Position numbers and translations under genes: made by a program. DNA of 64,000 nt from Planctomycetota bacterium (GTDB lineage: Bacteria; Planctomycetota; Phycisphaerae; Phycisphaerales; SM1A02), in the NCBI GenBank assembly GCA_003671025.1, contig QWPW01000018.1, positions 1 through 64,000 of the forward strand, in the 5' to 3' direction. Positions 1-64,000 of this stretch are shown here, piece after piece; positions within the stretch are counted from its first letter, which is position 1; every line of letters starts with the position of its first letter. Under the pieces are notes generated by a model, which worked only from the letters and a program-made list of their open reading frames with translations, made no database searches and was not told the origin of the DNA.

Positions 1-87
1 GTAAAGGACCTGCGGATGATGCGCGCGAGTGAGTGCCTACAAAGTCTACTTGCAATGCGCATTGGAGTGCGTTCGGTGCGCGCGCCA

Positions 88-1356
88 CTACTGCTTCGAT
101 GCACTGCTGCTCGCGGCGGCGCTTCCTGCGACGAAGCCCGAGGCCCACGCCCATTGAAAGTTGAAGCCGCCGATGCGTCCGTCGACGTCGAGTATTTCGC
201 CCGCGAGATGGAGGCCTTGAGTGATGCGCGATTCCATGGTGTCGAGTTTGACCTCGGACAACGGGACGCCTCCCATCGTGACTTCGGCGTAGGTGAATCC
301 GCGATCGCCTTCGACGCACAGTGGCATTGCGCATGCGGCGCGTGTGAGTGCGCGTCGGTCGGCGCGTGTCACTTGACGCAGACTCTGCGCGGGATCAACG
401 CCCGCATGAAGACACAACGCGCGTGCTAAACGCTCGGGCAGAAACTCGCGCAAGAATGCGAGCGCGTTCACCGCGCGACTCGCGACCATCGCTGCGTCAA
501 GCGTTTCCTCGCGGTGCTGCGGAATGAAGTTCACGACGAGGTGCGCTTGTGGGTCATCAAGAAGCGCGTCGCGCCAGTAGCGACTCATGTCCAGTGGACA
601 GGGGCCAGAGAGACCGAAGTGCGTGCACAGCAGTGAGTCGGTGAACTCCTTGAGAATCTTCCCGCTGCCGCTGTGCAACACCAGCGTCGCATCAAGCGTC
701 AATCCCGAAAGCGCGCGCAGTGGATGGGCCGCGGGAAGAATCAGCGGAACGAGCGCAGGGAAAATGCGCTCGCTCACGCTGTGTCCGAGCGCACGTGCGA
801 ACTCGTATCCCGCGCCGTCGGAGCCAGATTTAGGCAGACTCTTGCCGCCGGTGGCGAGGATGAGTTTCTTCGCGCGCATTGATCCCCACTCGTCGCCCGT
901 CGCGATGAATGAGCCATCGACGTGGGTCACGCGATGCACTCGGCGCGGGTGAACGATCTCCACGCGCGCATCGTGCGCCGCCGCGAGCAACGCGTTCAAG
1001 ATGGTGCGCGCGTCGTCGGTGGTGGGAAAAAGTTTCCCTGTCTCTTCGCGTTTGAGTTCGACTCCGTACTGCGCGAAGAAGGCGATGGTGTGCGCGACCT
1101 CAAATTTACGGAGGACATTTTTGATCGCATGCGGCGTCGATCCCGCGTACGCCTTCTCATCGACGGCGTGATGAGTGACATTGCATCGACCTCCGCCCGC
1201 GACGAGAATCTTCGCGCCGATGGTGCGCGCGCCATCGAGCACGATGACGCGCGCTCCGCCACGAGCCGCATGAATTGCGGCGAACAGTCCCGCCGCGCCC
1301 GCGCCGATGACCAGCGTGTCGCACTCGTCAATCGTCGCGTGCGCGTGTGCACTCAT
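88..1356 (-). CDS. HI0933/BaiN-type FAD-dependent oxidoreductase
   Basis: A 422-residue flavoprotein of the HI0933/YhiN/BaiN family, whose members bind FAD through a Rossmann fold. An FAD-binding glycine motif GAGAAG is at residues 18-23, the family motif AGGGRCNVT at about 53-61, a second ATGGKSLP motif mid-protein, and a C-terminal GGFNFQWAWASG stretch that normally closes the FAD site. Length matches the family (about 400-430). It has no signal peptide, so it is cytoplasmic. Its start overlaps the stop of the upstream M14 peptidase by 4 bp, so it is probably the last gene of the operon that starts near 8 kb. The substrate is unknown; bile-acid reduction is known for one BaiN member only and should not be transferred here. 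Confidence 0.9.
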   Translation of the reverse strand: MSAHAHATIDECDTLVIGAGAAGLFAAIHAARGGARVIVLDGARTIGAKILVAGGGRCNVTHHAVDEKAYAGSTPHAIKNVLRKFEVAHTIAFFAQYGVELKREETGKLFPTTDDARTILNALLAAAHDARVEIVHPRRVHRVTHVDGSFIATGDEWGSMRAKKLILATGGKSLPKSGSDGAGYEFARALGHSVSERIFPALVPLILPAAHPLRALSGLTLDATLVLHSGSGKILKEFTDSLLCTHFGLSGPCPLDMSRYWRDALLDDPQAHLVVNFIPQHREETLDAAMVASRAVNALAFLREFLPERLARALCLHAGVDPAQSLRQVTRADRRALTRAACAMPLCVEGDRGFTYAEVTMGGVPLSEVKLDTMESRITQGLHLAGEILDVDGRIGGFNFQWAWASGFVAGSAAASSSASKQ

Positions 1357-3188
1357 GGCTGCGGCGATGACGGTGTTGCTGGCGTTGGCGTTTCATTCGC
1401 AGATACGGTCGCGCGCAAGATCACGCTCGAAGCGAGATCCGTCGCTTTTTCGGCAGCGAAACGCACGGCGATGGCATCGCCTTCGTTGCCTTGTGCGATG
1501 AAGCGCACGAACACCGAGCCGCGTGAAGGCACGCCCGACTCAAGCGTGACCGTTGTTGGCGTTTCGTGATCGGGATCGAACGCGCGATCGAAGCGATTGC
1601 GCGCGACTCCCGACACGAGAATCTTGGCGCTTGCTGCCGGCGTGAGTGTCACGCGATCAGGAAGTCCCACCTTCGCTTGTGCCGCGCGCACAGTGCGCGT
1701 TGGAATGAGCGCGTCGTTACGAATCTCTAGAGTGACTTCATAGAGGCCACCATCAAGCGCCTTCACCACCGTCGGTCCAAAAGACACGCGCGGCATTTCC
1801 GCTGCATGAAACAAGGTAAATGCGGCGTTGCGATGACACTCTTCTTCGAGCATGAACGATGGCGGAATGCGCGACGACCATTTGGTGTTGCCACCGACGA
1901 GCACCGCGCCGAGCGTTGGATGTTGTCGCTCGACTAATGGCGAACGCGTTTGACCGAAGAGCATGCGCTTGCGCCAGAGTTCGCTCTGCGCGGCATTGGG
2001 CGTCGTGCCATCTTGCATGATGCGTTTGTCGGTCCACAGTTCGTTGGTGAAACTCACGATGCCCAACGTTTCCGCAAGCCAGTTCACGAAGCCGCCATGC
2101 ACGGGATAAAGATCGGAGTGAATGACCATCGATCGATAGCCGGGAAGCATCTGCGCGCCGACATCGGCGATCGCGTCGTACACCGCGCGGTCGCCCACAT
2201 ACGCGTCTTCGCGCGTGGGCGTGCCTGGTCCACGCAGAATCATTCCGCCTGCATTGTGATAGGCCTGACCCGCGGCGATGTTGGGCTTGGTGAGCACGAA
2301 CTTGCCGACGGCTTCAGTCTCGGGGTAAGAAAACGGCCAATCGCCCGCGCCGTTTTGCACATGATCTGGTTGCCAACCCGCGGGCCAGTTGCGATTCATG
2401 TCGTAGCCGCCGGGGCCATCTTCATTGACCGAGCCGTCGCCGTCGTTGTCGAGTCCTTCGGAACCCGCGATGGACCAATCGCCGCGACGAATGCTGCCGT
2501 CGGCGCGCGGTTGCGCTGGGACCGATTCCATCTCGTTGGGATCAAGTTCGCTGCGGCGATGGGTGCCGTTGGGATCGCGTCGCCACATCAAACCAATTGA
2601 TCCGTCGCCGTCGAGATCATCGGGTCCATCTTCGTCGCACGCGCCATCACGATCGTCATCGGTCGGCTGCATGCCCGTGCGCGAAGTGCTGGAGTTGTTC
2701 TGTTGCGCAAACCACGTGGCGCGTCCATCGGGATTGACGCAGGGCACGAAGTAAAACGCGCATCGATCAACCAAGGAGGTGATGGCATCGATCTTGCCGT
2801 ATTGCTCGACGAGATACCACACGGTGTAGAGCACGGTCTCGGATGCTTGAATCTCGTTGCCGTGAATGTTGCCGTCGATGTACATCGCGGGTTTGTCGCT
2901 GTCGCTGCCCGTTTTGGGGTTGTTGAGCAACAACGCGAACATGACTCGTCCTTGCGAGCTGTGACCGAGCTCGACATAGGTGAGTAGTTGCGGATGTGCG
3001 GCCGCGAGCTCTTTACTCTGCGCAACCAGCGCATCGAAATCGCGGAAGTGATCGAAGCGCAATGTGCTCTTGGCATCGACGCGATCTTGCGCGAGCGTTG
3101 CGTGCGTCATCGCCAGTGATGGGGCCAACATGATTGCGCAACGAAGTAATGCGCACGCGCCGATGTTGAATGAGGACGAGTATTTCAT
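1353..3188 (-). CDS. Secreted M14-family zinc carboxypeptidase (intact active site)
   Basis: A 611-residue secreted peptidase. It begins with a signal peptide (about residues 1-33, ending near ATLAQ). The M14 zinc motif HxxE is present as HGNE at residues 109-112; the substrate-binding NR pair is in DMNRNWP; a third zinc histidine candidate is in GQAYHNAGG; and the catalytic glutamate is E383 in FTNELW. Two Asp/Gly-rich segments resembling calcium loops (DDDRDGACDEDGPDD, and one just before the DMNRNW motif) interrupt the domain. The C-terminal 150 residues look like a beta-sandwich. It overlaps its neighbours by 4 bp on both sides. The upstream gene is a paralogue sharing the same layout but not the catalytic residues. 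The M14 assignment is firm; the peptide substrate is unknown. Confidence 0.9.
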   Translation of the reverse strand: MKYSSSFNIGACALLRCAIMLAPSLAMTHATLAQDRVDAKSTLRFDHFRDFDALVAQSKELAAAHPQLLTYVELGHSSQGRVMFALLLNNPKTGSDSDKPAMYIDGNIHGNEIQASETVLYTVWYLVEQYGKIDAITSLVDRCAFYFVPCVNPDGRATWFAQQNNSSTSRTGMQPTDDDRDGACDEDGPDDLDGDGSIGLMWRRDPNGTHRRSELDPNEMESVPAQPRADGSIRRGDWSIAGSEGLDNDGDGSVNEDGPGGYDMNRNWPAGWQPDHVQNGAGDWPFSYPETEAVGKFVLTKPNIAAGQAYHNAGGMILRGPGTPTREDAYVGDRAVYDAIADVGAQMLPGYRSMVIHSDLYPVHGGFVNWLAETLGIVSFTNELWTDKRIMQDGTTPNAAQSELWRKRMLFGQTRSPLVERQHPTLGAVLVGGNTKWSSRIPPSFMLEEECHRNAAFTLFHAAEMPRVSFGPTVVKALDGGLYEVTLEIRNDALIPTRTVRAAQAKVGLPDRVTLTPAASAKILVSGVARNRFDRAFDPDHETPTTVTLESGVPSRGSVFVRFIAQGNEGDAIAVRFAAEKATDLASSVILRATVSANETPTPATPSSPQP

Positions 3189-4963
3189 CGCGAAGTCTCC
3201 TGCGAAAGTTGCGTGCTGCGCGTGATGGTGTCAAACGTTGGGCCAGAGACCGCGATGTCGAGTGCTCCGGTTGCGGGCATGCGCACGAGCCATGAGTACT
3301 CTTGCGACGCGCCCGGCGCGAGGCGTTCGATCTTGTTCACGGGTCGACCCGAGAGCACATCGCTCGGTGCAATAGCGGCGTTGGTTTCGTGATTGATTAG
3401 TCGCACCACCATTGGTGGGATCACTGAAGTGGTACGTCCCATCTCGGTGGTGGTGGCCATCGAGCCGATGTTGGTGACGCGCAGTTGCACCTTCGCCAAT
3501 CCGTTGGCAAGCGCGGTGATGCGCGGTTCACTCACTTCGATCGCGGGAGCTTTGGCGCACAGCGCGATGATGAACTTGGCAGTCGTGTCACTGAGCACGT
3601 TCGCTTGCGCCCATGTCGGAGAAACCCGAAAAAACGGCGCAAAACCGCCTATTTCGACGTCGCCCCAAATCGCGTGCTTGTGTGGCGCCCAGGGAATGAA
3701 TCCTTCGGAGCCGTAGAGTTTGTCGGAGACTTCGAGCCACGCAGCTTGCTCCGCGTCGCCAGTTTCCTTGGCCGGAGTCGGTGCGGGCGCGCCCTCTACG
3801 GCGACTGCTTCAACTTTGGGAACTTCGGGACGCGACCATCCGTTAGCGGCAACCGCAGCGATGCCGCGATGATCAGCAAGCCACAACACCAACGAACCCG
3901 CGAGGTCCCTCGTCTCCGACTTCTCCAACTTGGTCGAGTCCTTCCACAACTTCGCGAAGTCGCGATAGACCGCGTGATCTTCGGCGAGATAGACCATCGG
4001 CGTGCGACCGGTCGAGTCCTTGTCTTTGGTGTCGGGGAAATTCACCAACGTGTCGTGACGACCGAAGACCACCGCACTCACGATGTCGGGATGATCGCGC
4101 ACGAAACGCGCGATGCCCATCGATTCCGGTTCGCTCAGTGGGTACGGGCCGGCATCGATGGCGAACTCGGCCCATCGATGAGGAAAGTTGCGATCGAGAT
4201 CGGTTCCACCAATCGCATCTTCGCCGAGCTTTCCATCAAGGTCGTGGTCGATCGCTTCGATGGTGACTTCATGGGTGGCGCGTTCGCCTTTGTCTTTATT
4301 GGCGACGCGCAGGATGCGCGGATCGACTGCATCAATGAGATGGGTTGCCGTTTCGCCCGCGGGCGCAACGCGGCGCATGGTGACGCACTGACCCTCGCCG
4401 GTGAAGTCAAATGGTGGATCTTCGTCGAGCGCTCCATCGCGATCGTCGTCGACCTGTCGTGCGTTGGTGGCGCGCGGAGTTCCCTGCGCGATCGCCCACG
4501 CGCGCGCATCGGGATTTGCCTCGGGAATCGCGTAAATACGCATGGAATCAAGCAGCGCGGGATGATCACGCAGCACTTGAGAGACCGCGGCGCACACTTG
4601 TTCCGTCGACGCGAGATTCACGCCGTCCATGCCACCAACCAAGAGCAGCGCGGGAAGCTTCTTGCTGAAATCTTGATTGCCCAAGATGAGTGCGCCGATG
4701 GCACGACCTTCGCGCGAGACTGCGATGGGTGCGATTGATGAACGTCCAATCGCACCATTGGCGAGGTTGAGCAATCGATCACTCGCGGTGTCTGGTGAGG
4801 GATATCCCCGTGGTGCAAGCGGGCCTGGTCCAACAACCGTGGGTGCAGCTGTTGGAGTCGGCGTCGTCGCGGGCGGATCTGCAAGCAGCGAGCTACTGAG
4901 TGAGAGCGTCGATGCGAGCAACACCAACGAGCGATGTTGCGGCGCTTGATTCAATGTGGTCAT
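3185..4963 (-). CDS. Secreted M14 carboxypeptidase-like protein, catalytic residues lost
   Basis: About 592 residues from the ATG at 4963, which opens directly on a signal peptide (MTTLNQAPQHRSLVLLAS...LLADPP); an in-frame ATG at 5035 would add 24 residues and bury it. It is a paralogue of the downstream M14 peptidase: both share the DDDRDGA.DEDxP insert, the D(L/M)xRN(F/W)P motif and a WLAxxxGI..xxxxxxW segment. Aligned by eye, HGNE is replaced by DGVN (D113, N116), so both zinc ligands are gone, and the catalytic Glu is replaced by Asn (N374 in AANGW). The third zinc His is also not at its expected position. It is probably a non-catalytic binding or partner protein. Stop and start overlap the active paralogue by 4 bp, suggesting co-translation. 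Confidence 0.82.
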   Translation of the reverse strand: MTTLNQAPQHRSLVLLASTLSLSSSLLADPPATTPTPTAAPTVVGPGPLAPRGYPSPDTASDRLLNLANGAIGRSSIAPIAVSREGRAIGALILGNQDFSKKLPALLLVGGMDGVNLASTEQVCAAVSQVLRDHPALLDSMRIYAIPEANPDARAWAIAQGTPRATNARQVDDDRDGALDEDPPFDFTGEGQCVTMRRVAPAGETATHLIDAVDPRILRVANKDKGERATHEVTIEAIDHDLDGKLGEDAIGGTDLDRNFPHRWAEFAIDAGPYPLSEPESMGIARFVRDHPDIVSAVVFGRHDTLVNFPDTKDKDSTGRTPMVYLAEDHAVYRDFAKLWKDSTKLEKSETRDLAGSLVLWLADHRGIAAVAANGWSRPEVPKVEAVAVEGAPAPTPAKETGDAEQAAWLEVSDKLYGSEGFIPWAPHKHAIWGDVEIGGFAPFFRVSPTWAQANVLSDTTAKFIIALCAKAPAIEVSEPRITALANGLAKVQLRVTNIGSMATTTEMGRTTSVIPPMVVRLINHETNAAIAPSDVLSGRPVNKIERLAPGASQEYSWLVRMPATGALDIAVSGPTFDTITRSTQLSQETSR

Positions 4964-5080
4964 GGTGATCGTGCGGAGGCTGCGCGCGAAGAGATCGATG
5001 GAGACGTCGAGCATGCGCCGAGCATAACGCAGCATGCGTGTCGGAAGGTACGGCGCAGCACGCGCGTCTGTTAGTGCAGC

Positions 5081-5971
5081 TCAGAGTTCGCGATCGACGG
5101 TCGCGCCCTCGAGCATGTAGAGGCCGACGAGCCAATTCTCCACGAGGTAGGGCTCGACCCTGAACACGCCGCTCACTGCGCCAAAGTTGAGCGTGTGTTT
5201 CTTCCAACCCTTCATCGATATGCCGAGCTTCACTTCCACCGCGTCGTAGGGCGTTGGCGGAACTCCGATGCAACAGCCGTCCCATTGATTGAGCATGACC
5301 AGACACTCACTCGCGGTGGGGGCGATGAGCGGAAAGGCCAAATACCCCGAGATTCGCACGTGTTTTCCCGAAAGGAACGCGATGCGCGCGGGAAGTTTTT
5401 TCTCGGCCAAGCGTGGCATGTATGTCTCTTGCGCGCTCGAAAGAAACTCCCAAGTGATTTCGTAAGGGGTCTCTTTGCTGCCTTCGCCGGTGATGGTCCA
5501 CGCGTCATCGATGGAGATGCTTCCATCGGCGAGACGGACGAATTTGCTGGGAATGACTTGCGCTTGTGCAATCTCAGGAATCACTGGCGTGAACTCACCA
5601 GGCGTGTTGCTGGTGGCCTCAATTGTGTTGTCGCTCGTCGACGCAGCAGGGGTGGTGGTGTCGATCGCAACGGCCGTAGGTTCAGCGATTGCGACTACAG
5701 GCGTCACGGGCTCTGGTGCTGTTTCGATTGCCGGCGCGACGTCGATCGTCGCGGTGGTCGCCGTCGCGTGATCGGCGTTGGTGCTTGGTTTCGCCGCAGA
5801 ATCCTGAGTGTTCGCAGGTGACGTCGTGTCTTGAACGAGCGAGTCTCCGCCTAGCGCGTCGTCAATCATCGCATCTTGCGAGAGCGTCGACGCCGACTCA
5901 TGCGTTGGTTGCATCAACACAATCAAGCCGCCCAAGAGCAGCAACGCGACGATGGTCCAAACGATTTTCAT
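5081..5971 (-). CDS. Membrane-anchored DUF3299-like protein
   Basis: A 296-residue protein with one N-terminal membrane segment (MKIVWTIVALLLLGGLIVLM), then about 140 residues of Ala/Thr/Pro/Val-rich linker, then a C-terminal domain (about 165-296) exported to the periplasm. The domain has the DUF3299 style: a strand GKHVRISGYLAFPL, then a loop with two cysteines (C233, C234) in DGCCIGVPPTPYDAVEV, matching the family's CIHVPPPPPNQ-type loop except that the usual His is Gly. DUF3299 proteins often sit beside a LolD-like ATPase and FtsX-like permease, sometimes in zinc-linked operons such as Vibrio Zrg (from memory, not checked). Here it lies 35 bp downstream of just such a permease. Role inferred: extracytoplasmic partner of the transporter. 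Confidence 0.65.
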   Translation of the reverse strand: MKIVWTIVALLLLGGLIVLMQPTHESASTLSQDAMIDDALGGDSLVQDTTSPANTQDSAAKPSTNADHATATTATIDVAPAIETAPEPVTPVVAIAEPTAVAIDTTTPAASTSDNTIEATSNTPGEFTPVIPEIAQAQVIPSKFVRLADGSISIDDAWTITGEGSKETPYEITWEFLSSAQETYMPRLAEKKLPARIAFLSGKHVRISGYLAFPLIAPTASECLVMLNQWDGCCIGVPPTPYDAVEVKLGISMKGWKKHTLNFGAVSGVFRVEPYLVENWLVGLYMLEGATVDREL

Positions 5972-6006
5972 GATGCAACTCCATCAACCAATGAATCGAA
6001 TTCCTA

Positions 6007-7287
6007 TTAACCGAGTGGACGCAGATTCCGCGCGACCGAAGTGCGGTAGGCCAAGATTGAAGGCACGAGACCCGCGAGTGCGGCCAACACTGTGGTTGCC
6101 ATTGCTACAAAAACAGCAGAGCGCGCATCAAGCACAGGCACGATCACGAGACCATGCGCCACGCGCATCCACTGCGTCGCAAACGCGAGCACCATGAGCG
6201 CGACGAGCACGCCGCTCGCAGAACCTGCCAATCCGATCATCGTGCTTTCGGTGAGCACCAACCAGAAGATGCGCGCACGAGTCGCGCCCAACACGCGCAG
6301 AATCGCCACTTGACGGCGGCGCTCCGACATCGAGTTCACCATCGACAAGAGAATCGCGACTGCCGAGGAAACCACGGTCGCGCCCGCGATGGCGATGAAC
6401 AGCACGTCGATGCTGGCGACGATGTCAAACAGTCGTTGCACTTCGTTGGCGGGCAACGCGACTGTGAGCGAGCCATCGCGACGCAGCCGATCGTATTGCG
6501 CGACGAGAACGGGTGACGCGCTCATGTTGTCGCGCGAAGGAACGCGCATGAGCACGCCGGTGACGACACGATCCGCCGCGGTGAGATCCTTCACAGTGAC
6601 ATGACGCGTCGTGCCCTCGCGCTCGTAACGATCGTGTGCGTGAAGCAGCCAACTCGATTCGAGATCGGTGAAACACGCGCGATCATGCGGCGCGCCAGTT
6701 GCTTCCAAGATGCCTACGACAGTGAATTCGTATTCGCGATGTTCATGCGCGTGCTCGTCAACACCTTCGCGTGATTTGCCCGATCCATGGGTGAGCACGA
6801 GTTTGGCGCCGAGACGAATTCCGGTTTCGCGCGCGACCGCACTTCCGAGCACGATTTCAAAGTTCGCGGCGAACGGCTTGCCTTCTGCGAAGACCCACGG
6901 TTCGCCTGCCACCGGTTGGAACTTGGCGAAGAAATCAGCGTTGGTTGCGACCACGGGAAAGCTGCGATAGCTGTCGCCGATTGCGGTGGGCACAAACATC
7001 GACCAAGGAAACGAATCGCGCAGCTCGTTGAGTTTCGCTTCGTCGATGGGAGCCTTGGGCGGGTTCGCGTAAAAAATTCCGTTGAGCACCGAGACCAACG
7101 GGCTTCCATCTTTGGAGACCAAGAGATGTGCGTTGCCGGTTCCGCGCGTGAAGGCGCGTTCGCCCGCTTCACGCAACGAGAGAATCGCCAAGAGCAATCC
7201 CGCACTCACGGCCACCAGCACGATCACCACGATGGTGGAGAAGAGGCGCAGGCGCAACGAGCGAAGCACGATGAGGAGATCGCTCAT
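6007..7287 (-). CDS. FtsX/MacB-type ABC transporter permease with His-rich loop
   Basis: A 426-residue permease of the type VII (MacB/LolC/FtsX) fold: one N-terminal membrane helix (about 12-38), a large extracytoplasmic domain (about 40-280), then three C-terminal helices. The hallmark sequence MSERRRQVAILRVLGATR lies between helices 2 and 3. The extracytoplasmic domain carries EHAHEHREYEF (H179, H181, H183), followed by VVGILEATGAPHDRACFTD and LLHAHDRYE, a His-rich patch that could bind a transition metal. Such transporters usually move lipids, lipoproteins or peptides, or act as mechanotransmitters. It overlaps the ATPase gene by 4 bp and is followed by the DUF3299-like gene, so the three probably form one complex. 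A metal-related role is an inference. Confidence 0.87.
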   Translation of the reverse strand: MSDLLIVLRSLRLRLFSTIVVIVLVAVSAGLLLAILSLREAGERAFTRGTGNAHLLVSKDGSPLVSVLNGIFYANPPKAPIDEAKLNELRDSFPWSMFVPTAIGDSYRSFPVVATNADFFAKFQPVAGEPWVFAEGKPFAANFEIVLGSAVARETGIRLGAKLVLTHGSGKSREGVDEHAHEHREYEFTVVGILEATGAPHDRACFTDLESSWLLHAHDRYEREGTTRHVTVKDLTAADRVVTGVLMRVPSRDNMSASPVLVAQYDRLRRDGSLTVALPANEVQRLFDIVASIDVLFIAIAGATVVSSAVAILLSMVNSMSERRRQVAILRVLGATRARIFWLVLTESTMIGLAGSASGVLVALMVLAFATQWMRVAHGLVIVPVLDARSAVFVAMATTVLAALAGLVPSILAYRTSVARNLRPLG

Positions 7288-8009
7288 GATGTTGCTCCGC
7301 TCATGGCTGCGCTTGAGGCGTGCAGCGCATCAAGTCGCTCGCGTCGCGCGAAGTGCGCTTCAAGCGAAGGATCATGTGAAACCACCAGCAGCGCGGCGCC
7401 TTGCTCGCGACAAGCATCACGCAGGATGCGCACCGCGATGACCGCGTTGTCAGGATCAAGCGATGCCGTCGGTTCATCCGCGAGGACGAGCGTGGGGCGA
7501 CAGGCCAATGCGCGCGCGATGGCGACGCGTTGTTGTTGTCCCACTGAGAGTTCTTCGGCGCGCGCGTCGAGTCGTTCGATGCCCAGCGAGCGCAGCAGCG
7601 CATCGGCACGCGCGTGCCATTCTTGTTTGGGCATGTCGCTCATCAACATTGCGACCAACACATTTTCGCGCGCACTGAAGCCTTGCAACAAGTTGAATGT
7701 TTGAAAGACCATTCCCACGGAACGCCCGCGAAAGTGATCGCGTGCCGCGCCGCGCAGTGCGTGCATGTCTTGTCCGCCTACGGTGATGGATCCTGCGCCG
7801 GGATCGATCAGACCTGCGATCAATTGCAACAACGTGCTCTTGCCGCAGCCGGATTTACCCATGAGCAGCATTTCTTCGCCGCGCGCAAGTTGCAGCGCGT
7901 TGAGTCGCAGTTCGAAGCCCGTTCCGTAGCGAAACGTGAGCTCGCGAATGTTCAGTGCTAACGGGGTGCTGCTGCCTGTGCCACTGGAATTGTCCGACGC
8001 GTTAGCCAT
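7284..8009 (-). CDS. LolD/MacB-type ABC transporter ATPase
   Basis: A 241-residue nucleotide-binding subunit: Walker A GKSGCGKS at residues 51-58, Q-loop MVFQTFNLLQGFSARENV, signature LSVGQQQR near 154-161, Walker B LVLADEPTASLD shortly after, and the switch His in LLVVSHDPSLEAHF. These are the features of the LolD/MacB/FtsE subfamily. It pairs with the FtsX-type permease directly downstream (4 bp overlap, ATGA). No Shine-Dalgarno sequence is evident before its ATG. A 40-codon reading frame ends 8 bp inside this gene and could couple its translation. Energises the adjacent permease; substrate unknown. Confidence 0.9.
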   Translation of the reverse strand: MANASDNSSGTGSSTPLALNIRELTFRYGTGFELRLNALQLARGEEMLLMGKSGCGKSTLLQLIAGLIDPGAGSITVGGQDMHALRGAARDHFRGRSVGMVFQTFNLLQGFSARENVLVAMLMSDMPKQEWHARADALLRSLGIERLDARAEELSVGQQQRVAIARALACRPTLVLADEPTASLDPDNAVIAVRILRDACREQGAALLVVSHDPSLEAHFARRERLDALHASSAAMSGATS

Positions 8010-8124
8010 GAGGGGGAAACTCTAACTCATCTCTGAACTCGCCGTCCTTGATGGCGTACCCGTCGACGCGGATGCACACTTGGGGCGCATCGTCCGCAGA
8101 AACAACGAGGGATGTTTGAGCCAT
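8002..8124 (-). CDS. Possible 40-residue small protein upstream of the ABC ATPase
   Basis: Reading the minus strand from ATG at 8124 gives a 40-residue peptide starting MAQTSLVVSADDAPQ, continuing VCIRVDGYAIKDGEF and ending LEFPPHG, with the stop TAA overlapping the ATPase start by 8 bp (ATGGCTAA). The composition is protein-like and the overlap would allow translational coupling of an ATPase gene that lacks its own ribosome binding site. Against it: no Shine-Dalgarno sequence before its ATG, and its start codon shares the palindrome CCATGG with the start of a plus-strand gene, so both are unlikely to be expressed from conventional promoters. No family recognised. Confidence 0.3.
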   Translation of the reverse strand: MAQTSLVVSADDAPQVCIRVDGYAIKDGEFRDELEFPPHG

Positions 8125-8446
8125 GGACAACGACGAACTCAGTGGAGCGAGAGAACGAGGGGATCAGTTTCAGGATGAGTCATACCTCGAGCCTTCGAAC
8201 ACCGAGAAAAGGAATGCCTCGGAGCGGGCACGCAACGCGCGTCGCATGTTCGAACCGATGGTGCATCTCGCGCCGTTTGGTGCAGCAAGCATCTCGCTGC
8301 TGCTGAAACTCTTGGTCGACCGCACGCGCAGTCAAGCATGGAGCGTGCATCGCCAGCGGGCGCATGCACGCGCGCTCATCGAGCTGTCCACTGATCACTA
8401 CTACAGCGACGAAGAGTTGGCGATCTTGGTGGCGTTCGTGCATTGA
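8123..8446 (+). CDS. Hypothetical protein, 107 residues
   Basis: A small acidic-then-basic protein with no family I recognise. GAGGGA about ten bases before the ATG is a plausible ribosome binding site. The first 40 residues are polar and charged (MDNDELSGARERGDQ...), followed by a short hydrophobic stretch (PFGAASISLLLKLLVD), an Arg/His-rich helix, and a tidy ending YYSDEELAILVAFVH. No signal peptide. It sits between the divergent ABC operon and a lipoprotein gene on the same strand 42 bp downstream. The reading frame is the only convincing one here, but it is short and could be spurious. Confidence 0.45.
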   Translation: MDNDELSGARERGDQFQDESYLEPSNTEKRNASERARNARRMFEPMVHLAPFGAASISLLLKLLVDRTRSQAWSVHRQRAHARALIELSTDHYYSDEELAILVAFVH

Positions 8447-8488
8447 ACGCTCGTTGCAGGCATCTCACGCACGGCATATCTTCGCGTC

Positions 8489-9271
8489 ATGAGTTCGATT
8501 CGCTTGGTCCCTGCGCGGTGCGCGTTGCTTGCGGGGATGAGCCTCACTCTCTCTCTCAACTTCGTCACCGGTTGCGCGACGCGTGTCGATGAATCATCCG
8601 TGGCGCGAACGCAAGTGCTGAGCGATGTGCGCACCGCACACAGCGGAGTGTTCGATCTCACGCCATTGTTTCGTGTGCGCTACCAGCTTCCCGCGCCGGG
8701 ATTTTGCGCGTTTGAGCGCGGGAGCATCGAGGCGATATGTCCGCCGTGGATCTTCGCCGCGCATGACGATGAGCTCCACTTGCGCAACACCAGCGATGGC
8801 CGCAAGTGCATCGTTGAGTGCGTGCGCGCGCAACTCTTGTCGCCCGCTCAAACGCCTGCGGGCGTCGCGCGAGTGCGTGCCGATGACGCGGCGTCGCAAC
8901 GCATCATTCTGGACTTTCGTGCGCAATGCGTGGATGCCACCATCTCGATCAACGAACTGCTCTTCATCGAGCAGAACGAGGCGTGCGCGTATCTCGTTCG
9001 ACGATTTGAAATCACCGGCATGGCGCCCAACTTCGAGTTGATGGTGCACATTCCCATGGTGGATGAATCGGGTGCGCCGCTTGAAGTCACCGTGAACGGA
9101 TCGCCGCTGGTAGTTGCGCGCGAGACTCGCGAAACAATGGTGCTCCTCGCGCGCGATGAAGCCACCGAGATCGCGGTGGCGATTGTGCCTAAGGACGTTT
9201 CGCATCAATCCAACGGGCGCACAATGATTCACAGCGTGATTCGCGACACGAATCATCGAGCGGAAAAATGA
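8489..9271 (+). CDS. Hypothetical lipoprotein
   Basis: A 260-residue predicted lipoprotein: a basic start, a hydrophobic helix, and a lipobox ending VTGC with the lipidated cysteine at residue 29. The mature part is soluble and beta-rich (alternating strands such as VDATISINELLFIEQ and LEVTVNGSPLVVARE), with several other cysteines (FCAFERGS, EAICPPW, KCIVEC, AQCVD) that could form disulphides outside the cytoplasm. No family recognised. It is followed by a perfect 12-bp hairpin starting 2 bp after the stop. The coding call is good; the function is unknown. Confidence 0.75.
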   Translation: MSSIRLVPARCALLAGMSLTLSLNFVTGCATRVDESSVARTQVLSDVRTAHSGVFDLTPLFRVRYQLPAPGFCAFERGSIEAICPPWIFAAHDDELHLRNTSDGRKCIVECVRAQLLSPAQTPAGVARVRADDAASQRIILDFRAQCVDATISINELLFIEQNEACAYLVRRFEITGMAPNFELMVHIPMVDESGAPLEVTVNGSPLVVARETRETMVLLARDEATEIAVAIVPKDVSHQSNGRTMIHSVIRDTNHRAEK

Positions 9272-9273
9272 AC

Positions 9274-9302
9274 GCCGCCGAACACCTGTAGTGTTCGGCG
9301 GC
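9274..9302. terminator. 12-bp perfect hairpin between convergent genes
   Basis: GCCGCCGAACAC (9274-9285) pairs perfectly with GTGTTCGGCGGC (9291-9302) around a 5-base loop, starting just after the lipoprotein stop. The plus-strand side lacks a U-tract, but on the minus strand the stem is followed by GTTCATTTTTCC, so it may act mainly as a terminator for the convergent minus-strand gene at 9494-9835, or in both directions. Confidence 0.65.
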
Positions 9303-9331
9303 ATTCTGGATCGGCCCTCAGGTGAATGCGT

Positions 9332-9359
9332 GTGTCTTCGGTTCGTCCTCCGAAGACAC
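9332..9359. repeat. 10-bp perfect inverted repeat
   Basis: GTGTCTTCGG (9332-9341) and CCGAAGACAC (9350-9359) form a perfect stem around an 8-base loop, about 30 bp beyond the first hairpin in the same convergent spacer. There is no T-run on either side. It could be a second terminator element, an mRNA 3' stabiliser, or a protein-binding dyad. Confidence 0.55.
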
Positions 9360-9408
9360 TCCTTACTGCGCAGAATCGGTCACTTCACTTCCCGATCTGC
9401 GGGGACCA

Positions 9409-9449
9409 AGGTTTGAAATCTAGGTTTGAGAATCTAGGTTTGAGAATCA
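9409..9449. repeat. Three tandem 13-14 bp repeats
   Basis: AGGTTTGAAATCT, AGGTTTGAGAATCT and AGGTTTGAGAATCA follow one another head to tail; the first copy lacks one base. They lie in the spacer between convergent genes, 45 bp past the stop of the minus-strand coiled-coil gene. They are A/T-richer than the surrounding coding DNA. No known family; the array is too short and lacks spacers for CRISPR. Confidence 0.75.
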
Positions 9450-9493
9450 AGTTTCGTTGCGCGTTGGTGCGTCTCTTCGCGCAGTGCATGCAA

Positions 9494-9835
9494 TCACTCC
9501 CAGCCGTTGGAACCGAACTCGGGGCGATCATCGTCGCGCGGTTCGTCCTGCTTGTTGCCTCGTTCACGCTCACGGTTGGACTGTTCGATCATGCGGCGCA
9601 AGTACGCGTTTTCGCGGCGAGTCGCTTCGAGGTCGAAGACGAGGTACTTCACGCTGAGGCGCAAGTAGTCGAGCGCGTCTTGCAATTCAGTGACTGAGTT
9701 TTGCACGCGCTTGCGGCGAATATCAGCGGTTTCGCTGACGGCTTCAGTCGGGGCTTCGATGGTCTGAGTCGCAGGCAGTTCGCGGATGCGCTCAAGGATT
9801 TGGTTCATTTTGTCTTGGAAGCTAGTTTCATCCAT
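9494..9835 (-). CDS. Small coiled-coil hypothetical protein
   Basis: 113 residues from the ATG at 9835, chosen because a strong ribosome binding site (AAGAGGAGA) lies 7-8 bases upstream; the frame stays open to 9904 but that extension has no such site. The protein is highly charged. A heptad-like helix runs from about residue 30 to 90 (RRKRVQNSVTELQDALDYLR, then LEATRRENAYLRRMIEQ), followed by a disordered Arg/Asp tail. No signal peptide or membrane segment. Probably a cytoplasmic coiled-coil protein; no family recognised. Confidence 0.72.
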   Translation of the reverse strand: MDETSFQDKMNQILERIRELPATQTIEAPTEAVSETADIRRKRVQNSVTELQDALDYLRLSVKYLVFDLEATRRENAYLRRMIEQSNRERERGNKQDEPRDDDRPEFGSNGWE

Positions 9836-10048
9836 GGCGATTCTCCTCTTGAATTGTGGGGTCGGCGAGACTTCACGCGGTGCGCGTGGCTCTCGATGAA
9901 TCACCTATCGCAACGTCTATGCCCAGTTTGAAAGTGGAACCGCGCGAGTGGCGATGCGTTGCAGCGCCGCGATATTCTTGACCGCGTCGGTATAGGTGTT
10001 GTGCGTGGAGGTTGATCTAGAGCGCGTGTTGCAACGCTGCCCCAATCG

Positions 10049-10711
10049 CTAGCGCGCCTTGTCGAATTTTTGCAACATGCGCATCGCTCCGCGGGGAGCA
10101 TCGATCAGAATGGACTCGTAGGGCACGCGGCGACGGCGGAAGTCGTTGATCAAGCGATGCAATTCGGTATCACGCTCGCGCGCCCAGTCTTTGAAGAACG
10201 CCTCGAGCTCGACGCGGGTGAAACGAGAGAGCGGATCATCAAGTCCACTCTGCGCCACGGCCCAATCGATCAGACCCGCGCCGCTTCCGCCGGCCAATCC
10301 CGAACCAGCACTGGCGCTTGATCCAAGTCCGCCCTCGAAGCGATACAGGCCGAGCAACAACTTGAGTCGTCGCTCTTGAGTGAGAAACGGATCGGTGATA
10401 TCGGGGTGCAACTCCGCCATCGCGGCTTCGGGTTTCTTGGAACTGATTTGTCCAAGCCATCCACCGTCGGACGCGTTCTCGCGCGCGGCGAAGGTGTGTT
10501 CGGCGGCGGCGTTGCCTTCGATGATCTCAAGATCCGCAACGCTGGCGAGCAACGTCTTGAGCCCCGCGTTGGCGAACTTGATCCACAAGCGTTGGTCGCG
10601 TCCGTTGGGGCGCGTGATGGTTTCGGCGCGCGTGACGCTACCGACTCCCCATTCGGGCCGCGCGCGGTGACGAACTTGCATTCCGTTGTTGAACATGACT
10701 GGAGTAAGCAT
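10049..10711 (-). CDS. DUF3553-like protein
   Basis: About 220 residues from the ATG at 10711; another ATG at 10696 is equally possible because neither has a clear ribosome binding site. The frame is open further upstream, but that part is Arg/Ser-rich and runs through a repeat tract, so I exclude it. Residues about 9-55 match the DUF3553 pattern: a start VRHRARPEWGVGSVT and then a strand pair ending WIKFANAGLKTLL, as in small beta-barrel (SH3/CarD-like) domains. The remainder is helical, with a Gly/Ser-rich linker (GGLGSSASAGSGLAGGSGAG) and a charged helical C-terminus. It could be nucleic-acid related, but that is inferred. Past its stop the same frame stays open for another 43 codons. Confidence 0.6.
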   Translation of the reverse strand: MLTPVMFNNGMQVRHRARPEWGVGSVTRAETITRPNGRDQRLWIKFANAGLKTLLASVADLEIIEGNAAAEHTFAARENASDGGWLGQISSKKPEAAMAELHPDITDPFLTQERRLKLLLGLYRFEGGLGSSASAGSGLAGGSGAGLIDWAVAQSGLDDPLSRFTRVELEAFFKDWARERDTELHRLINDFRRRRVPYESILIDAPRGAMRMLQKFDKAR

Positions 10712-10792
10712 GAGGTGAAATCGCGGAAGCAGCTGAATAGAGTTTCGCCGAAGTCTGGCACGAGTGATTCGAGCAAACGCCGAAGTACGCGT

Positions 10793-10832
10793 GAACGTCA
10801 GCGAACGACAGCGAACGTCAGCGAACGACAGC
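10793..10832. repeat. Four tandem 10-bp units in alternating order
   Basis: GAACGTCAGC, GAACGACAGC, GAACGTCAGC, GAACGACAGC run head to tail, so two versions differing by one base alternate (a 20-bp unit repeated twice). About 80 bp upstream of the DUF3553-like gene start. May bind a regulator or be a simple slippage product. Confidence 0.75.
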
Positions 10833-11271
10833 GATTGCAGCGAAGACACGCAATCAAGTCGCAGGTCGTTGGTGGCATCGCGTCCGCGGACGCAAGAACG
10901 CGCCAGTTCCTTCGTGGACGATCTCGCAATGTGGCGCTCTCGCAACCGATTTCGACTCCGCGAACGAGCGTCGCGAGTGAAGAAATCCAGCCCTCGAGAG
11001 ACAACTGAAATGCCTAAAAAACGCTAGAAACACAGTACCTTTGAGGATGCCGCGCATGAGCGACATTCGTGAGACAAACATCGTGTTTGTCTTGACGAGG
11101 GCCCAAAGTTTGTGTCGTTCAACTTAGGACTTCGACATTTGATGCCAGAGCTAAGTAGACCAGTCGAGTGTAGCAGGGCATCGGTCAGGTGCAAATCGAA
11201 ACTCATCCGATGAGCAATGTCACGATGAAATATTGGCGCGGCCTGAGTCGCTTCGTTCCTAGTCCGTACGC
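10833..11271. other. Long non-coding spacer with a hairpin
   Basis: This is the spacer between the divergent DUF3553-like gene and the YmdB-like gene. No reading frame here has convincing composition. The clearest structure is a 9-bp inverted repeat AGACAAACA / TGTTTGTCT with a 3-base loop at 11072-11092, which may be an operator-like dyad or RNA hairpin; no T-run follows it. Promoters for both flanking genes should lie here, but I cannot identify -35/-10 boxes with confidence. Confidence 0.45.
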
Positions 11272-12156
11272 ATGTCGGAAGCCATCGGTTTGGCAAACCT
11301 CAAGATTGAGTACCGTAACGAAATGGATCAGCCCAACGGCACTGTGCGCATCGCGTTTCTCGGTGACATCAATGGCGCGGCGGGGCGCATGGCACTTGAT
11401 CAACAGTTGCCCATCTTGCGCGAGCGCTACCGACCCGATCGCATCATCGCTAACGCGGAGAATGCACGCAACGGATCCGGTCTCACCCCTGAGTTGTACG
11501 AACAGTTTCGACGCATGGGCATTGATGCGTGCACGCTTGGAGATCATGCGTTTCGCGATCCCAAGATCTTGCCGTTGCTTGATGATCCGAGCAAAGCGGT
11601 GTCGCGGCCGGCCAATCTTTCGGCGCGCACACCGGGAAAGCGCGTCATTCGCATTCCCGCCGATGCGCGCTGTCCGCGCGACATCTTTGTGTTCACGCTT
11701 CTCGGTCGCATTCATGTGAGTTCGATCCAGGCCAACGATCCTTTCGAATGCGCGGATCAGTTGCTCGCGGCGATGCCTGAACTCAATCCCATTGTCCTCG
11801 TCGAAGTCCACATGGAAGTGACCAGCGAAAAAGCAGCGGTGGCGCATTACCTCGATGGACGCGTCGCCGCGGTGTTGGGCACGCACACCCATGTTCCAAC
11901 CGCGGATGAGCGAATTCTCCGCGGCGGCACCGCGTTTCAAACCGACGTGGGCATGACTGGTCCGCACGATTCAGTGATTGGTCGTCGCACCGAAGCGGTG
12001 CTCAAGCACATGACCACGGGCGTGCATGTTGCGTTTGATATGGGTTCAGGTGGCGAAGCCGTGCAAGGCGCGTTGGTCGAGATTGATCTCGCGCGCGGCA
12101 TTGCGCGATCGATCGAGCGCATCAATTTGCCTGCACGCGTGCCGCAGCGTTCGTGA
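11272..12156 (+). CDS. YmdB-family metallophosphoesterase
   Basis: A 294-residue calcineurin-like phosphoesterase of the YmdB family (cyclic-nucleotide phosphodiesterase fold, dinuclear metal site). Family motifs in order: FLGDINGAAGR (D32), ANAENARNG (E63, N64), LGDHAFRD (91-92), VEVHMEVTSEK (H180), GTHTHVPTADERIL (H205, H207) and FQTDVGMTG. The metal-ligand Asn in the usual GNH motif is Asp here (D91), and the usual DFHAEATSEK is EVHMEVTSEK. A start at the in-frame ATG at 11326 (MDQPNGTVRIAF) would fit homologues better; neither start has a strong ribosome binding site. Stands alone, convergent with the hydantoinase gene. Confidence 0.85.
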   Translation: MSEAIGLANLKIEYRNEMDQPNGTVRIAFLGDINGAAGRMALDQQLPILRERYRPDRIIANAENARNGSGLTPELYEQFRRMGIDACTLGDHAFRDPKILPLLDDPSKAVSRPANLSARTPGKRVIRIPADARCPRDIFVFTLLGRIHVSSIQANDPFECADQLLAAMPELNPIVLVEVHMEVTSEKAAVAHYLDGRVAAVLGTHTHVPTADERILRGGTAFQTDVGMTGPHDSVIGRRTEAVLKHMTTGVHVAFDMGSGGEAVQGALVEIDLARGIARSIERINLPARVPQRS

Positions 12157-12189
12157 CTGCGCGAGACATCGACAAGACATCGACATCGA

Positions 12190-15100
12190 TTACGCGATGG
12201 ATCCGAATCCGCCGCCGCCAGGTGTTTCCACGATGAATTCGTCGCCCGCGGCGAGTTCGAGTGAGAGCACGCTGTCGCTGCAATCGCGCGTGATTCCGTC
12301 GACGATCACACGCTGCGCTCCGCACAGACCGTTGCCGCCGCCGTGCGCGCCTTGTGGGGGATAGCGTCGACGCGATCCGAAGAAACTCAGCGAGACCGGC
12401 GCGCGAAATTGGTAATGCCGCACGAGTCCGTCGCCGCCGCGTGACACACCGTCGCCGCCAGAATTTTCGCGCAGCACAAACGCGGCAATGACAACGGGCG
12501 CGCGTCGCTCGAGCACATCGATGTCGGTCAAGCGCGTGTTGGACATATGCACATGCACGCCGCTGGCGCCGCGCTGATTCGCTCCCGCACCCGCGCCGCC
12601 GCCGAGCGTCTCGTAGATGCCAAACGACGCGTTGCCAAAGAGCACATTGTTCATCGTGCTCTGACTTTCCGCGGCCAAATCAAGCGCATCGATGAGCAAC
12701 GCGACAATCGTTTGACTGGTTTCGACATTGCCCGCAACGACGGGCGGACAACGGGTGGGATCCGCATCAAATTGTGGATTGAGCATGCCGCTGGGAATGT
12801 CCAGATCCACAGAGCGCAGGAGGCCTTCGTTCATGGGCACTTGTTCATCGACCAACAAACGCAACGCATAGAGCACCGCAGCTTGCGTGACTGCGCGCGG
12901 CGCGTTGAAGTTGCGTGGATGAATCTGTGCGCATCCTTCGAAGCGAATCGCCAAGCGATCATTAATTACTTCGAGCGTCACTGCGAGACGCGTGCCGTCA
13001 TCGAGAAACCGTTGCGCTGTGCGCGGACCGCGCAGCGTGTGCAATCTCTTGGCGAGCATGCGTTGTGCGCGATCGAGTTCGCGCTGGCAACGCGATGCGA
13101 AATCATCGGCTCCGCCTTCACGCGCGAGTGCCTTGACTCCATCAATGCCATGACGCGTCGCGGCCACTTGCGCAAGAAAATCAGCGAGATTTTCTTGCGG
13201 ATTGCGAGAGGGATATGGACCGTTAGCGAAGCGCGCGCGCACCGAGGCTTCATCAAACGCGCCTGCGCGCACCGCGAGAAACGGCGGCAACACCACGCCC
13301 TCTTCGGCGAGGTTCTTGGCGTCGGGCGGAAACGAACCAGGCCGCGTGCCACCGATCTCCGCGTGATGCGCGCGCACGGCGACGTAGCCCACGCGTGTTC
13401 CCTCGAGAAACACTGGAGCAACCGTGGTGACATCAGGTAAGTGCGACCCACCAAACGCAGGATGATTGGTCACCGCGATGTCGCCTTCGCTCATGTCGAT
13501 CGCCGCAGTCACTGCGCGCACACAGACACCAAGCGCGCCCAAGTGCACTGGAAGATGCGGCGCGTTTTGCACGAGGGTTCCCTGGTGATCGAGCACCGCG
13601 CACGAGAAATCAAGGCGATCGCGGATGTTGGGGCTGAGCGCGGTGCGTTCGAGCACATGACCCATGCTCACTGCGATCGACTCCAAGCGCGCGGCGAACA
13701 ACTCGCTCTGCGCAGAACTCTCGCTGCGCGTGAGCGGCGCGAGTCGCGTCGCCACCAAGTCGCCACTGGCATGCACTTCGCCGCGCCAACCCACATCAAT
13801 CACCACCGTTTCGCCGACATCGACGATGATTGCGGGACCATCAATGCGTCGACCCACCGGAAGTTGGTTGCGCGCAAACAACGCGGCGTCAACCACCTTG
13901 CCCGCACTGAGCATGGGCACGCGGTCGTAGGGCGTGGACGTTCCATCGAGCGGGGGTGACCAGTCTTTCGTGTGACGTTGTTGCGTTGCGAATGCTGGGT
14001 CCAAGCATGCATGAACAATCACGCGCACGCATTCGATTTCAATGGCGCGTGGTGGAGGTTGGTAGCCGAAAAGCACTTCAAATTTGCTGCGAAACGCGGC
14101 GCTCATCGTTGCCAGTTCGGCGAACTCAACTTCGATGGAAGATTCTTGTCCGAGCAATCGCAGAGCAACCAAGCACTCAACATGTTGCGCAGGAGCGAAG
14201 CCATCGCAACGCAGCAACTCGCTCGCGCGTTGCAGCGCATCATTGCGTGTGCGCTCGAGCAACGCGACGCTCGTCTCCAACAACGCGAGGACGGGAACAG
14301 TCACCAGTCGCGCGCTGTTGGCATCGAAGACGCCTTGCGCGCACATGAATCCAGCGAAGCGCGGGAAGATGATGTGCGCGAGTTCTAAGCGCTCCGCGAT
14401 GGGACAGGCGTGCTGCCCGCCCGCACCACCAAACGCGATGAGCGTGTGCGCGGCGCGGTTGTGTGGATTGGTTTGCGTCGCGTTCGACGCGCGTGGATTC
14501 ACGCCGTCACGCACGCAGAGGTTCTCGATCGCGAGCGCCATGCGCGCGTTGGCGATGTCAAGAAACCCTGCAATTGCCGCGGTTTCGCTGCATTTGCGCT
14601 GCAACGCGACTTGCGCAATGAGCGCTTGCGCGGGCTCGCGTTCGACACTGATGGACTCGAAATCGCTCACCATTCGTCCCGCGAGCAAGTTGATGTCCGA
14701 GATCGTGAGCGGTCCACCGCGGCCGTAACACGCAGGACCCGGATTGGACCCCGCGCTGTCAGGTCCGACTTCAAACGCTCCGTCACGAACGACGCAGATC
14801 GATCCACCACCAGCCGCAACACTGTCGATGGCCAAACTCGGCGACGCCACCGATGCACGCGCGATGGTCGATTGCGCGCGCATGGGAATGGAGCCGTGAG
14901 CAAAGCGCGTGACATCGCTGCTGGTGCCGCCCATGTCGAAACTTACGGCGTGGGTAATGCAGTGGCGCGCCGCGACAGTCGCAACTGCGCGCGCACCGCC
15001 TGCTGGACCAGAGAAGAGTGTTTCGCTCGCTGCGATCGCGGAGGCTTGTTGCAAAACTCCTGCGCTGGTGAAGACGTACGCGCGCGAGTTCGGCGCGCTG

Positions 15101-16101
15101 CGCGTTGCATCAATCACAAACGCTTGCACGATCGGATCGACGCGACTGTCGACAATCGCGGTGTCGGTGCGCGTGAGCAATCGTGGATGCGCGGCGATGC
15201 GCGACGCGGCCACGCAGCGCACGCGCGGCGTGTTGATGTTCGCGCTCTCGTCGCAACGATCGACAGCCATCGCAGCAATCACATCGGCGACCTCGCCTTC
15301 GCGGCCTTCATCGACCAAGGCATGCGCGAGACTCACCACGATGCGCTCGCATCCTGCGTCGAGAAGTTCGCGCGCGGCACTGCGGATTTCGTCATCACTC
15401 GCGCGCATGAGCGACGAGCCATCGGCAAGCGTGCGTTCACCAATCGAACGCACCGCGTGCGCCAACGAAACCCGGGGCGAAGGCACGCGCGCAAACAAGT
15501 CGTCGCGCGTTTGATCGCCGATCTGCACCACTCCCTCGAGTCCTTGCGCCACGATGACACCCACGCGCGCGCCGAGTCCTTGCAGCAGCGCGTTGGTCGC
15601 GCGGGTCGTGGAAAGCCGCAGTTCCAGCGGCGGCAATGATCGATGCAGCGCAGTGGCGGTCACGATGTGCAACGCCAATCGTGGAGCGTCAATCGTTGTG
15701 TGCTGGGTTTGGTCACTGTTCGTGCGTTGCACGAATCGAAGCGATGCACCTGCAGGCAGATTCACCGCGCGCGAAAGCAAGAGCATGTCGCCGCTGTGAC
15801 GATCGATGGTGATCGTTGCGTGTGATTGCGCGTCGCCCGCAGAGATCGCGACGACCCATCCATCAAGAAACCCATCAGGTAACTGCAGCCGCGCCGTCGC
15901 CGTGAACACCAAGCGGCGTCCATCGCATCGCGCCACTGTGGCCGAGATCGAGCCATCCGACGGAACTTTGACGCGCGTCACTTGGCCGCTCGGGCTTCGC
16001 GCCACCACATCGGTGAATGTTCCGCCGGTATCAAGCGCAATGCGCCACGCGTTCTCGAGTGAAGGCAACGCGATAGAACTCGATGGCGACACAACGGGCA
16101 T
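12190..16101 (-). CDS. Fused hydantoinase A/B (5-oxoprolinase-type) ATPase
   Basis: A 1303-residue single-chain fusion of the HyuA and HyuB domains, as in 5-oxoprolinase (about 1290 residues). The HyuA part starts with ALDTGGTFTD (22-31), continues with RATNALLQG near 165, SFDMGGTSSDVTR, a glycine-rich GFGGAGGQHACPIAERL-type motif (here AFGGAGGQHACPIAE), and ends near 750. HyuB runs from about 790 with NAPHLPVHLGALGV, NHPAFGGSHLPDVT, HHAEIGGTRPGS and GGGGFG at the very end. The family hydrolyses 5-oxoproline or hydantoins, or carboxylates ketones, using ATP; the substrate here is not decidable. About 110 extra residues lie between the first strand and RATNALL (about 50-160), longer than I expect for the family. 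It is divergent from the TlpA-like gene with only 19 bp between start codons. Confidence 0.88.
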   Translation of the reverse strand: MPVVSPSSSIALPSLENAWRIALDTGGTFTDVVARSPSGQVTRVKVPSDGSISATVARCDGRRLVFTATARLQLPDGFLDGWVVAISAGDAQSHATITIDRHSGDMLLLSRAVNLPAGASLRFVQRTNSDQTQHTTIDAPRLALHIVTATALHRSLPPLELRLSTTRATNALLQGLGARVGVIVAQGLEGVVQIGDQTRDDLFARVPSPRVSLAHAVRSIGERTLADGSSLMRASDDEIRSAARELLDAGCERIVVSLAHALVDEGREGEVADVIAAMAVDRCDESANINTPRVRCVAASRIAAHPRLLTRTDTAIVDSRVDPIVQAFVIDATRSAPNSRAYVFTSAGVLQQASAIAASETLFSGPAGGARAVATVAARHCITHAVSFDMGGTSSDVTRFAHGSIPMRAQSTIARASVASPSLAIDSVAAGGGSICVVRDGAFEVGPDSAGSNPGPACYGRGGPLTISDINLLAGRMVSDFESISVEREPAQALIAQVALQRKCSETAAIAGFLDIANARMALAIENLCVRDGVNPRASNATQTNPHNRAAHTLIAFGGAGGQHACPIAERLELAHIIFPRFAGFMCAQGVFDANSARLVTVPVLALLETSVALLERTRNDALQRASELLRCDGFAPAQHVECLVALRLLGQESSIEVEFAELATMSAAFRSKFEVLFGYQPPPRAIEIECVRVIVHACLDPAFATQQRHTKDWSPPLDGTSTPYDRVPMLSAGKVVDAALFARNQLPVGRRIDGPAIIVDVGETVVIDVGWRGEVHASGDLVATRLAPLTRSESSAQSELFAARLESIAVSMGHVLERTALSPNIRDRLDFSCAVLDHQGTLVQNAPHLPVHLGALGVCVRAVTAAIDMSEGDIAVTNHPAFGGSHLPDVTTVAPVFLEGTRVGYVAVRAHHAEIGGTRPGSFPPDAKNLAEEGVVLPPFLAVRAGAFDEASVRARFANGPYPSRNPQENLADFLAQVAATRHGIDGVKALAREGGADDFASRCQRELDRAQRMLAKRLHTLRGPRTAQRFLDDGTRLAVTLEVINDRLAIRFEGCAQIHPRNFNAPRAVTQAAVLYALRLLVDEQVPMNEGLLRSVDLDIPSGMLNPQFDADPTRCPPVVAGNVETSQTIVALLIDALDLAAESQSTMNNVLFGNASFGIYETLGGGAGAGANQRGASGVHVHMSNTRLTDIDVLERRAPVVIAAFVLRENSGGDGVSRGGDGLVRHYQFRAPVSLSFFGSRRRYPPQGAHGGGNGLCGAQRVIVDGITRDCSDSVLSLELAAGDEFIVETPGGGGFGSIA

Positions 16102-16120
16102 GGGCGGCTATTCTGACCGA

Positions 16121-16762
16121 ATGCATCGCGCTCGTGTCGCTCGTTCATCTCTGGCACTGTTGGTTGTCATGCAAGCGAGTGCGTTACTGCTCTCGCTCGC
16201 GGGATGCGACAAACCGGTTGCTTCACCGCCTGCGACGCAGACTGGAACTGACGCGACCGCGACGGAGCATGCGACGCCTGTCGCTGCCCCTGATGCGACG
16301 CAACAAGTCGCAGCCGACTCCGCATCCACACCGACGCCGCCGATTGAGCTCGGTCCAGTGCATCAACTCACTGTCACCGACCTCGACGGAAAACCAGTTT
16401 CGCTCGCGACATTTGCGGGTCGCCCGATGATCATTGAGATCTGGGCCACATGGTGCGGACCCTGTCGACAGAATCGCAAGAACGCGCAGTCATTGCATGG
16501 AATCCTTCCGAGCAAGGTCGCGGTCATCGGTGTGAGCATGGACACCTCACCGAAGTTGGTCAAAGATTTTCTCCGCAACAATCCCGCGAACGAGTTTGAA
16601 CTCATGGCTTCGGAAGAGTTCAACGCGTTTGTGCGCGAGAGGAACCCAACGCCCACCATCCCGAAGACGCTTTATGTCGACAGTCGCGGACGCGTGGCTG
16701 ATCTCGCCGAGGGAGTGCAGTCGGTGAAGTGGCTCACCGCAATGGGCAAGAATCTCCGTTGA
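16121..16762 (+). CDS. TlpA/ResA-like thioredoxin-fold lipoprotein
   Basis: 213 residues from the ATG at 16121, which opens on a lipoprotein signal (lipobox LAGC, cysteine 29); the frame is open upstream but overlaps the divergent hydantoinase gene. After a Pro/Thr/Ala-rich linker comes an AhpC-TSA/TlpA domain: PVSLATFAGRPMIIEIWATW then CGPC (C112, C115 of the WCGPC redox motif), a VIGVSMDTSPKLVKDFL strand-helix unit and the cis-Pro segment PTIPKTLYVD. Such proteins reduce disulphides in the periplasm, for example in cytochrome c maturation. Its end overlaps or abuts the Kdo transferase start. Confidence 0.9.
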   Translation: MHRARVARSSLALLVVMQASALLLSLAGCDKPVASPPATQTGTDATATEHATPVAAPDATQQVAADSASTPTPPIELGPVHQLTVTDLDGKPVSLATFAGRPMIIEIWATWCGPCRQNRKNAQSLHGILPSKVAVIGVSMDTSPKLVKDFLRNNPANEFELMASEEFNAFVRERNPTPTIPKTLYVDSRGRVADLAEGVQSVKWLTAMGKNLR

Positions 16763-18114
16763 ATCAAGCTGATTCTGACAGCACCGCAACAAACGCACCA
16801 AGCGAGAGTGCGCGGCTGGGTGAGCGAACATCGTTGCTCACGCGCAAGGTGCACGCGCTGTTGGCGCTTACCGATTTGTGTTACGCCATCGCGGTGATCG
16901 TGAGCGCGCCGCTGTGGTTGCTGCGCATGATTTCGACGGGGAAGATTCGCACGGATTGGCCCGCGCGACTTGGTCGCGGTGTCACCCGTGCATTCACCCA
17001 ACGACCGTGCATTGTCATTCACGCGGTATCGGTGGGCGAGGTCAACGCGATTCGCGGATTGGTGGCGCGTCTGGCCGCGGATTCGACCAAGCCTGAGATC
17101 ATCGTGAGCGTTTCCACCGACACGGGCATTGCGCGCGCGGCGTCGCTCTTTGGCGCGCAGCACACAGTGGTGCGCACGCCGTTTGATTTCTCGTTCGCCG
17201 TGCGCATGTGGCTTGATCGCTTACGACCAGATCTATTGGTGTTGGTTGAGTTGGAACTCTGGCCCAACATGACGCGCCTCGCGCAGGCGCGCTCGATTCC
17301 CGTGGTGGTGGTCAACGGAAGACTGAGTGATCGCAGCATTCGCGGCTATCGACGCGCGCGTTTTTTCGTGCGCTCGATGTTCGTGCGCGCCACCATGGTG
17401 TTGGCGCAAAACACTATTTCTGCCGAGCGATTCGCCGAAATGGGCGCCGAAGAAGTCTTAGTCTCGGGCAACATGAAATGGGATTCGGTGGCCATCGCCG
17501 ACAACGTGCCCGGCTCGGCGCAACTCGCGAGTGACTTGGGAATCCCATCTGGCGCGCGCGTGATCGTGGTGGGTAGTAGTGAGCCGGGCGAAGAGATTCT
17601 CTTACGCGACGCGCTGCTCGATCCCTCGCTGGCGAATGTGCGTGTGATCATTGCGCCGCGCAAACCTGAGTGGTTCGATGCGGTGGCGGCCAACCTTCCC
17701 GGATGCGTGCGTCGTTCTCGTCACGAGAAGGGAAATGAGGAGACGAAGTTCTATCTCCTCGACACCATCGGCGAATTGCGCATGGCCTACGCGTTGGCCG
17801 ACGTGGTGGTGATCGGTCGCAGCTTCGGCAAACTCTACGGCAGTGATCCCATTGAGCCCGCGAGTTTGGGCAAGGCAGTGGTCATCGGTCCACGGGTGGC
17901 CGACTTTCGCGATGTCGTGGAAACGCTGCGCACTGCGAGCGCAATTCGACAAGTCACTGCCGAAGAACTGCTGCCCACGCTGATCGTGCTCATGAATGAT
18001 CTTCGCGCACGCATGGTGCTCGCGGTCAACGCGCGCGAAACCATTCGCCGCGAACAGGGCGCGACCGCGCGCACTGCCGAGATCCTGCTCTCCATGCTCG
18101 CATCACGCGGTTGA
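16729..18114 (+). CDS. waaA: 3-deoxy-D-manno-octulosonic acid transferase
   Basis: A 461-residue Kdo transferase (WaaA/KdtA) that transfers Kdo from CMP-Kdo to lipid A precursors at the inner membrane. It has an N-terminal hydrophobic anchor (LCYAIAVIVSAPLWLLRMI), the family stretch HAVSVGEVNAIRGL, STDTGIARAASLFG, PFDFSFAVRMWLDRLRPDLL followed by LVELELWPNM, then VNGRLSDRSIRGYRR and GNMKWDS, and the C-terminal donor site with GRSFGKLYGSDPIEPA. The GTG at 16729 lies inside the end of the TlpA-like gene; a TTG at 16759, overlapping its stop as TTGA, is an alternative. Its presence implies an LPS-type outer membrane. Confidence 0.9.
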   Translation: MAHRNGQESPLNQADSDSTATNAPSESARLGERTSLLTRKVHALLALTDLCYAIAVIVSAPLWLLRMISTGKIRTDWPARLGRGVTRAFTQRPCIVIHAVSVGEVNAIRGLVARLAADSTKPEIIVSVSTDTGIARAASLFGAQHTVVRTPFDFSFAVRMWLDRLRPDLLVLVELELWPNMTRLAQARSIPVVVVNGRLSDRSIRGYRRARFFVRSMFVRATMVLAQNTISAERFAEMGAEEVLVSGNMKWDSVAIADNVPGSAQLASDLGIPSGARVIVVGSSEPGEEILLRDALLDPSLANVRVIIAPRKPEWFDAVAANLPGCVRRSRHEKGNEETKFYLLDTIGELRMAYALADVVVIGRSFGKLYGSDPIEPASLGKAVVIGPRVADFRDVVETLRTASAIRQVTAEELLPTLIVLMNDLRARMVLAVNARETIRREQGATARTAEILLSMLASRG

Positions 18115-18127
18115 TACGCTGCGACGC

Positions 18128-19873
18128 ATGGGAACGAATACAGAAATCGCAGCAGCGTTTGAGGAACTCGCGGTCCTCAGTGAACTCCTCGGTGCCAACG
18201 TTTTCAAAGTCAACGCATTCCGTCGCGCCGCACGCGCCGTTGAGTCGTTGACTGGTGAAGCGTGTTCGATGGAGAGCGCCGCGCTCAAGGCCATCGACGG
18301 AATCGGCGCGTCGACCGCCGCGAAGATTTTCGAGTTCGCCAAGACCGGCGCGATGAGCGAACTCGATGAGCTGCGCGCGCAGATTCCTGCGGGATTAAAG
18401 GAGGTTTTGGGCATTCAGGGGATTGGCCCCAAGACTGCGCGCGCCTTGTGGATCGACGCGGGCGTGGTGGATCTCTCGTCGCTCAGCGCCGCGATTGAGT
18501 CGGGTGCCGTGGCCAAACTTCCGCGCATGGGCGCGAAGACCATCGAGAACATGAAGGAAGCGATTGCGTTTGCGCAGACAGCGGTGGGGCGCATGCGCAT
18601 TGGCGACGCGATGCCTGTCGCCAACGCGTTGGTCGCGCGATTGGGCGCGCTCAGTTGCGTGCAACGTATTGCCTACGCGGGCAGTCTTCGTCGCGGCAAA
18701 GAGACCATTGGCGATCTCGACATTCTCGCGTGCTCGGAAGAATCGGGCCCGTTGATGGAAGCGTTTTGCACGATGCCAGAAGTTGCGCGAGTGTTGGTGC
18801 AAGGACTCACCAAGAGCAGCGTGCAAACCAAACACGGATTGCAAATCGATCTGCGCGTCGTGCCTCTCGAGAAGTTCGGCGCAGCGTGGCAGTACTTCAC
18901 TGGCGGCAAAGAACACAACGTTCGTCTGCGTGAACGCGCGATCGCGCAGGGCTTTCGTCTCAACGAATACGGTCTCTTCGCGGCGGATGCGTCGGGCAAG
19001 GTCGCCGATGGCGCACTTCCTGTTGCATCACGTGAAGAGTCTGACATCTATCACGCGCTCGGTTTGGAATGGATGCCGCCAACGATGCGTGAAGATCGCG
19101 GCGAACTCGATGCGTTCGTGCTTGGCGCAGCGCATACACCCATCGTCGAACAACACGACATTCGCGCGGAATTGCACTGTCACACCACAGCGTCAGACGG
19201 CGCGCTCTCCATCGATGAGTTGGTGAGCGAAGCGCAGCGGCGCGGATTTCACACCATCGCCATCACCGATCATTCCAAGAGCCAGTTCCAAGCGAACGGT
19301 CTCGATGAGACGCGGCTGCTCACGCATATTGCGGCAATTCATGCGGCGAGAGCACGATTTCCTCGCATGCAGATTTGGGCGGGCAGCGAAGTCGATGTGC
19401 TTTCCGATGGTTCGCTCGACTACAGCGACGATCTCTTGCGTCAACTCGATTGGGTCGTGGCTAGCCCGCATGCTGCGCTCAAGCAAGAGCCGCGTGTCGC
19501 CACCGATCGATTGCTCAAAGCGATTCGTCATCCGCTCGTGCATGTCTTGGGTCATCCCACCGGTCGCATCGTCAACGGTCGTCCTGGACTTGAGCCCGTG
19601 ATGAGTGAGCTCTACGCCGCAGCGCGCGAGTGTCACACCGCGCTTGAGATCAACTCCCATCACATGCGTCTGGATTTGCGCGACACCCATGTGCGCGGCG
19701 CAGTAGCCGCGGGTTGCATGGTCGCCATCAACTGCGATGTGCACGGTCTCTCGGATTACGACGAACTCGGTTACGGAATTCTCACGGCGCAGCGTGGTTG
19801 GTTGCCCAAAGCATCGTGCATCAATACGTTCGATGCGGCGGCACTCGATGCATGGCGACGAGTCAAGCGCTGA
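18128..19873 (+). CDS. polX: PolX-type DNA polymerase/3'-5' exonuclease
   Basis: 581 residues from the ATG at 18128, which matches the usual PolX N-terminus (NTEIAAAFEELAVLSELLGA); the frame upstream overlaps the Kdo transferase. Domains: helix-hairpin-helix repeats (about 1-150, with LGIQGIGPKTARAL and LPRMGAKTIENM), the polymerase-beta catalytic fold with AGSLRRGKETIGDLDILA, and a C-terminal PHP domain from about 345 with LHCHTTASDG, AITDHSKS, and the later metal-site residues GHPTGR, EINSH and NCDVHG. PolX acts in base-excision gap filling, with the PHP domain providing 3'-5' exonuclease. Follows the Kdo transferase gene by 13 bp. Confidence 0.93.
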   Translation: MGTNTEIAAAFEELAVLSELLGANVFKVNAFRRAARAVESLTGEACSMESAALKAIDGIGASTAAKIFEFAKTGAMSELDELRAQIPAGLKEVLGIQGIGPKTARALWIDAGVVDLSSLSAAIESGAVAKLPRMGAKTIENMKEAIAFAQTAVGRMRIGDAMPVANALVARLGALSCVQRIAYAGSLRRGKETIGDLDILACSEESGPLMEAFCTMPEVARVLVQGLTKSSVQTKHGLQIDLRVVPLEKFGAAWQYFTGGKEHNVRLRERAIAQGFRLNEYGLFAADASGKVADGALPVASREESDIYHALGLEWMPPTMREDRGELDAFVLGAAHTPIVEQHDIRAELHCHTTASDGALSIDELVSEAQRRGFHTIAITDHSKSQFQANGLDETRLLTHIAAIHAARARFPRMQIWAGSEVDVLSDGSLDYSDDLLRQLDWVVASPHAALKQEPRVATDRLLKAIRHPLVHVLGHPTGRIVNGRPGLEPVMSELYAAARECHTALEINSHHMRLDLRDTHVRGAVAAGCMVAINCDVHGLSDYDELGYGILTAQRGWLPKASCINTFDAAALDAWRRVKR

Positions 19874-19903
19874 TCAGGTCGTGATCAGGTACGCAAGAGT
19901 CAC

Positions 19904-22018
19904 TCATCCAACATCGCCAAGACCAAGCGCTTCGCCGTACGTGCTCATCACTTGGCGACGCATGAGTCGCTCGTCATCTGCGGCAAGCAACGGGCTGCGG
20001 GTAATCCAATCGCTTGCATCGCGACGCGCGCGTTCGAGCAAGCCGAGATCTTTGACCAGATCCGCAACCTTGAACGGCGGCAGTCCGCTCTGCCGCGCGC
20101 CGAACAATTCACCTGGGCCACGAATTGCCAGGTCGAGTTCGCTGATCTTGAATCCATCATCGGTGGAGTGAATCGCTTCGAGGCGCGCGCGGCCGTCATC
20201 AGTAGTGGGATCAGCGATGAGCACGCACACTCCGCCCTTGGAACTGCGTCCAACACGACCGCGCAACTGATGCAATTGCGCGAGTCCAAAGCGATCGGCG
20301 TGTTCGATGACCATCACGGTGGCGTTAGGAACATCGACGCCAACTTCAATCACCACCGTGGCAATCAACGCATCGATTTCGCCCGCGCGAAAGCGATCCA
20401 TCACCGCGTCGCGTTCATCGCGCTTCATCCGTCCGTGCATTCCTGCGAGACGCAGACCCGCGAGTGGTCCTTGCGCCAACATCTCAAGATGCGATGCCAC
20501 ATCCTTGAGTCCTAAGTCGGACTCTTCGACCGCGGGAACAACGATGAACGCCTGTTCGCCGCGCGCGATGCGCTCTTTGACGAACTTGTATGCGTCGAGG
20601 CTGCGCGCCTCGGTCAGGATGCGTGTGTGCACGGGCGAGCGATTGAGTGGTCGATGCAAAATCGTCGACACATCAAGGTCGCCATACACCGTGAGCGAGA
20701 GCGTGCGCGGAATCGGCGTCGCCGTCATCACCAACATGTGCGGCGTTTGTCCTTGCGGCGCCTTGCCGCGCAACAACGCGCGTTGCGCAACACCGAAGCG
20801 ATGTTGCTCGTCGATCACCGCCATGGCCAACGCGTGAAACGCAACATCACCCGTGAGCAACGCATGCGTTCCGATGATGATGTCGACGCCACCGCTGGCG
20901 GCGAGATCAAGAATGCGTCGCCGTTCACTGGTTGAAACGCTCGACGTGAGCAAGGCAACTCGCGCGGACGTTCCTTCGAGCGAGCGCGAGATCGAGGCGA
21001 AGTGTTGCTCGGCGAGCAACTCGGTCGGCGCCATCATCACCGCTTGATGTCGATTGGTCACCGCAATCAACATCGATGCCAATGCCACCGCAGTTTTGCC
21101 TGCGCCGACATCGCCTTGCAACAGTCGATTCATCGGCCGCGTGTCGGCGAGATCGCCCGCGATCTCATGGAACGTGCTCAATTGATCGGGAGTGAACGTG
21201 AAGGGAAAGCGCGCGAGAATCGACTTCTCCGTGCTCTCGCTCATCGGCAACGCGGGCGCTCCTTGCGAGGCGCGCATGCGTCGCTTGAGTGCGACGGCCA
21301 ACTGCAGCGTGAGCAACTCGTCATACGCCAATCGGGTGCGCGCTATCGCGAAGTCTGCTTCAGTTTCGGGCGCGTGCATCGAGCGATACGCCGCGCGCAG
21401 TGCCGTCAATCCGCGCTCGGCGAGAAACGCCATCGGCAACGGATCCTCGATCGCCGCGCATGCTGCATCAAGCACTTTGGCCAGGGTTTGCTCGATGAAA
21501 CGCGAGGGCAGCGCTTCACTCGACGGGTAAATCGCGCGCATGCGATTTCCTCGCGCGGCGGTGTCGTGACCAGGGACGACTTCGCTCCACTTGGGATTGA
21601 CGATCTCGAGGTAACCGCGTTCGAGTTTGGCTTTTCCCTCGACGATTCCTTGTCGCCCCGGATGCAATTTGCCGCGCATCCACGGCATGTTGAAGAAGAC
21701 CAAACGCGCCGTGCCTGTGCCATCATCAAGCGTCGCTTCGATGCGTGGCATCCGACCAAACGTGCTGCGAGAAGCCACGATGGTGCCGCGCACCGCGATG
21801 TTCATCGACTTCTCAGCGTCGGGTTTCGATTGGATGAGTTCGGTGTGCGAGGCGATCGAATCTTCGCCCTGTTCCGCCTCGACGCGGAAAGGGAAATGCA
21901 CCAGCAAGTCAGCGACGGAGTGGACGTTGAGCGCGGCAAAAGCGCGGCACCTCGTCGGGGTCACGCCCGCGATGGAATCAATGCTGGCCGCGAGAATGTC
22001 TCGTCGATCGGTGGTCAA
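19904..22018 (-). CDS. recG: ATP-dependent DNA helicase RecG
   Basis: A 704-residue RecG. It has the N-terminal wedge/OB-fold region (about 1-250, with ALNVHSVADLLVHFPFR and VRGTIVAS...), then the helicase core: Walker A GDVGAGKT, the MMAPTELLAEQH motif, GTHALL, DEQHRFGVAQR (DExH-type box), VMTATPIPRTL, and the C-terminal TVVIEVGVDVPNATVMVIE, HQLRGRVGRSSK and RGPGELFGARQSG motifs. It remodels stalled replication forks and Holliday junctions. Length matches the family. Convergent with polX and divergent from xseA (66-bp spacer). Confidence 0.96.
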   Translation of the reverse strand: MTTDRRDILAASIDSIAGVTPTRCRAFAALNVHSVADLLVHFPFRVEAEQGEDSIASHTELIQSKPDAEKSMNIAVRGTIVASRSTFGRMPRIEATLDDGTGTARLVFFNMPWMRGKLHPGRQGIVEGKAKLERGYLEIVNPKWSEVVPGHDTAARGNRMRAIYPSSEALPSRFIEQTLAKVLDAACAAIEDPLPMAFLAERGLTALRAAYRSMHAPETEADFAIARTRLAYDELLTLQLAVALKRRMRASQGAPALPMSESTEKSILARFPFTFTPDQLSTFHEIAGDLADTRPMNRLLQGDVGAGKTAVALASMLIAVTNRHQAVMMAPTELLAEQHFASISRSLEGTSARVALLTSSVSTSERRRILDLAASGGVDIIIGTHALLTGDVAFHALAMAVIDEQHRFGVAQRALLRGKAPQGQTPHMLVMTATPIPRTLSLTVYGDLDVSTILHRPLNRSPVHTRILTEARSLDAYKFVKERIARGEQAFIVVPAVEESDLGLKDVASHLEMLAQGPLAGLRLAGMHGRMKRDERDAVMDRFRAGEIDALIATVVIEVGVDVPNATVMVIEHADRFGLAQLHQLRGRVGRSSKGGVCVLIADPTTDDGRARLEAIHSTDDGFKISELDLAIRGPGELFGARQSGLPPFKVADLVKDLGLLERARRDASDWITRSPLLAADDERLMRRQVMSTYGEALGLGDVG

Positions 22019-22084
22019 TCGTGAACCTACTTCGTCGCCTCAAGTGGTGCGCGATCGAGCGCGTCCAACCGTACCATACGACCC

Positions 22085-23707
22085 GTGAAGCGACCCGCCT
22101 TCGATCCCAATCGCGCACGCGGCGACACCTTCGCGGGAGGTTTGTTCGATTCAACTCCGGTGCGACGAACAGTTGTTGCAACGGGCGTGACAGGCACTGA
22201 GCCAACGATTGAAAAGCTCGCAACGAGCGAGTCCGCCGCACCGCTCGCAGCAACCAGCAGCAACGCGACTGATTCGCAGTTGACCAGTGTCGTGAGTAAC
22301 GTCGCGCGAAGTGAACTCAATGCGCCGCATGAGTTCAGCGTCACCGAGTTCAGCAACTTGATCACGCGCGCGCTCGAAGAGGGCATGCGGGGAAACTTTC
22401 GCGTGCAGGGCGAGATCGCCAATCTCAGCAAACGCGGGCACTGGTATTTCTCGATCAAAGATGCGGGCGCGTTGCTCTCATGCGTGATGTGGACCAGTGA
22501 AGCGGCGCGGGTTGGCTTCGACGTGCGTGAAGGCGATGCGGTGGTGGTCACGGGAAAAATCGGCCACTTTTCAGCACAAGGACGCACGCAGCTCTACGTC
22601 AGCAAGTTGGAGCCGCAAGGAGTAGGCGCGCTCGAATTGCGTTTTCAAGCGTTGGTGGCACAGCTGCGCAACTTGGGATATTTTCGAGACGAGCGCAAGA
22701 AACCACTGCCCGCGTTTGCACGTTGTGTTGCGGTGGTCACCAGCGCAACAGGCGCGGCATTGCAAGATGTTTTGACCACGGCGAAGCAACGTTGTCCCGC
22801 GGTTCGCTTCATCGTGGTTGATGTTCGCGTGCAAGGCGACGGCGCTGCCGCGGAAGTCGCGCGCGCGCTGCGTGCGCTCGATGCGAGGCGAACACAACTA
22901 GGAATCGACGCAGTGATCGTCACGCGCGGCGGAGGTTCGCGCGAGGATCTGTGGGCGTTCAACGAACGCGTTGTCGCCGATGCAGCCTTTGACATGCATG
23001 TTCCACTGATCGCGGCCATCGGACATGAGGTGGACACCAGTGTGATTGAGTTGGTCGCCGATCGACGCGCGAGCACGCCCACCCAAGCAGTGATGGTGTT
23101 GCTCCCCGACATGGCCGCGATGGTCGAGCGCGCCGAACGCATCGGTCGTGAACTACGCAGCACTATGCGTTGGTCGATCAGCCAACGGCGCGAGCGATTG
23201 TCGTCGCTTCAAAAACATCCAGCACTGGCGTCGCCTGCGCTGCGTCTCGCTCGTGCGCGCGAAGTTCTTGCCGCGTTGCACAGCCGCAAACTCGCGGCGC
23301 ACGCGCGCTGGTTGACTGCATCGCGACGCGAGTTGGAGCAGCTCGGCGCACGATTGCTCGCGCAAACTCCGGCTGCCCGAGCGGCAGGAGCGCGGGCAAC
23401 GTTGGCCGTGCTTCGTCCGCGCATGCATCGCGCATTGACGCAATTGCTGAGTACGCGAAGACTCGCACTCGACACACTTGCGCACCGATTGCACTGCGCC
23501 GGACCAGAGAGCACGCTGCAACGCGGCTACTCCATCGTCACCGATGCTTCAGGCACACTCATTCGCAGCGTGCACGCGCTCAGCACAGGCGCGACGATTG
23601 CGCTGCAACTTTCCGATGGCTCTGCGCGCGCAACGATTAACAAGGTGTCGCCTCACTCGGGCAACTCCGCAGAAATCCCTCTAAGGGAAGAGACTCACGA
23701 TGGCTAA
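22085..23707 (+). CDS. xseA: Exodeoxyribonuclease VII large subunit
   Basis: A 540-residue XseA. The OB-fold domain begins around residue 85 (FSVTEFSNLITRALEE, then FRVQGEIANLSKRGHWYFSI), followed by the catalytic region with AVVTSATGAALQDVL, VTRGGGSREDLWAFNER and AIGHEVDTSVIELVADRRAS, then the long coiled-coil and a C-terminal RGYSIVTDASG segment. Together with XseB it degrades single-stranded DNA to short oligonucleotides. The first 80 or so residues are a Thr/Ala/Ser-rich extension not typical of the family, starting from GTG at 22085. The 3' end overlaps xseB by 8 bp. Confidence 0.95.
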   Translation: MKRPAFDPNRARGDTFAGGLFDSTPVRRTVVATGVTGTEPTIEKLATSESAAPLAATSSNATDSQLTSVVSNVARSELNAPHEFSVTEFSNLITRALEEGMRGNFRVQGEIANLSKRGHWYFSIKDAGALLSCVMWTSEAARVGFDVREGDAVVVTGKIGHFSAQGRTQLYVSKLEPQGVGALELRFQALVAQLRNLGYFRDERKKPLPAFARCVAVVTSATGAALQDVLTTAKQRCPAVRFIVVDVRVQGDGAAAEVARALRALDARRTQLGIDAVIVTRGGGSREDLWAFNERVVADAAFDMHVPLIAAIGHEVDTSVIELVADRRASTPTQAVMVLLPDMAAMVERAERIGRELRSTMRWSISQRRERLSSLQKHPALASPALRLARAREVLAALHSRKLAAHARWLTASRRELEQLGARLLAQTPAARAAGARATLAVLRPRMHRALTQLLSTRRLALDTLAHRLHCAGPESTLQRGYSIVTDASGTLIRSVHALSTGATIALQLSDGSARATINKVSPHSGNSAEIPLREETHDG

Positions 23708-23999
23708 GAAGACCGACAACAACGCTCTCAATGGCAACGCCGCGAACGGCAGCGCGGCCAACCTCAACTCCGTGACGAGCGCCGAGAGTGCGCGCATCGC
23801 AGCGTTGGGTTACGAGGAAGCCGTGGCAGAACTCGAAGCGTTGGTGCAATCGATTGAGTCGGGGCGGACCGGACTCGAAGCGAGTCTGGTGGCTTACGGC
23901 CGCGGTGAAGCGTTGATGTCTCACTGTCGCAATCTGTTGCAGCGTGCCGAACAAACGGTGACGCAGATGTCACTCAGCGAACTAGAGCAAGAGCGCTGA
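23700..23999 (+). CDS. xseB: Exodeoxyribonuclease VII small subunit
   Basis: A 99-residue XseB: after a 35-residue Asn/Ala-rich N-terminal extension comes the conserved helical hairpin LGYEEAVAELEALVQSIESG, then LEASLVAYGRGEALMSHCRN and LLQRAEQTV. It binds the XseA coiled-coil and is required for ExoVII activity. ATG at 23700 overlaps the xseA stop by 8 bp and is preceded by a good ribosome binding site (AAGGGAAGAG) inside xseA. Confidence 0.94.
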   Translation: MAKKTDNNALNGNAANGSAANLNSVTSAESARIAALGYEEAVAELEALVQSIESGRTGLEASLVAYGRGEALMSHCRNLLQRAEQTVTQMSLSELEQER

Positions 24000-24095
24000 A
24001 TCTTCCATGCATGAAGCGCAAGCGCAGCGCTCACCACCCTGCGCAGCGTCCCACACACGACAGTTGATTCGCGAATCACCGAACGAACACTCTGC

Positions 24096-25427
24096 ATGAA
24101 CTACGACGATTTCACGCTCTTTTACGCCATTTGGGCGCCCACGCTCATCGGCGCTCTGTTCGTCTTTCTCTTCGGCGCGTGCGTGGGCAGCTTTCTCAAC
24201 GTGTTGGTGTGGCGACTTCCAACGGGACAGTCGGTGGTCACGCCACCGTCGCGTTGCCCCATCTGCGGCCATCAACTTTCGTGGCACGAAAACATTCCCA
24301 TCCTCGGATGGTTTCTCTTGCGCGGAAAGTGCAAAGCGTGTCGCACCCACATTAGTTTTCAGTACCCCGCGATCGAATTCTTGGTCGCGGTGTTGTTTCT
24401 CGCGACATACATCGCGCTCTACGGTCCGCTCGACCGCACCGCGGATTCAATCTTTCACGACGCCGCGAGTCCGTGGTGGCATCTGCAAGGATTCGGCGCC
24501 TCGTGGCCTGCGCTCATCGTCATGTTGACCGTGATTGCGGGTCTCATCGCAATGACGCTCATCGACGCAAAAACCATGCTCATTCCCGTGGAAATCCCCA
24601 CGTTTGTCACAATCGTGGCCTTCGCTGGTTGGTTCGTGCAAGGCTTCATGCCCGAGTCGAAAGCGCTGCGCGACCTCGTCCCCATTCCCGTCGCCAGTTG
24701 GACGGTGACCTTCGCCGCGGTGGGCATGATGCTTGGCCTTGGCGTCTCGCGTTGGCTGCTCGCCACGGGACGGTTGCGCGTGAGCTTTGCCGATTGGATG
24801 GACTTCGTCAAAGAGGGCGGCGACGGCGCGGACTACCCGCATGCGCGACGCGAAATGTTGGCCGAGTTGGCGTTCTTGCTCCCGGGATTTGCTGGCGCGG
24901 GCTTGGCCTGTTTGCTCGCGTCGATACTCGGCTACACGTCAGATGAAGTGGTCTGTCAACCGATGACGCTGTTGGGCGGATCGATGTTGGGATGGATCGT
25001 CGGCGGCGCGTTGGTGTGGAGCGTGCGCATCTTGGGAACGCTTGGTTTTGGCCGTGAAGCGATGGGTTTAGGCGACGTGCATCTCCAAGCGGCAGTTGGA
25101 GCTGCGCTCGGTTGGAAGGTCGCGATCCTTGCGTTTTTCCTCGCGGTGTTCATCGCGATTGTCTGGGCCTTCGGCTCGATGCTATTGCGTCGCTTCTCGA
25201 CGTTTTTCCAACGCGAGTTTCCGTTTGGTCCGCACCTCGCGGCGGCGGCGATTCTGTTCATCGTGGCGCGCGGAGGTGTGGTCGCATCGATCGATCTGTT
25301 CGCGCGTGGCATCGAAGCGAGCGTTACTTCGATCGGGATCGCGCCGCTGGACTCGTCGCTCGATCCGAAAAAGAATTCCGAGAGACTCTTGCCCGCACAA
25401 CTTGCGCAACCACGCGATCAACGGTGA
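24096..25427 (+). CDS. Prepilin peptidase (A24 family)
   Basis: A 443-residue polytopic membrane aspartic protease of the PilD/GspO type, which cleaves and usually N-methylates type IV prepilins and pseudopilins. The N-terminal methylase domain has GACVGSFLNVLVWRLP and the zinc-type cysteine pairs C54xxC57 and C79xxC82. The catalytic aspartates are likely D157 (MTLIDAKTM) and D327 (GLGDVHL, family GxGD). It is longer than the usual 250-290 residues because of an extra loop around 205-270. No pilin or secretion genes adjoin it in the window. A 30-codon open frame overlaps its ATG as ATGA but has no ribosome binding site. Confidence 0.9.
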   Translation: MNYDDFTLFYAIWAPTLIGALFVFLFGACVGSFLNVLVWRLPTGQSVVTPPSRCPICGHQLSWHENIPILGWFLLRGKCKACRTHISFQYPAIEFLVAVLFLATYIALYGPLDRTADSIFHDAASPWWHLQGFGASWPALIVMLTVIAGLIAMTLIDAKTMLIPVEIPTFVTIVAFAGWFVQGFMPESKALRDLVPIPVASWTVTFAAVGMMLGLGVSRWLLATGRLRVSFADWMDFVKEGGDGADYPHARREMLAELAFLLPGFAGAGLACLLASILGYTSDEVVCQPMTLLGGSMLGWIVGGALVWSVRILGTLGFGREAMGLGDVHLQAAVGAALGWKVAILAFFLAVFIAIVWAFGSMLLRRFSTFFQREFPFGPHLAAAAILFIVARGGVVASIDLFARGIEASVTSIGIAPLDSSLDPKKNSERLLPAQLAQPRDQR

Positions 25428-25508
25428 AATGCGGCAAGCGCGCGTCGATGCACTGCGAGAAGGATCTCCAGTCGACCGCACCAGCCTTTTTGGAACGGAT
25501 GCCTCTTC

Positions 25509-26186
25509 ATGTTCACTGACTCCACTCGTCTTTCTCTCATTCGAAACTGCGTCGTTCTTGCGACCCTTGCGGCGGGTTCACTTCTTGTTGGTTGCGACAG
25601 CGCCAAGAAGAATGAACTCACCATGCTCAAGGAAGAGAACACGCAACTCACCATGCAGCGCGATGAAGCGCGCACCGCGCTCGAGTCGAGCGAGGCCGAG
25701 CGCCGTCGTCTCGAAGAGCAAGCAGGGGCGTTGCAGAGCAAAGTCAATGAAGTACCGCCTTCGGCAGTCGCGACCACCAACGACACCACCGATCCGAAAC
25801 TCGATCTGCCTGCGGGCGTCACTGCGGAGAATCGCAATGGCACGATCGTGTTGACCATCGAAGGTGACGTGTTGTTTGATGCGGGCAAGGCCACGCTGAA
25901 GAGCGACGCCAAGAAGACGCTCGACAAAGTGACCAGCGAGATCAAGAAGAAGTATCCCGACTCGGCGCTGCGCTTGGCCGGTTTCACTGACACCGATCCG
26001 ATCAAGAAGTCTGGTTTCAAGACCAACTACCACCTCGGCTTTGAGCGCGCGTTCAACGTCGGTCAATACGTCGTGACCAAGGGCGTCGACAGCAGCAAGA
26101 TCGAGTATTCGTCGTTTGGTCCTGAGATGGCCAAGTCGTCGAAGAAGGAATCGCGCCGCGTTGAGATCGCCATCGTCAACGAGTGA
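25509..26186 (+). CDS. OmpA-family peptidoglycan-binding lipoprotein (first copy)
   Basis: A 225-residue lipoprotein: signal with lipobox LVGC (cysteine 29), a coiled-coil of about 50 residues (MLKEENTQLTMQRDEARTAL...), a short Thr/Pro linker, and a C-terminal OmpA-like domain with GDVLFDAGKATLKSDAKKTL and GFTDTDPIK, ending FGPEMAKSSKKESRRVEIAI. The Arg of ESRRVEI and the Asp of GFTDTD are the residues that normally hold meso-diaminopimelate. It would tether the outer membrane to peptidoglycan. It ends in a strong terminator. Similar in layout to the second copy at 45470-46315 but only distantly related. Confidence 0.9.
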   Translation: MFTDSTRLSLIRNCVVLATLAAGSLLVGCDSAKKNELTMLKEENTQLTMQRDEARTALESSEAERRRLEEQAGALQSKVNEVPPSAVATTNDTTDPKLDLPAGVTAENRNGTIVLTIEGDVLFDAGKATLKSDAKKTLDKVTSEIKKKYPDSALRLAGFTDTDPIKKSGFKTNYHLGFERAFNVGQYVVTKGVDSSKIEYSSFGPEMAKSSKKESRRVEIAIVNE

Positions 26187-26212
26187 CGTCGGTCGTGATC
26201 ATCTGAAAATTC

Positions 26213-26247
26213 AAACGGCCCTCTTCATCAGAGGGCCGTTTACTTTT
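26213..26247 (+). terminator. Rho-independent terminator
   Basis: AAACGGCCCTC (26213-26223) pairs perfectly with GAGGGCCGTTT (26231-26241) around a 7-base loop, followed by ACTTTTTG. It lies 26 bp after the OmpA-like lipoprotein stop. Confidence 0.9.
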
Positions 26248-26326
26248 TGTGTCGTAATGTTGCAAACGTCGTGTTGCGGGTGTCGTGTTGCGATGGGTTG
26301 CGATCAATCATGATCACACACGCGCA

Positions 26327-27358
26327 TCACTTACCAAGCAGATCGACGTTGAGTCCTTCCGCGCGAACCTTGTCCAACAGCAACTCCATCTTGGCGAGAA
26401 CTCCTTCGAGTCGTTGCGCCGCATCGGAAAGGCTTTGATACAGCGCAGGGTCTTTCATCAGTCGTCCCACGGTGCCTTCGCCGGTGCGTGCGGCGACGAG
26501 CAATCGATTGACTTCATCAAATGACGCGCCGAGGCTGTCGAGAACGGGGACGAGTTGATTGCGCACCGAGGCCGCTTCGCTTTTGACGCTTTCGGCGGCA
26601 TTTCCCAGCGCATCCGCGGCGGTGGCGATGCGATTGGCAGCGATGGCTGCGTCACGCATGAGTTCACTCGCGCCGTTGGCGGTGTCGCGCACATCGGTGC
26701 GTAGTTGCTCGTCGTTGAGCCACGACGTCGCGCCGTCGAGCGCGGTGTTGGCGCGGTCGAGCGTGCTGTTGAAGCGCGCGACCACGCCACGAAGAGATTC
26801 GGCTTGCGGCGCTTCACCTTGCGCAGGTGCACGCACGAACTCGTTGAGATTGCGCGAGAGTTTTTCCATCTCGCGAAAGCTCGCGATGATCGGTTCGAGT
26901 TGCGGCGCGAGTTCTTCAAGCATGCGCGTCTCGAGCGCCACCACTCGTCCGCGAAGGCGCACGGATTTGTCGCGCTCATAGTTGCGCGTGGGAGTCGAGA
27001 GTGGAAGTGTCACCGTCAATTCCAGTCGCGCGCCCGAGCCGAGCAGCGAGGCACGAACCGTGGGCGTGCTGGGATCAGGAATGAGAATCGAATTGTCGAT
27101 GAGCGCGGTGACCAACACGGGCAGGTTGCGGTCGCTCGCATTGAATTCGATTTCTTGAATCGCGCCGACGGGCACGCCGTTCATCGTCACCAAACTTCCA
27201 CGGCGCAAACCGCCCGCTTCGTTGAGCGCGACTTCGAGCGGCCAGCGACTGCGAAAGAGCGGCTCGATCTCGCCGAAGAGAAAGAGCAATACCGCAGCGC
27301 TCGCAAGCGCTCCTGCAGCGCACACACCAACCAGAAAGTTTCGACCTCGCTCGTTCAA
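26327..27358 (-). CDS. MCE/MlaD-domain lipid-transport protein
   Basis: A 343-residue protein with one N-terminal membrane helix (FLVGVCAAGALASAAVLLFL), an MCE domain (about 38-120: VALNEAGGLRRGSLVTMNGV, then VGAIQEIEF) and a long helical C-terminal region with coiled-coil character (NEFVRAPAQG..., RFNSTLDRANTALDGATSWL). MCE proteins form hexameric rings that carry lipids between membranes with an MlaE-type permease and MlaF-type ATPase. The start overlaps the MlaF-like gene stop by 4 bp. The matching permease is not adjacent but at 41031-41870. Confidence 0.88.
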   Translation of the reverse strand: MNERGRNFLVGVCAAGALASAAVLLFLFGEIEPLFRSRWPLEVALNEAGGLRRGSLVTMNGVPVGAIQEIEFNASDRNLPVLVTALIDNSILIPDPSTPTVRASLLGSGARLELTVTLPLSTPTRNYERDKSVRLRGRVVALETRMLEELAPQLEPIIASFREMEKLSRNLNEFVRAPAQGEAPQAESLRGVVARFNSTLDRANTALDGATSWLNDEQLRTDVRDTANGASELMRDAAIAANRIATAADALGNAAESVKSEAASVRNQLVPVLDSLGASFDEVNRLLVAARTGEGTVGRLMKDPALYQSLSDAAQRLEGVLAKMELLLDKVRAEGLNVDLLGK

Positions 27359-28269
27359 CGCTGAGTTCCGTTCTTGTTTTGCATCGTGCCACTCGCGCCG
27401 CGCGCGCTCTGGACATTCTCCGAGCGCACTTGACGAATCGCGTGCAACTCTTCTTCGCTCGCCTCGCCGCGAAGAAATCGCGCCACCACGGGATCGGTGG
27501 AATCGCGAAACTCTTGTGGCGTGCCTTGCATGACCACCGCGCCGTCATGCAACATCACCATGCAATCGGCCACTTTGAATGCGCTCGCGAGATCATGCGT
27601 GACCACGATACTCGTCGCGTTCAGCTCGTGCTTGAGTTTGAGAATGAGCTCGTTGATCACATCGGCACGAATGGGGTCAAGTCCGGTGGTGGGTTCGTCG
27701 TAGAGCATGATCTTTGGTGCGAGCACGATCGCGCGCGCGAGTGCGACGCGTTTGCGTTGTCCCCCTGAGAGCGCGGAAGGAAACTTGTCGATGGTGTCTT
27801 CGAGTCCCACCAACGCGAGCACGCGCCGCACGCGCGCTTCTTCGTCGTAGGGATTTTCTCCCTCGAATTCGCGCAGCGGAAACGCAACATTGTCGCGCAC
27901 CGAGATGGAATCAAACAGCGCCGAGTTCTGAAACAAGAAGCCAAACTGTCGGCGAATGGGCATGAGTTTGCGTTCGGTCAAACCATCGACGCGGGACGCG
28001 CCGCAATACACCCGGCCCTTGTCGGGGTGCATCAACCCCACGATGTGTTTGAGCAACACACTCTTGCCGCAACCCGACGGACCGAGGATCACCGTGGTTT
28101 TTCCGCGAGCGAAACGCAGCGTGATTTCGCGCAGCACTGGTTGACGACCGAATGATTTCACCAAGCGTTCGACACGCACGGGAAACTCGGCACCATCCGC
28201 GCTGAGTTCGCGCGCTCTCGCTTCGTCGACGGACGATGGTTCAGCGGAAGTTCCCATTTCTGCAGGCAT
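27355..28269 (-). CDS. MlaF-type ABC transporter ATPase
   Basis: About 304 residues from ATG at 28269 (ATG at 28257 is an alternative with better spacing to the AGGAAG site). The frame extends much further upstream but there overlaps the divergent Nudix gene. ATPase motifs: Walker A LGPSGCGKS, Q-loop FLFQNSALFDSISVRDN, signature LSGGQRKRVALARAI, Walker B IMLYDEPTTGLDPI and TSIVVTHDLASAFKV. The Q-loop and signature wording is typical of the MlaF/Ttg2A group of lipid transporters. It has a Gln/Arg/Ser-rich C-terminal tail. Overlaps the MCE gene by 4 bp. Confidence 0.9.
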   Translation of the reverse strand: MPAEMGTSAEPSSVDEARARELSADGAEFPVRVERLVKSFGRQPVLREITLRFARGKTTVILGPSGCGKSVLLKHIVGLMHPDKGRVYCGASRVDGLTERKLMPIRRQFGFLFQNSALFDSISVRDNVAFPLREFEGENPYDEEARVRRVLALVGLEDTIDKFPSALSGGQRKRVALARAIVLAPKIMLYDEPTTGLDPIRADVINELILKLKHELNATSIVVTHDLASAFKVADCMVMLHDGAVVMQGTPQEFRDSTDPVVARFLRGEASEEELHAIRQVRSENVQSARGASGTMQNKNGTQR

Positions 28270-28275
28270 CTTCCT

Positions 28276-28890
28276 ATGATCGGCGCAGTGCACCCACTTC
28301 CGCAAGTCACGATCACCCACACGGGCCCGGTGTTCACCGTGGAACGTCATGTGATCGCGTTGCGCAACGACGCGCGCACGCTCATCAAAGATGTGGTTCG
28401 TCATCCTGGCGCGGTCACGGTGATTGCCGTGAAGAGCGACGGAGCACTGGTGTTGGTGCGCAATCAACGCATTGCAGTGGGACAAGCGCTGGTTGAGTTT
28501 TGCGCGGGCAAGTTGGAGCGCGGTGAAGCTCCTGCGCTCGCAGCCGCGCGCGAACTCGAAGAAGAAACCGGCTTTTCCGCAGGAAAGATCGAGCGCCTCG
28601 GCGAGTTCTTCACCTCGCCGGGATTCACCGACGAACGCATGCACGTCTTCCTCGCCACCGATCTCACCCCTGTGCCGCAGCGGCTCGAACCAGGCGAAGA
28701 ACTTGAAGTCGTCACCATGAGCGTCGCGCAATTGCGCGCGCAAATCGCACGCGGCGAAATCCTCGACGGCAAGACACTCGGCGCATTCTTGTTGTGGTCC
28801 TTGCGAGCAGAGACAAGCACAGAGATAGACACCGCGACGCAAACACAGACGCAAACACAGACGCCGCCAAAGCAGGAACCCGCGCGATGA
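28276..28890 (+). CDS. Nudix hydrolase, ADP-ribose pyrophosphatase-like
   Basis: A 204-residue Nudix enzyme with a perfect Nudix box in GKLERGEAPALAAARELE followed by EETGF (G-x5-E-x7-REL-x-EE-x-G-F). Flanking sequence, GAVTVIAVKSDGALVLVRNQ before the box and LGEFFTSPGFTDERMHVFLA after it, is typical of ADP-sugar pyrophosphatases that turn ADP-ribose into AMP and ribose-5-phosphate. The C-terminus carries a TQTQTQTQT run encoded by a short tandem repeat. Divergent from the MlaF-like gene with only 6 bp between start codons; stop overlaps the next gene as ATGA. Confidence 0.92.
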   Translation: MIGAVHPLPQVTITHTGPVFTVERHVIALRNDARTLIKDVVRHPGAVTVIAVKSDGALVLVRNQRIAVGQALVEFCAGKLERGEAPALAAARELEEETGFSAGKIERLGEFFTSPGFTDERMHVFLATDLTPVPQRLEPGEELEVVTMSVAQLRAQIARGEILDGKTLGAFLLWSLRAETSTEIDTATQTQTQTQTPPKQEPAR

Positions 28891-29972
28891 GCGATTGGTC
28901 CGACACCGACTCAAGCCGCGACAGCACTCGCCCCGAGCCGAAAGGTTTCGGCGGCGATTGGCGCGGCTCGCGCGTGAGCTTCGACAATCCCATGTCGTGG
29001 TCGCTGCGTCTGTTTCGTGTCGCGGGCATCACCGTGCGCTTGCATTTGTTCTTCTTCGTGTTTGTGTTGGCCGTGCTCGGACGCGCGGCGAGCAGCGGGG
29101 CGGAATTTAGCTTTGGCGTGGGACCAGCCGCGCTGGGACTGCTCGCGTTGTTCACGGTGATTCTGTTGCACGAGTTCGGTCATTGCTTCGCCTGCCGCTG
29201 CAACGCGGGAACCGCCGACGAAATCTTGTTGTGGCCACTTGGCGGTTTGGCCACATGCAATCCGCCGGACCGCCCGCGCGCACATCTGTGGACGGCGATC
29301 GGCGGACCGCTGGTGAATGTCGCGATCATCATGGTGCTCACGCCACTGATTGGATTTCGCACCGGACAGTGGTTTGGATTGGCGATTCCCAATCCACTCA
29401 GTTTGACCAGCTTGGTGCAACGTCCAGACTTCGACTCATGGTGGGCGATGTTGTTGGTGATGACCAACAGCATTGCGTGGACGTTGCTGCTCTTCAATCT
29501 CTTGCCCATGTTCCCTCTCGACGGGGGACGCATTCTGCAAGCGTCGTTGTGGCCGCGCATGGGCTATGCACGATCGATGAAGTTCGCCTGTCGCGCGGGA
29601 CTTGTCGGCGCGGCAGTGTTGGCCGCGTTGGGTCTGGTCATGGAGAGCACGATGCTGTTGGCCATCGCCGTCTTTGGTGGATTCGTCTGCTACATGACGG
29701 CGAAACAACTCGAGCAACAGCCCGACTATCTCGGCGTCGATCTCGACGCGGGCGACCTTGCCGCGATGGAAGAGAGCCTCGCGCAAGAGAAACGCGAAGT
29801 GCAGGAAAAGCAGGCAGTTCAAGCCAAAATCGCCAAAGGCCAGCAATCGCGTGAAGCCGAACTCGACGCGATCTTGTCCAAGATCGCCGCCCGCGGAATC
29901 GACAGTCTCTCGCGCGCCGAACGCGACGCACTGCAACGCGCCACCGATGAGAAGCGCGATCGGCCGCGCTAG
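28887..29972 (+). CDS. M50-family site-2 protease-like membrane metalloprotease
   Basis: 361 residues from the ATG at 28887 overlapping the Nudix stop (ATGA). A polytopic membrane protein with the M50 zinc motif HEFGH (H95-E96-F97-G98-H99) in a membrane helix, followed by LLWPLGGLATCN, GGPLVNVAIIMV, and the second conserved motif NLLPMFPLDGGRI with the third metal ligand Asp. These enzymes cleave substrates within the membrane, often releasing anti-sigma factors. The C-terminal tail has a coiled stretch, then ILSKIAARGIDSLSRAERDA and a RATDEKR ending that is shared with the rhomboid gene downstream (DUF6576-like). Confidence 0.9.
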   Translation: MSDWSDTDSSRDSTRPEPKGFGGDWRGSRVSFDNPMSWSLRLFRVAGITVRLHLFFFVFVLAVLGRAASSGAEFSFGVGPAALGLLALFTVILLHEFGHCFACRCNAGTADEILLWPLGGLATCNPPDRPRAHLWTAIGGPLVNVAIIMVLTPLIGFRTGQWFGLAIPNPLSLTSLVQRPDFDSWWAMLLVMTNSIAWTLLLFNLLPMFPLDGGRILQASLWPRMGYARSMKFACRAGLVGAAVLAALGLVMESTMLLAIAVFGGFVCYMTAKQLEQQPDYLGVDLDAGDLAAMEESLAQEKREVQEKQAVQAKIAKGQQSREAELDAILSKIAARGIDSLSRAERDALQRATDEKRDRPR

Positions 29973-30087
29973 TCGCGCGCGAGTTTTTCATCGTCGCGCC
30001 TCAGCGCGGTGATCATGACTCGCCACGACAAGCAACGCGCACACGACGCGTACAACAACGCGAATCAAACTCCGTACACTCCGCGCA

Positions 30088-31233
30088 ATGGGCCTCGCTG
30101 ACAGAGATTACGCACGTGATTCCTCATCGCGCTCCGCTGGTGCATCGCTCATCTCGCGCGTGCGCCGCGGGCGCTTTCGTCTCAGCGCGACGATGATGGT
30201 GATCATCGTGTGCGCGTTGGTCTATGTGATCGACAGCGCGCTGCCTAAGGTGCCGGTGCAGTTTGGCGAGTGGCGTCCCGCGCCGCAAAAACAGCAAGCA
30301 TTCGAAGACATGCGCCGCTCGCGGGTGGCCATGCAAGAGATGTTCACTCCGCCCGATGAGCGCGGAGTCGGTCAGGTGTGGCTCTTTCCCAAAAGTGTGG
30401 CCGGCGGTGCCGCGGGCGGCGTCTTCGATCCCATCGCGAGCGCGGAGTACATCAATGTCTCGCCCATACGCGGCTATCTGCAGTTCACTACTGCGCAAGC
30501 GGTGATTGACTTTGATCCTGCGGGTAATTTCAAGGGCGGCGAGTTTTGGAGATTCGTCGGCTACGGGTTTCTGCACATCGACTTCATGCATCTGGCCATG
30601 AACATGCTCGGTCTGTGGATCTTCGGTCCAGTCGTGGAACAACAATTCGGCAAGCGACGCTACTTCGCGATTTTTCTTCTGAGCGTGGTCATGGGCGCGT
30701 TGGTGTATTTGCTGCTCAATGCGCTGGGAATCGCATGGTTCAAGGCGATGGGCACGCAGTTCTTGGTGCCGGGACTCCTGTTCAACGATCCCTACACGCC
30801 ACTCATTGGCGCGAGCGCGGGCGTGTACGGGATCATTCTCGCTTCGGCATGGTTGCGTCCCAACGACGAAGTGCTGGTGCTCTTTGTGCTTCCCGTCAAA
30901 CTCAAATACTTCGCGTTGGGATTGATCGCGATCGCGGTGGTGACGCTCTTGCGCAGTGGTGGCAATGCGGGCGGTGAAGCGGCGCATCTCGGTGGCGCGA
31001 TCTCTGGTTGGTGGGTGGCGCAACGCCCGCATCTACTTGACGATTTCTTCTCCTTCTTTGGTCCGCGTGTCGCGGGCAAGCGTGTGACCGCGAGTAAGAG
31101 CGCACTGCCGCCAGCGACGAGTGAAGTCGATCGCATTCTCGACAAGGTGCGCGCGCAAGGATTGGGAAGTCTCACCGAGCGTGAGCGCGATGTACTCCAT
31201 CGGGCCACCGATGAACGCAGGAATTCGCGATGA
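30088..31233 (+). CDS. Rhomboid-family intramembrane serine protease
   Basis: A 381-residue polytopic rhomboid: an N-terminal membrane helix, a long extracytoplasmic loop, then the core with HMAMNMLGLWIFGP, catalytic serine S243 in GASAGVYG and catalytic histidine H300 in AAHLGGAISG. The C-terminal tail RILDKVRAQGLGSLTERERD and HRATDERR is the same motif as at the end of the adjacent M50 protease. Rhomboids cleave membrane proteins near the outer face of the membrane. Overlaps tgt by 4 bp. Confidence 0.92.
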   Translation: MGLADRDYARDSSSRSAGASLISRVRRGRFRLSATMMVIIVCALVYVIDSALPKVPVQFGEWRPAPQKQQAFEDMRRSRVAMQEMFTPPDERGVGQVWLFPKSVAGGAAGGVFDPIASAEYINVSPIRGYLQFTTAQAVIDFDPAGNFKGGEFWRFVGYGFLHIDFMHLAMNMLGLWIFGPVVEQQFGKRRYFAIFLLSVVMGALVYLLLNALGIAWFKAMGTQFLVPGLLFNDPYTPLIGASAGVYGIILASAWLRPNDEVLVLFVLPVKLKYFALGLIAIAVVTLLRSGGNAGGEAAHLGGAISGWWVAQRPHLLDDFFSFFGPRVAGKRVTASKSALPPATSEVDRILDKVRAQGLGSLTERERDVLHRATDERRNSR

Positions 31234-32498
31234 GCGCAGCGAGTGCGTCGCGTCATCCCGTGCAATTCGAAATCCTCGCGCGTTCGCCTTCGACCAACGC
31301 GCGGCGCGGTCGTGTGACCACTCCTCATGGATCATTCGACACGCCCGCGTTCATGCCCGTCGCTACTGCGGCGACGATGAAGGGACTCACGCCCGATCAA
31401 ATCACCGCGACGGGCGCGCAGATCATTCTCAACAACGCGTATCACCTCATGCTTCGCCCCGGCGCCGAGCGCATGAAGCACTTCGGCGGCAGTCACGAGT
31501 TCATGCGTTGGAACAAACCGATCCTCACCGACTCGGGCGGCTTTCAAGCATGGTCGATGACCGAGGGCACCAAGATTTCGGAAGAGGGCGTGATGTTTCG
31601 CTCCTTCGTCGACGGTTCAAAGTTGATGCTCTCGCCCGAGCGTTCCATCGAAGTGCAGAACGCAATCGGCGCTGACATCATCATGGCCTTTGATGATTGT
31701 CCGCCCGCGCGGATGCAAGTTGATGCGGTGAGTGAGTCGACGACGGATGCAGCGACCGACGCCAAGCTCTCGCGCAAGCGCAAGAGCAAAGTCGAAGAAC
31801 ATCACGCGCGATTGGTGGACGCGATTGATCGCACCAGTCGCTGGCTCGCGCGCTGCGTCGCCGCACATCGACGTCCCGACGAGCAGGGGTTGTTCGGCAT
31901 CATTCAGGGCGGCACCGATCTCGCGCTGCGCCGACGCTGCGTCGATCAGATTTGCGCCTTCGATCTCCCTGGATTTGCCATCGGCGGTGTGGCGGTGGGA
32001 GAGAGCTCGCAGGAGATCCATCGCACCGTTGCCGAGGTCGCGCCGTGGCTCCCGCAGGACAAGCCGCGCTACCTCATGGGAGTCGGTTACGAACGAGACA
32101 TCGTGGCCGGAGTTCGCGCGGGAATCGACATGTTCGACTGCGTGCTTCCCACGCGAAATGGCCGTAAGGGATACGCCTTTACCAGTCACGGGCCGCTGCG
32201 CATTCGCAACGCCAAGCACACGATTTCCCTCGAGCCCATCGACGCGGCGTGCGATTGCCTCGCATGCGCGGGCGGCTTTTCGCGGGGCTATCTGCGGCAC
32301 CTCTTCATGGCCGACGAGATGCTCGGTCCCACGCTCTTGAGCATCCACAATCTCCGACACTTCCAACGTCTGATGGTGGACATCCGAGCCACAATCCATG
32401 ATGATGCGTGGTCCACTCTCGCGCAGCGATGGCCCGTGATTTCGGCCAGCAGCAACGATGCGAGTGGGATGGAAGACGCAGTCGCGACCGAGTCGTGA
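31230..32498 (+). CDS. tgt: tRNA-guanine transglycosylase (queuosine synthesis)
   Basis: A 422-residue Tgt, which replaces the wobble guanine with preQ1 in tRNAs with GUN anticodons. Motifs: NNAYHLMLRPG, TDSGGFQAWSM (active-site Asp in DSGGFQ), FDDCPP, IIQGGTDLALRR, GGVAVGES, YLMGVGYERDI, the nucleophile region MFDCVLPTRNGR and the zinc site CDCLAC with the distant His in LLSIHNL. A Ser/Lys-rich insert lies around 170-190. Part of the common tgt-yajC-secDF order; overlaps the rhomboid gene stop by 4 bp. Confidence 0.96.
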   Translation: MSAASASRHPVQFEILARSPSTNARRGRVTTPHGSFDTPAFMPVATAATMKGLTPDQITATGAQIILNNAYHLMLRPGAERMKHFGGSHEFMRWNKPILTDSGGFQAWSMTEGTKISEEGVMFRSFVDGSKLMLSPERSIEVQNAIGADIIMAFDDCPPARMQVDAVSESTTDAATDAKLSRKRKSKVEEHHARLVDAIDRTSRWLARCVAAHRRPDEQGLFGIIQGGTDLALRRRCVDQICAFDLPGFAIGGVAVGESSQEIHRTVAEVAPWLPQDKPRYLMGVGYERDIVAGVRAGIDMFDCVLPTRNGRKGYAFTSHGPLRIRNAKHTISLEPIDAACDCLACAGGFSRGYLRHLFMADEMLGPTLLSIHNLRHFQRLMVDIRATIHDDAWSTLAQRWPVISASSNDASGMEDAVATES

Positions 32499-32652
32499 GG
32501 CGTCGCGCCATGTGGCTGTGCAACCGCCGAATGGCTCTGCAAGATGTAAGTTTTGCGAGCATGAAGCCTCGCGCAGACACGCGCCGATGCGTGCACCCGT
32601 GTGCAGCACGTACGCAGCACGTATGCCTGATCTGTATCTCTGAGAATTGAAT

Positions 32653-33150
32653 ATGACTAACTCCAACGCAGCTCGCCCAAACTTGACCGCCGTCTCGACC
32701 ACGACCTCGGCCACACCATCGTGGGCCAACCTCAACTCGACTCTCAGCACGCCATACGCTGGGCAACTCATGCTCGCGCAAGATGGCTCGGCACTCGATC
32801 AAGCAGTGCAGGGCGCTCCGACAGGCGCACCAAGCAATAGCACCGCACCCGACACCACCGCCACGCCACCCGCTGCGGCCGGCGGATTTGACTTCATGAC
32901 CTTGATGATCTTCGGCGTGCTCCTCGCGCTGATCGTCTCGACGTTTCTCGGCGGACGACGCGAGAAGAAGAAGTTCCAAGAGATGATGTCGTCGATCAAA
33001 AAGAATGATGAAGTGCGCACCGTGGGCGGCATCATCGGCAGCGTGGTCGAAGTGAAGCCCGATGTGGTCATCCTCAAAATCGACGAGAACTCCAACACCA
33101 AGGTCACCATCGCGCGCGGCAAGATCGAAGCCGTGATCAAGGCCTCTTGA
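32653..33150 (+). CDS. yajC: Preprotein translocase subunit YajC
   Basis: 165 residues from ATG at 32653. The C-terminal half is a standard YajC: membrane helix FDFMTLMIFGVLLALIVSTF then RREKKKFQEMMSSIKKNDEV, RTVGGIIGSVVEV and KVTIARGKIEAVI. It is longer than the usual 90-110 residues owing to an N-terminal Thr/Ser/Ala/Pro-rich extension of about 75 residues. YajC associates with SecDF at the Sec translocon. About 155 bp after tgt and 226 bp before secDF. Confidence 0.93.
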   Translation: MTNSNAARPNLTAVSTTTSATPSWANLNSTLSTPYAGQLMLAQDGSALDQAVQGAPTGAPSNSTAPDTTATPPAAAGGFDFMTLMIFGVLLALIVSTFLGGRREKKKFQEMMSSIKKNDEVRTVGGIIGSVVEVKPDVVILKIDENSNTKVTIARGKIEAVIKAS

Positions 33151-33375
33151 GCGTTCGAGTGGTGCGTTTATCGCCTGCTCTCTGCGATGGATTTCGGATT
33201 ACCTCCGAGTCACGCGCGGCAAGGAGCATGCGCGCACCGTCGATCAATTTCACCCCAACGACAGAATGAGTCATGGCCAACCCGCCGCGCCGCCGAAAAG
33301 TGGCTCTCGACGAATTGGTCACATCAGCGCGCAGGTTGACGCCCGCGAGTGTGTAGAAAGCAGACTGGAACGCAT

Positions 33376-36300
33376 ATGAATAATCCTCGAATGAAGCTTG
33401 TCCTCGTCGCCGTCCTGTGCGCGCTCAGCGCGTGGGCACTCAGCGTCAAGGGCATTCGCTTGGGCAAAGATCTCCAAGGCGGAGTGAGCCTGATCTATTC
33501 GGTCAAGGTGCCCATCGGTCAAGCGTCGGATGAGGTCATGGGCCAAGTCATTGACGTGCTCAAGCGGCGCGTCAATCCCACGGGCGTGCTCGACATCGGC
33601 ATGCAGCCGCAAGGCGCAGATCGCATCGAAGTCGTGATGCCGCTGCCTTCGAGTGAAGTGCGCGCACTGCAGTTGGACTCGCGTCGCCGTCAGGATGAGT
33701 TCCTCGCCAAGACGCAACTTTCCGCGGTCGATCTCGATGCGGCGCTGATGACCGGCACCGCAGTCTCACGCTTTGGCGCGCAGAACCCGTCGGTCCCCGA
33801 CCTCGAACTTGCCTGGCAATCGTTGCAGATGGCCAACTCGGATCTGGCCGCACTGAAGACGCAAGGCAGCGCGTCTGCCGATCAACTCGGCGCGGTCGAA
33901 GATCGCATCGTGGGCGCGGAATTGCGCGTCGAAGCGCTGCGCAACACGATCCTTTCGCGCACGCTTCCACCAACCAAATTGTCCAAGGCGCTTGAGCTCT
34001 CCACCGCACCTACGCAAGTGCGTGATGCCGCGGGCGCTCCCGTCATCGATGCCAACGGCAAACCAGAGATGGGCCCGAGTCCGCGCGCGAAAGAGCTCGC
34101 GACCATCACCGCAGATTTCCCTTCGCTCGCCGCCGATCTCGACGCTCTCGTCGCGGCCAACGACGAGTACATGACCAAGCGCACGGGCTTGGATGACCCC
34201 GAAGATTTGATGCGCCTTATGCGCGGCGCGGGTGTGCTCGATTTCCGCATCGCGGTTTCGCCTAGCGCGCCTGAAGGCGTCAATCCTGAAACCATGCGCG
34301 CGGAGTTGGCCGTCAAGGGCCCGCGCTCAGGCGAGCCTGGAGTTGCGCGTTGGTTCAAAGTCAACGATCTCTCCACGTGGTACGACAAGCCCGCGCAATT
34401 GCTTCTGCTCGAGGCGGATCCCGCAGGATTCTTCGCCGGACGCGGACTGGTCGCGGGCGCGTTTGGTGGCGAGATCTACATCTTGCTCTACGACTCCGAA
34501 GCCAAGAGCATGACCCATAGCGCGGGCAATTCGTGGGCGTTGACCAACGCGCGCGTGGGCACCGACGAGCTCGGTCGCGCCGATGTCGTGTTCTCCCTCG
34601 ACAATCCTGGCTCGCAGTTGATGGCGCGCTTCACCACCCAGAATCGTGGCGCGCTGCTCTCGATCGTTCTCGATGACGAAGTCTTCAACGCGGCGACCAT
34701 TCAAGGCGTCATCAGCAGCACCGGCAGCATCAGCGGAAACTTCGGCCCCGAGGAGATCGCCTATCTCACGCGCGTGCTCACCGCGGGCAGCCTCGACGCT
34801 AAGGTCTCCAACGATCCGATTTCCATCAGCATCCTCGGTCCTTCGATCGGTGCCGACAATCTCTCCAAGGGTCTTGAAGCGACGGTCATTTCCGTGGGCA
34901 TTACCTGCGTCGTGATGTTGATCTATTACTTCGGCGCAGGGTTGGTTGCCAACATCGCGCTCGCAGTGAACACGCTGCTCATCTTCGGTGTGATGGCCTT
35001 GGTCGATGGAACATTCACGCTGCCTGGCCTTGCCGGTGTCGCGCTTTCGGTGGCGATGGCGGTTGACGCCAACGTGCTTATTTACGAGCGTATTCGCGAA
35101 GAATTGGAGCTGGGCAGTCCGCTCCGCGCCGCCATCGATACTGCGTACCGACGCGCGTTGTCGGCGATCATCGACGGCAACGTCACCAACCTGATCGTGT
35201 GCTTGGTGCTTTACAAAGTGGGCGCGACTGAAGTGAAGGGCTTTGCCCTGACCATGTCGATCGGCGTCATCACCACGCTGTTCACCGGTCTCTGGGTCAC
35301 GCGCGTGCTGTTTGAAATCATGCTCAACTCGGGAGTGAAGCGACTGCCGATGCTGCCCACGGTGGTGCCATCGATTTCTCGCTTTCTCCTTCCCACAGTG
35401 GACTGGGTCGCGCTTCGTCCGAAGCTGTTCTTGGGAAGCGGCATCGTCACCGTGATCGCGCTCGCGCTCTTCTTTGCGCGCGGAAACGACATCTTCGAAA
35501 CCGAATTCCGCGGCGGCGTCTCCATGACGCTGTCCACTCGCCCAGCGCGCAGTGGTGAACCGAGCACCAGCGCTGGTCGCATCGGCTTCACCCGCTTGGC
35601 GATGGAAGAGCGCGTGCGCCAGATCGGCGCGCGTGCCGGTGACGACATCGTGGTGGCGCAGCTCAAGAACGCCAACGTGCTCACGGTGGGCGAAGCCTCG
35701 GCGGATGGACTGGGATCGACTTTCCAGATTCGCGTGGGCAATCCCACCAACCTTCCGTCGGACTTTGACGAAACCCGCATCTCGCGCGATGTGCAAGCAG
35801 CGGTGGTGGCCGAGTTGGCGACCGACCTTGATGTGCGCATGCCGCTGAAATTCACCGGCTCAGAGTCAACCGATCACACCGCGGTCACCCGTCCGCTTGA
35901 GAAGGCGCTCGTGGGCGCATCGATTGGACGACCTGATACCGCGGCTGAAGGCGTGGGCGAGTTCCGTGGCGGCGTGGCCATCGTCGTCGCCGACATGACC
36001 CCTCCCGTGACCGTCGCCGATATCGCCGAGCGCATCACTCGCATGCGCGCGCAACCAGACTGGTCCTCAACCGCGGGTCGTAAGACCAGAGTGGTGGGGC
36101 TTGAGCCCTCTGATCCGAGCAACCCCAGTGGTGCGCAGAAATCTGTGGTGATCTTGGTGAGCGACCCCGACATCAATAGTTTCGAAGTCGATCTCGAGTC
36201 ATGGGATCGCACGCTCGCATCACCCGAGTGGACGCTGGTTAATCAGGCGCTCACGCGACAGGCGAGCCTCGATCAAGTTTCGAGTTTCAGTCCGATCGTG

Positions 36301-36897
36301 GCAGAAAACCTTGCGGCCAGCGCGGTGGTCGCAGTCATCCTCAGTCTTCTGGGAATGCTCGGCTACATCTGGGTGCGCTTTGGAAGCTTCCGCTTCTCGA
36401 CCGCGACCGTGATCGGCGTGGCCTTCAACGTCATCGTGTGCTTGGGCTTCTTGTCGATCTCGATTCCGCTTTCGGCCACTGCATTCGGCTCCGCGCTGTA
36501 CATCGAGGAATACCGCATCGACCTCAACGTCGTCGCTGGTTTGTTGACCATCATCGGATACGCACTCAACGACACGATCGTCATTCTCGATCGCATTCGT
36601 GAGAACCGCGGCAAGCGCACATGGATCAGCCGTGAGACGGTGAACCTCTCCATCAACCAAACCTTCAGCCGCACCGTGCTCACGGGTGGCAGCACCTTGG
36701 CGACCGCGATTGTGTTGATCATCCTCGGCGGAACTGGCATTCGCCCGTTCGCGTACACGTTCTTGATCGGACTCATCGCGGGTACGTTTAGTTCGGTGGC
36801 AATTGCAGCACCGATGGTGTACAGTCGCAAAGAGGAAGAACTCGAGCGCGCACGCGCGGCCATCACTCCAGTGCATGAAGTTGCGCAACCGGTGTGA
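33376..36897 (+). CDS. secDF: Fused protein-export membrane protein SecDF
   Basis: 1173 residues from ATG at 33376. SecD part: N-terminal helix, GKDLQGGVSLIYSV (SecD signature), a large extracytoplasmic region (about 60-500) including coiled stretches, then six helices beginning GLEATVISVGITCVVMLIYY with SVAMAVDANVLIYERIREEL. SecF part from about 680: helix VTVIALALFFARGND, FETEFRGGVSM, a long loop, and the final helices with AGLLTIIGYALNDTIVILDR and TVLTGGSTLATAIVLI. It uses the proton gradient to help pull exported proteins through SecYEG. The SecF extracytoplasmic loop (about 707-970) is unusually long. Confidence 0.96.
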   Translation: MNNPRMKLVLVAVLCALSAWALSVKGIRLGKDLQGGVSLIYSVKVPIGQASDEVMGQVIDVLKRRVNPTGVLDIGMQPQGADRIEVVMPLPSSEVRALQLDSRRRQDEFLAKTQLSAVDLDAALMTGTAVSRFGAQNPSVPDLELAWQSLQMANSDLAALKTQGSASADQLGAVEDRIVGAELRVEALRNTILSRTLPPTKLSKALELSTAPTQVRDAAGAPVIDANGKPEMGPSPRAKELATITADFPSLAADLDALVAANDEYMTKRTGLDDPEDLMRLMRGAGVLDFRIAVSPSAPEGVNPETMRAELAVKGPRSGEPGVARWFKVNDLSTWYDKPAQLLLLEADPAGFFAGRGLVAGAFGGEIYILLYDSEAKSMTHSAGNSWALTNARVGTDELGRADVVFSLDNPGSQLMARFTTQNRGALLSIVLDDEVFNAATIQGVISSTGSISGNFGPEEIAYLTRVLTAGSLDAKVSNDPISISILGPSIGADNLSKGLEATVISVGITCVVMLIYYFGAGLVANIALAVNTLLIFGVMALVDGTFTLPGLAGVALSVAMAVDANVLIYERIREELELGSPLRAAIDTAYRRALSAIIDGNVTNLIVCLVLYKVGATEVKGFALTMSIGVITTLFTGLWVTRVLFEIMLNSGVKRLPMLPTVVPSISRFLLPTVDWVALRPKLFLGSGIVTVIALALFFARGNDIFETEFRGGVSMTLSTRPARSGEPSTSAGRIGFTRLAMEERVRQIGARAGDDIVVAQLKNANVLTVGEASADGLGSTFQIRVGNPTNLPSDFDETRISRDVQAAVVAELATDLDVRMPLKFTGSESTDHTAVTRPLEKALVGASIGRPDTAAEGVGEFRGGVAIVVADMTPPVTVADIAERITRMRAQPDWSSTAGRKTRVVGLEPSDPSNPSGAQKSVVILVSDPDINSFEVDLESWDRTLASPEWTLVNQALTRQASLDQVSSFSPIVAENLAASAVVAVILSLLGMLGYIWVRFGSFRFSTATVIGVAFNVIVCLGFLSISIPLSATAFGSALYIEEYRIDLNVVAGLLTIIGYALNDTIVILDRIRENRGKRTWISRETVNLSINQTFSRTVLTGGSTLATAIVLIILGGTGIRPFAYTFLIGLIAGTFSSVAIAAPMVYSRKEEELERARAAITPVHEVAQPV

Positions 36898-36949
36898 TGT
36901 CGATCGAGTGATTTCCCTCTGAATTGACCGCGAATTTCAGCACATTCCA

Positions 36950-36988
36950 CGAGTTTTCGCCGGAACGGATGCCGGAGCACGAAACTCG
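36950..36988 (+). terminator. Weak hairpin after secDF
   Basis: CGAGTTTTCG (36950-36959) and CGAAACTCG (36980-36988) form a bulged stem with an inner CCGG/CCGG pairing. No clear U-tract follows. It lies between secDF and the LysM gene and may attenuate readthrough. Confidence 0.3.
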
Positions 36989-37026
36989 TTCGCACTTGCG
37001 TACCGTCGCAAAAAATCGAGCACCCT

Positions 37027-38412
37027 ATGCCGACCGGTTCCAAGATCGCCGCTATCGTTCTTGTCGTTCTTCTCGCTGCCGCAGGCCTTTACTACGCCTT
37101 CGTCGCGCCTCCCGCCTCTAACAACACGACTGCCCTAGGCAGTAAAAATTCGTCGACCCCGACGAACGGAAATGGCAATTTGCCAGGTGGTGCTGCCGGC
37201 CTCGCCTCGCAGACACCCAACACGCTGACGCCTTCGGGCTTTGCGAATGGCACTGCGACTGGCACGCCGACTGGCACGCCGACCATCACGTTGGTTCCAA
37301 CTGGTACTGGAACTCTCGCGTCGAGCAACACTGGCTCAGCGGGTGGTCCCGCTCCGATCAACTCGGGCAACAGCACTGGCGTCAACACGAATAGCGGAAC
37401 GAATCAGCCTGGCTTCGCGCCTGGCACGCTCGGTTCCGCCGGCACTGGCAAGGGTGACTTCGCCACGCCAGGATTGAACGGCAGCAACGGCGCACTCCCA
37501 GCGGGCGCGCTCTCGAACAACGGAACGACAGGGACGCGTCCGGGCACGACGACTCTCAATGGTGGGACCTTCGGCGGCAACGCGACGGGCGGCAACAACG
37601 GCTTCGCGCCCACGACACCAACAGGTACGACAGCGCGCGCAGGCAACACTGCGGGCAGCACTGTTGGCAACACTGTGGGCAACACTGTGGGCAACACTGG
37701 GGGCAATACTGGAGGCTCAGCGCTCGCGGGTGGCAACAACGGCTTCGCGCCCACGACACCAACCGGTACGACAGCGCGCGCAGGCAACACTGCGGGCAGC
37801 ACTGTTGGCAACACTGTGGGCAACACTGTGGGCAACACTGGGGGCAATACTGGAGGCTCAGCGCTCGCGGGTGGCAACGTCACCGGCGGACCTGCGCCAG
37901 TAGGCACGCGTTCCATCGGAACGGGCTCCAATCCCGGTACCGGTTCGATGCCAGTCACCACCGCGCCAACAACCGAGCGCACCCATGTGATCGCGAGCGG
38001 CGACAGCTTCAGCAGCATTTCGACCAAGTACTTCGGTACCGAATCCAAGGCCGGAGCGATCGCAAGCGCGAACCCACTGGTCGATCCCACACGCATGAAG
38101 ATCGGCGCGAAGTTGCGCATTCCAGAGTCGACGACTCTGGTGGCGGCGCCAACAGTGGTCACGCCAAATGGAAAGAGCAGCAACGGCAACACCGTCGCGG
38201 CCTCGACCAGCGGCAACAATCACAACGTTGCCTCGGGCGAGACTCTCGCTGCGATCAGCCGCAAGTACTACGGCTCGACCAAGTACTGGCAGAAGTTGTA
38301 CGCGGCCAACAAGGGCACGATCGGTTCCGATCCCGCGGCCCTCAAGGTTGGACAGAAGCTCACCATTCCCGCCAAGACCGTTGTGGTCGGTGCCGAGAAT
38401 GTCGAGCGCTGA
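37027..38412 (+). CDS. LysM-domain protein with low-complexity repeat region
   Basis: A 461-residue protein: an N-terminal membrane anchor (KIAAIVLVVLLAAAGLYYAF), about 290 residues of Asn/Thr/Gly/Ala-rich low complexity, then two LysM modules at about 318-366 (THVIASGDSFSSISTKYFG) and 398-450 (HNVASGETLAAISRKYYG), each ending KIGAKLRIP or KVGQKLTIP. LysM binds peptidoglycan, so this is probably a wall-associated, membrane-anchored protein. The low-complexity part contains a near-perfect 47-residue tandem duplication. It has its own terminator downstream. Function beyond wall binding unknown. Confidence 0.85.
   Translation: MPTGSKIAAIVLVVLLAAAGLYYAFVAPPASNNTTALGSKNSSTPTNGNGNLPGGAAGLASQTPNTLTPSGFANGTATGTPTGTPTITLVPTGTGTLASSNTGSAGGPAPINSGNSTGVNTNSGTNQPGFAPGTLGSAGTGKGDFATPGLNGSNGALPAGALSNNGTTGTRPGTTTLNGGTFGGNATGGNNGFAPTTPTGTTARAGNTAGSTVGNTVGNTVGNTGGNTGGSALAGGNNGFAPTTPTGTTARAGNTAGSTVGNTVGNTVGNTGGNTGGSALAGGNVTGGPAPVGTRSIGTGSNPGTGSMPVTTAPTTERTHVIASGDSFSSISTKYFGTESKAGAIASANPLVDPTRMKIGAKLRIPESTTLVAAPTVVTPNGKSSNGNTVAASTSGNNHNVASGETLAAISRKYYGSTKYWQKLYAANKGTIGSDPAALKVGQKLTIPAKTVVVGAENVER
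37591..37872 (+). repeat. Near-perfect 141-bp tandem duplication in the LysM gene
   Basis: Copy one 37591-37731 and copy two 37732-37872 differ at one base that I can see (AACAGGT versus AACCGGT, synonymous). Each encodes 47 residues (starting GNNGFAPTTPTGTTARAGNT) and contains a smaller run of 12-bp units GGCAACACTGTG encoding VGNT. The frame is preserved. The near identity suggests a recent duplication. Confidence 0.95.
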
Positions 38413-38717
38413 GAGCGCCTCGAAAATCGGCGGACGGTAAGCCGCTCCTCCGACGCATTGGACTCAAGACTGAGTATTTCTGCGACGGCGCCTTGCGAGG
38501 ATTTCTCCGCAAGGCGCCGTTGCTGTTTTTCCGAGAGTGCTTGCCGACCGCGCATCAACGGCAGACATGAATTCGCGCAATGTCGGCGGCGACACGCATC
38601 GCACTCTTTGGCGCAACTCTGGTGCTTCGCGCGCTCCGCTTCGAAGCGCGCCTTCGCTATCCTCCTCGCCTTTCCCACTCGCGCGCGCGTTGATGCGACG
38701 CATTGAAAGTACCTCTT
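38413..38717 (+). other. Spacer between LysM and isocitrate dehydrogenase genes
   Basis: About 305 bp without a convincing gene. The only clear element is the terminator listed separately at 38485-38530. The remaining 190 bp probably holds the promoter of the dehydrogenase gene, but I cannot identify boxes with confidence. Confidence 0.5.
38485..38530 (+). terminator. Rho-independent terminator after the LysM gene
   Basis: ACGGCGCCTTGCG (38485-38497) pairs perfectly with CGCAAGGCGCCGT (38508-38520) around a 10-base loop, followed by TGCTGTTTTT. Confidence 0.9.
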
Positions 38718-39743
38718 ATGTCGACGAATGTTGTGCTCATCCCTGGTGATGGAATCGGTCCCGAAGTTGCACAGGCCGCGCGTCGCGTCATCGATGCGAC
38801 GGGTGCCGACATCAACTGGACGACTCGTCATGCGGGCGAAGCAGCACTCGCACACGGCGAAGCATCGCTCTTGCCGCAAGCAACGCTCGACTTGATCTCC
38901 GAGTGCGGCGTCGCGCTCAAAGGTCCATGCACCACGCCCATCGGCACTGGGTTTCGCTCGGTGAATGTGTCGCTGCGCAAATCACTTGATTTGTACGCGG
39001 CGGTGCGGCCGATTCGATCGATGGCCAACGTGCGCACGCGCTACGAGAATGTCGACCTCGTCATCGTGCGCGAAAACACCGAAGGTCTCTACGGCGGCAT
39101 CGAAAGCGAAATCACCAAAGGCGTGTGCACCAGTACCAAGGTCACCACCGAAGCGGCGTCGCGTCGCATCGCCGAGTATGCCTTCCGCTACTGCAGAGAT
39201 CGTGGACGACGCAAACTAAGTGTCTTTCACAAGGCGAACATCATGAAGTTCACCGACGGGATGTTCATCCGCTGCGCGCGCGAAGTGCATGACGCGAACT
39301 ACCGCGACATCGCGTTTGAAGAAGTGATCATCGATGCGGGCTGCATGCGCATGGTGCAGGACCCCACGCGTTTTGATGTGATTCTCGCGGAGAACTTGTA
39401 CGGCGACATCATGAGCGATCTCTGCGCGGGACTCGTGGGCGGGCTCGGCGTCACCCCTGGCGCGAACATCGGCGAGAAGGGTGCGGTCTTCGAGGCGGTG
39501 CATGGTTCCGCACCAGACATCGCGGGCAAGGGCGTCGCAAATCCGCTCGCGTTGGTGATGTCGGGCGTGATGATGCTCAACTGGCTTTCGACCTCACGCA
39601 ACAATCCGCATTTGCGCGCCTGTGCCGATCGCATTCGCCGCGCCTATGACAGCGCACTCAACGATGGCGCGACGACGCGCGATCTCGGCGGCACGCTGGG
39701 CACCATGGAGTTTGCCGAGGCGCTGGTTTCGCGCATGGGATGA
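38718..39743 (+). CDS. NAD-type isocitrate dehydrogenase (isocitrate/isopropylmalate dehydrogenase family)
   Basis: 341 residues from ATG at 38718. A beta-decarboxylating dehydrogenase: N-terminal VVLIPGDGIGPEV, substrate-site region RSVNVSLRKSLDLYAAVRP, VIVRENTEGLYGGIE, HKANIMKFTDG, the metal ligands in LYGDIMSDL, and the nucleotide-site EAVHGSAPDIAGKGVANP. The SxNxxLRK wording and the length near 340 favour a short NAD-dependent isocitrate (or homoisocitrate) dehydrogenase over isopropylmalate dehydrogenase. It would convert isocitrate to 2-oxoglutarate. Stands alone with its own terminator-bounded transcript and is convergent with the transglutaminase-like gene. Confidence 0.85.
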   Translation: MSTNVVLIPGDGIGPEVAQAARRVIDATGADINWTTRHAGEAALAHGEASLLPQATLDLISECGVALKGPCTTPIGTGFRSVNVSLRKSLDLYAAVRPIRSMANVRTRYENVDLVIVRENTEGLYGGIESEITKGVCTSTKVTTEAASRRIAEYAFRYCRDRGRRKLSVFHKANIMKFTDGMFIRCAREVHDANYRDIAFEEVIIDAGCMRMVQDPTRFDVILAENLYGDIMSDLCAGLVGGLGVTPGANIGEKGAVFEAVHGSAPDIAGKGVANPLALVMSGVMMLNWLSTSRNNPHLRACADRIRRAYDSALNDGATTRDLGGTLGTMEFAEALVSRMG

Positions 39744-39777
39744 GTGGCGCGAGGCGTCAAAGAACCGGATCGACCGC

Positions 39778-40989
39778 TCAGGGAACCGGATCAATCATCG
39801 GCACGGGCATCGACTTTGTCTTGCCGTTACCGCGACTGGTGGTTTCGAGTCGAATGCGAGTGGTGGCGTTTTCGCTGTCGACGTTTGCGGCGCTCACGCC
39901 GCGCCAACCCCAGATGGCAAATCGATCGGCCTTCTCGTATCCCACGGGCGTGATTTGCAATCCCAGCGGCAACACATCAGAAAGATCCGACACGTTGGCG
40001 AATCCTTTGATGCTCCCGCGTCCTGCGCGCGAGGCAGCTCCTTGGGAACGCATCTCCAGCGGATCAAAGGGAACCCATCCAATCGTGGGCAGATAGAACT
40101 CGCAGATGAAACGAAAGTTGATGACGGAGCTCGCGCCGTTTTTCCCATCAACACTGAGCCCGTACACGATGCGCGCAGGAATCTGCACCGAGCGCACTGC
40201 GGCCACGCATGCGGCAGCGAGTTCGAGTTGTGAGCCGCGACCGACGCTCAATCCAAACGCGCCCGACGAAAACGAAATCCCTCGCAGCGAGCGATCCGCG
40301 TTGCGATCACCGCTGCCACCGACCATCGCTTTCCATCGCGTGAGAATCGCGATCACTGCGTTTTTCGCGGCGTAAAACGGCGTCACCGCACGCGAGCCGC
40401 CCGGGCTTGCCGATTCAGCGCACTGCATGATGTCGGTGTTGGTCGGATCGATGCCCGGTTCCTTAGCGAGGAATCGACTGGTTCCCGCCGGCCAAGTGCG
40501 CGGCCACGTCACCGCCGCCGCCGCGCCTTCATCCACCGTGACATCCCATCGTTGCACCAAGTACGTCGCTTGCACGCGCAGCTCCGCGAAGCCGTTGCGC
40601 TCAGTGTGCATGTTGAACGCAAACACACCTTCCGCGCTGTCCGCGTTGCGCTTGAACACTTGCGCCGCGTCAAGTTTGATTTCGCCGCCATCGATCCACG
40701 AGCGCACCGCGACTTTGTCAAAGTCCGTGTCGCACCATGTCGAGCGCAGCATCACGGGCATGGCCACTTCGACATTCTGCATGCGAAAGGCAGCGACGCG
40801 TCCCGTCGAGAGTCCGCCCACCGTGGTGGCTGCGACGGAGTAGAGATTGACCTCAAGTCGAATCTCACTCACGCGCGGATTGGAACGCATCATCGCTTGC
40901 GGCGCGGCGTGGAGCGTCATCGATGTCGCCGCGAGCGTGACCGATGCCAGCGTGCGCGCGAGCAAGTTGCGCGTTGAGTTGTTCAGCAT
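39778..40989 (-). CDS. Secreted transglutaminase-like protein, catalytic residues replaced
   Basis: 403 residues from ATG at 40989, chosen because TGGAG precedes it at good spacing and it opens on a signal peptide ending near LHAAPQA; a GTG at 41034 overlapping the mlaE-like stop is an alternative. An N-terminal beta domain is followed by a transglutaminase-like core: VAAVRSVQIPARIVYGL and EFYLPTIGWVPFDPLE match the family LRxxGIPARxVxG and VYLPGxGWVxFDPT blocks. The catalytic Cys position reads Gln (Q254 in GSQLEL) and the catalytic His position reads Arg (R293 in NFRFICEF); only the Asp (FDP) remains. Probably a non-enzymatic relative. In the same operon direction as the MlaE-like permease. 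Confidence 0.75.
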   Translation of the reverse strand: MLNNSTRNLLARTLASVTLAATSMTLHAAPQAMMRSNPRVSEIRLEVNLYSVAATTVGGLSTGRVAAFRMQNVEVAMPVMLRSTWCDTDFDKVAVRSWIDGGEIKLDAAQVFKRNADSAEGVFAFNMHTERNGFAELRVQATYLVQRWDVTVDEGAAAAVTWPRTWPAGTSRFLAKEPGIDPTNTDIMQCAESASPGGSRAVTPFYAAKNAVIAILTRWKAMVGGSGDRNADRSLRGISFSSGAFGLSVGRGSQLELAAACVAAVRSVQIPARIVYGLSVDGKNGASSVINFRFICEFYLPTIGWVPFDPLEMRSQGAASRAGRGSIKGFANVSDLSDVLPLGLQITPVGYEKADRFAIWGWRGVSAANVDSENATTRIRLETTSRGNGKTKSMPVPMIDPVP

Positions 40990-41030
40990 GCGATGAACTC
41001 CAAACAGGGGCAACCGACAAGAAGCGTTGG

Positions 41031-41870
41031 TCACGAAATGAGTGTCTTCATACTTTCAGGATCAAGCAACGATTGCAGCGACCCTAAGAACGATGCCAAC
41101 ACCAAGTTGAGCATGATGATCACGAGAAAGCTCGCGACAAAACTTCCTGTTGCGGCGTCGCCCACACCTTTGGCGCCTTCGTTGCAGTGAAATCCCTTGT
41201 AGCAACTGATGAGTCCAATCGCGAGGCCAAAGGCAACGCTCTTGGCCAATCCCGTGGCGGGATCCCACGCGCTGACAAATTGCGAGGTGTAGTGCCAATA
41301 GTCGGCGTTGGTGACTTTGAACAATCCAGTGACCACTCCCCACGCGCCCAGTGATCCGACGATGTCGGAGTACACCGTGAGCACGGGCAACATCAAGACG
41401 CAGGCCATCACCCGCGGCACGACCAATGTGCGAATCGGATCAGCGGCCATCACGCGCATCGCGTCGAGTTGTTCAGTCACGCGCATCGAGCCGAGTTCAG
41501 CCGCGATGTTGCCGCCGACGCGTCCTGCCAACATCACTGCCGCGAGAACAGGGCCGATTTGTTTGGTCACCGCGGAGTTGATCACGCCGCCCATCTGTTG
41601 CTCTTGACCGAGCGCGGCGAATTGGTCGTAGCCTTCGATGGCCAAGATCATGCCGATGAACGCGCCGGTGATCGCCACCACGATGACGCTCTGCGCGCCC
41701 ACGCTGTACAGCTGTGGACCGAGCGTGCGCCAGCGCAGCCAGCTGCGTGGTTGCATCACGGCAATGCGAAAGGTGCGCAACGCGAAAATCGAAAACCGCC
41801 CGAATTCTGCGGTGGTTTGCAGAATCGTGAGCCCGAGATTCGCGGTGGCAGCGGTGAGCGGAGAGACCAT
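41031..41870 (-). CDS. MlaE-family ABC transporter permease
   Basis: 279 residues from ATG at 41870 (the frame extends upstream to 41960 but the extension is Arg/Cys-rich and unlike the family). A polytopic permease of the MlaE group: AQSVIVVAITGAFIGMILAI, the hallmark GRVGGNIAAELGSMRVTEQL followed by DAMRVMA, PRVMACVLMLPVLTVYSDI and GFHCNEGAKGVGDAATGSFV. Works with an MCE protein and an MlaF-type ATPase in lipid transport; the candidates in this window are 13 kb away at 26327-28269. Followed at 41 bp by the transglutaminase-like gene. Confidence 0.93.
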   Translation of the reverse strand: MVSPLTAATANLGLTILQTTAEFGRFSIFALRTFRIAVMQPRSWLRWRTLGPQLYSVGAQSVIVVAITGAFIGMILAIEGYDQFAALGQEQQMGGVINSAVTKQIGPVLAAVMLAGRVGGNIAAELGSMRVTEQLDAMRVMAADPIRTLVVPRVMACVLMLPVLTVYSDIVGSLGAWGVVTGLFKVTNADYWHYTSQFVSAWDPATGLAKSVAFGLAIGLISCYKGFHCNEGAKGVGDAATGSFVASFLVIIMLNLVLASFLGSLQSLLDPESMKTLIS

Positions 41871-41921
41871 CGAGTGGCAAGGTATACGCACACCGCAACG
41901 ACTTCGCGCAACGCGCTCGTC

Positions 41922-41974
41922 GAAAAAAAGAATCGGCGGCGGACTCGTGAGCTTCCTCACGTGACCGCCGCCGA
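41922..41974 (-). terminator. Strong terminator of the lamin-tail-like gene
   Basis: TCGGCGGCGG (41933-41942) pairs with CCGCCGCCGA (41965-41974), with an inner CGTGAG/CTCACG stem. On the minus strand the hairpin is followed by TTCTTTTTTTCG. It lies 38 bp after the minus-strand stop at 42013. Confidence 0.92.
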
Positions 41975-42012
41975 AACATGTACTGAGTCATGTCACTCTT
42001 CTGAAGAGTCGC

Positions 42013-44970
42013 TTACAGGCAAGTGCCCCAAGCGCCCAGCAGCACCGCGAGGTCAGCGGCATCCGTGGAACCGTTCTGGTCGAGGTCACTCGCACCTGCG
42101 CCACCCCAACCACTGAGCAACCCTGCAAGGTCAGCAGCATCGACCGCGCCGTTGCCATCAAGATCGGCAGGGCATGGAGTGGTCTCGGTGTAGTCGCAAC
42201 CAACGTTGGCTGCACCAGGAGTATCAAAGCCAGGGTTCAACGCCGGGTCGAAGAACCCGATGGTCCAGACCTGGGTGGTTGGGCAGTACGCCAGTTGGCT
42301 CGGCACGAAGCCGTCAACTGCTGGTCCCACACGCACGTCGCCGTAGGCCAACTCGGTGGCCGCTGGCGTCACCGCTGGATCTTCGATGAAGGCGACCGTT
42401 TGCACCACGGTGGTCCACGGTGTTGAGTCAAAGATGCCGTCGTCGTTGGTGTCGAGGTCAGCACCGATGGCGCTGGTGAAACCAAACACCAGCATGTGGG
42501 TGACGTTGTCCGAGTTTTCCATTTCTGGCGAAGCTGGAACCACCATGTTGGGCACGGCACCGTTGAGGGTGAACGTGCTCTTAGCCGCGAGGAAGAAGCC
42601 GCTCGCAGGAATGGTCTGGCCTTGGAGATTGATCGCATACTCGACCACGCCCGAACCTTGCGTGGCACCAGCATCACCGATGACGATGTAGCTGAGCCCG
42701 TTGAGCAAGGTGCCTGGCTCGCCGCGAAGTTCGAAGTACTCATCGACATCGAAGCTAATTTGATCGATGCGAATTTCGCTCAGCGCGACTTCAGGAGCTG
42801 TGCCAGGAACGAAGCACAAGAGCGTCGCCATGTCGGCGCATCCCTGGTCCCACGCCAAGTCGCAGCAGGTCAAGTCAGCCAAGCAAATCGAACTGCAGCA
42901 TTCGCCTTCGGAGCAACCTGGAGTTGCATGCGCCGTGTAGCAACTCGGCGACTTCGCATCGCCGCACGCGTTGGCTGGTGGGCAAACCGTGTTGGCAACG
43001 CCTGGAGTATCGAAGCCGGTTGGATCGGCTGGATCGAAGTGGCCGAAGCCCCATGAACCATCGGCGCAACGGACCAAGTGCGCAGGCATACCGAAGTAGT
43101 CGGGTCCCACCACGTTGGCCGAGTAGACGCAGCGGTTGTCGCCCGCTTGTCCACCGACGCTGTCGATGATCGAATCCCATTGCGGGGCGTCGATCGTGCA
43201 GTCGTTGTTAGTGTCGTAGTCGGCGTAGTTCAGACCAGTGAAGTTGAACACGAGCATGTAGGTGGTCGAGCTGCCGTTCTCAAGGTTGAGCACGCGAATC
43301 GCGTCGGCGGTGGCCAACGTGAAGCTCGCCTCGGCGATGAGCAGGATTCCATCCTTAGGGATGAAGAGTCCGTTGAGCGAAACCACTCCGTCGATGACGC
43401 CGTCAAGATCAGCGCCGTCGCCGATGAAGACCAGCGAAACGCCGTTGAGGTTGGTGCCAGGAGTTCCCTTGATTTCGACGTACTCGCTTGGATCGAGCGT
43501 CCCAGGATCGTCGTTGCGAATCTCGTTGAGCGTGATCACAGGAGCGCTTCCCGCGACGAGGCAGGAGAGACGCGCCTGATCGACGCATGCCTGATCCCAA
43601 CCTTCGTTGCAGCAGGTTGGGTCAATGGCGCACACCGAGTTGCAGCAGATCGCGTCCACGCAACCAGGAGTCACGTGCACGGCATGGCAGTTGCCGCCGC
43701 CAGGACCACAAGTGGTGCAAGCAGCGTTGGGATTGTTGATGGTGTCGCTGCCGCCCACTGGGGCGAACGGACCGATCGACCACGAACCGCTCGGCGTGCA
43801 GCGATAGATGTGGCCAGGGACGAACGTGCCATCTGGTCCAACGCGGCTCGCGCTGTAGACCCATTCAACGGCCGTTGGTGGCGGCATGCTCGAGAGCACG
43901 AACGCGACCGAGTCCACGATCTCAGTCCAAGGAGTGACGTCGAAGACGCCGTCGTCGTTGGTGTCGAGATCCTGCAGGTTCACGCCGGTAAATCCGCGCA
44001 CCAACATGTGGGTCACGTTGTCTTGGTTTTCGAAGTTGATGCCGTTGGCACCAGGCACGATGAGGCTGGGAACGCCCAGCGTCATGGTGGCCTCAGCGGC
44101 AACGAAGAGGCCGTTGGCGCCAATGACTTGACCCGTAAGCGAAACGATTGCCTCGATTGCGCCCGAAGGCGAAGTCGCGCCGTTGTCACCGATCACGATG
44201 TAGGTGAGGTCGCCGATGGTGGTGCCGGGCGTGCCCTTGAGTTCGAAGTACTCGTCGTTGTCATTTCCCGTCATATCGATGCGGGCTTCGTTGATGATCA
44301 CGCCCGTGGGGACGCACGTGAGGTTGACCGCGCCTGGAGTATCGACGCCGACAAACGGATCTTGCGAACCGAGGTTCCACTGCGAAGTGTTGGCGCACAG
44401 CCACGCTGCTGCGGGCTGAAGTCCGCCATCAGGACCGATGGTGGTGGTCGAGTAGTACCAATCGCTCTTGAGACCGTTGGGCGCATTGTTGGAGACGATC
44501 GCGAGGCTCGAGACGATGGATGACCATGGCAACACATCGAGCACGCCGTCGTCATTGTTGTCGAGCTTCTGGCCGTCGGTTCCGGAGAAGCCGCGCACGA
44601 GAAGCACGGTGAGATTGTCGTTGCCTTCCAAGTTCAGCGAAGTCGCGAAGTTGGGAATTGCGAGCGAGAGTGTTGGCTCGCCGACGAGGAAGATCCCCGA
44701 CGCGCCGACGGTGAAGCCGTCGAGGTTGATCACCGCTTCGATGACGCCGTTTTGGCTTCCTGGAGGCGCAAAGTTGTCATCGCCAATGACGATGATCGAG
44801 ACGCCGGTGAGCGATTCACCTGCGGCACCGGAGAGTTCGATGTACTCATCGGTCTCGGCTCCGGGTTGCTCAACGCGGATTTCGTTGAGGCGCAAGGGCG
44901 CGTCAGCTGAGGCGATCGCTGCAAGCAGCGCGGGAAGGATGACAACACCCGTCATGGTCGTTCGACGCAT
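42013..44970 (-). CDS. Secreted four-repeat lamin-tail-like protein with Cys-rich modules and C-terminal dockerin-like domain
   Basis: 985 residues from ATG at 44970 (AGGAG about ten bases upstream; begins with a signal peptide ending ASADAPL). Four homologous units of about 170-200 residues start near 25, 222, 483 and 723. Each opens LNEIRxD...DEYxELxGxPGxxLxGxSxxVIGD and includes a DxNDDGxxDxxPWxxIVDSV segment, resembling lamin-tail/LTD domains. Cys-rich modules (CHAVHVTPGCVDAICCNSVC and CYTAHATPGCSEGECCSSIC) sit between units 2-3 and 3-4. The last 60 residues hold two calcium-type loops, DLDGNGAVDAADLAGLL and DLDQNGSTDAADLAVLL, as in dockerins. Probably an extracellular or surface protein; function unknown. 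Isolated by a strong terminator. Confidence 0.87.
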   Translation of the reverse strand: MRRTTMTGVVILPALLAAIASADAPLRLNEIRVEQPGAETDEYIELSGAAGESLTGVSIIVIGDDNFAPPGSQNGVIEAVINLDGFTVGASGIFLVGEPTLSLAIPNFATSLNLEGNDNLTVLLVRGFSGTDGQKLDNNDDGVLDVLPWSSIVSSLAIVSNNAPNGLKSDWYYSTTTIGPDGGLQPAAAWLCANTSQWNLGSQDPFVGVDTPGAVNLTCVPTGVIINEARIDMTGNDNDEYFELKGTPGTTIGDLTYIVIGDNGATSPSGAIEAIVSLTGQVIGANGLFVAAEATMTLGVPSLIVPGANGINFENQDNVTHMLVRGFTGVNLQDLDTNDDGVFDVTPWTEIVDSVAFVLSSMPPPTAVEWVYSASRVGPDGTFVPGHIYRCTPSGSWSIGPFAPVGGSDTINNPNAACTTCGPGGGNCHAVHVTPGCVDAICCNSVCAIDPTCCNEGWDQACVDQARLSCLVAGSAPVITLNEIRNDDPGTLDPSEYVEIKGTPGTNLNGVSLVFIGDGADLDGVIDGVVSLNGLFIPKDGILLIAEASFTLATADAIRVLNLENGSSTTYMLVFNFTGLNYADYDTNNDCTIDAPQWDSIIDSVGGQAGDNRCVYSANVVGPDYFGMPAHLVRCADGSWGFGHFDPADPTGFDTPGVANTVCPPANACGDAKSPSCYTAHATPGCSEGECCSSICLADLTCCDLAWDQGCADMATLLCFVPGTAPEVALSEIRIDQISFDVDEYFELRGEPGTLLNGLSYIVIGDAGATQGSGVVEYAINLQGQTIPASGFFLAAKSTFTLNGAVPNMVVPASPEMENSDNVTHMLVFGFTSAIGADLDTNDDGIFDSTPWTTVVQTVAFIEDPAVTPAATELAYGDVRVGPAVDGFVPSQLAYCPTTQVWTIGFFDPALNPGFDTPGAANVGCDYTETTPCPADLDGNGAVDAADLAGLLSGWGGAGASDLDQNGSTDAADLAVLLGAWGTCL

Positions 44971-45291
44971 AAAGAACTCACTCCTGCTCTTCGAGTTGTG
45001 GCATGGATTTCGGAGAATCGCTGATCGAGGCAAGCAGACTTGACGCGGCGTGCGCGTCGATTCTGTTTCGATGTTGTCTCGATGTTGTCTCGAACGATGC
45101 TCTGAAATCTTCAGCCGTGAATGGACACTGCAGCCCGCTCTCGGGACGTCTCCGAATGTACTTCGAGTTCGTGCAAAGTCGAGATAATTTCTCATTCGCG
45201 GCTGAATTCATCGAGTCTGAACTCTCGCGACCGTGCGTTCGACCGTCCTTTAAGGTCCCAACCTTCGATGAAAAATGCATGCAAAAACACA
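44971..45291. other. Upstream region of the lamin-tail-like gene with direct repeat
   Basis: Non-coding by composition on both strands, although long open frames exist. It contains an 11-bp perfect tandem direct repeat TCGATGTTGTC at 45068-45078 and 45079-45089, about 100 bp upstream of the minus-strand start, a possible regulator site. No recognisable promoter boxes. Confidence 0.45.
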
Positions 45292-45323
45292 CCGAGGAAA
45301 CGAGTGGGGACTCGTCTCCTCGG
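45280..45323 (-). terminator. Terminator of the second OmpA-like lipoprotein gene
   Basis: A 14-15 bp stem with one mismatch (CCGAGGA..ACGAGT at 45292-45305 and ACTCGT..TCCTCGG at 45310-45323) around a GGGG loop. On the minus strand it is followed by TGTGTTTTTGC. The upstream minus-strand gene stops at 45470. Confidence 0.75.
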
Positions 45324-45469
45324 CGATGTAAATCTGGAAAGTGTGCGTGCGCGTGCAGGGGCGGATTCAGTCGCAACCCGCTGCGCAAGTCGTGGCGTCC
45401 GCGAACGTTCGTGAACGGACTCGGGCATGTTGACGCGAGTGAATTCGCGACAACATCACGTCGCAAAAA

Positions 45470-46315
45470 TTATTTGAAGTTCTCGGGCTCGGTCGTGGTC
45501 TTCTCGGGAGTCGCGACGGTGTTGGTGGTCTTCGCGGCATCGCTCGAGGAGAGCGCGCCGTTTGGCATCGGAGTCAAGAAAACTTCGACGCGACGATTCT
45601 CTTGGCTTCCGCGCGCGCCGTTGGTGGCGATGGGACGGAACTCGCCGTAGCCCGCGACCATGAAGCGATTCGCGCCCACGCCGTCGGTGACCAGCGTCTC
45701 GCGCACCGAGATGGCGCGGTGTGCCGAGAGATGCACATTGGTGGGGTGCTGCGCGGCAGTGGTGGTCTTGCGAATCGGAACGTTGTCGGTGTGGCCGACG
45801 ACGCGCACTTCGAGGTTCTGCGCATCGCTGCTGTTGAGGATGCTCGCGAACTGCTTGATGATCGCGTCCGCTTTCGCAGTGAGTTTCGCCGAACCCGAGT
45901 CGAAGGTGACATCGCTGGCGAAGCGCACCATGCCCGTGCGCTCGTCGAAGGTGAGCAGTCCGCCGCTTGCATCTGCGAGCGCCTTCAACGCATCGTTCAC
46001 GCTCTCAGGAAGTGGCGTGCTCATCGAATTCACTTGCGCGAGCAGTGCTTCGTAGCGAGCTTGCAGCGCATCGAGTGCACCAGCATCGCCGCCGACGAGC
46101 GCCTTTGCGGCATCAAGATCCGCAGCCGCTTGCGCGAGTTGCTTGCGCAGCATTTCTTCGTTGGCGCGCGAGGTGTCGAACTCATTCTGCAACTGAAGGA
46201 GTTGTTGCTCCTTGCTGCGATACGAGGTCATGAGATCGTCGTATTGATTCTGCGGAATGCAACCCGCAAGCGAAACGACGGCGACACTAGAAAGAGCGAT
46301 GAGGGCGAGACGCAT
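45470..46315 (-). CDS. OmpA-family peptidoglycan-binding lipoprotein (second copy)
   Basis: 281 residues from ATG at 46315, which has CAGGAA upstream and opens on a lipoprotein signal (LAGC, cysteine 19). A long coiled-coil (about 25-110, SKEQQLLQLQNEFDTSRANE...) is followed by a MotB/OmpA-type domain: VTFDSGSAKLTAKADAIIKQ, VVGHTDNVPIRKTT, HLSAHRAISVRETLV, GYGEFRPIATN and ENRRVEVFL. The GHTDN and NRRVEV motifs bind diaminopimelate. The GHTDNVPI wording resembles flagellar MotB-like proteins, but the lipobox and coiled-coil argue for a wall-tethering lipoprotein. Ends with a Thr/Ser-rich tail. Confidence 0.9.
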   Translation of the reverse strand: MRLALIALSSVAVVSLAGCIPQNQYDDLMTSYRSKEQQLLQLQNEFDTSRANEEMLRKQLAQAAADLDAAKALVGGDAGALDALQARYEALLAQVNSMSTPLPESVNDALKALADASGGLLTFDERTGMVRFASDVTFDSGSAKLTAKADAIIKQFASILNSSDAQNLEVRVVGHTDNVPIRKTTTAAQHPTNVHLSAHRAISVRETLVTDGVGANRFMVAGYGEFRPIATNGARGSQENRRVEVFLTPMPNGALSSSDAAKTTNTVATPEKTTTEPENFK

Positions 46316-46729
46316 GGTGTAATTCCTGAATTTGAGCGTGCAACAATAGGGTGGACGAAGGTCGCTTCGCCGCGTGTGCGGCGCTGCGAAAACAAGCAAT
46401 TGCGGATTGTCAGTCACAACTACCATCGCCTCGATCATTGAAAATCGTTGCGCTATGAAGTCGTACCGACACTGTCGGAGTGTAGAAGTTTTGCCCACGT
46501 TTGTGGGCGCGTCATCCAAGAATTGAGTTGCTCTCGTGACGAGCGCGGCTGCGGTTCGCATGGAACTCATCGAGCGGCGAAATCGCGGTGATGCCGCCCA
46601 TGATCTTCGCCGAGCACGAGTTTCACGAGAGTCGCGCTCTCGGAACAGGCCCTTCGAAAACACCGCAAACACTCGCGCGAATCGAAAGTATTCGTGAGGC
46701 ACGGCCGAGGTCAATTGAGGCGGGAGGCT
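46316..46729. other. Non-coding spacer
   Basis: 414 bp between the second OmpA-like gene and the Minf_1886-like gene, both on the minus strand. I see no credible gene, RNA or repeat. It should contain the OmpA-like gene promoter, which I cannot place. Confidence 0.4.
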
Positions 46730-47185
46730 CTAGTGCGGCGGTTCGCCCTCGCCGAGATGGCGAGCGAGTTGCGCAGCGTTGAAGGACTCGGAGAAGTCGA
46801 ACACGTTGTCGAAATCCTCAAACGAGTCGTCGGCGGTGCGTGACATAAGTCCCGCGTCGATCATCGCATAGACGATGCGCCCAAAGTCTTCCGTGCGTTG
46901 GACGTGCCAGTGACGCAGCACGGCGGGGGCCAACATGCCGTACTGCTGAATCGCAAACTCACGCAGACCCAAGCAGAGTTGCTGCCCCGAAACATGGCTC
47001 GATGCGGCCTGAGACATGCCGCCCACATGCGCTTGACTAAGCACGCGCGCGTTGGTGAACGAGAGTCCATCGCGCACAAATGCAAAGGCCTCGATCGGGT
47101 ACGAACCCGCAGACTCGAGGACTTGCTTCCAGTCGATGGTGATTGGTGGCGCGCTCACGCATGCATTGTATCGGCGCGCGCTCAT
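46730..47185 (-). CDS. Minf_1886-family protein
   Basis: A 151-residue protein matching from memory the Minf_1886 family found in planctomycetes, verrucomicrobia and others: YPIEAFAFVRDGLSFT, the HVSGQQLCLGLREFA block, AVLRHWHVQRTEDFGRIVY and DSFEDFDNVFDFSESF. These blocks, with GQELC and TxDFGxIV, are the family's conserved parts. Function of the family is unknown. A GTG at 47158 could be the start instead, as the first nine residues (MSARRYNAC) look atypical. No signal peptide. Confidence 0.78.
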   Translation of the reverse strand: MSARRYNACVSAPPITIDWKQVLESAGSYPIEAFAFVRDGLSFTNARVLSQAHVGGMSQAASSHVSGQQLCLGLREFAIQQYGMLAPAVLRHWHVQRTEDFGRIVYAMIDAGLMSRTADDSFEDFDNVFDFSESFNAAQLARHLGEGEPPH

Positions 47186-47338
47186 CGAACGATGAAATGA
47201 TCTCGTCTACTTTGTGATGATCTCAAGGTGACGGAGCAAACGCACTCGGTGCGAGAATGTGCGTCGGCGCGTGGCGTGACTCGTGCTGCGCGGCGCGCGC
47301 GTGCACCAACACGCGCGCGATTGCGTTACCTTTCCTGC

Positions 47339-48697
47339 ATGCCCACTGCAGGACGCTCGGAGCAGCCCACAACCGACGAAACTCCGCCCGCGACGGGCAA
47401 GCCGCTCGACATGCGCAGCGCGCACTTGTGGCAATTGCAACCGATTCGCGACGTGCTGGTCATCGCCGCAGTTGCGGGCACGATTTACGCCGGCTACGCG
47501 ATGCGCACAGTCACGGTTCCGCTGCTCGTCGCACTCGCGCTGGCGTATCTGTTCGAGCCGATCGTCTCGTGGAGTTCTCGGCGCAAGTACATGAATCGTC
47601 CGCTCGCGGTGGGTGCGATTCTTGGGGTGATGCTCGCAACATTGGCGATCACCGTGGCCACCGTTGTGCCGCTTGCGGTCGGTCAATCGCTCGCGTTTGC
47701 AACGAGCCTGCGCAGCGGTCGATTCGATGGAACGATCTCGCGTTTGGTCGACGCCGTGCCTGTGCAATACCGCGACGATGTGCGCGGGTGGGCAAATCGC
47801 GTCGTGCATCGCGATCAGTCGAGCGAAGAAGCGTCGTCCACTGAGCCCGCGAAACCTGCGAGCGATGAAACCGCGGAGTCGGCCACACCGAGTGTCGCGC
47901 CTGTTGAAGTCGCTGCATCGGCCGCCACGACGACGCAACCCGATACCGCGACGAGCGCGATGAGCGAAGTGAGTCTCGACAATCCGCTGTTCTCACTTGT
48001 CGGTGCAGGTGCGTCGCAGGTGTACGCGGTGGCGCTGGCGCTGCTGCGCTTTAGCCTCATCGCGTTTCTCATTCCGTTTTACTTCTACTACTTCAGCGTG
48101 CATTGGCCTGCAATCACGGGATTTCTCGCGCAACTCATTCCCCACGCGCGTCGCGACAGCGTGTTGGAAATTCTCGACGAGATGGATCGCGCCGTCGCAG
48201 GCTTCGTGCGTGGACGCATCGTGATTTGCGCAGTGATGGGCGCGATGTTTGCGATTGGTTGGCAGATGTGCGGAGTGCCCTACGGCATCGCGCTTGGGTT
48301 GCTCACGGGAGCGCTCTCAATCGTGCCTTATCTCGGCGGCATCGGACTTCCATTCGCATTGGGCTTGTTAGTCGCCGATCAATTCACACTCGAAGAGTCT
48401 GCGCGCATGAGCATCATCGCGATGTTGCTGTGGCCCACAGCGGTGTTCATCGTCGTGCAAACAATCGAAGGCTATTTGCTCACGCCGATCATTGCGGGCA
48501 AGGCGACGAATCTTGATCCTGTCACCATCGTGGTGGCGATTCTCGCGGGCGGTTCAGTCGCAGGCGTGTACGGCATGTTGCTGGCGATACCGATTGCGGC
48601 GTGCGGCAAAATCGCGGCCAAGCGCATGTTGCTGCCGCGCGTGAAAGCGTGGGCGCGCGGCGACGTTGCCGATCCGCTGCCGCTGGGCGGTGATTGA
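47339..48697 (+). CDS. AI-2E/PerM-family transporter
   Basis: 452 residues from ATG at 47339. A polytopic membrane protein of the AI-2E exporter family: MRTVTVPLLVALALAYLFEP, the later FYFYYFSVHWPAITGFLAQL, GRIVICAVMGAMFAIGW, GIALGLLTGALSIVPYLGGI and EGYLLTPIIAGKATNLDPV. The family moves diverse small molecules or ions, and the autoinducer-2 link holds for only a few members. A low-complexity Ser/Ala/Thr/Glu insert of about 55 residues (SSEEASSTEPAKPAS...) sits in the central soluble region. Precedes murE by 74 bp. Confidence 0.88.
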   Translation: MPTAGRSEQPTTDETPPATGKPLDMRSAHLWQLQPIRDVLVIAAVAGTIYAGYAMRTVTVPLLVALALAYLFEPIVSWSSRRKYMNRPLAVGAILGVMLATLAITVATVVPLAVGQSLAFATSLRSGRFDGTISRLVDAVPVQYRDDVRGWANRVVHRDQSSEEASSTEPAKPASDETAESATPSVAPVEVAASAATTTQPDTATSAMSEVSLDNPLFSLVGAGASQVYAVALALLRFSLIAFLIPFYFYYFSVHWPAITGFLAQLIPHARRDSVLEILDEMDRAVAGFVRGRIVICAVMGAMFAIGWQMCGVPYGIALGLLTGALSIVPYLGGIGLPFALGLLVADQFTLEESARMSIIAMLLWPTAVFIVVQTIEGYLLTPIIAGKATNLDPVTIVVAILAGGSVAGVYGMLLAIPIAACGKIAAKRMLLPRVKAWARGDVADPLPLGGD

Positions 48698-48771
48698 TGA
48701 GCGCGTGCGCCTTACGCAATTGAATTGAGCGAGACGCGGCGAAGCATCATTCGCGCGCAACGGAACTACTC

Positions 48772-50316
48772 ATGAAGCTTTCGACACTTTGCAACGGACT
48801 TGCTCTTGACGCGCGCGGCTCTTCTGCGAGCGATACGTTTGATCCCGACATCTGGTCGCTGTGCGAGGATTCGCGTCGACTCAAGCAGGGCGCGTTGTTC
48901 TTCGCGCGCTCGGGAACCAAGAGCGATGGGCGCGCCTTCATCGACGAAGCCATCGCCAAAGGCGCGGTGGCGATCATGGTTGCGCAGGGCACACCCATGC
49001 CAGAGTCCATCAACAGCGCGCGTGCATCAAGTGATGGCAGCACGTCGCCTGTCGCGTGGCTGACCACCAGTGATCCAGCCGGTGCCGTGGCCATGATCGC
49101 GGAACGTTTTTCTGGCGCGCCCACGAAGACGCTTGATCTCATCGGTGTCACCGGAACCAACGGCAAGACCACGATCACCTATCTCGTGCAACAACTGTTG
49201 GAACACGCGGGAGTGCGCTGTGGACTCGTGGGCACGGTGGAGATCTTTGACGGACGCGAACGCGTTGCTTCGGCGCTCACCACGCCGCCGGCGATTCAGT
49301 TGTCCGAGTTGTTCGCGCGCATGCTCGACAACGGTTGTCGCGCCGCAGCGATGGAAGTGTCGAGTCACGCGCTCGATCAGAAGCGCGTCGCGGGATTGCA
49401 CTTTCGCACCGCGATCTTCACCAATCTCACCGGCGATCATCTCGACTATCACGAGACCATGAATCGCTACGCAGAGGCGAAGTCGGTGCTGTTTCGCATG
49501 CTTGACAGCAACGCCACCATGATTCTCAACATGGATGATCCATGGCACGTCACCATGATGAACGCGATCGGCGAAGGCGCGCGACCGAGTGTGTTGCGCA
49601 CGAGTTTGTCCGATCCGCGCGCAGAGTGTCTTGCCACTGTGCATCGAGCTGGACTCGATGCAATGGACGTGACCTTTCGCGGTCCGTGGGGAGCGATGGA
49701 AATCAAACTTCCACTGGTGGGAACACACAACGCGATGAACGCGTTGCAAGCGACAGCCGCGGCATGGTCGCGTGGATTGGATGCGTCACGCATCGAAGCC
49801 GCGTTGCGAATTTGTCGCGCGCCGCCAGGACGATTGCAACCAGTCGCCATGGGCGAACAGGGATTCAGCGTGCTGGTGGATTACGCGCATTCCGATGACG
49901 CGCTGGCCAATGTGTTGCGCGCGTTGCGTCCTACGGTTCCTGCTGGCGGCCGATTGCGCGTGGTGTTTGGTTGTGGTGGTGACCGTGATCGCAGTAAGCG
50001 CCCGCGCATGGCGCGTGTCGCCTGCGAAGGTGCGGATCAAATCATTGTGACCAGCGACAATCCGCGCACCGAAGATGCGCAGTTGATCATCAATGAAATT
50101 CTCGAAGGAGTTCCCGCGCAGGCACGCACGCGCGTCGAAGTGGAGTGTGATCGCGCCAAAGCCATCGCGATGGTGGTTTCCACGGCGCGTGAGGGCGACA
50201 TCATTCTCATCGCAGGCAAGGGGCACGAGGACTATCAAATCATCGGTGAGACCAAACACAGTTTCGATGATCGACTCGAAGCCGAGTCCGCGCTGCGCAT
50301 GCGCGCGTGCAAGTGA
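48772..50316 (+). CDS. murE: UDP-MurNAc-tripeptide synthetase MurE (meso-DAP type)
   Basis: A 514-residue Mur ligase. N-terminal domain with SLCEDSRRLKQGALFFA, ATP site GVTGTNGKTT (K132), TTPPAIQLSELFARML, EVSSHALDQKRV, TNLTGDHLDYH, LVDYAHSDDAL and FGCGGDRDRSKRPRM. The meso-diaminopimelate recognition motif DNPR is at residues 429-432 (SDNPRTED), so the third amino acid is predicted to be meso-DAP. First gene of a same-strand peptidoglycan run through rodA. Cytoplasmic. Confidence 0.95.
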   Translation: MKLSTLCNGLALDARGSSASDTFDPDIWSLCEDSRRLKQGALFFARSGTKSDGRAFIDEAIAKGAVAIMVAQGTPMPESINSARASSDGSTSPVAWLTTSDPAGAVAMIAERFSGAPTKTLDLIGVTGTNGKTTITYLVQQLLEHAGVRCGLVGTVEIFDGRERVASALTTPPAIQLSELFARMLDNGCRAAAMEVSSHALDQKRVAGLHFRTAIFTNLTGDHLDYHETMNRYAEAKSVLFRMLDSNATMILNMDDPWHVTMMNAIGEGARPSVLRTSLSDPRAECLATVHRAGLDAMDVTFRGPWGAMEIKLPLVGTHNAMNALQATAAAWSRGLDASRIEAALRICRAPPGRLQPVAMGEQGFSVLVDYAHSDDALANVLRALRPTVPAGGRLRVVFGCGGDRDRSKRPRMARVACEGADQIIVTSDNPRTEDAQLIINEILEGVPAQARTRVEVECDRAKAIAMVVSTAREGDIILIAGKGHEDYQIIGETKHSFDDRLEAESALRMRACK

Positions 50317-50389
50317 GTGCTGGGAGTGATGTTTGATCGCATCGCGCTGATGCGCATCGCTCGTTGCATGGGTTAGGTCAGGAATATTT

Positions 50390-50415
50390 ATGGCTTACAT
50401 CTATGGCTGACGTCT
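50390..50415 (+). repeat. 13-bp imperfect tandem duplication spanning the murF start
   Basis: ATGGCTTACATCT (50390-50402) is followed directly by ATGGCTGACGTCT (50403-50415), 11 of 13 bases identical. The first copy's ATG lies seven bases after an AGGA ribosome binding site but reads only six codons before a stop; the second ATG is the murF start. Confidence 0.85.
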
Positions 50416-51929
50416 TTCAAGTTCATTGCCCTTCGTTCCAAGCAATCGTCATCGCCACGCGCGCCGAAGTGGTGCGTCGTCCCGCGAAGGAGCCAACCAC
50501 GCTCACCACGGATTCGCGGGGAATTCCTGCGGATTCATGCTTCGTCGCGCTTCAAGGCGAACAGTTCGACGGACACGCGTTCATCACTGCAGCGGCCAAC
50601 GCGGGTGCCGCGATGGCCATCGTGCAGACGATTCCATCAGACGAAATCTTGGCCGCGCTGCCCGCAGGCTTTGGCATTCTGCGCGTGAAGTGCACGCGCG
50701 TCGCACTGGGACTGATCGCCCACGCATGGCGTTGCAGTTTGCGTCAATTGCGCGTGGTCGCAGTGACCGGCTCTGCGGGCAAGACCACGACACGTCGCTT
50801 GCTCGAAGGAATTCTCGCGCAAGCAGGAGTGACCCACGCGAGTCCCAAGAGTTTCAACAACGACGTCGGCGTTCCGCTCACGTTGTTGTCGACGCCGAAC
50901 GATGCCGCATATCTCGTCGCCGAGATTGGAATGAATCATCCCGGCGAGATCGTTCCCTTGGCGCAGATGGTCGAGCCCGAAGTGGCCATCATCACCCTCG
51001 CGGGGCGCGCGCATCTTGAAGGCCTCGGCAGCGTGGAAGCGGTCGCTGCGGAGAAGGCTTCGATTCTCGCGGGAGTTTCGCCCAGCGGAGTCGCCATCAT
51101 CAATGGTGACAACCCGCCGCTGTTGAATGCCGTGGCGCGACGCGTCGAAACTGGCGATGCACCAGACCGTGTGATTCTCTTTGGATTGAGCGCATCGTGC
51201 GACTATCGACTGATGGGACGAACGCCGGTTGTGCTGCTCGCGAGTGATCAACAGATCGACGGGCAAGAGATCGAGGTCAAGCTTCCGCATCACGCAGTCG
51301 TTAACGGCGATGACGATGACGTTGTGGGTGGCGGTGATCGACGTCGTCGATTCACGCTCAAGATGTCGGGCGAACATAACGCGCGCAACGCGCTCGCGGC
51401 GATTGCCGCGGCGTACGAGATGGGCATCAGCGAGGACGCGATTCGCACGGGGCTCGCGCAAGTCGTGGCGACCGAGATGCGCCTGGAGCGCCTGATGATC
51501 GCGCAGCGCACGGTGTACAACGACGCGTACAACGCGAACCCCGATGCGATGATCGCGTCGCTCAAAGCCTTCGCCGAAATCACCACCCATGCGCCGCGTC
51601 GAGTGGTGGTCTTGGGCGAGATGCGCGAGCTCGGTCCCGACGCGCGCGCGCTTCATCAAGAGGTTGGCACTCATGCCGCGCGCGCGCTGCAACCGACGGA
51701 CGCTCTGGTCGCGGTTGGGCCCCATGCATCGGCGTTGGTGGAGGCCGCAAAAAACGCGGGATTCACGGGGCAAACACGATGCAGCGAGCTGTTCACTGAG
51801 GCGTTCGCACTCGATACCTCAAGCCTCGCGCCCATCGGCACGGCAATCTTGCTCAAGGGCAGTCGCGGTGCGCGTATGGAACGATTTCTCGCGCCGCTCA
51901 CGCAGGCGTTTGATGTCGCTTCTGGATGA
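50403..51929 (+). CDS. murF: UDP-MurNAc-tripeptide:D-Ala-D-Ala ligase MurF
   Basis: 508 residues from ATG at 50403. Mur ligase motifs: LTTDSRGIPADSCFVALQGE, ATP site VTGSAGKTTTR, KSFNNDVGVPLTLL, AEIGMNHPGEI, HLEGLGSVEAVAAEK, SGEHNARNALAA and YNDAYNANPDAM. It adds D-Ala-D-Ala to complete the UDP-MurNAc-pentapeptide. The ATG lacks its own ribosome binding site: a 13-bp tandem duplication has placed a second, out-of-frame ATG between it and the AGGA site, so initiation may depend on termination of that six-codon frame. Between murE and mraY. Confidence 0.95.
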   Translation: MADVFQVHCPSFQAIVIATRAEVVRRPAKEPTTLTTDSRGIPADSCFVALQGEQFDGHAFITAAANAGAAMAIVQTIPSDEILAALPAGFGILRVKCTRVALGLIAHAWRCSLRQLRVVAVTGSAGKTTTRRLLEGILAQAGVTHASPKSFNNDVGVPLTLLSTPNDAAYLVAEIGMNHPGEIVPLAQMVEPEVAIITLAGRAHLEGLGSVEAVAAEKASILAGVSPSGVAIINGDNPPLLNAVARRVETGDAPDRVILFGLSASCDYRLMGRTPVVLLASDQQIDGQEIEVKLPHHAVVNGDDDDVVGGGDRRRRFTLKMSGEHNARNALAAIAAAYEMGISEDAIRTGLAQVVATEMRLERLMIAQRTVYNDAYNANPDAMIASLKAFAEITTHAPRRVVVLGEMRELGPDARALHQEVGTHAARALQPTDALVAVGPHASALVEAAKNAGFTGQTRCSELFTEAFALDTSSLAPIGTAILLKGSRGARMERFLAPLTQAFDVASG

Positions 51930-52014
51930 GCGAATGTCCCTCGAACCTCCCTCGTTTGCTCGTGGCTGATTGTGCAGGGAAGTCCGCGCGAGACCCGATG
52001 AAACGCATGCGCGA

Positions 52015-53205
52015 ATGTTCTACATCCTGACGACGAGATTCCAAGACTGGCTTGATTCGGTTGGCCTCTACCGCGTCATCCAAGTCTTCACCCAACTTGA
52101 GTTCCGCGCGATGGCCGCGGTGCTCGCGTCGTTTTTCATGGTCATCCTTTGCGCGCCGAAGACGATCGCGCGATTGCGTCACCTCAAGGTGGGCGACAAC
52201 CCTGAGTTCTACAACCAGCAACTCAATGCGCTGAACCAACAGAAGAAAGACACGCCCACCATGGGCGGGATCTTGATCTGCGGCGCGATCTTGCTCTCGT
52301 TGTTCTTGTTCGCCGACATCGCTCACTCGCGCTATGTGCATCTCGCGTTCATCGTGACGGTGTGGCTCGCGTGCTTGGGCGGATTTGATGATTGGCTGAA
52401 ACTCACCGCCGCACGCCGCGCCGCGGGCACGCGCGAAGGATTGTTTGCTTGGGAGAAACTCGCGTTCCAATTGGCGTGTGGTGCCTTGGTCGCATTGTTC
52501 CTCTATCAAGCGGCCGACCCGACGCAGAATCCCTCGGCAGTCTCGATGAACTTTCCCTTTCAGCGCACTTATGAACCCGAATCACTCGGCTCCATCGGCG
52601 GCGTGATGCTCAACGACAACGTGTGGGTCATGAGCATCTGGACCTACGCCATCGTGGGCATGCTCTTGATCGCCGGCACATCCAACGCGGTGAACATCGC
52701 CGACGGAATGGATGGACTCGCCGCGGGAACGATGACCATCGCGAGCTTCTTGCTCATGGTCCTCTGTTGGATCGCGAGCAGTCAGACCGCGTCGCAATAT
52801 CTCTTGGTTCCCTATGTTCCAGGCGCGAAAGAACTCATGGTGCTCACGGGGGCGATGGGCGGCGCGTGCTTGGGGTTCTTGTGGTTCAACTGCAATCCCG
52901 CGCGCGTATTCATGGGCGACACGGGCTCGCTCGCGCTGGGCGGATTGCTGGCCTATGTCGCGTTCGCCATTCGCCAAGAGTTCTTGTTGGTGCTGATTGC
53001 CGGCATCTTCTATCTCGAACTTGCGAGCACGGCGATGCAAGTGAGTTACTTCAAAGCGACACGCGGCAAGCGCATCTTCCGTTGCGCGCCGATTCATCAC
53101 CATTTCCACTTAGGCGGTTGGAGTGAAAACCAAGTGGTGGTGCGCTTCTGGATTGTGACGGCGATGTTGGGCGCGCTTGCGTTGGTCACCATCAAGTTGC
53201 GCTAG
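52015..53205 (+). CDS. mraY: Phospho-MurNAc-pentapeptide transferase MraY
   Basis: 396 residues from ATG at 52015. A ten-helix-type membrane enzyme that makes lipid I. Signatures: KKDTPTMGGILICGAILL, ACLGGFDDWLKL (with the conserved DD), TSNAVNIADGMDGLAAGTM, NPARVFMGDTGSLALGG and the closing PIHHHFHLGGWSENQVVVRF. Active-site aspartates and the HHH motif are all present. Follows murF by 85 bp; no strong ribosome binding site visible. Confidence 0.95.
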   Translation: MFYILTTRFQDWLDSVGLYRVIQVFTQLEFRAMAAVLASFFMVILCAPKTIARLRHLKVGDNPEFYNQQLNALNQQKKDTPTMGGILICGAILLSLFLFADIAHSRYVHLAFIVTVWLACLGGFDDWLKLTAARRAAGTREGLFAWEKLAFQLACGALVALFLYQAADPTQNPSAVSMNFPFQRTYEPESLGSIGGVMLNDNVWVMSIWTYAIVGMLLIAGTSNAVNIADGMDGLAAGTMTIASFLLMVLCWIASSQTASQYLLVPYVPGAKELMVLTGAMGGACLGFLWFNCNPARVFMGDTGSLALGGLLAYVAFAIRQEFLLVLIAGIFYLELASTAMQVSYFKATRGKRIFRCAPIHHHFHLGGWSENQVVVRFWIVTAMLGALALVTIKLR

Positions 53206-53291
53206 TCGCATCGAGCGGTAGCTCCACACACGCGTGGTGCGAAGGGACCAACATCTTTCGCCTCTCGCTCTGATTGCATACGCTCTGCACG

Positions 53292-55682
53292 ATGGCAGGG
53301 ACGCCCAATCGACTCGGCAACTTCAACAGCGGCGCGCCTACGCGTGGTTCACGATTGGGCGTGTTCGAACGACGCGTGTTGCTGCTCACGGTCATCGCGT
53401 TGTGCGCACTCGCGGCGCTCAGTGTGCAACTGCTGCGCTTGGGTGTGTTCGAGCATGCCACCCACTCCAAAAATGTCGAACGCTACTTAGTGCAACGAAG
53501 ACTGTTGCCTGCATCACGCGGGCGCATTCTTGATCGCCGTGGCGAAGTGCTCGCGTGTGATCGTGCCAGCTGGGAAGTGTCGTTGGAGTACGACGCCATC
53601 ACCGGTCGTTGGGCCACCGACATGGCGCGACGCGATCTCGTGGGCGAAATGGGCCGCACCGCGTGGCTCGAGATGTCGCCCGCCGAGCGCACCGCGGCCA
53701 TCTTGGTGCGGCAAGAAAAGTTCGACGCACAATTCGAGACCATCGAAACAGCCGTGGTGCAAGCGGGTGGATTTGATCGCGCCGAATTGGACGCGCGTCT
53801 TGACGCGATCATCGCGCGTGCCGCCCGCGAATCGAAGAGTCGTAAGCAAGCGTTGGTCGAACGCGAGGTTCGCCTCTACGGCGACGACGCGCGCTTGACT
53901 GACATCGATCGTGAACGCGTTGGTGCGCAACTCGAAGCGCATGTTGTGCTCGAAGATGTGTCGGACGAAGTTGCGTTTAACTTCCAGCGTCTCGCCGAAG
54001 AAATGCCCGGCACGGTGGTGGTCGAACCGTCGACGCGTCGCGCGCATCCGTGGGACGAGATTCGTTTGCAAGTTTCGCGCGACACATTTCCCACGCCGAT
54101 TCGTTCGTCGAAAGATCTCGCGTTGCAATTCGATGGCGTGGCCGATCATTTGCTCGGCTCGACGCGCACACAAGTGTTTCCTGAAGACCTCGCGAAACGT
54201 CCGCTCGTCGATCCCGCGACGGGAGAGATGCGTGACCTCGGTGGCTACCGCCATGATCACGACACCATCGGCGCAAGCGGAGTCGAGCGTCGAGGCGAAG
54301 ACATCTTGCGTGGCATTCGCGGTGTCGTCGAGCGCGATATCGAACACGCGCAAGAGACGCGCATCGAACCCATCAACGGTCGCGATGTGCAACTGACCAT
54401 CGACATTCGTTTGCAATCACGCTTGCAAGCACTGCTCGCTCCGCAGACGGGACTTGCAAAAATCGCGCAGTATCAGCGGGGTTTTGATCCCGAAGGCAAT
54501 CCGCGCAGTGGGCCATTGCCCGTGGGTTGGGAACTCGACGGCGCGATCGTGGTGATCGATGTCGCTAGCGGAGAGGTGCTCGCCGCGGTGAGTTCACCGA
54601 CGCTCGCCGACGGAACGCGCATGACGCCGGAGCGACGAGCGCTTGAGCATCCAGAAATTTTTCGTCCCCTCGAAGCGATCTATCCGCCGGGCTCGATCTT
54701 GAAACCGCTGGTCTTCTGCGCCGCAGTCGCTGAAGGCGTCGTGCGCGTTGATGAAACCGTGGACTGCCGAGGACACTTCTTTGAGGACAGCGTCGACAGC
54801 GTGCGCTGTTGGATCTATCGCCCCAAGGAAGGGCGCAGCACCACGCACGGAGCGCTCGATGGCGCGGGTGCGCTCGCGCGAAGTTGCAACATTTATTTCT
54901 ACACCATGGCCGCGCGACTCGGGCCTGATCGACTGCTGCATTGGCTGAACGCGTTTGGACTTGGTCGCTCTCCCGAAACAGGATTGGCTATCACGCGCAG
55001 TAACAGCGACGGGAGCACGCGATCGGTTGGTGAGTCCGCGGGATCACTTCCCGACGCGCAGTTGTTGCAATCGTTTCGCGAGAAGCGTGATCGCGTCTCA
55101 CCGCTTCTGTTGGGCATCGGTCAAGGTGCGATGACGTGGACGCCCGTGCAAGCGGCGCAGAGTTTCGCGACGCTCGCGCGCGGAGGGATCGTGTTGCCCT
55201 CGCGCATCATTCGCGGCGGCGAGAGTCCTCTGCCCATCGACTTGCAGATTCCAGCAGCTGCGATCAAAGCCGCGCTCGAAGGCTTGCGCGCGAGCGTGAA
55301 TGAGAGTTACGGAACCGGTCACCACATCACGCTTGAAGGCGGTGTGCGCGAAGAACTCTTTGATATTCCTGATCTCGCGATGTGGGGAAAAACCGGCACC
55401 GCGACCGCGCCCAAGTTTGCGCTTGATGGAGATAAGGACGGCGTCGCAGAGACGAATGTGCAAACGGATCACGCGTGGTTCGCAGGACTCGTTGCTCCAC
55501 AAGGCGCGGCGCCGCAGTACGCGATCGCGGTGATTCTTGAGCATGGTGGCTCGGGCGGAAAAGTTGCAGGACCAGTCGCCGCAGAAGTGATGCGCGCGCT
55601 CGCAGCGGAGGGCTATCTCGGCGCGCGTGCGCAGGCGACTGCAGGTGGAGTGGTGGCTGACAGTCGAGGAGCGAAGCCGTGA
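53292..55682 (+). CDS. Penicillin-binding protein 2-like transpeptidase
   Basis: 796 residues from ATG at 53292. One N-terminal membrane helix (VLLLTVIALCALAALSVQLL), a large PBP-dimer domain starting RGRILDRRGEVLACDR with about 230 mainly helical, charged residues inserted, then the transpeptidase: SxxK at S468-K471 (PPGSILKP), SxN at S531-N533 (RSCNIYFY) and KTG at 700-702 (WGKTGTAT). Cross-links peptidoglycan. Pairing with a RodA-type SEDS gene (4-bp overlap) suggests the elongation enzyme PBP2, though FtsI is not excluded; planctomycetes lack FtsZ-type division. Confidence 0.9.
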   Translation: MAGTPNRLGNFNSGAPTRGSRLGVFERRVLLLTVIALCALAALSVQLLRLGVFEHATHSKNVERYLVQRRLLPASRGRILDRRGEVLACDRASWEVSLEYDAITGRWATDMARRDLVGEMGRTAWLEMSPAERTAAILVRQEKFDAQFETIETAVVQAGGFDRAELDARLDAIIARAARESKSRKQALVEREVRLYGDDARLTDIDRERVGAQLEAHVVLEDVSDEVAFNFQRLAEEMPGTVVVEPSTRRAHPWDEIRLQVSRDTFPTPIRSSKDLALQFDGVADHLLGSTRTQVFPEDLAKRPLVDPATGEMRDLGGYRHDHDTIGASGVERRGEDILRGIRGVVERDIEHAQETRIEPINGRDVQLTIDIRLQSRLQALLAPQTGLAKIAQYQRGFDPEGNPRSGPLPVGWELDGAIVVIDVASGEVLAAVSSPTLADGTRMTPERRALEHPEIFRPLEAIYPPGSILKPLVFCAAVAEGVVRVDETVDCRGHFFEDSVDSVRCWIYRPKEGRSTTHGALDGAGALARSCNIYFYTMAARLGPDRLLHWLNAFGLGRSPETGLAITRSNSDGSTRSVGESAGSLPDAQLLQSFREKRDRVSPLLLGIGQGAMTWTPVQAAQSFATLARGGIVLPSRIIRGGESPLPIDLQIPAAAIKAALEGLRASVNESYGTGHHITLEGGVREELFDIPDLAMWGKTGTATAPKFALDGDKDGVAETNVQTDHAWFAGLVAPQGAAPQYAIAVILEHGGSGGKVAGPVAAEVMRALAAEGYLGARAQATAGGVVADSRGAKP

Positions 55683-56863
55683 GCAGAACGGCCTACACCG
55701 CGAGCGGGCTCTACGACGGGACCGACGCCACCAGCAACATGCGCTTGCGCTGGTTCACGCCGGCGTGGATCGCATTCTTCGCGGCGCTGTTGCTCTCACT
55801 CATCGGTGTCAGCGCGATTGCGATCACGCGCCCCGAGCTCGCTGCGCGTCAAGGAATCTTCTTGCTCATCGGCATCGGGTGCGCAGTCACGAGCACGTTG
55901 GTTCCTCCACGAGCAATGCGCGTTGCTGCTCCGTTCATCTTTGTGCTTGCATTGCTGCTGCTCGCGTTCGTGTTGCTTCCCTTCGTGCCGCGCTCGATCG
56001 TCACTCCGCGCAACGGCGCACGCGCGTGGATCAATCTCGGCGCGGCGGATTTTCAACCATCGGAGTTGGCCAAGATCGCGTTCATTCTCTGTCTCTCGCA
56101 GTGGATGTCGTTGCAGGGAAGTCCGCGCCGATTGCGTGCGCTCGTCGTCCCGTTGTGCTTGCTCCTCATCCCCGTGGCGGCCATTGTGCTTGAGCCTGAT
56201 CTGGGCAGCGCGTTGCTGTTTTTCCCCACGTTTCTATCGATGATCATCGTCGCGGGCGCACGGCTGCGACACGTCGCCCCCGCGTTGCTGCTCGCTGCAG
56301 TGTTGGTTCCGGTGGGTTACTTCGCGGTGCTGAAGCCGTATCAACGCGCTCGTATCGATGCAATCGCGGCGCAGATTCGCGGCGATACCCGCTACGAACG
56401 CGACATCGGATTTCAAGGTTGGCGCGCGATGCGTCTCGTGGGCGCAGGGGGCTTGAGCGGAAACGATGCCGAGCACACGCGCGCGCTGGTCATTCACAAC
56501 GCATTGCCCGAAGAACACAACGACATGATCTTCGCAGTCGTCGCATGTCGACACGGAGTCCTCGGCGGGCTGCTGGTGTTCGCGTGTTACGGCGCGTTTG
56601 CCGCAAGTGCCTTGGCGGTGGCAGTCACGGCGCGTGATGGGTTTTCCAAAGTGGTCGCGGTGGGTATCGGCTCGCTCTTGTTTGCGCAGATGGTGGTCAA
56701 CATTGGAATGACCATCGGACTGTTGCCCATCACCGGTGTGACCTTGCCCTTCATGAGTTATGGTGGCAGTAGTCTCCTCGCCTGTTGGACGCTCACTGGC
56801 ATCCTCATGTCGATTGGGATCAGGCCTCCCACCGGAGGCGAGAAGGATCCGTTTGATGCCTGA
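55679..56863 (+). CDS. rodA: RodA/FtsW-family peptidoglycan polymerase
   Basis: A 394-residue SEDS glycosyltransferase with about ten membrane helices. Motifs: NGARAWINLGAADFQPSELA then KIAFIL, LPEEHNDMIFAVVACRHGVL, and QMVVNIGMTIGLLPITGVTL followed by PFMSYGGSSLL. The NIGMTxGLLPITG wording is closer to RodA than FtsW. It polymerises lipid II alongside its partner PBP. Starts at GTG 55679, overlapping the PBP stop by 4 bp, and its end overlaps rsmG by 8 bp. The symbol is a judgement between rodA and ftsW. Confidence 0.85.
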   Translation: MSRTAYTASGLYDGTDATSNMRLRWFTPAWIAFFAALLLSLIGVSAIAITRPELAARQGIFLLIGIGCAVTSTLVPPRAMRVAAPFIFVLALLLLAFVLLPFVPRSIVTPRNGARAWINLGAADFQPSELAKIAFILCLSQWMSLQGSPRRLRALVVPLCLLLIPVAAIVLEPDLGSALLFFPTFLSMIIVAGARLRHVAPALLLAAVLVPVGYFAVLKPYQRARIDAIAAQIRGDTRYERDIGFQGWRAMRLVGAGGLSGNDAEHTRALVIHNALPEEHNDMIFAVVACRHGVLGGLLVFACYGAFAASALAVAVTARDGFSKVVAVGIGSLLFAQMVVNIGMTIGLLPITGVTLPFMSYGGSSLLACWTLTGILMSIGIRPPTGGEKDPFDA

Positions 56864-57650
56864 GTCTCGTCCACCACGACCGCGCTCCTCTGATTCTCCA
56901 CCGCCGCGTAAAGCCACGCCCGTGGCGATGGCCGCGCGCGATGCAGAGCTGATGCAGTGGCTTGCGTTTGATCCCGAACCGGAGCCGATTCCCTGCGACG
57001 ACATGGCGCGCGCACAGTTGGCGCGACTGTCCATCGAAATTTCTGCCGACGAAGAAGTTCTGCTCGCGCGCTACTTGGGCATGCTCTTTTCGATCAATGA
57101 AAAGCTGAATCTCACGCGCATCGATCGCGAAAGCGCGTGGAGCAAGCATGTCGTGGACAGTCTCACGCTGCTCGCTCCGCTGGCTTCCATCGAGGGCGTA
57201 ACCACCGCGATCGACATTGGTTCTGGTGGCGGACTTCCCGCGATTCCGTTGGCGATTGCGCGACGCGAGATTAGTTGGACGTTGCTCGAAGCCACGGGAA
57301 AGAAGGCGCGCTTTCTTGAGGCGGTATCGCGGCGACTTGGTCTGGACAACATCTCGGTGCTCAACATGCGCGCCGAAGTTGCGGCGCACGGACCGTTGCG
57401 CGAGCATTTCAATGTGTCCACCTCGCGCGCAGTTGGCCCGCTCGACGGACTCGCACGCATCAGCATTCCGTTTCTCAAAATCGGCGGGATGATGCTCGCG
57501 ATCAAAGGCGAACGCGCGGGTGAAGAGGTCATCTCGTCCAAGCAACCGCTCTATGAGTTGCACGCGCAGGTGATCGGCGAGTTGAAGGGTGAGACCAACA
57601 CGATTCTGGTCGTCGAAAAAACGCGGCGCACCCCCACGAAGTTTCCCTGA
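56856..57650 (+). CDS. rsmG: 16S rRNA (guanine527-N7)-methyltransferase RsmG
   Basis: 264 residues from ATG at 56856 inside the end of rodA; AAGGAT lies just upstream. After a 65-residue Pro/Arg-rich extension comes the standard RsmG: YLGMLFSINEKLNLTRIDR, KHVVDSLTLL, the SAM site IDIGSGGGLPAIPLAI, LLEATGKKARFLEAVSRRLG, and VSTSRAVGPLDGLARISIPF. Methylates G527 of 16S rRNA; loss gives low-level streptomycin resistance in other bacteria. Last gene of the peptidoglycan run. Confidence 0.94.
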   Translation: MPESRPPRPRSSDSPPPRKATPVAMAARDAELMQWLAFDPEPEPIPCDDMARAQLARLSIEISADEEVLLARYLGMLFSINEKLNLTRIDRESAWSKHVVDSLTLLAPLASIEGVTTAIDIGSGGGLPAIPLAIARREISWTLLEATGKKARFLEAVSRRLGLDNISVLNMRAEVAAHGPLREHFNVSTSRAVGPLDGLARISIPFLKIGGMMLAIKGERAGEEVISSKQPLYELHAQVIGELKGETNTILVVEKTRRTPTKFP

Positions 57651-57655
57651 GGCGT

Positions 57656-57679
57656 GCGTGACATCACGCGGTGTCATGC
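57656..57679. terminator. Weak hairpin between convergent genes
   Basis: GCGTGACA (57656-57663) pairs with TGTCATGC (57672-57679), with one G-U, around an 8-base loop in the 43-bp spacer between rsmG and the convergent FG-GAP gene. No T-run. Confidence 0.35.
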
Positions 57680-57693
57680 GTTGCGGGTACGAA

Positions 57694-59637
57694 CTAATCC
57701 CAGTGCGCGAGAATTGCAGTGAGATCGGTGGCGTCAACGATGCCGTCGAGATTGACATCGCTGCTGGATTGGGCGGTGGATCCCCATGCACCGAGCACGC
57801 TGGTCAGATCACTCGCGCCAACGTGTCCATCGCCATCGACATCGGATCGACGCAAGACCAAGCGCGTTTCGAACAACGGAAGATCGAGCGCATCGATGAT
57901 CCAATCACCGTTGAAGTCAAAGCGGGCACACTCCGCGGTGGCACCAATTCCAAGGCACGCCGTGCATGCAGTGCGATCGACGAGATCAATCGTTCCGTTG
58001 CGATCACCGTCGCCGAGCAGTTGCGGATGAGCCACGCTCCACGCGCCCGCGCCGACTTTGCTGAGTAGGCGTGACGCGCCGTCAGAGAAGCGCAGCGTGG
58101 CGCTGGTCATTTCTGCTGCGTTGCCTAATCCAAGATGCAACTCAAAGGTGTTCTGCCCGAGGTAGCCGACGCCGCCACATTGCACTTCACGCACGAGCGT
58201 GCGCCCTTGTACGAGCGCTTCAAAGCGTGCACCAATCGCGTCACGGTTGAGTCCGATGCCTTGCACTCGAACGCGCACGCTCGCGCGCTCATCGCCTTCG
58301 TGATTCATGTACAGCAGCAGCGTCGAACCAAGTCCACTCACCACGAGATCTTGATCACCGTCGCGATCCAAATCCGCGTGAGCGGTGGAGTAACTCCACA
58401 AACCGCTCGAGCCGGGCGCGCCCGCTGCAAGGGGGATCTCGATCGCTGGAGGTGAGCCCGTGTTGTGCCACAGCGAGTTCATCGCGCCCTGATGATTGAC
58501 ATAGAGATCGAGCCAACCGTCATCGTCGAGGTCGACAAACAGCGCGCCCCAACCGACATTGAAATCTTGCACATCCCACTTCGCTTCGGCGCGCACGAAG
58601 TGGCCATCACCGTTGCCCAGCATGAGCGGATTGACCCCAAACACTGGTGCATCGGGCGAAGGAATGTTTGTCACCAACAAGTCCATCGTTCCGCTGCCGT
58701 CGAAATCGCCGCAGGCCATGCCCATCGAGAAACACGCGACATCCGCGCCAGAGCCGGCGGAGATGTTCGCGAAAGCGCCCCCGGTGTTGCGCCACAACTG
58801 ATTGGCTGCGTAGAGGGGCGGAAGGTGACCGCGATCGTTCGAGACTGCAAGATCAGGATCGCCGTCGTCATCGACGTCGGTGAAAACTCCGAGGAATGTG
58901 CGCGCGGGCTGATTCAAGTTCATCGACGGCGCGATGTCGAGCAACGCATCGCCGTCGTTACGAAACAGCTGGCTGCCCACCAACGAGAGCGGTCCCGTGT
59001 TGAAGCGATAGTTGGCCACATACATATCGAGGTCGCCATCGCGATCGATGTCCGCCAGCGACACGGCTTTGGCCGCACCCGCGGGAGCGAGAAATTGGGT
59101 CAACGGTGACAGTGCAAACTGAAAGTTACCGAGGTTGCGGTAGATCGCGTGCGCGACGCCGATTTGGGTGAAGAGCAACTCTGGCAGACCATCGCCATCG
59201 AGGTCCGTCGCGGCAATGGCCGAGGCTTGCGTGAGGTTAAGGATGCCGTTGCTTGCGGAACGATTTACAAACTGTGCGGCGCCGGTGTTCTCGAACACAC
59301 CAACTTGTCCGTTCAACTTTCCCCCCGCGACGATGTCGTCATCGCCATCGCGGTCGAGATCAATGCAGGCCACGCCGAACCCGTACAAGCCGTTGCTCTG
59401 CGGTACGGATTGAATGCTGTACGTCAAGCCGCGCGCAACGGCCTCTTGGGTGAACAGCGCGAAGCCTTCATCGGCGCCGCCGCCACTCTTGTCGCCGCGC
59501 GCAATTGCCGTTGCGGGTGAACTCATGAGCAACGTTGTGAGCAGCGCGAGAGACAACGCAGAAAACGCGAACCGCGCCCGTGAACGCAAAGCGCGGCGGA
59601 GGCCGTGACTCGATGGGGTGAACCTGCGCAGAGACAT
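57694..59637 (-). CDS. Secreted FG-GAP/ASPIC-UnbV protein with double dockerin-like C-terminus
   Basis: A 647-residue secreted protein: a long signal peptide (about 1-45), then repeated FG-GAP/VCBS-like beta-propeller units with calcium loops (DLDRDGDDDIVAGG, DLDGDGLPELLFTQ, DIDRDGDLDMYVAN, DVDDDGDPDLAVSN, DFDGSGTMDLLVTN, DLDDDGWLDLYVN, DLDRDGDQDLVVSG). An ASPIC/UnbV-like segment follows (GIGLNRDAIGARFEALVQGR, then VGYLGQNTFELHLGLG). The last 110 residues hold four dockerin-type loops: DGDRNGTIDLVDR, DFNGDWIIDALDL, DVDGDGHVGASDLTSVLGAW and DVNLDGIVDATDLTAILAHW. Likely extracellular; function unknown. Monocistronic, convergent with rsmG. Confidence 0.88.
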   Translation of the reverse strand: MSLRRFTPSSHGLRRALRSRARFAFSALSLALLTTLLMSSPATAIARGDKSGGGADEGFALFTQEAVARGLTYSIQSVPQSNGLYGFGVACIDLDRDGDDDIVAGGKLNGQVGVFENTGAAQFVNRSASNGILNLTQASAIAATDLDGDGLPELLFTQIGVAHAIYRNLGNFQFALSPLTQFLAPAGAAKAVSLADIDRDGDLDMYVANYRFNTGPLSLVGSQLFRNDGDALLDIAPSMNLNQPARTFLGVFTDVDDDGDPDLAVSNDRGHLPPLYAANQLWRNTGGAFANISAGSGADVACFSMGMACGDFDGSGTMDLLVTNIPSPDAPVFGVNPLMLGNGDGHFVRAEAKWDVQDFNVGWGALFVDLDDDGWLDLYVNHQGAMNSLWHNTGSPPAIEIPLAAGAPGSSGLWSYSTAHADLDRDGDQDLVVSGLGSTLLLYMNHEGDERASVRVRVQGIGLNRDAIGARFEALVQGRTLVREVQCGGVGYLGQNTFELHLGLGNAAEMTSATLRFSDGASRLLSKVGAGAWSVAHPQLLGDGDRNGTIDLVDRTACTACLGIGATAECARFDFNGDWIIDALDLPLFETRLVLRRSDVDGDGHVGASDLTSVLGAWGSTAQSSSDVNLDGIVDATDLTAILAHWD

Positions 59638-59779
59638 CGAACTCAGCCTACACCGAGTCTGCGTGTATGCAACACGCTTGGCGCGAGTGTCCGCAAATGT
59701 GCGGTGAGGTGTTTACCCGATGAATGTTTCCGCGACAGTTCGCTCTGCATTCCGAGCCTCGCTCAGCGCAGATATCGAG

Positions 59780-60247
59780 TCACTTGAGCGGCATCGTGTC
59801 GAGTCGTTCAAGCGCGTACGAACCTCCGAGCAACCCGAGTCGCTGCGGCAGATCGGTGATGAGCAGCGGGATGTTCGACGGCGCACTCCACACCACATCA
59901 AGGGTGGCGCTGCTGGCGTCGCTCCGCGAGTTGTTGTCGTCGACTCGCCCGATGACGAAGGTCATGCGCACTTCACTGGAATCGATCGCGCGGTCGATGG
60001 TGCCGCAATAGCGAGTGCTGATCCCGTTCTGGCCCACGATGAGTTCGAGTGCGCTCGAATTCTCCTGCTCGCGATGAACAGTGATGGTCACGCACGACGA
60101 ATCTCCCAGTCGCCAACACGCGTGCAGCATGGTCTTTGAAGGCGTCGTCGAATCGAGTTTGTCGATGCGCACTGCGTGCAGCGCGCTTGCAGAGAGGTTG
60201 GCACTTCGCGCCGCGAGTGATTGGTTGCCGCGCATGAGACTGGTCAT
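59780..60247 (-). CDS. Hypothetical protein translationally coupled to the GbsR-type regulator
   Basis: 155 residues from ATG at 60247, whose ATGA overlaps the regulator stop, a classic coupling arrangement that makes this frame credible. The N-terminal 30 residues are Ser/Ala/Arg-rich (MTSLMRGNQSLAARSANLSA). The rest alternates polar and hydrophobic residues as in a beta protein (CVTITVHREQENSSALELIV, then MTFVIGRVDDN, TLDVVWSAPSNIPLLITDLP). No signal peptide, membrane helix or recognised motif. It is probably a cytoplasmic protein linked to the regulator's function, for instance as effector or target. No family recognised. Confidence 0.68.
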   Translation of the reverse strand: MTSLMRGNQSLAARSANLSASALHAVRIDKLDSTTPSKTMLHACWRLGDSSCVTITVHREQENSSALELIVGQNGISTRYCGTIDRAIDSSEVRMTFVIGRVDDNNSRSDASSATLDVVWSAPSNIPLLITDLPQRLGLLGGSYALERLDTMPLK

Positions 60248-60840
60248 CGCGGAGCTCCCAACAGACGCGCGAGCACTTTGCTGGCGCGTTCGATGCCCTT
60301 GCCTGATTTCGAAACTGCGTTGGAAAGGCCATCGAAGAACACGCACAACGCGTGCAACTCCTCGATCTTCTGGTCGTGCAGTTTCTCGCGCTCACTGCGG
60401 CGACCGACCTTCGCGGGGCTGCCCTTGGGCGAGACGCGACAGGTACCCAGTTCTTCGACCAGCGGATCAAACTCACGGCGCTTGCGTGCGCGGAGGATGG
60501 TGTAGAACAGTTTCCACACGTCTTGCTCGGCGCTGTGAAACTCACGGCGATCGTTCTTGGTCGTGGACTTGACGCGCTGAACCAGTCCCCATTCGACGAG
60601 TTGCTTCAGTGTGGTGGAAACGCTTCCGCGCGAGATTCCCAGGCGTTCCATCATCTCTTCGGCGCACAGCGGTTCGCCCGCGATAAACAAGAGCGCGTGG
60701 ACTTCAGCCACGCTGCGTTGCACGCCCCAGCGCGTTCCCATCTCGCTCCAAAACGCGATGAAGCGATCTTGGGCAAGTCGCACCTCATCGTGCTTGGTTG
60801 CGGCGGGGACAGCGAGTGGGGGTTTGGCAGCGATCGACAT
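60244..60840 (-). CDS. GbsR/MarR-family transcriptional regulator
   Basis: A 198-residue winged-helix regulator of the GbsR type. The N-terminal half (about 20-110) is the DNA-binding domain: AQDRFIAFWSEMGTRWGVQR, SVAEVHALLFIAGEPLCAEE, MMERLGISRGSVSTTLKQLV and the wing WGLVQRVKSTTKNDRREFHS. Typical members respond to small solutes such as choline, or act in membrane-related control. The C-terminal half is helical and charged. Upstream lies a palindromic dyad that could be its operator, and the next gene overlaps its stop. Confidence 0.88.
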   Translation of the reverse strand: MSIAAKPPLAVPAATKHDEVRLAQDRFIAFWSEMGTRWGVQRSVAEVHALLFIAGEPLCAEEMMERLGISRGSVSTTLKQLVEWGLVQRVKSTTKNDRREFHSAEQDVWKLFYTILRARKRREFDPLVEELGTCRVSPKGSPAKVGRRSEREKLHDQKIEELHALCVFFDGLSNAVSKSGKGIERASKVLARLLGAPR

Positions 60841-60888
60841 AGCGAAGACATGAGTCTAGTTTCGCTGCTGCTCTCATGTGTTCGAACT

Positions 60889-60904
60889 TTCAGAAATCTC
60901 TGAA
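60889..60904. promoter_or_regulatory. Candidate operator dyad upstream of the GbsR-type regulator
   Basis: TTCAGA, four bases, TCTGAA: a perfect 6+6 palindrome centred about 56 bp upstream of the regulator start. A second inverted repeat, ACATGAG (60848-60854) and CTCATGT (60873-60879), lies between it and the gene. Winged-helix regulators of this class often bind such dyads and autoregulate; this is inferred. Confidence 0.4.
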
Positions 60905-61009
60905 TGTTGTGCACTTCGGCTCAGACATTTTTCGGGGGCTTTGCGGATTGAATCTCGAGCGAAGTACCCGGCGAAATCGCGGCAACACTCGTCGCCACCC
61001 ACACACGCG

Positions 61010-61051
61010 AGTGGGAAAAAAGAAGCAGCCCCGACGCGAGTCAGGGCTGCT
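61010..61051 (-). terminator. Terminator of the metzincin gene
   Basis: AGCAGCCC (61024-61031) pairs with GGGCTGCT (61044-61051); on the minus strand the stem is followed by TTCTTTTTTCCC. It lies 55 bp after the minus-strand stop at 61106. Confidence 0.88.
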
Positions 61052-61105
61052 GGAAGAGTTTTCACTTTCGACGCACTCGCGTCCTTCACCACTCATGACC
61101 AGTGA

Positions 61106-63979
61106 TCACTGATCCTGAACGTACTTGTAACCCGTGTTGATCGAGCTCGCGACCGAGACCGCGCCGTTAGTAGCCACGGCGCGAATGCGGTACTCAAACA
61201 CGATGCCTGCTGTCGCGCTCGCATCGAAGTATGAGCGCTGCGAGGTGGTACCGATCTGCGCGAAGTTACCCGCGGTACCCAAGCGTCGGCGGAGAACCTT
61301 GTAGGTCAACTGCGCGGCGGACGGAGCAGTCCACGTCACCTTCACGTAACCAGCAAATGTTCCGTCGCTCGCCGCCACGTTGGTTGGCGCAGCAGGAGCG
61401 GCGTAACCGGTGTTGGTTGAGCCTCGGTACGAGAGGGTGTTGAACGTGTCGGAGAAGGCCGCGATCGCGTAGACATACACCTCGCCAGTGACGGCGGTGG
61501 TATCGGTGTAGGTGAGTTGATTCGCAGGGAGGCCTTGGGCAATCGGAGCGATGGGCCATGGGGTTGGTCCCTGCACCTTACGCCACACCGCGTAACCGCC
61601 AGGAATCCAGTTGGCAGGGTGGTTCCAACGGAGGGCGACACCCGTCGTGCTCTCGCCATCGGCAGCCGAGACGATCTGTGGCGACGAGAGTTTGAATCCC
61701 ACGTCCGGAAGACTCGGCGCCGTAAAACCAGCGAGCGAGTTGAAACCCTTCAGCTTGTAGATGTAGTTGACTTCGTCGAACACATCGAAGTCGCTCCAGT
61801 TGTTCGCACTGCCCGCGAGGGTCTCGATCAACTCGAAGTCGCCGCCATCGGTGGCGCGGTAGACCTGCCACGACGTTGATGGACCTTGGCCAGACCAAGA
61901 GAGTTTCACGCGATCGGTGAACGGAGGCGTTGCGCCGTCGTTGTCGCCCGACGCCTTGAAGTTGGTTGGCGCGGGGAACGCGCGGGTGCCGTTGTCGTTG
62001 ATCCCGCTGGTCTGAGCTTCCTCGACACCTGCGATGAGGATGCCGCGCACTTCGTAGCGGTAGACGACACCAACTTCAGTGGCGGGGATCGGATCGGGAC
62101 CAGGAGTGCCATCGCCGTCCGAGTCGTAATCTGGATCTGGCGTGGTGTACGTTCCCGTGTCGTCGTAGTAGATTTCGGTGGTTTCGTCGATCCACAGCGG
62201 CGCACCGCCGAGGGTCGACCGGAAGACGCGGTACTTCGTCGGTGCGACTTCGGCTGGCAGCCACGTCAACGCGATCTTGTCGTCGAACAGGCCGTCGCTC
62301 GCCTCAAGGTCGCTTGGACCAGCAAGACCGATGTAGCCGTCTTCTGGACCAACCCACTCTCCAGGAGTGCCGTCTGCCTTGATCGAGCGAATGCGGTAGG
62401 CGTAGCTGAATCCGGGGGTCGCGGTGACGTCAGCGAAGGTGCCGACGGCGTTGCTGGCGAAGTTCACCAACGACGCGAACGCGCCCACCGCCGCAGAGCT
62501 CAATTTGCGCTGAAGGTTGTAGCCAAGTCCAGGGATCGAGGGTGTGTTCCATGTGAGCACGCACGCGTCAAGGAAGGTTCCATCCGTCGCCTTGAACAGC
62601 GTGGGATCAGTGATCGGGCACGGCGCGGTGACGCACCCGGCGCCACCGATGTGGTTGTCCATTTGCGCGATGTTCGCACCGGCGAAGTGGAGCGCGATGT
62701 TGGCCAGTCCGCCGGGGCAGAGATGGCAGTAGCTCATGATCGTGCCGTTGCTCGCGCCGGCGCAGTTGCCGTTGCCGCATCCGTCAACGCCGATGTTGTG
62801 GGTGTGCGCACATCCGCTGTTGTGTCCCATTTCGTGGGCGCACACGATGATGTCCCAGTTCTGGTTGTTGTTATCGACCACTGCGCCGTTGGGGAAGGGG
62901 AAAGATCCCTCGATGTTTCCCGAGCAGGCGAAGCCGTTGTCGGCGTTGCAGACGACGCTGAGATAAGCACAACCGCCGCCGAGATTGCGCGACGAGATGA
63001 TGTGCGCCAAGTCACGCGGAGTGGATCCAGCTGGACCACCGCCGCCGCCCCACGCATCCGCGAACTGCCCGAGCTGTCCGCACATGTCGCCCGAACTCCA
63101 CGGATCGGTCGTGCCCACATCCCACACGCGCAGGAAGTTCAGGACAGGGAAGACGTTTTCGTCGGCGTAGTAGATGACGTTGATGCCGGCGGCGATTTGC
63201 GCGCCGTAGTCGAGTGCATTCTGCGTGTTGCTGAACTGGCCGCGAAACTCGTTGTCGGTTTCAAAGGCCATCTCGATGGTCTTGCAGATTGGCAGGGCCG
63301 CGATGCCGCCCTCGGCGGGAATCTCTTCGGTGCCTGCCGCGTTGGGCTGCTTGATCGAGTCGGTGCCGCACTGCCACTCGGTCCAATTGATCGCGCCTTC
63401 GGGAAGGTTCGCGATATCGGTGATCACCACCGGCATCGAGCCATCGGGACCGTTGGAAATGCTGTGCATGCGTCCGTTGACGTTGATGAATCCCGAGACC
63501 ATCGACTCACCGAAGGAGAGGAAGACCAACGAGTCCGCTTCGCCCGCGATCGTGCCGCGGAACGAGCGAATGTTGGGGCGCATCGCGTAATCGGAGTAGG
63601 TCTCGCCTTGCGCGTTCACCTTCATCACACTGGTGGTGTGAAGATCGCCGAGGACATCAAACTCGCTGAGCACCAGATCAACCGTGTTGCCGCTTGGCAT
63701 CGGGAACTGCGTCAGTGAGAAGATCGTGCTGCCGCCGATCCGGTCGAGCAGATCGGGAAGGAAGCCAACCTCGGCGGCGCCACGGGGCAGCGCAATGGTG
63801 GGGATCGCTTGCGGGAGCAAGGGCGAGAGATGAATCGGAAGTTCACCGTTCGCCACGACGCTTTCGTCGATCGCGGCGGGAACGCTCACGTGTGCGACTC
63901 CTGAGGCGGTACTCAGGAAGGCAATCGGAGCGGAGAGGAGCGTGCAAGCGGTGAGTGCGAACGTGCGGTTGAACATCAT
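61106..63979 (-). CDS. Secreted metzincin (M12-type) metalloprotease with FN3-like modules
   Basis: A 957-residue secreted protease. Signal peptide (about 1-28), a propeptide-like beta region (about 30-215), then the catalytic domain with the metzincin motif HEMGHNSGCAH (H382, E383, H386, H392) and the Met-turn GTIMSYC (M415). Several cysteines in the domain suggest disulphides. From about 480 follow five or so fibronectin type III-like modules (LFKATDGTFLDACVLTWNTP..., LEASDGLFDDKIALTWLPAE..., FKASGDNDGATPPF..., NVAASDGTFAGYVKVTWTAP...). AAAGG eight bases before the ATG at 63979 is a good ribosome binding site; ATG at 63976 is possible. No C-terminal dockerin. Confidence 0.92.
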   Translation of the reverse strand: MMFNRTFALTACTLLSAPIAFLSTASGVAHVSVPAAIDESVVANGELPIHLSPLLPQAIPTIALPRGAAEVGFLPDLLDRIGGSTIFSLTQFPMPSGNTVDLVLSEFDVLGDLHTTSVMKVNAQGETYSDYAMRPNIRSFRGTIAGEADSLVFLSFGESMVSGFINVNGRMHSISNGPDGSMPVVITDIANLPEGAINWTEWQCGTDSIKQPNAAGTEEIPAEGGIAALPICKTIEMAFETDNEFRGQFSNTQNALDYGAQIAAGINVIYYADENVFPVLNFLRVWDVGTTDPWSSGDMCGQLGQFADAWGGGGGPAGSTPRDLAHIISSRNLGGGCAYLSVVCNADNGFACSGNIEGSFPFPNGAVVDNNNQNWDIIVCAHEMGHNSGCAHTHNIGVDGCGNGNCAGASNGTIMSYCHLCPGGLANIALHFAGANIAQMDNHIGGAGCVTAPCPITDPTLFKATDGTFLDACVLTWNTPSIPGLGYNLQRKLSSAAVGAFASLVNFASNAVGTFADVTATPGFSYAYRIRSIKADGTPGEWVGPEDGYIGLAGPSDLEASDGLFDDKIALTWLPAEVAPTKYRVFRSTLGGAPLWIDETTEIYYDDTGTYTTPDPDYDSDGDGTPGPDPIPATEVGVVYRYEVRGILIAGVEEAQTSGINDNGTRAFPAPTNFKASGDNDGATPPFTDRVKLSWSGQGPSTSWQVYRATDGGDFELIETLAGSANNWSDFDVFDEVNYIYKLKGFNSLAGFTAPSLPDVGFKLSSPQIVSAADGESTTGVALRWNHPANWIPGGYAVWRKVQGPTPWPIAPIAQGLPANQLTYTDTTAVTGEVYVYAIAAFSDTFNTLSYRGSTNTGYAAPAAPTNVAASDGTFAGYVKVTWTAPSAAQLTYKVLRRRLGTAGNFAQIGTTSQRSYFDASATAGIVFEYRIRAVATNGAVSVASSINTGYKYVQDQ

Positions 63980-64000
63980 GGATGAAACCTTTTATTTCTC

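Follow-up and report, generated by a model that had tools for sequence, protein, structure and literature searches.

Dead and active peptidases in described systems

Proteins of the M14 family that have lost catalytic or binding residues include AEBP1, CPXM1, CPXM2 and Ecm14 (PMC11266112, Table 2), and the M14 pseudopeptidases listed in Tables 1-2 of that paper are eukaryotic. Each of these four retains His69 and Glu72, and none is known from PMC11266112 to be encoded beside an active partner. The gene pair described here consists of a catalytically dead M14-like gene (A) followed by a gene for a complete M14 carboxypeptidase (B), and A has lost both of these residues plus His196 and Glu270. 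Active and dead M14 units also occur together in carboxypeptidase D, in which domains I and II are active and domain III is inactive. However, that protein is animal and membrane-bound, with three domains per chain, the dead one last and His69 still there, whereas A and B are bacterial, are encoded by two genes with the dead one first and carry paired acidic loops in both chains.

In other peptidase families there are precedents in the M16B and Csp pairs. The M16B pairs (mitochondrial MPP, SPH2681/SPH2682, TTHA1264/TTHA1265 and AlbF/AlbE) resemble A-B in being two-gene, two-subunit systems with one HxxEH-bearing and one inactive member, although single-chain forms such as FusC and PqqL exist (PMC12731061, PMC11266112); they differ in family, in the HxxEH motif and in forming a clamshell of two halves. 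The Csp proteases of Clostridia likewise combine an active member (CspB) and pseudoproteases (CspA, CspC) in one locus, with CspBA fused in C. difficile (PMC6199464), but belong to the subtilisin (S8) family and act in spore germination. A dead paralogue also activates its active partner in the trypanosome AdoMetDC/prozyme system (PMC5201418), an unrelated eukaryotic enzyme. M14 exopeptidases bound via cohesin-dockerin are described for freshwater planctomycetes in PMC6461901, with no established link to the A-B pair. As far as titles and abstract openings of the open-licence literature indicate, no bacterial M14 pseudoenzyme pair was found.

Active sites of the two proteins

The window, i.e. 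the whole stretch of DNA analysed (64,000 nucleotides), covers positions 1-64,000 of the forward strand of contig QWPW01000018.1 (assembly GCA_003671025.1), from a Planctomycetota bacterium of the SM1A02 lineage. Gene A comes first on the minus strand, followed by gene B (Table 1), and both window proteins have export-type N-termini. The preliminary description had placed two M14-like genes here with a 4-bp overlap, and its coordinates, strand and overlap proved exact; its word 'fused' does not apply literally to the window genome, which has two overlapping genes.

Table 1. Features of the A-B locus in window coordinates.
Feature	Position	Strand	Evidence
Gene A: 592-aa secreted protein, M14-like but catalytically dead	3185..4963	-	Pfam, alignment, structure model
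A codons 113-116 (D-G-V-N), in place of HxxE zinc motif	4616..4627	-	BLASTP, joint alignment
First acidic loop of A (172-182), presumed calcium-type	4418..4450	-	alignment
Second acidic loop of A (239-249), presumed calcium-type	4217..4249	-	alignment
A Arg258, equivalent of substrate Arg145, kept	4190..4192	-	joint alignment
A Gly301, in place of third zinc ligand (His196 of CPA)	4061..4063	-	BLASTP, joint alignment
A Asn374, in place of catalytic Glu (Glu270 of CPA)	3842..3844	-	BLASTP, joint alignment
A stop / B start overlap, 4 nt, ATGA	3185..3188	-	ORF coordinates
Gene B: 611-aa secreted M14 carboxypeptidase, residue set complete	1353..3188	-	Pfam, alignment, structure model
B H109-G-N-E112 zinc motif	2853..2864	-	alignment
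B Asn265-Arg266, carboxylate-binding pair (Asn144-Arg145 of CPA)	2391..2396	-	alignment
B His311, third zinc ligand	2256..2258	-	alignment
B Glu383, catalytic Glu	2040..2042	-	alignment

PF00246 (Peptidase_M14) matched B at 1.3e-43 (150.2 bits) and A at 1.3e-12 (48.4 bits, cut-off 21.6) and was the sole Pfam match in either protein at E up to 0.1; no M16 domain was found in A or B, and NCBIfam has no family for either. A and B share 26% identity across 453 aa (BLASTP, E 2e-24). Structure prediction, which had been proposed as a check, gave confident M14 models for both. The B model (pLDDT 90.0) had M14 carboxypeptidases in all of its best 50 Foldseek rows (best E 9.2e-20), and the A model (pLDDT 91.7) has the M14 fold, matching carboxypeptidase T with Z 30.1, 283 aligned and rmsd 2.7. 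The C-terminal beta-rich region of A resembles that of B.

For residues Asn144, Tyr248 and Ile255 of CPA the roles are those that we presume. Residues H69, E72, H196, R127, R145 and E270 of CPA are given in Table 2 of PMC11266112. B has the complete set (H109, E112, R170, N265, R266, H311, Y361 and E383), including the HGNE, NR and catalytic E383 recognised earlier in the downstream gene. In A, the active-site residues by which M14 membership was judged are absent save for one Arg: the zinc ligands HxxE and His are replaced by D113, N116 and G301, the catalytic Glu270 equivalent by N374, and the substrate site has A165 (Arg127 site), D257-R258 (Asn144-Arg145 site) and R352 (Tyr248 site). BLASTP and a joint MAFFT alignment (87 rows of A and 90 of B, after 3 fragmentary A rows and 2 short B rows were left out) agree in setting D113 on His109, N116 on Glu112 and N374 on Glu383, as had been aligned by eye; the third ligand (His311 to G301) and the equivalents of Tyr248 and Arg127 (Y361 and R170 in B) are further losses beyond those first listed. 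Retention of the substrate-site Arg held for the Arg145 equivalent, R258, the sole substrate-site residue kept in the window's A and Arg in 52 of the 87 A rows, but not for the lost Arg127 equivalent. The inserts described as calcium loops are indeed kept: at each of six positions checked in the two D-x-D-x-D...E-D loops, 84 to 87 of the 87 A rows agree. Being of DxDxDG type, the loops are presumably calcium-binding. Another His or Glu filling the metal site of A would have counted against a dead enzyme, and none was conserved there among the A rows in BLASTP or the joint alignment; His430 of A is near-invariant but is common to B (His423). Judged from these residues, A is predicted to be unable to bind a catalytic zinc in the M14 manner or to activate water.

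The loss extends to homologues. Among 147 de-duplicated A rows (only those ungapped at six alignment columns counted), 142 keep none of the equivalents of His109, Glu112, His311 and Glu383, five keep one, and none keeps at least two. Conservation of the Asp/Asn replacements themselves, which had been proposed as a check, is only partial: position 113 is Asp or Glu in 137/147, but position 116 is most often His (75/147) and position 374 varies without ever being Glu (0/147). Gly301 is found in 134/147 rows, Asp304 in 136/147 and H303 in 82/147. Such frequencies of H116, H303 and D304 could hint that a D/E113, H116, H303 and D304 cluster forms a new metal site or supports some other catalysis. 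That reading is very improbable, as D/E113, H116 and H303 occur together in only 34/147 rows, 28/147 have neither His and the window's A has N116. All eight functional residues of B (H, E, R, N, R, H, Y, E) are present in 143/145 rows (only those free of gaps and X at all eight positions counted). Two of them are missing from B of Sabulibacter ruber (L214), the only strain with a name outside the planctomycete loci.

Divergent A and B of L259-L298 fall outside both sets. Among these, A of L270 has an intact HxxE without the other canonical residues, the first His is still there in A proteins of f51, and A of L274 keeps the second-ligand Glu. One planctomycete lineage, f54, has a second locus in which both M14 proteins are dead. 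A conserved HP-x-x-G-x-V-E-I-G-G hairpin is found in 151/172 A rows and 166/166 B rows; it was ruled out as a pair-specific interface, as the unpaired relatives L287-L296 and L298 (10 of these 11) and the haloarchaeal L302 share it.

Occurrence and inheritance of the pair

The order A then B recurs across Planctomycetota and is also seen on contigs that carry the labels KSB1, Calditrichota, Bacteroidota and Verrucomicrobiota, the names of metagenome contigs being the depositors' and in some cases apparently wrong (L150, L154, L196). A search for the adjacent pair covered 391 planctomycete genomes, of which 97 have a strong B (B-profile match E < 1e-150). Every one of these 97 also has A, which for seven (G347, G368, G384, G412, G356, G455, G485) was recognised only in the retrieved locus sequences. 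In 94 the two adjoin: they share a contig and strand, and no more than 1.3 kb separates their matches, gaps arising where a profile matches only in part. A and B are truly apart in G610 (about 10 kb, opposite strands) and lie on different contigs in G234 and in G429 and G408, perhaps through assembly breaks in the latter two. G026, considered as a B without A, was ruled out as such by a wider profile, which found the end of A at the contig edge about 2.4 kb upstream, an insert separating the two genes.

Of 175 loci, 161 are simple pairs, or 138 once identical copies are removed, and in 94 of these 138 the A stop and B start overlap by exactly 4 nt. The other 14 comprise a fusion (L074), two broken A genes (L067, L129), three loci separated in G234 (L142/L145/L206), five contig ends (L146, L148, L191, L216, L225), one with an insert (L147), a lone relative (L144) and an A without B on its 5.9-kb contig (L228). 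A is broken into two frames in L067 and into two ORFs split by a stop in L129 and L286, and B is in pieces in L183. Searches of viral contigs gave 55 pattern matches and no relatives; plasmids gave a single record, a distant haloarchaeal gene with a HARE motif.

The loss of zinc and catalytic residues, together with the three broken copies in assemblies, is what a decaying duplicate would show. This is ruled out for A by dN/dS, tree grouping and residue conservation, the fold and loops being conserved as well. Median dN/dS over 55 within-genus pairs was 0.22 for A vs 0.15 for B, with dS near saturation (median 1.48 for A), and points to purifying selection on the A coding sequence. In a quick tree, in which the long branches L285_A, L266_C and L274_A and the outgroup are unsure, A and its offshoots form one group (SH-aLRT 99) and B another (SH-aLRT 100), A being a single grouping across the labelled phyla. 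The A and B trees have 21/35 splits in common (shuffled mean 0.2, maximum 2), and their distances correlate at 0.75, matched in 0/999 permutations; because co-inherited adjacent genes mirror each other without contact, this shows common descent only.

Neighbouring genes of the window (ABC, FtsX, DUF3299-like and HI0933-like) were found in 26/40 loci of its own family (f1), 1/25 of f2 and 0/29 of seven other families, where A-B persists; overall the counts were 36/80 named loci and 0/14 loci inspected for context, some loci being short, so that absence may reflect a contig edge. The explanation that synteny inertia alone holds the pair together was rejected, as the neighbours differ while A-B is kept.

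Moreover, A and B are joined in one frame in two species of one genus: in G030 (L074) as a protein of 1255 aa, and in G651 (L300) as 796 aa open to the contig end with the junction spanned. No signal peptide lies between the A and B parts of these fusions, the best 11-residue hydropathy of the linkers being 0.28 and 0.45 vs 2.0-2.2 for the window signal segments.

A probable non-catalytic partner for B

The preliminary description had proposed a conserved pseudoenzyme-enzyme pair rather than decay, and the residue loss, dN/dS, co-occurrence, order and overlap all bear this out, as do the persistence of the pair among differing neighbours, the mirrored trees and the fusions. The linkage looked for in a heterodimer of dead and active paralogues is seen in the 97 genomes with both genes, the 94 with adjoining genes and the two fused species. 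We consider it likely, with a probability of roughly 0.72, that A and B are subunits of one secreted carboxypeptidase in which A is a permanent non-catalytic partner of B. The most likely form is an obligate heterodimer with one dead subunit, in which the A-B contact, the effect on activity and the substrate class are all inferred.

In such a complex B, which has the zinc site, catalytic Glu and residues expected to hold a free C-terminal carboxylate, should trim amino acids off peptide C-termini, the substrate class being predicted. A keeps the M14 fold, the acidic loops, which probably bind calcium, and a beta-rich C-terminal part that resembles the one in B. Encoded first, with the start of B overlapping its stop and with both proteins apparently bound for export, A would most likely bind B, stabilising it and/or helping to hold substrate.

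The same genetic evidence would suit a dedicated inhibitor or zymogen-like brake, which would hold B inactive pending release by a ligand or by proteolysis; A is encoded first, and the dead-then-live order and tethered fusion are as compatible with a brake as with an activator. We think this unlikely, there being no sign of inhibition and PF00246 the only Pfam match in A. Alternatively, A could be co-expressed with B without touching it and bind peptides or the wall through its old active-site cleft, and the old site does have its own conservation (positions 113, 301 and 304, above). This appears quite unlikely, as co-occurrence in all 97 genomes with a strong B and fusion in two species exceed the needs of shared regulation.

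Returning to the two-subunit carboxypeptidase, a wider reading is that it is an obligate M14 enzyme of several phyla, one subunit of which became non-catalytic in a single event early in the history of the pair and has since been kept and inherited with its live partner, the two-dead locus of f54 looking as if the scaffold had become a non-catalytic binding module; on this our confidence is evenly balanced. A bacterial pair of dead and live M14 proteins, with several labelled phyla, natural fusions and apparent intermediates, would offer a simple secreted system in which to study how a dead paralogue serves a live one and what accounts for its retention.

Residues at the active site

Genes A and B (see table) share the four bases ATGA, in agreement with the preliminary description of two M14-like genes overlapping by 4 bp. 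Both products begin with an export-type hydrophobic segment (best 11-residue hydropathy 1.99 in A, 2.15 in B) and share 26% identity across 453 aligned residues (BLASTP). The pair lies in a compact cluster (88-8009, reverse strand) of the order ABC ATPase - FtsX - DUF3299-like - A - B - HI0933-like flavoprotein, with more 4-nt overlaps at 7284-7287 and 1353-1356.

Genes of the A-B locus and its surroundings in the window
Feature	Position	Strand	Remarks
ABC ATPase	8009-7284	-	neighbour of the A-B pair
FtsX permease	7287-6007	-	neighbour of the A-B pair
DUF3299-like protein (weak)	5971-5081	-	15.9 bits, cut-off of 22 not reached (Pfam)
Gene A	4963-3185	-	592 aa; Peptidase_M14, 48 bits (Pfam)
Gene B	3188-1353	-	611 aa; Peptidase_M14, 150 bits (Pfam)
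HI0933-like flavoprotein	1356-88	-	four-base overlap with the end of B

Residues were placed by BLASTP of A against B and by aligning 87 A and 90 B rows together. The full carboxypeptidase set is present in B: the zinc residues H109-x-x-E112 and H311, the catalytic E383, and R170, N265-R266 and Y361 for substrate. At these places A has D113, N116, G301, N374, A165, D257-R258 and R352; the earlier assignment by eye of D113 and N116 to zinc-ligand positions and N374 to the catalytic Glu was thus reproduced. The substrate-site Arg said to be kept in A proved to be the Arg145 equivalent (R258, carboxypeptidase A numbering), the sole member of the set that the window's A retains and one that no more than 52 of the 87 A rows have; the claim fails at A165, which is aligned with R170 of B. 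Both acidic loops (D-x-D-x-D...E-D), previously described as retained inserts, are kept in 84-87 of 87 A rows at the six positions tested.

Over a larger set without duplicates, none of the four zinc and catalytic residues is left in 142 of 147 A rows and one is left in 5. Position 113 is acidic in 137 and position 301 is Gly in 134, while Glu at 374 occurs in 0/147. B is fully canonical at all eight columns in 143 of the 145 rows with every column filled, the other two being a lone relative outside the pair (L144) and the partner in Sabulibacter ruber (L214; NZ_JAFFID010000001, 9467-11359, forward strand). The latter has Gln for zinc Glu112 and Leu for Tyr361, and therefore both members of that pair may be inactive. 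Divergent A proteins fetched later fall outside these counts; HxxE is kept in L270, the first His in A proteins of family f51 and the Glu in L274, and none of these divergent proteins has the third His or the catalytic Glu in the segments inspected. The L270 protein (genome G361, 1174-4560, forward strand), an A paralogue in an open frame of 1129 aa, has HxxE without the third His and catalytic Glu and may be an intermediate.

Single-chain structure prediction, as proposed in the preliminary description, gave confident AlphaFold models for A (mean pLDDT 91.7, pTM 0.90) and B (90.0, 0.89). The A model matched carboxypeptidase T (Z 30.1, 283 residues, rmsd 2.7), and Foldseek returned M14 carboxypeptidases for B throughout the rows shown (best E 9.2e-20). 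The substituted positions of the A model come directly after predicted strands 105-109, 294-300 and 369-373, and the active residues of B at the ends of, or directly after, the corresponding strands 101-106, 304-313 and 378-384. A lacks the M14 site that B retains. Judged by sequence, A is an M14-fold protein and not an M14 peptidase; B has the sequence features of one.

Distribution and inheritance of the pair

In searches that covered relatives, the class, the phylum and named genomes, the order A then B on a single strand recurred throughout Planctomycetota. A and B profiles were each searched, with identical settings, over 391 planctomycete genomes. B matched under 1e-150 in 97, and A was present in all 97 (in 7 recognised only once the locus was fetched). 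The two genes adjoin on one contig and strand in 94 of these, bearing out the adjacency that such a search had been suggested to examine. They lie on separate contigs in G429 and G408 and approximately 10 kb apart on opposite strands in G610; two genomes not among the 97 (G234, G026) likewise have them separated. Frame changes or a stop interrupt A at L067 (G005), L129 (G298) and L286 (G639), and B is in pieces at L183, through either assembly error or genuine loss.

In the set of 80 named loci, A and B also pair up under labels other than Planctomycetota: KSB1 (L203, L204), Bacteroidota including Cyclobacteriaceae (L210, L219, L220, L222, L214), Calditrichota (L221), Verrucomicrobia (L212) and, for one MAG, Gammaproteobacteria (L208). 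These are mostly metagenome assemblies, their taxon being the label on the contig; Sabulibacter ruber is a named strain. A was found without B on a Gemmatimonadota contig ending there (L216) and on an Ignavibacteria-labelled contig (L228). None of the A proteins from the non-planctomycete named loci keeps the catalytic set. HxxE is kept in each of 11 unpaired relatives that were retrieved as comparators (L287-L296, L298). A distant relative, an unpaired haloarchaeal M14 protein with a HARE motif (L302; Halomontanus rarus plasmid NZ_CP119797.1, 5956-7590, forward strand), shares the hairpin HP-x-x-G-x-VEIGG with the A and B proteins.

In a quick tree of 100 proteins, read as unrooted, the B proteins grouped together (SH-aLRT 100), as did the A proteins with the f54 offshoots (SH-aLRT 99), and the unpaired HxxE-bearing relatives fell between the two groups. 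Across 38 two-protein loci the A and B trees had 21 of 35 splits in common (shuffled mean 0.2, maximum 2), and the A-B distance correlation of 0.75 was equalled in 0/999 permutations. These patterns are most simply read as a dead state older than the spread of the pair, with both genes travelling together. Over 55 pairs per gene, the within-genus median dN/dS was 0.22 in A and 0.15 in B, values that are rough because dS was high (1.48 and 1.37).

Ten of 11 second loci fetched from f54 genomes (L259-L268, e.g. L263:2694-6136, forward strand; exception L269) carry a dead A-like M14 gene and then a degenerate M14-like ORF scoring 74-155 bits with the A profile. HxxE was not found at these loci in the segments inspected (L261 has H-P-G-G-E), and both members of the six placed in the tree fell inside the A group. 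They are possibly dead-dead pairs.

Overlap, fusion and gene neighbourhood

De-duplication left 138 pairs; in 94 of them the overlap between the B start codon and the A stop is exactly four bases, and a hydrophobic segment follows 93 of these 94 starts. The end of A is compatible with such an overlap in 101 of the 138, its TGA being preceded by A, G or T; the chance of B lying in the permitting frame is about a third. In G030, A and B form one open frame of 1255 residues. In G651, a second species of the same genus, B shares a frame with the C-terminal part of A; this frame is open to the contig end and has 64% identity to G030 across the junction. The best 11-residue hydropathy of the linkers is 0.28 and 0.45, indicating no signal peptide between the fused halves, which argues for a real tether and against assembly error.

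The window's ABC, FtsX, DUF3299-like and HI0933-like genes each occur at 52-58 of 175 loci. At least one accompanies the pair at 26 of 40 fetched loci of the window's family (f1) and at 36 of the 80 named loci; in f2 the count is 1 of 25, and across seven other families it is 0 of 29. They are absent from all 14 inspected loci, including KSB1-, Cyclobacteriaceae-, Verrucomicrobia- and Calditrichota-labelled ones, though part of this absence may reflect contig edges because some loci are short. Among genomes without names, the six-gene cluster is mostly limited to f1. These neighbourhoods point to the A-B pair, and not the wider cluster, as the conserved unit.

A proposed role for the pair

A review of metallopeptidase pseudoenzymes lists AEBP1, CPXM1, CPXM2, CPD domain III and Ecm14 as M14 pseudoenzymes, and notes that the mitochondrial processing peptidase (family M16) has bacterial homologues encoded in two-gene operons (PMC11266112). 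Functional parallels from other peptidase families are the M16B heterodimers (PMC12731061) and the Csp locus, which includes the fused CspBA (PMC6199464).

The two genes behave as a unit in descent and in arrangement, with fusion in some genomes, and their products most likely form an obligate heterodimer. We infer a contact between the two proteins, through which A may act as activator or brake. As to substrate, position 368 of B, which we take to be the place of Ile255 in carboxypeptidase A, is mostly Val (63/92), a faint hint of a preference for hydrophobic C-terminal residues. B would trim C-terminal residues, and A would be its permanent non-catalytic partner, stabilising B and/or helping to hold the substrate.
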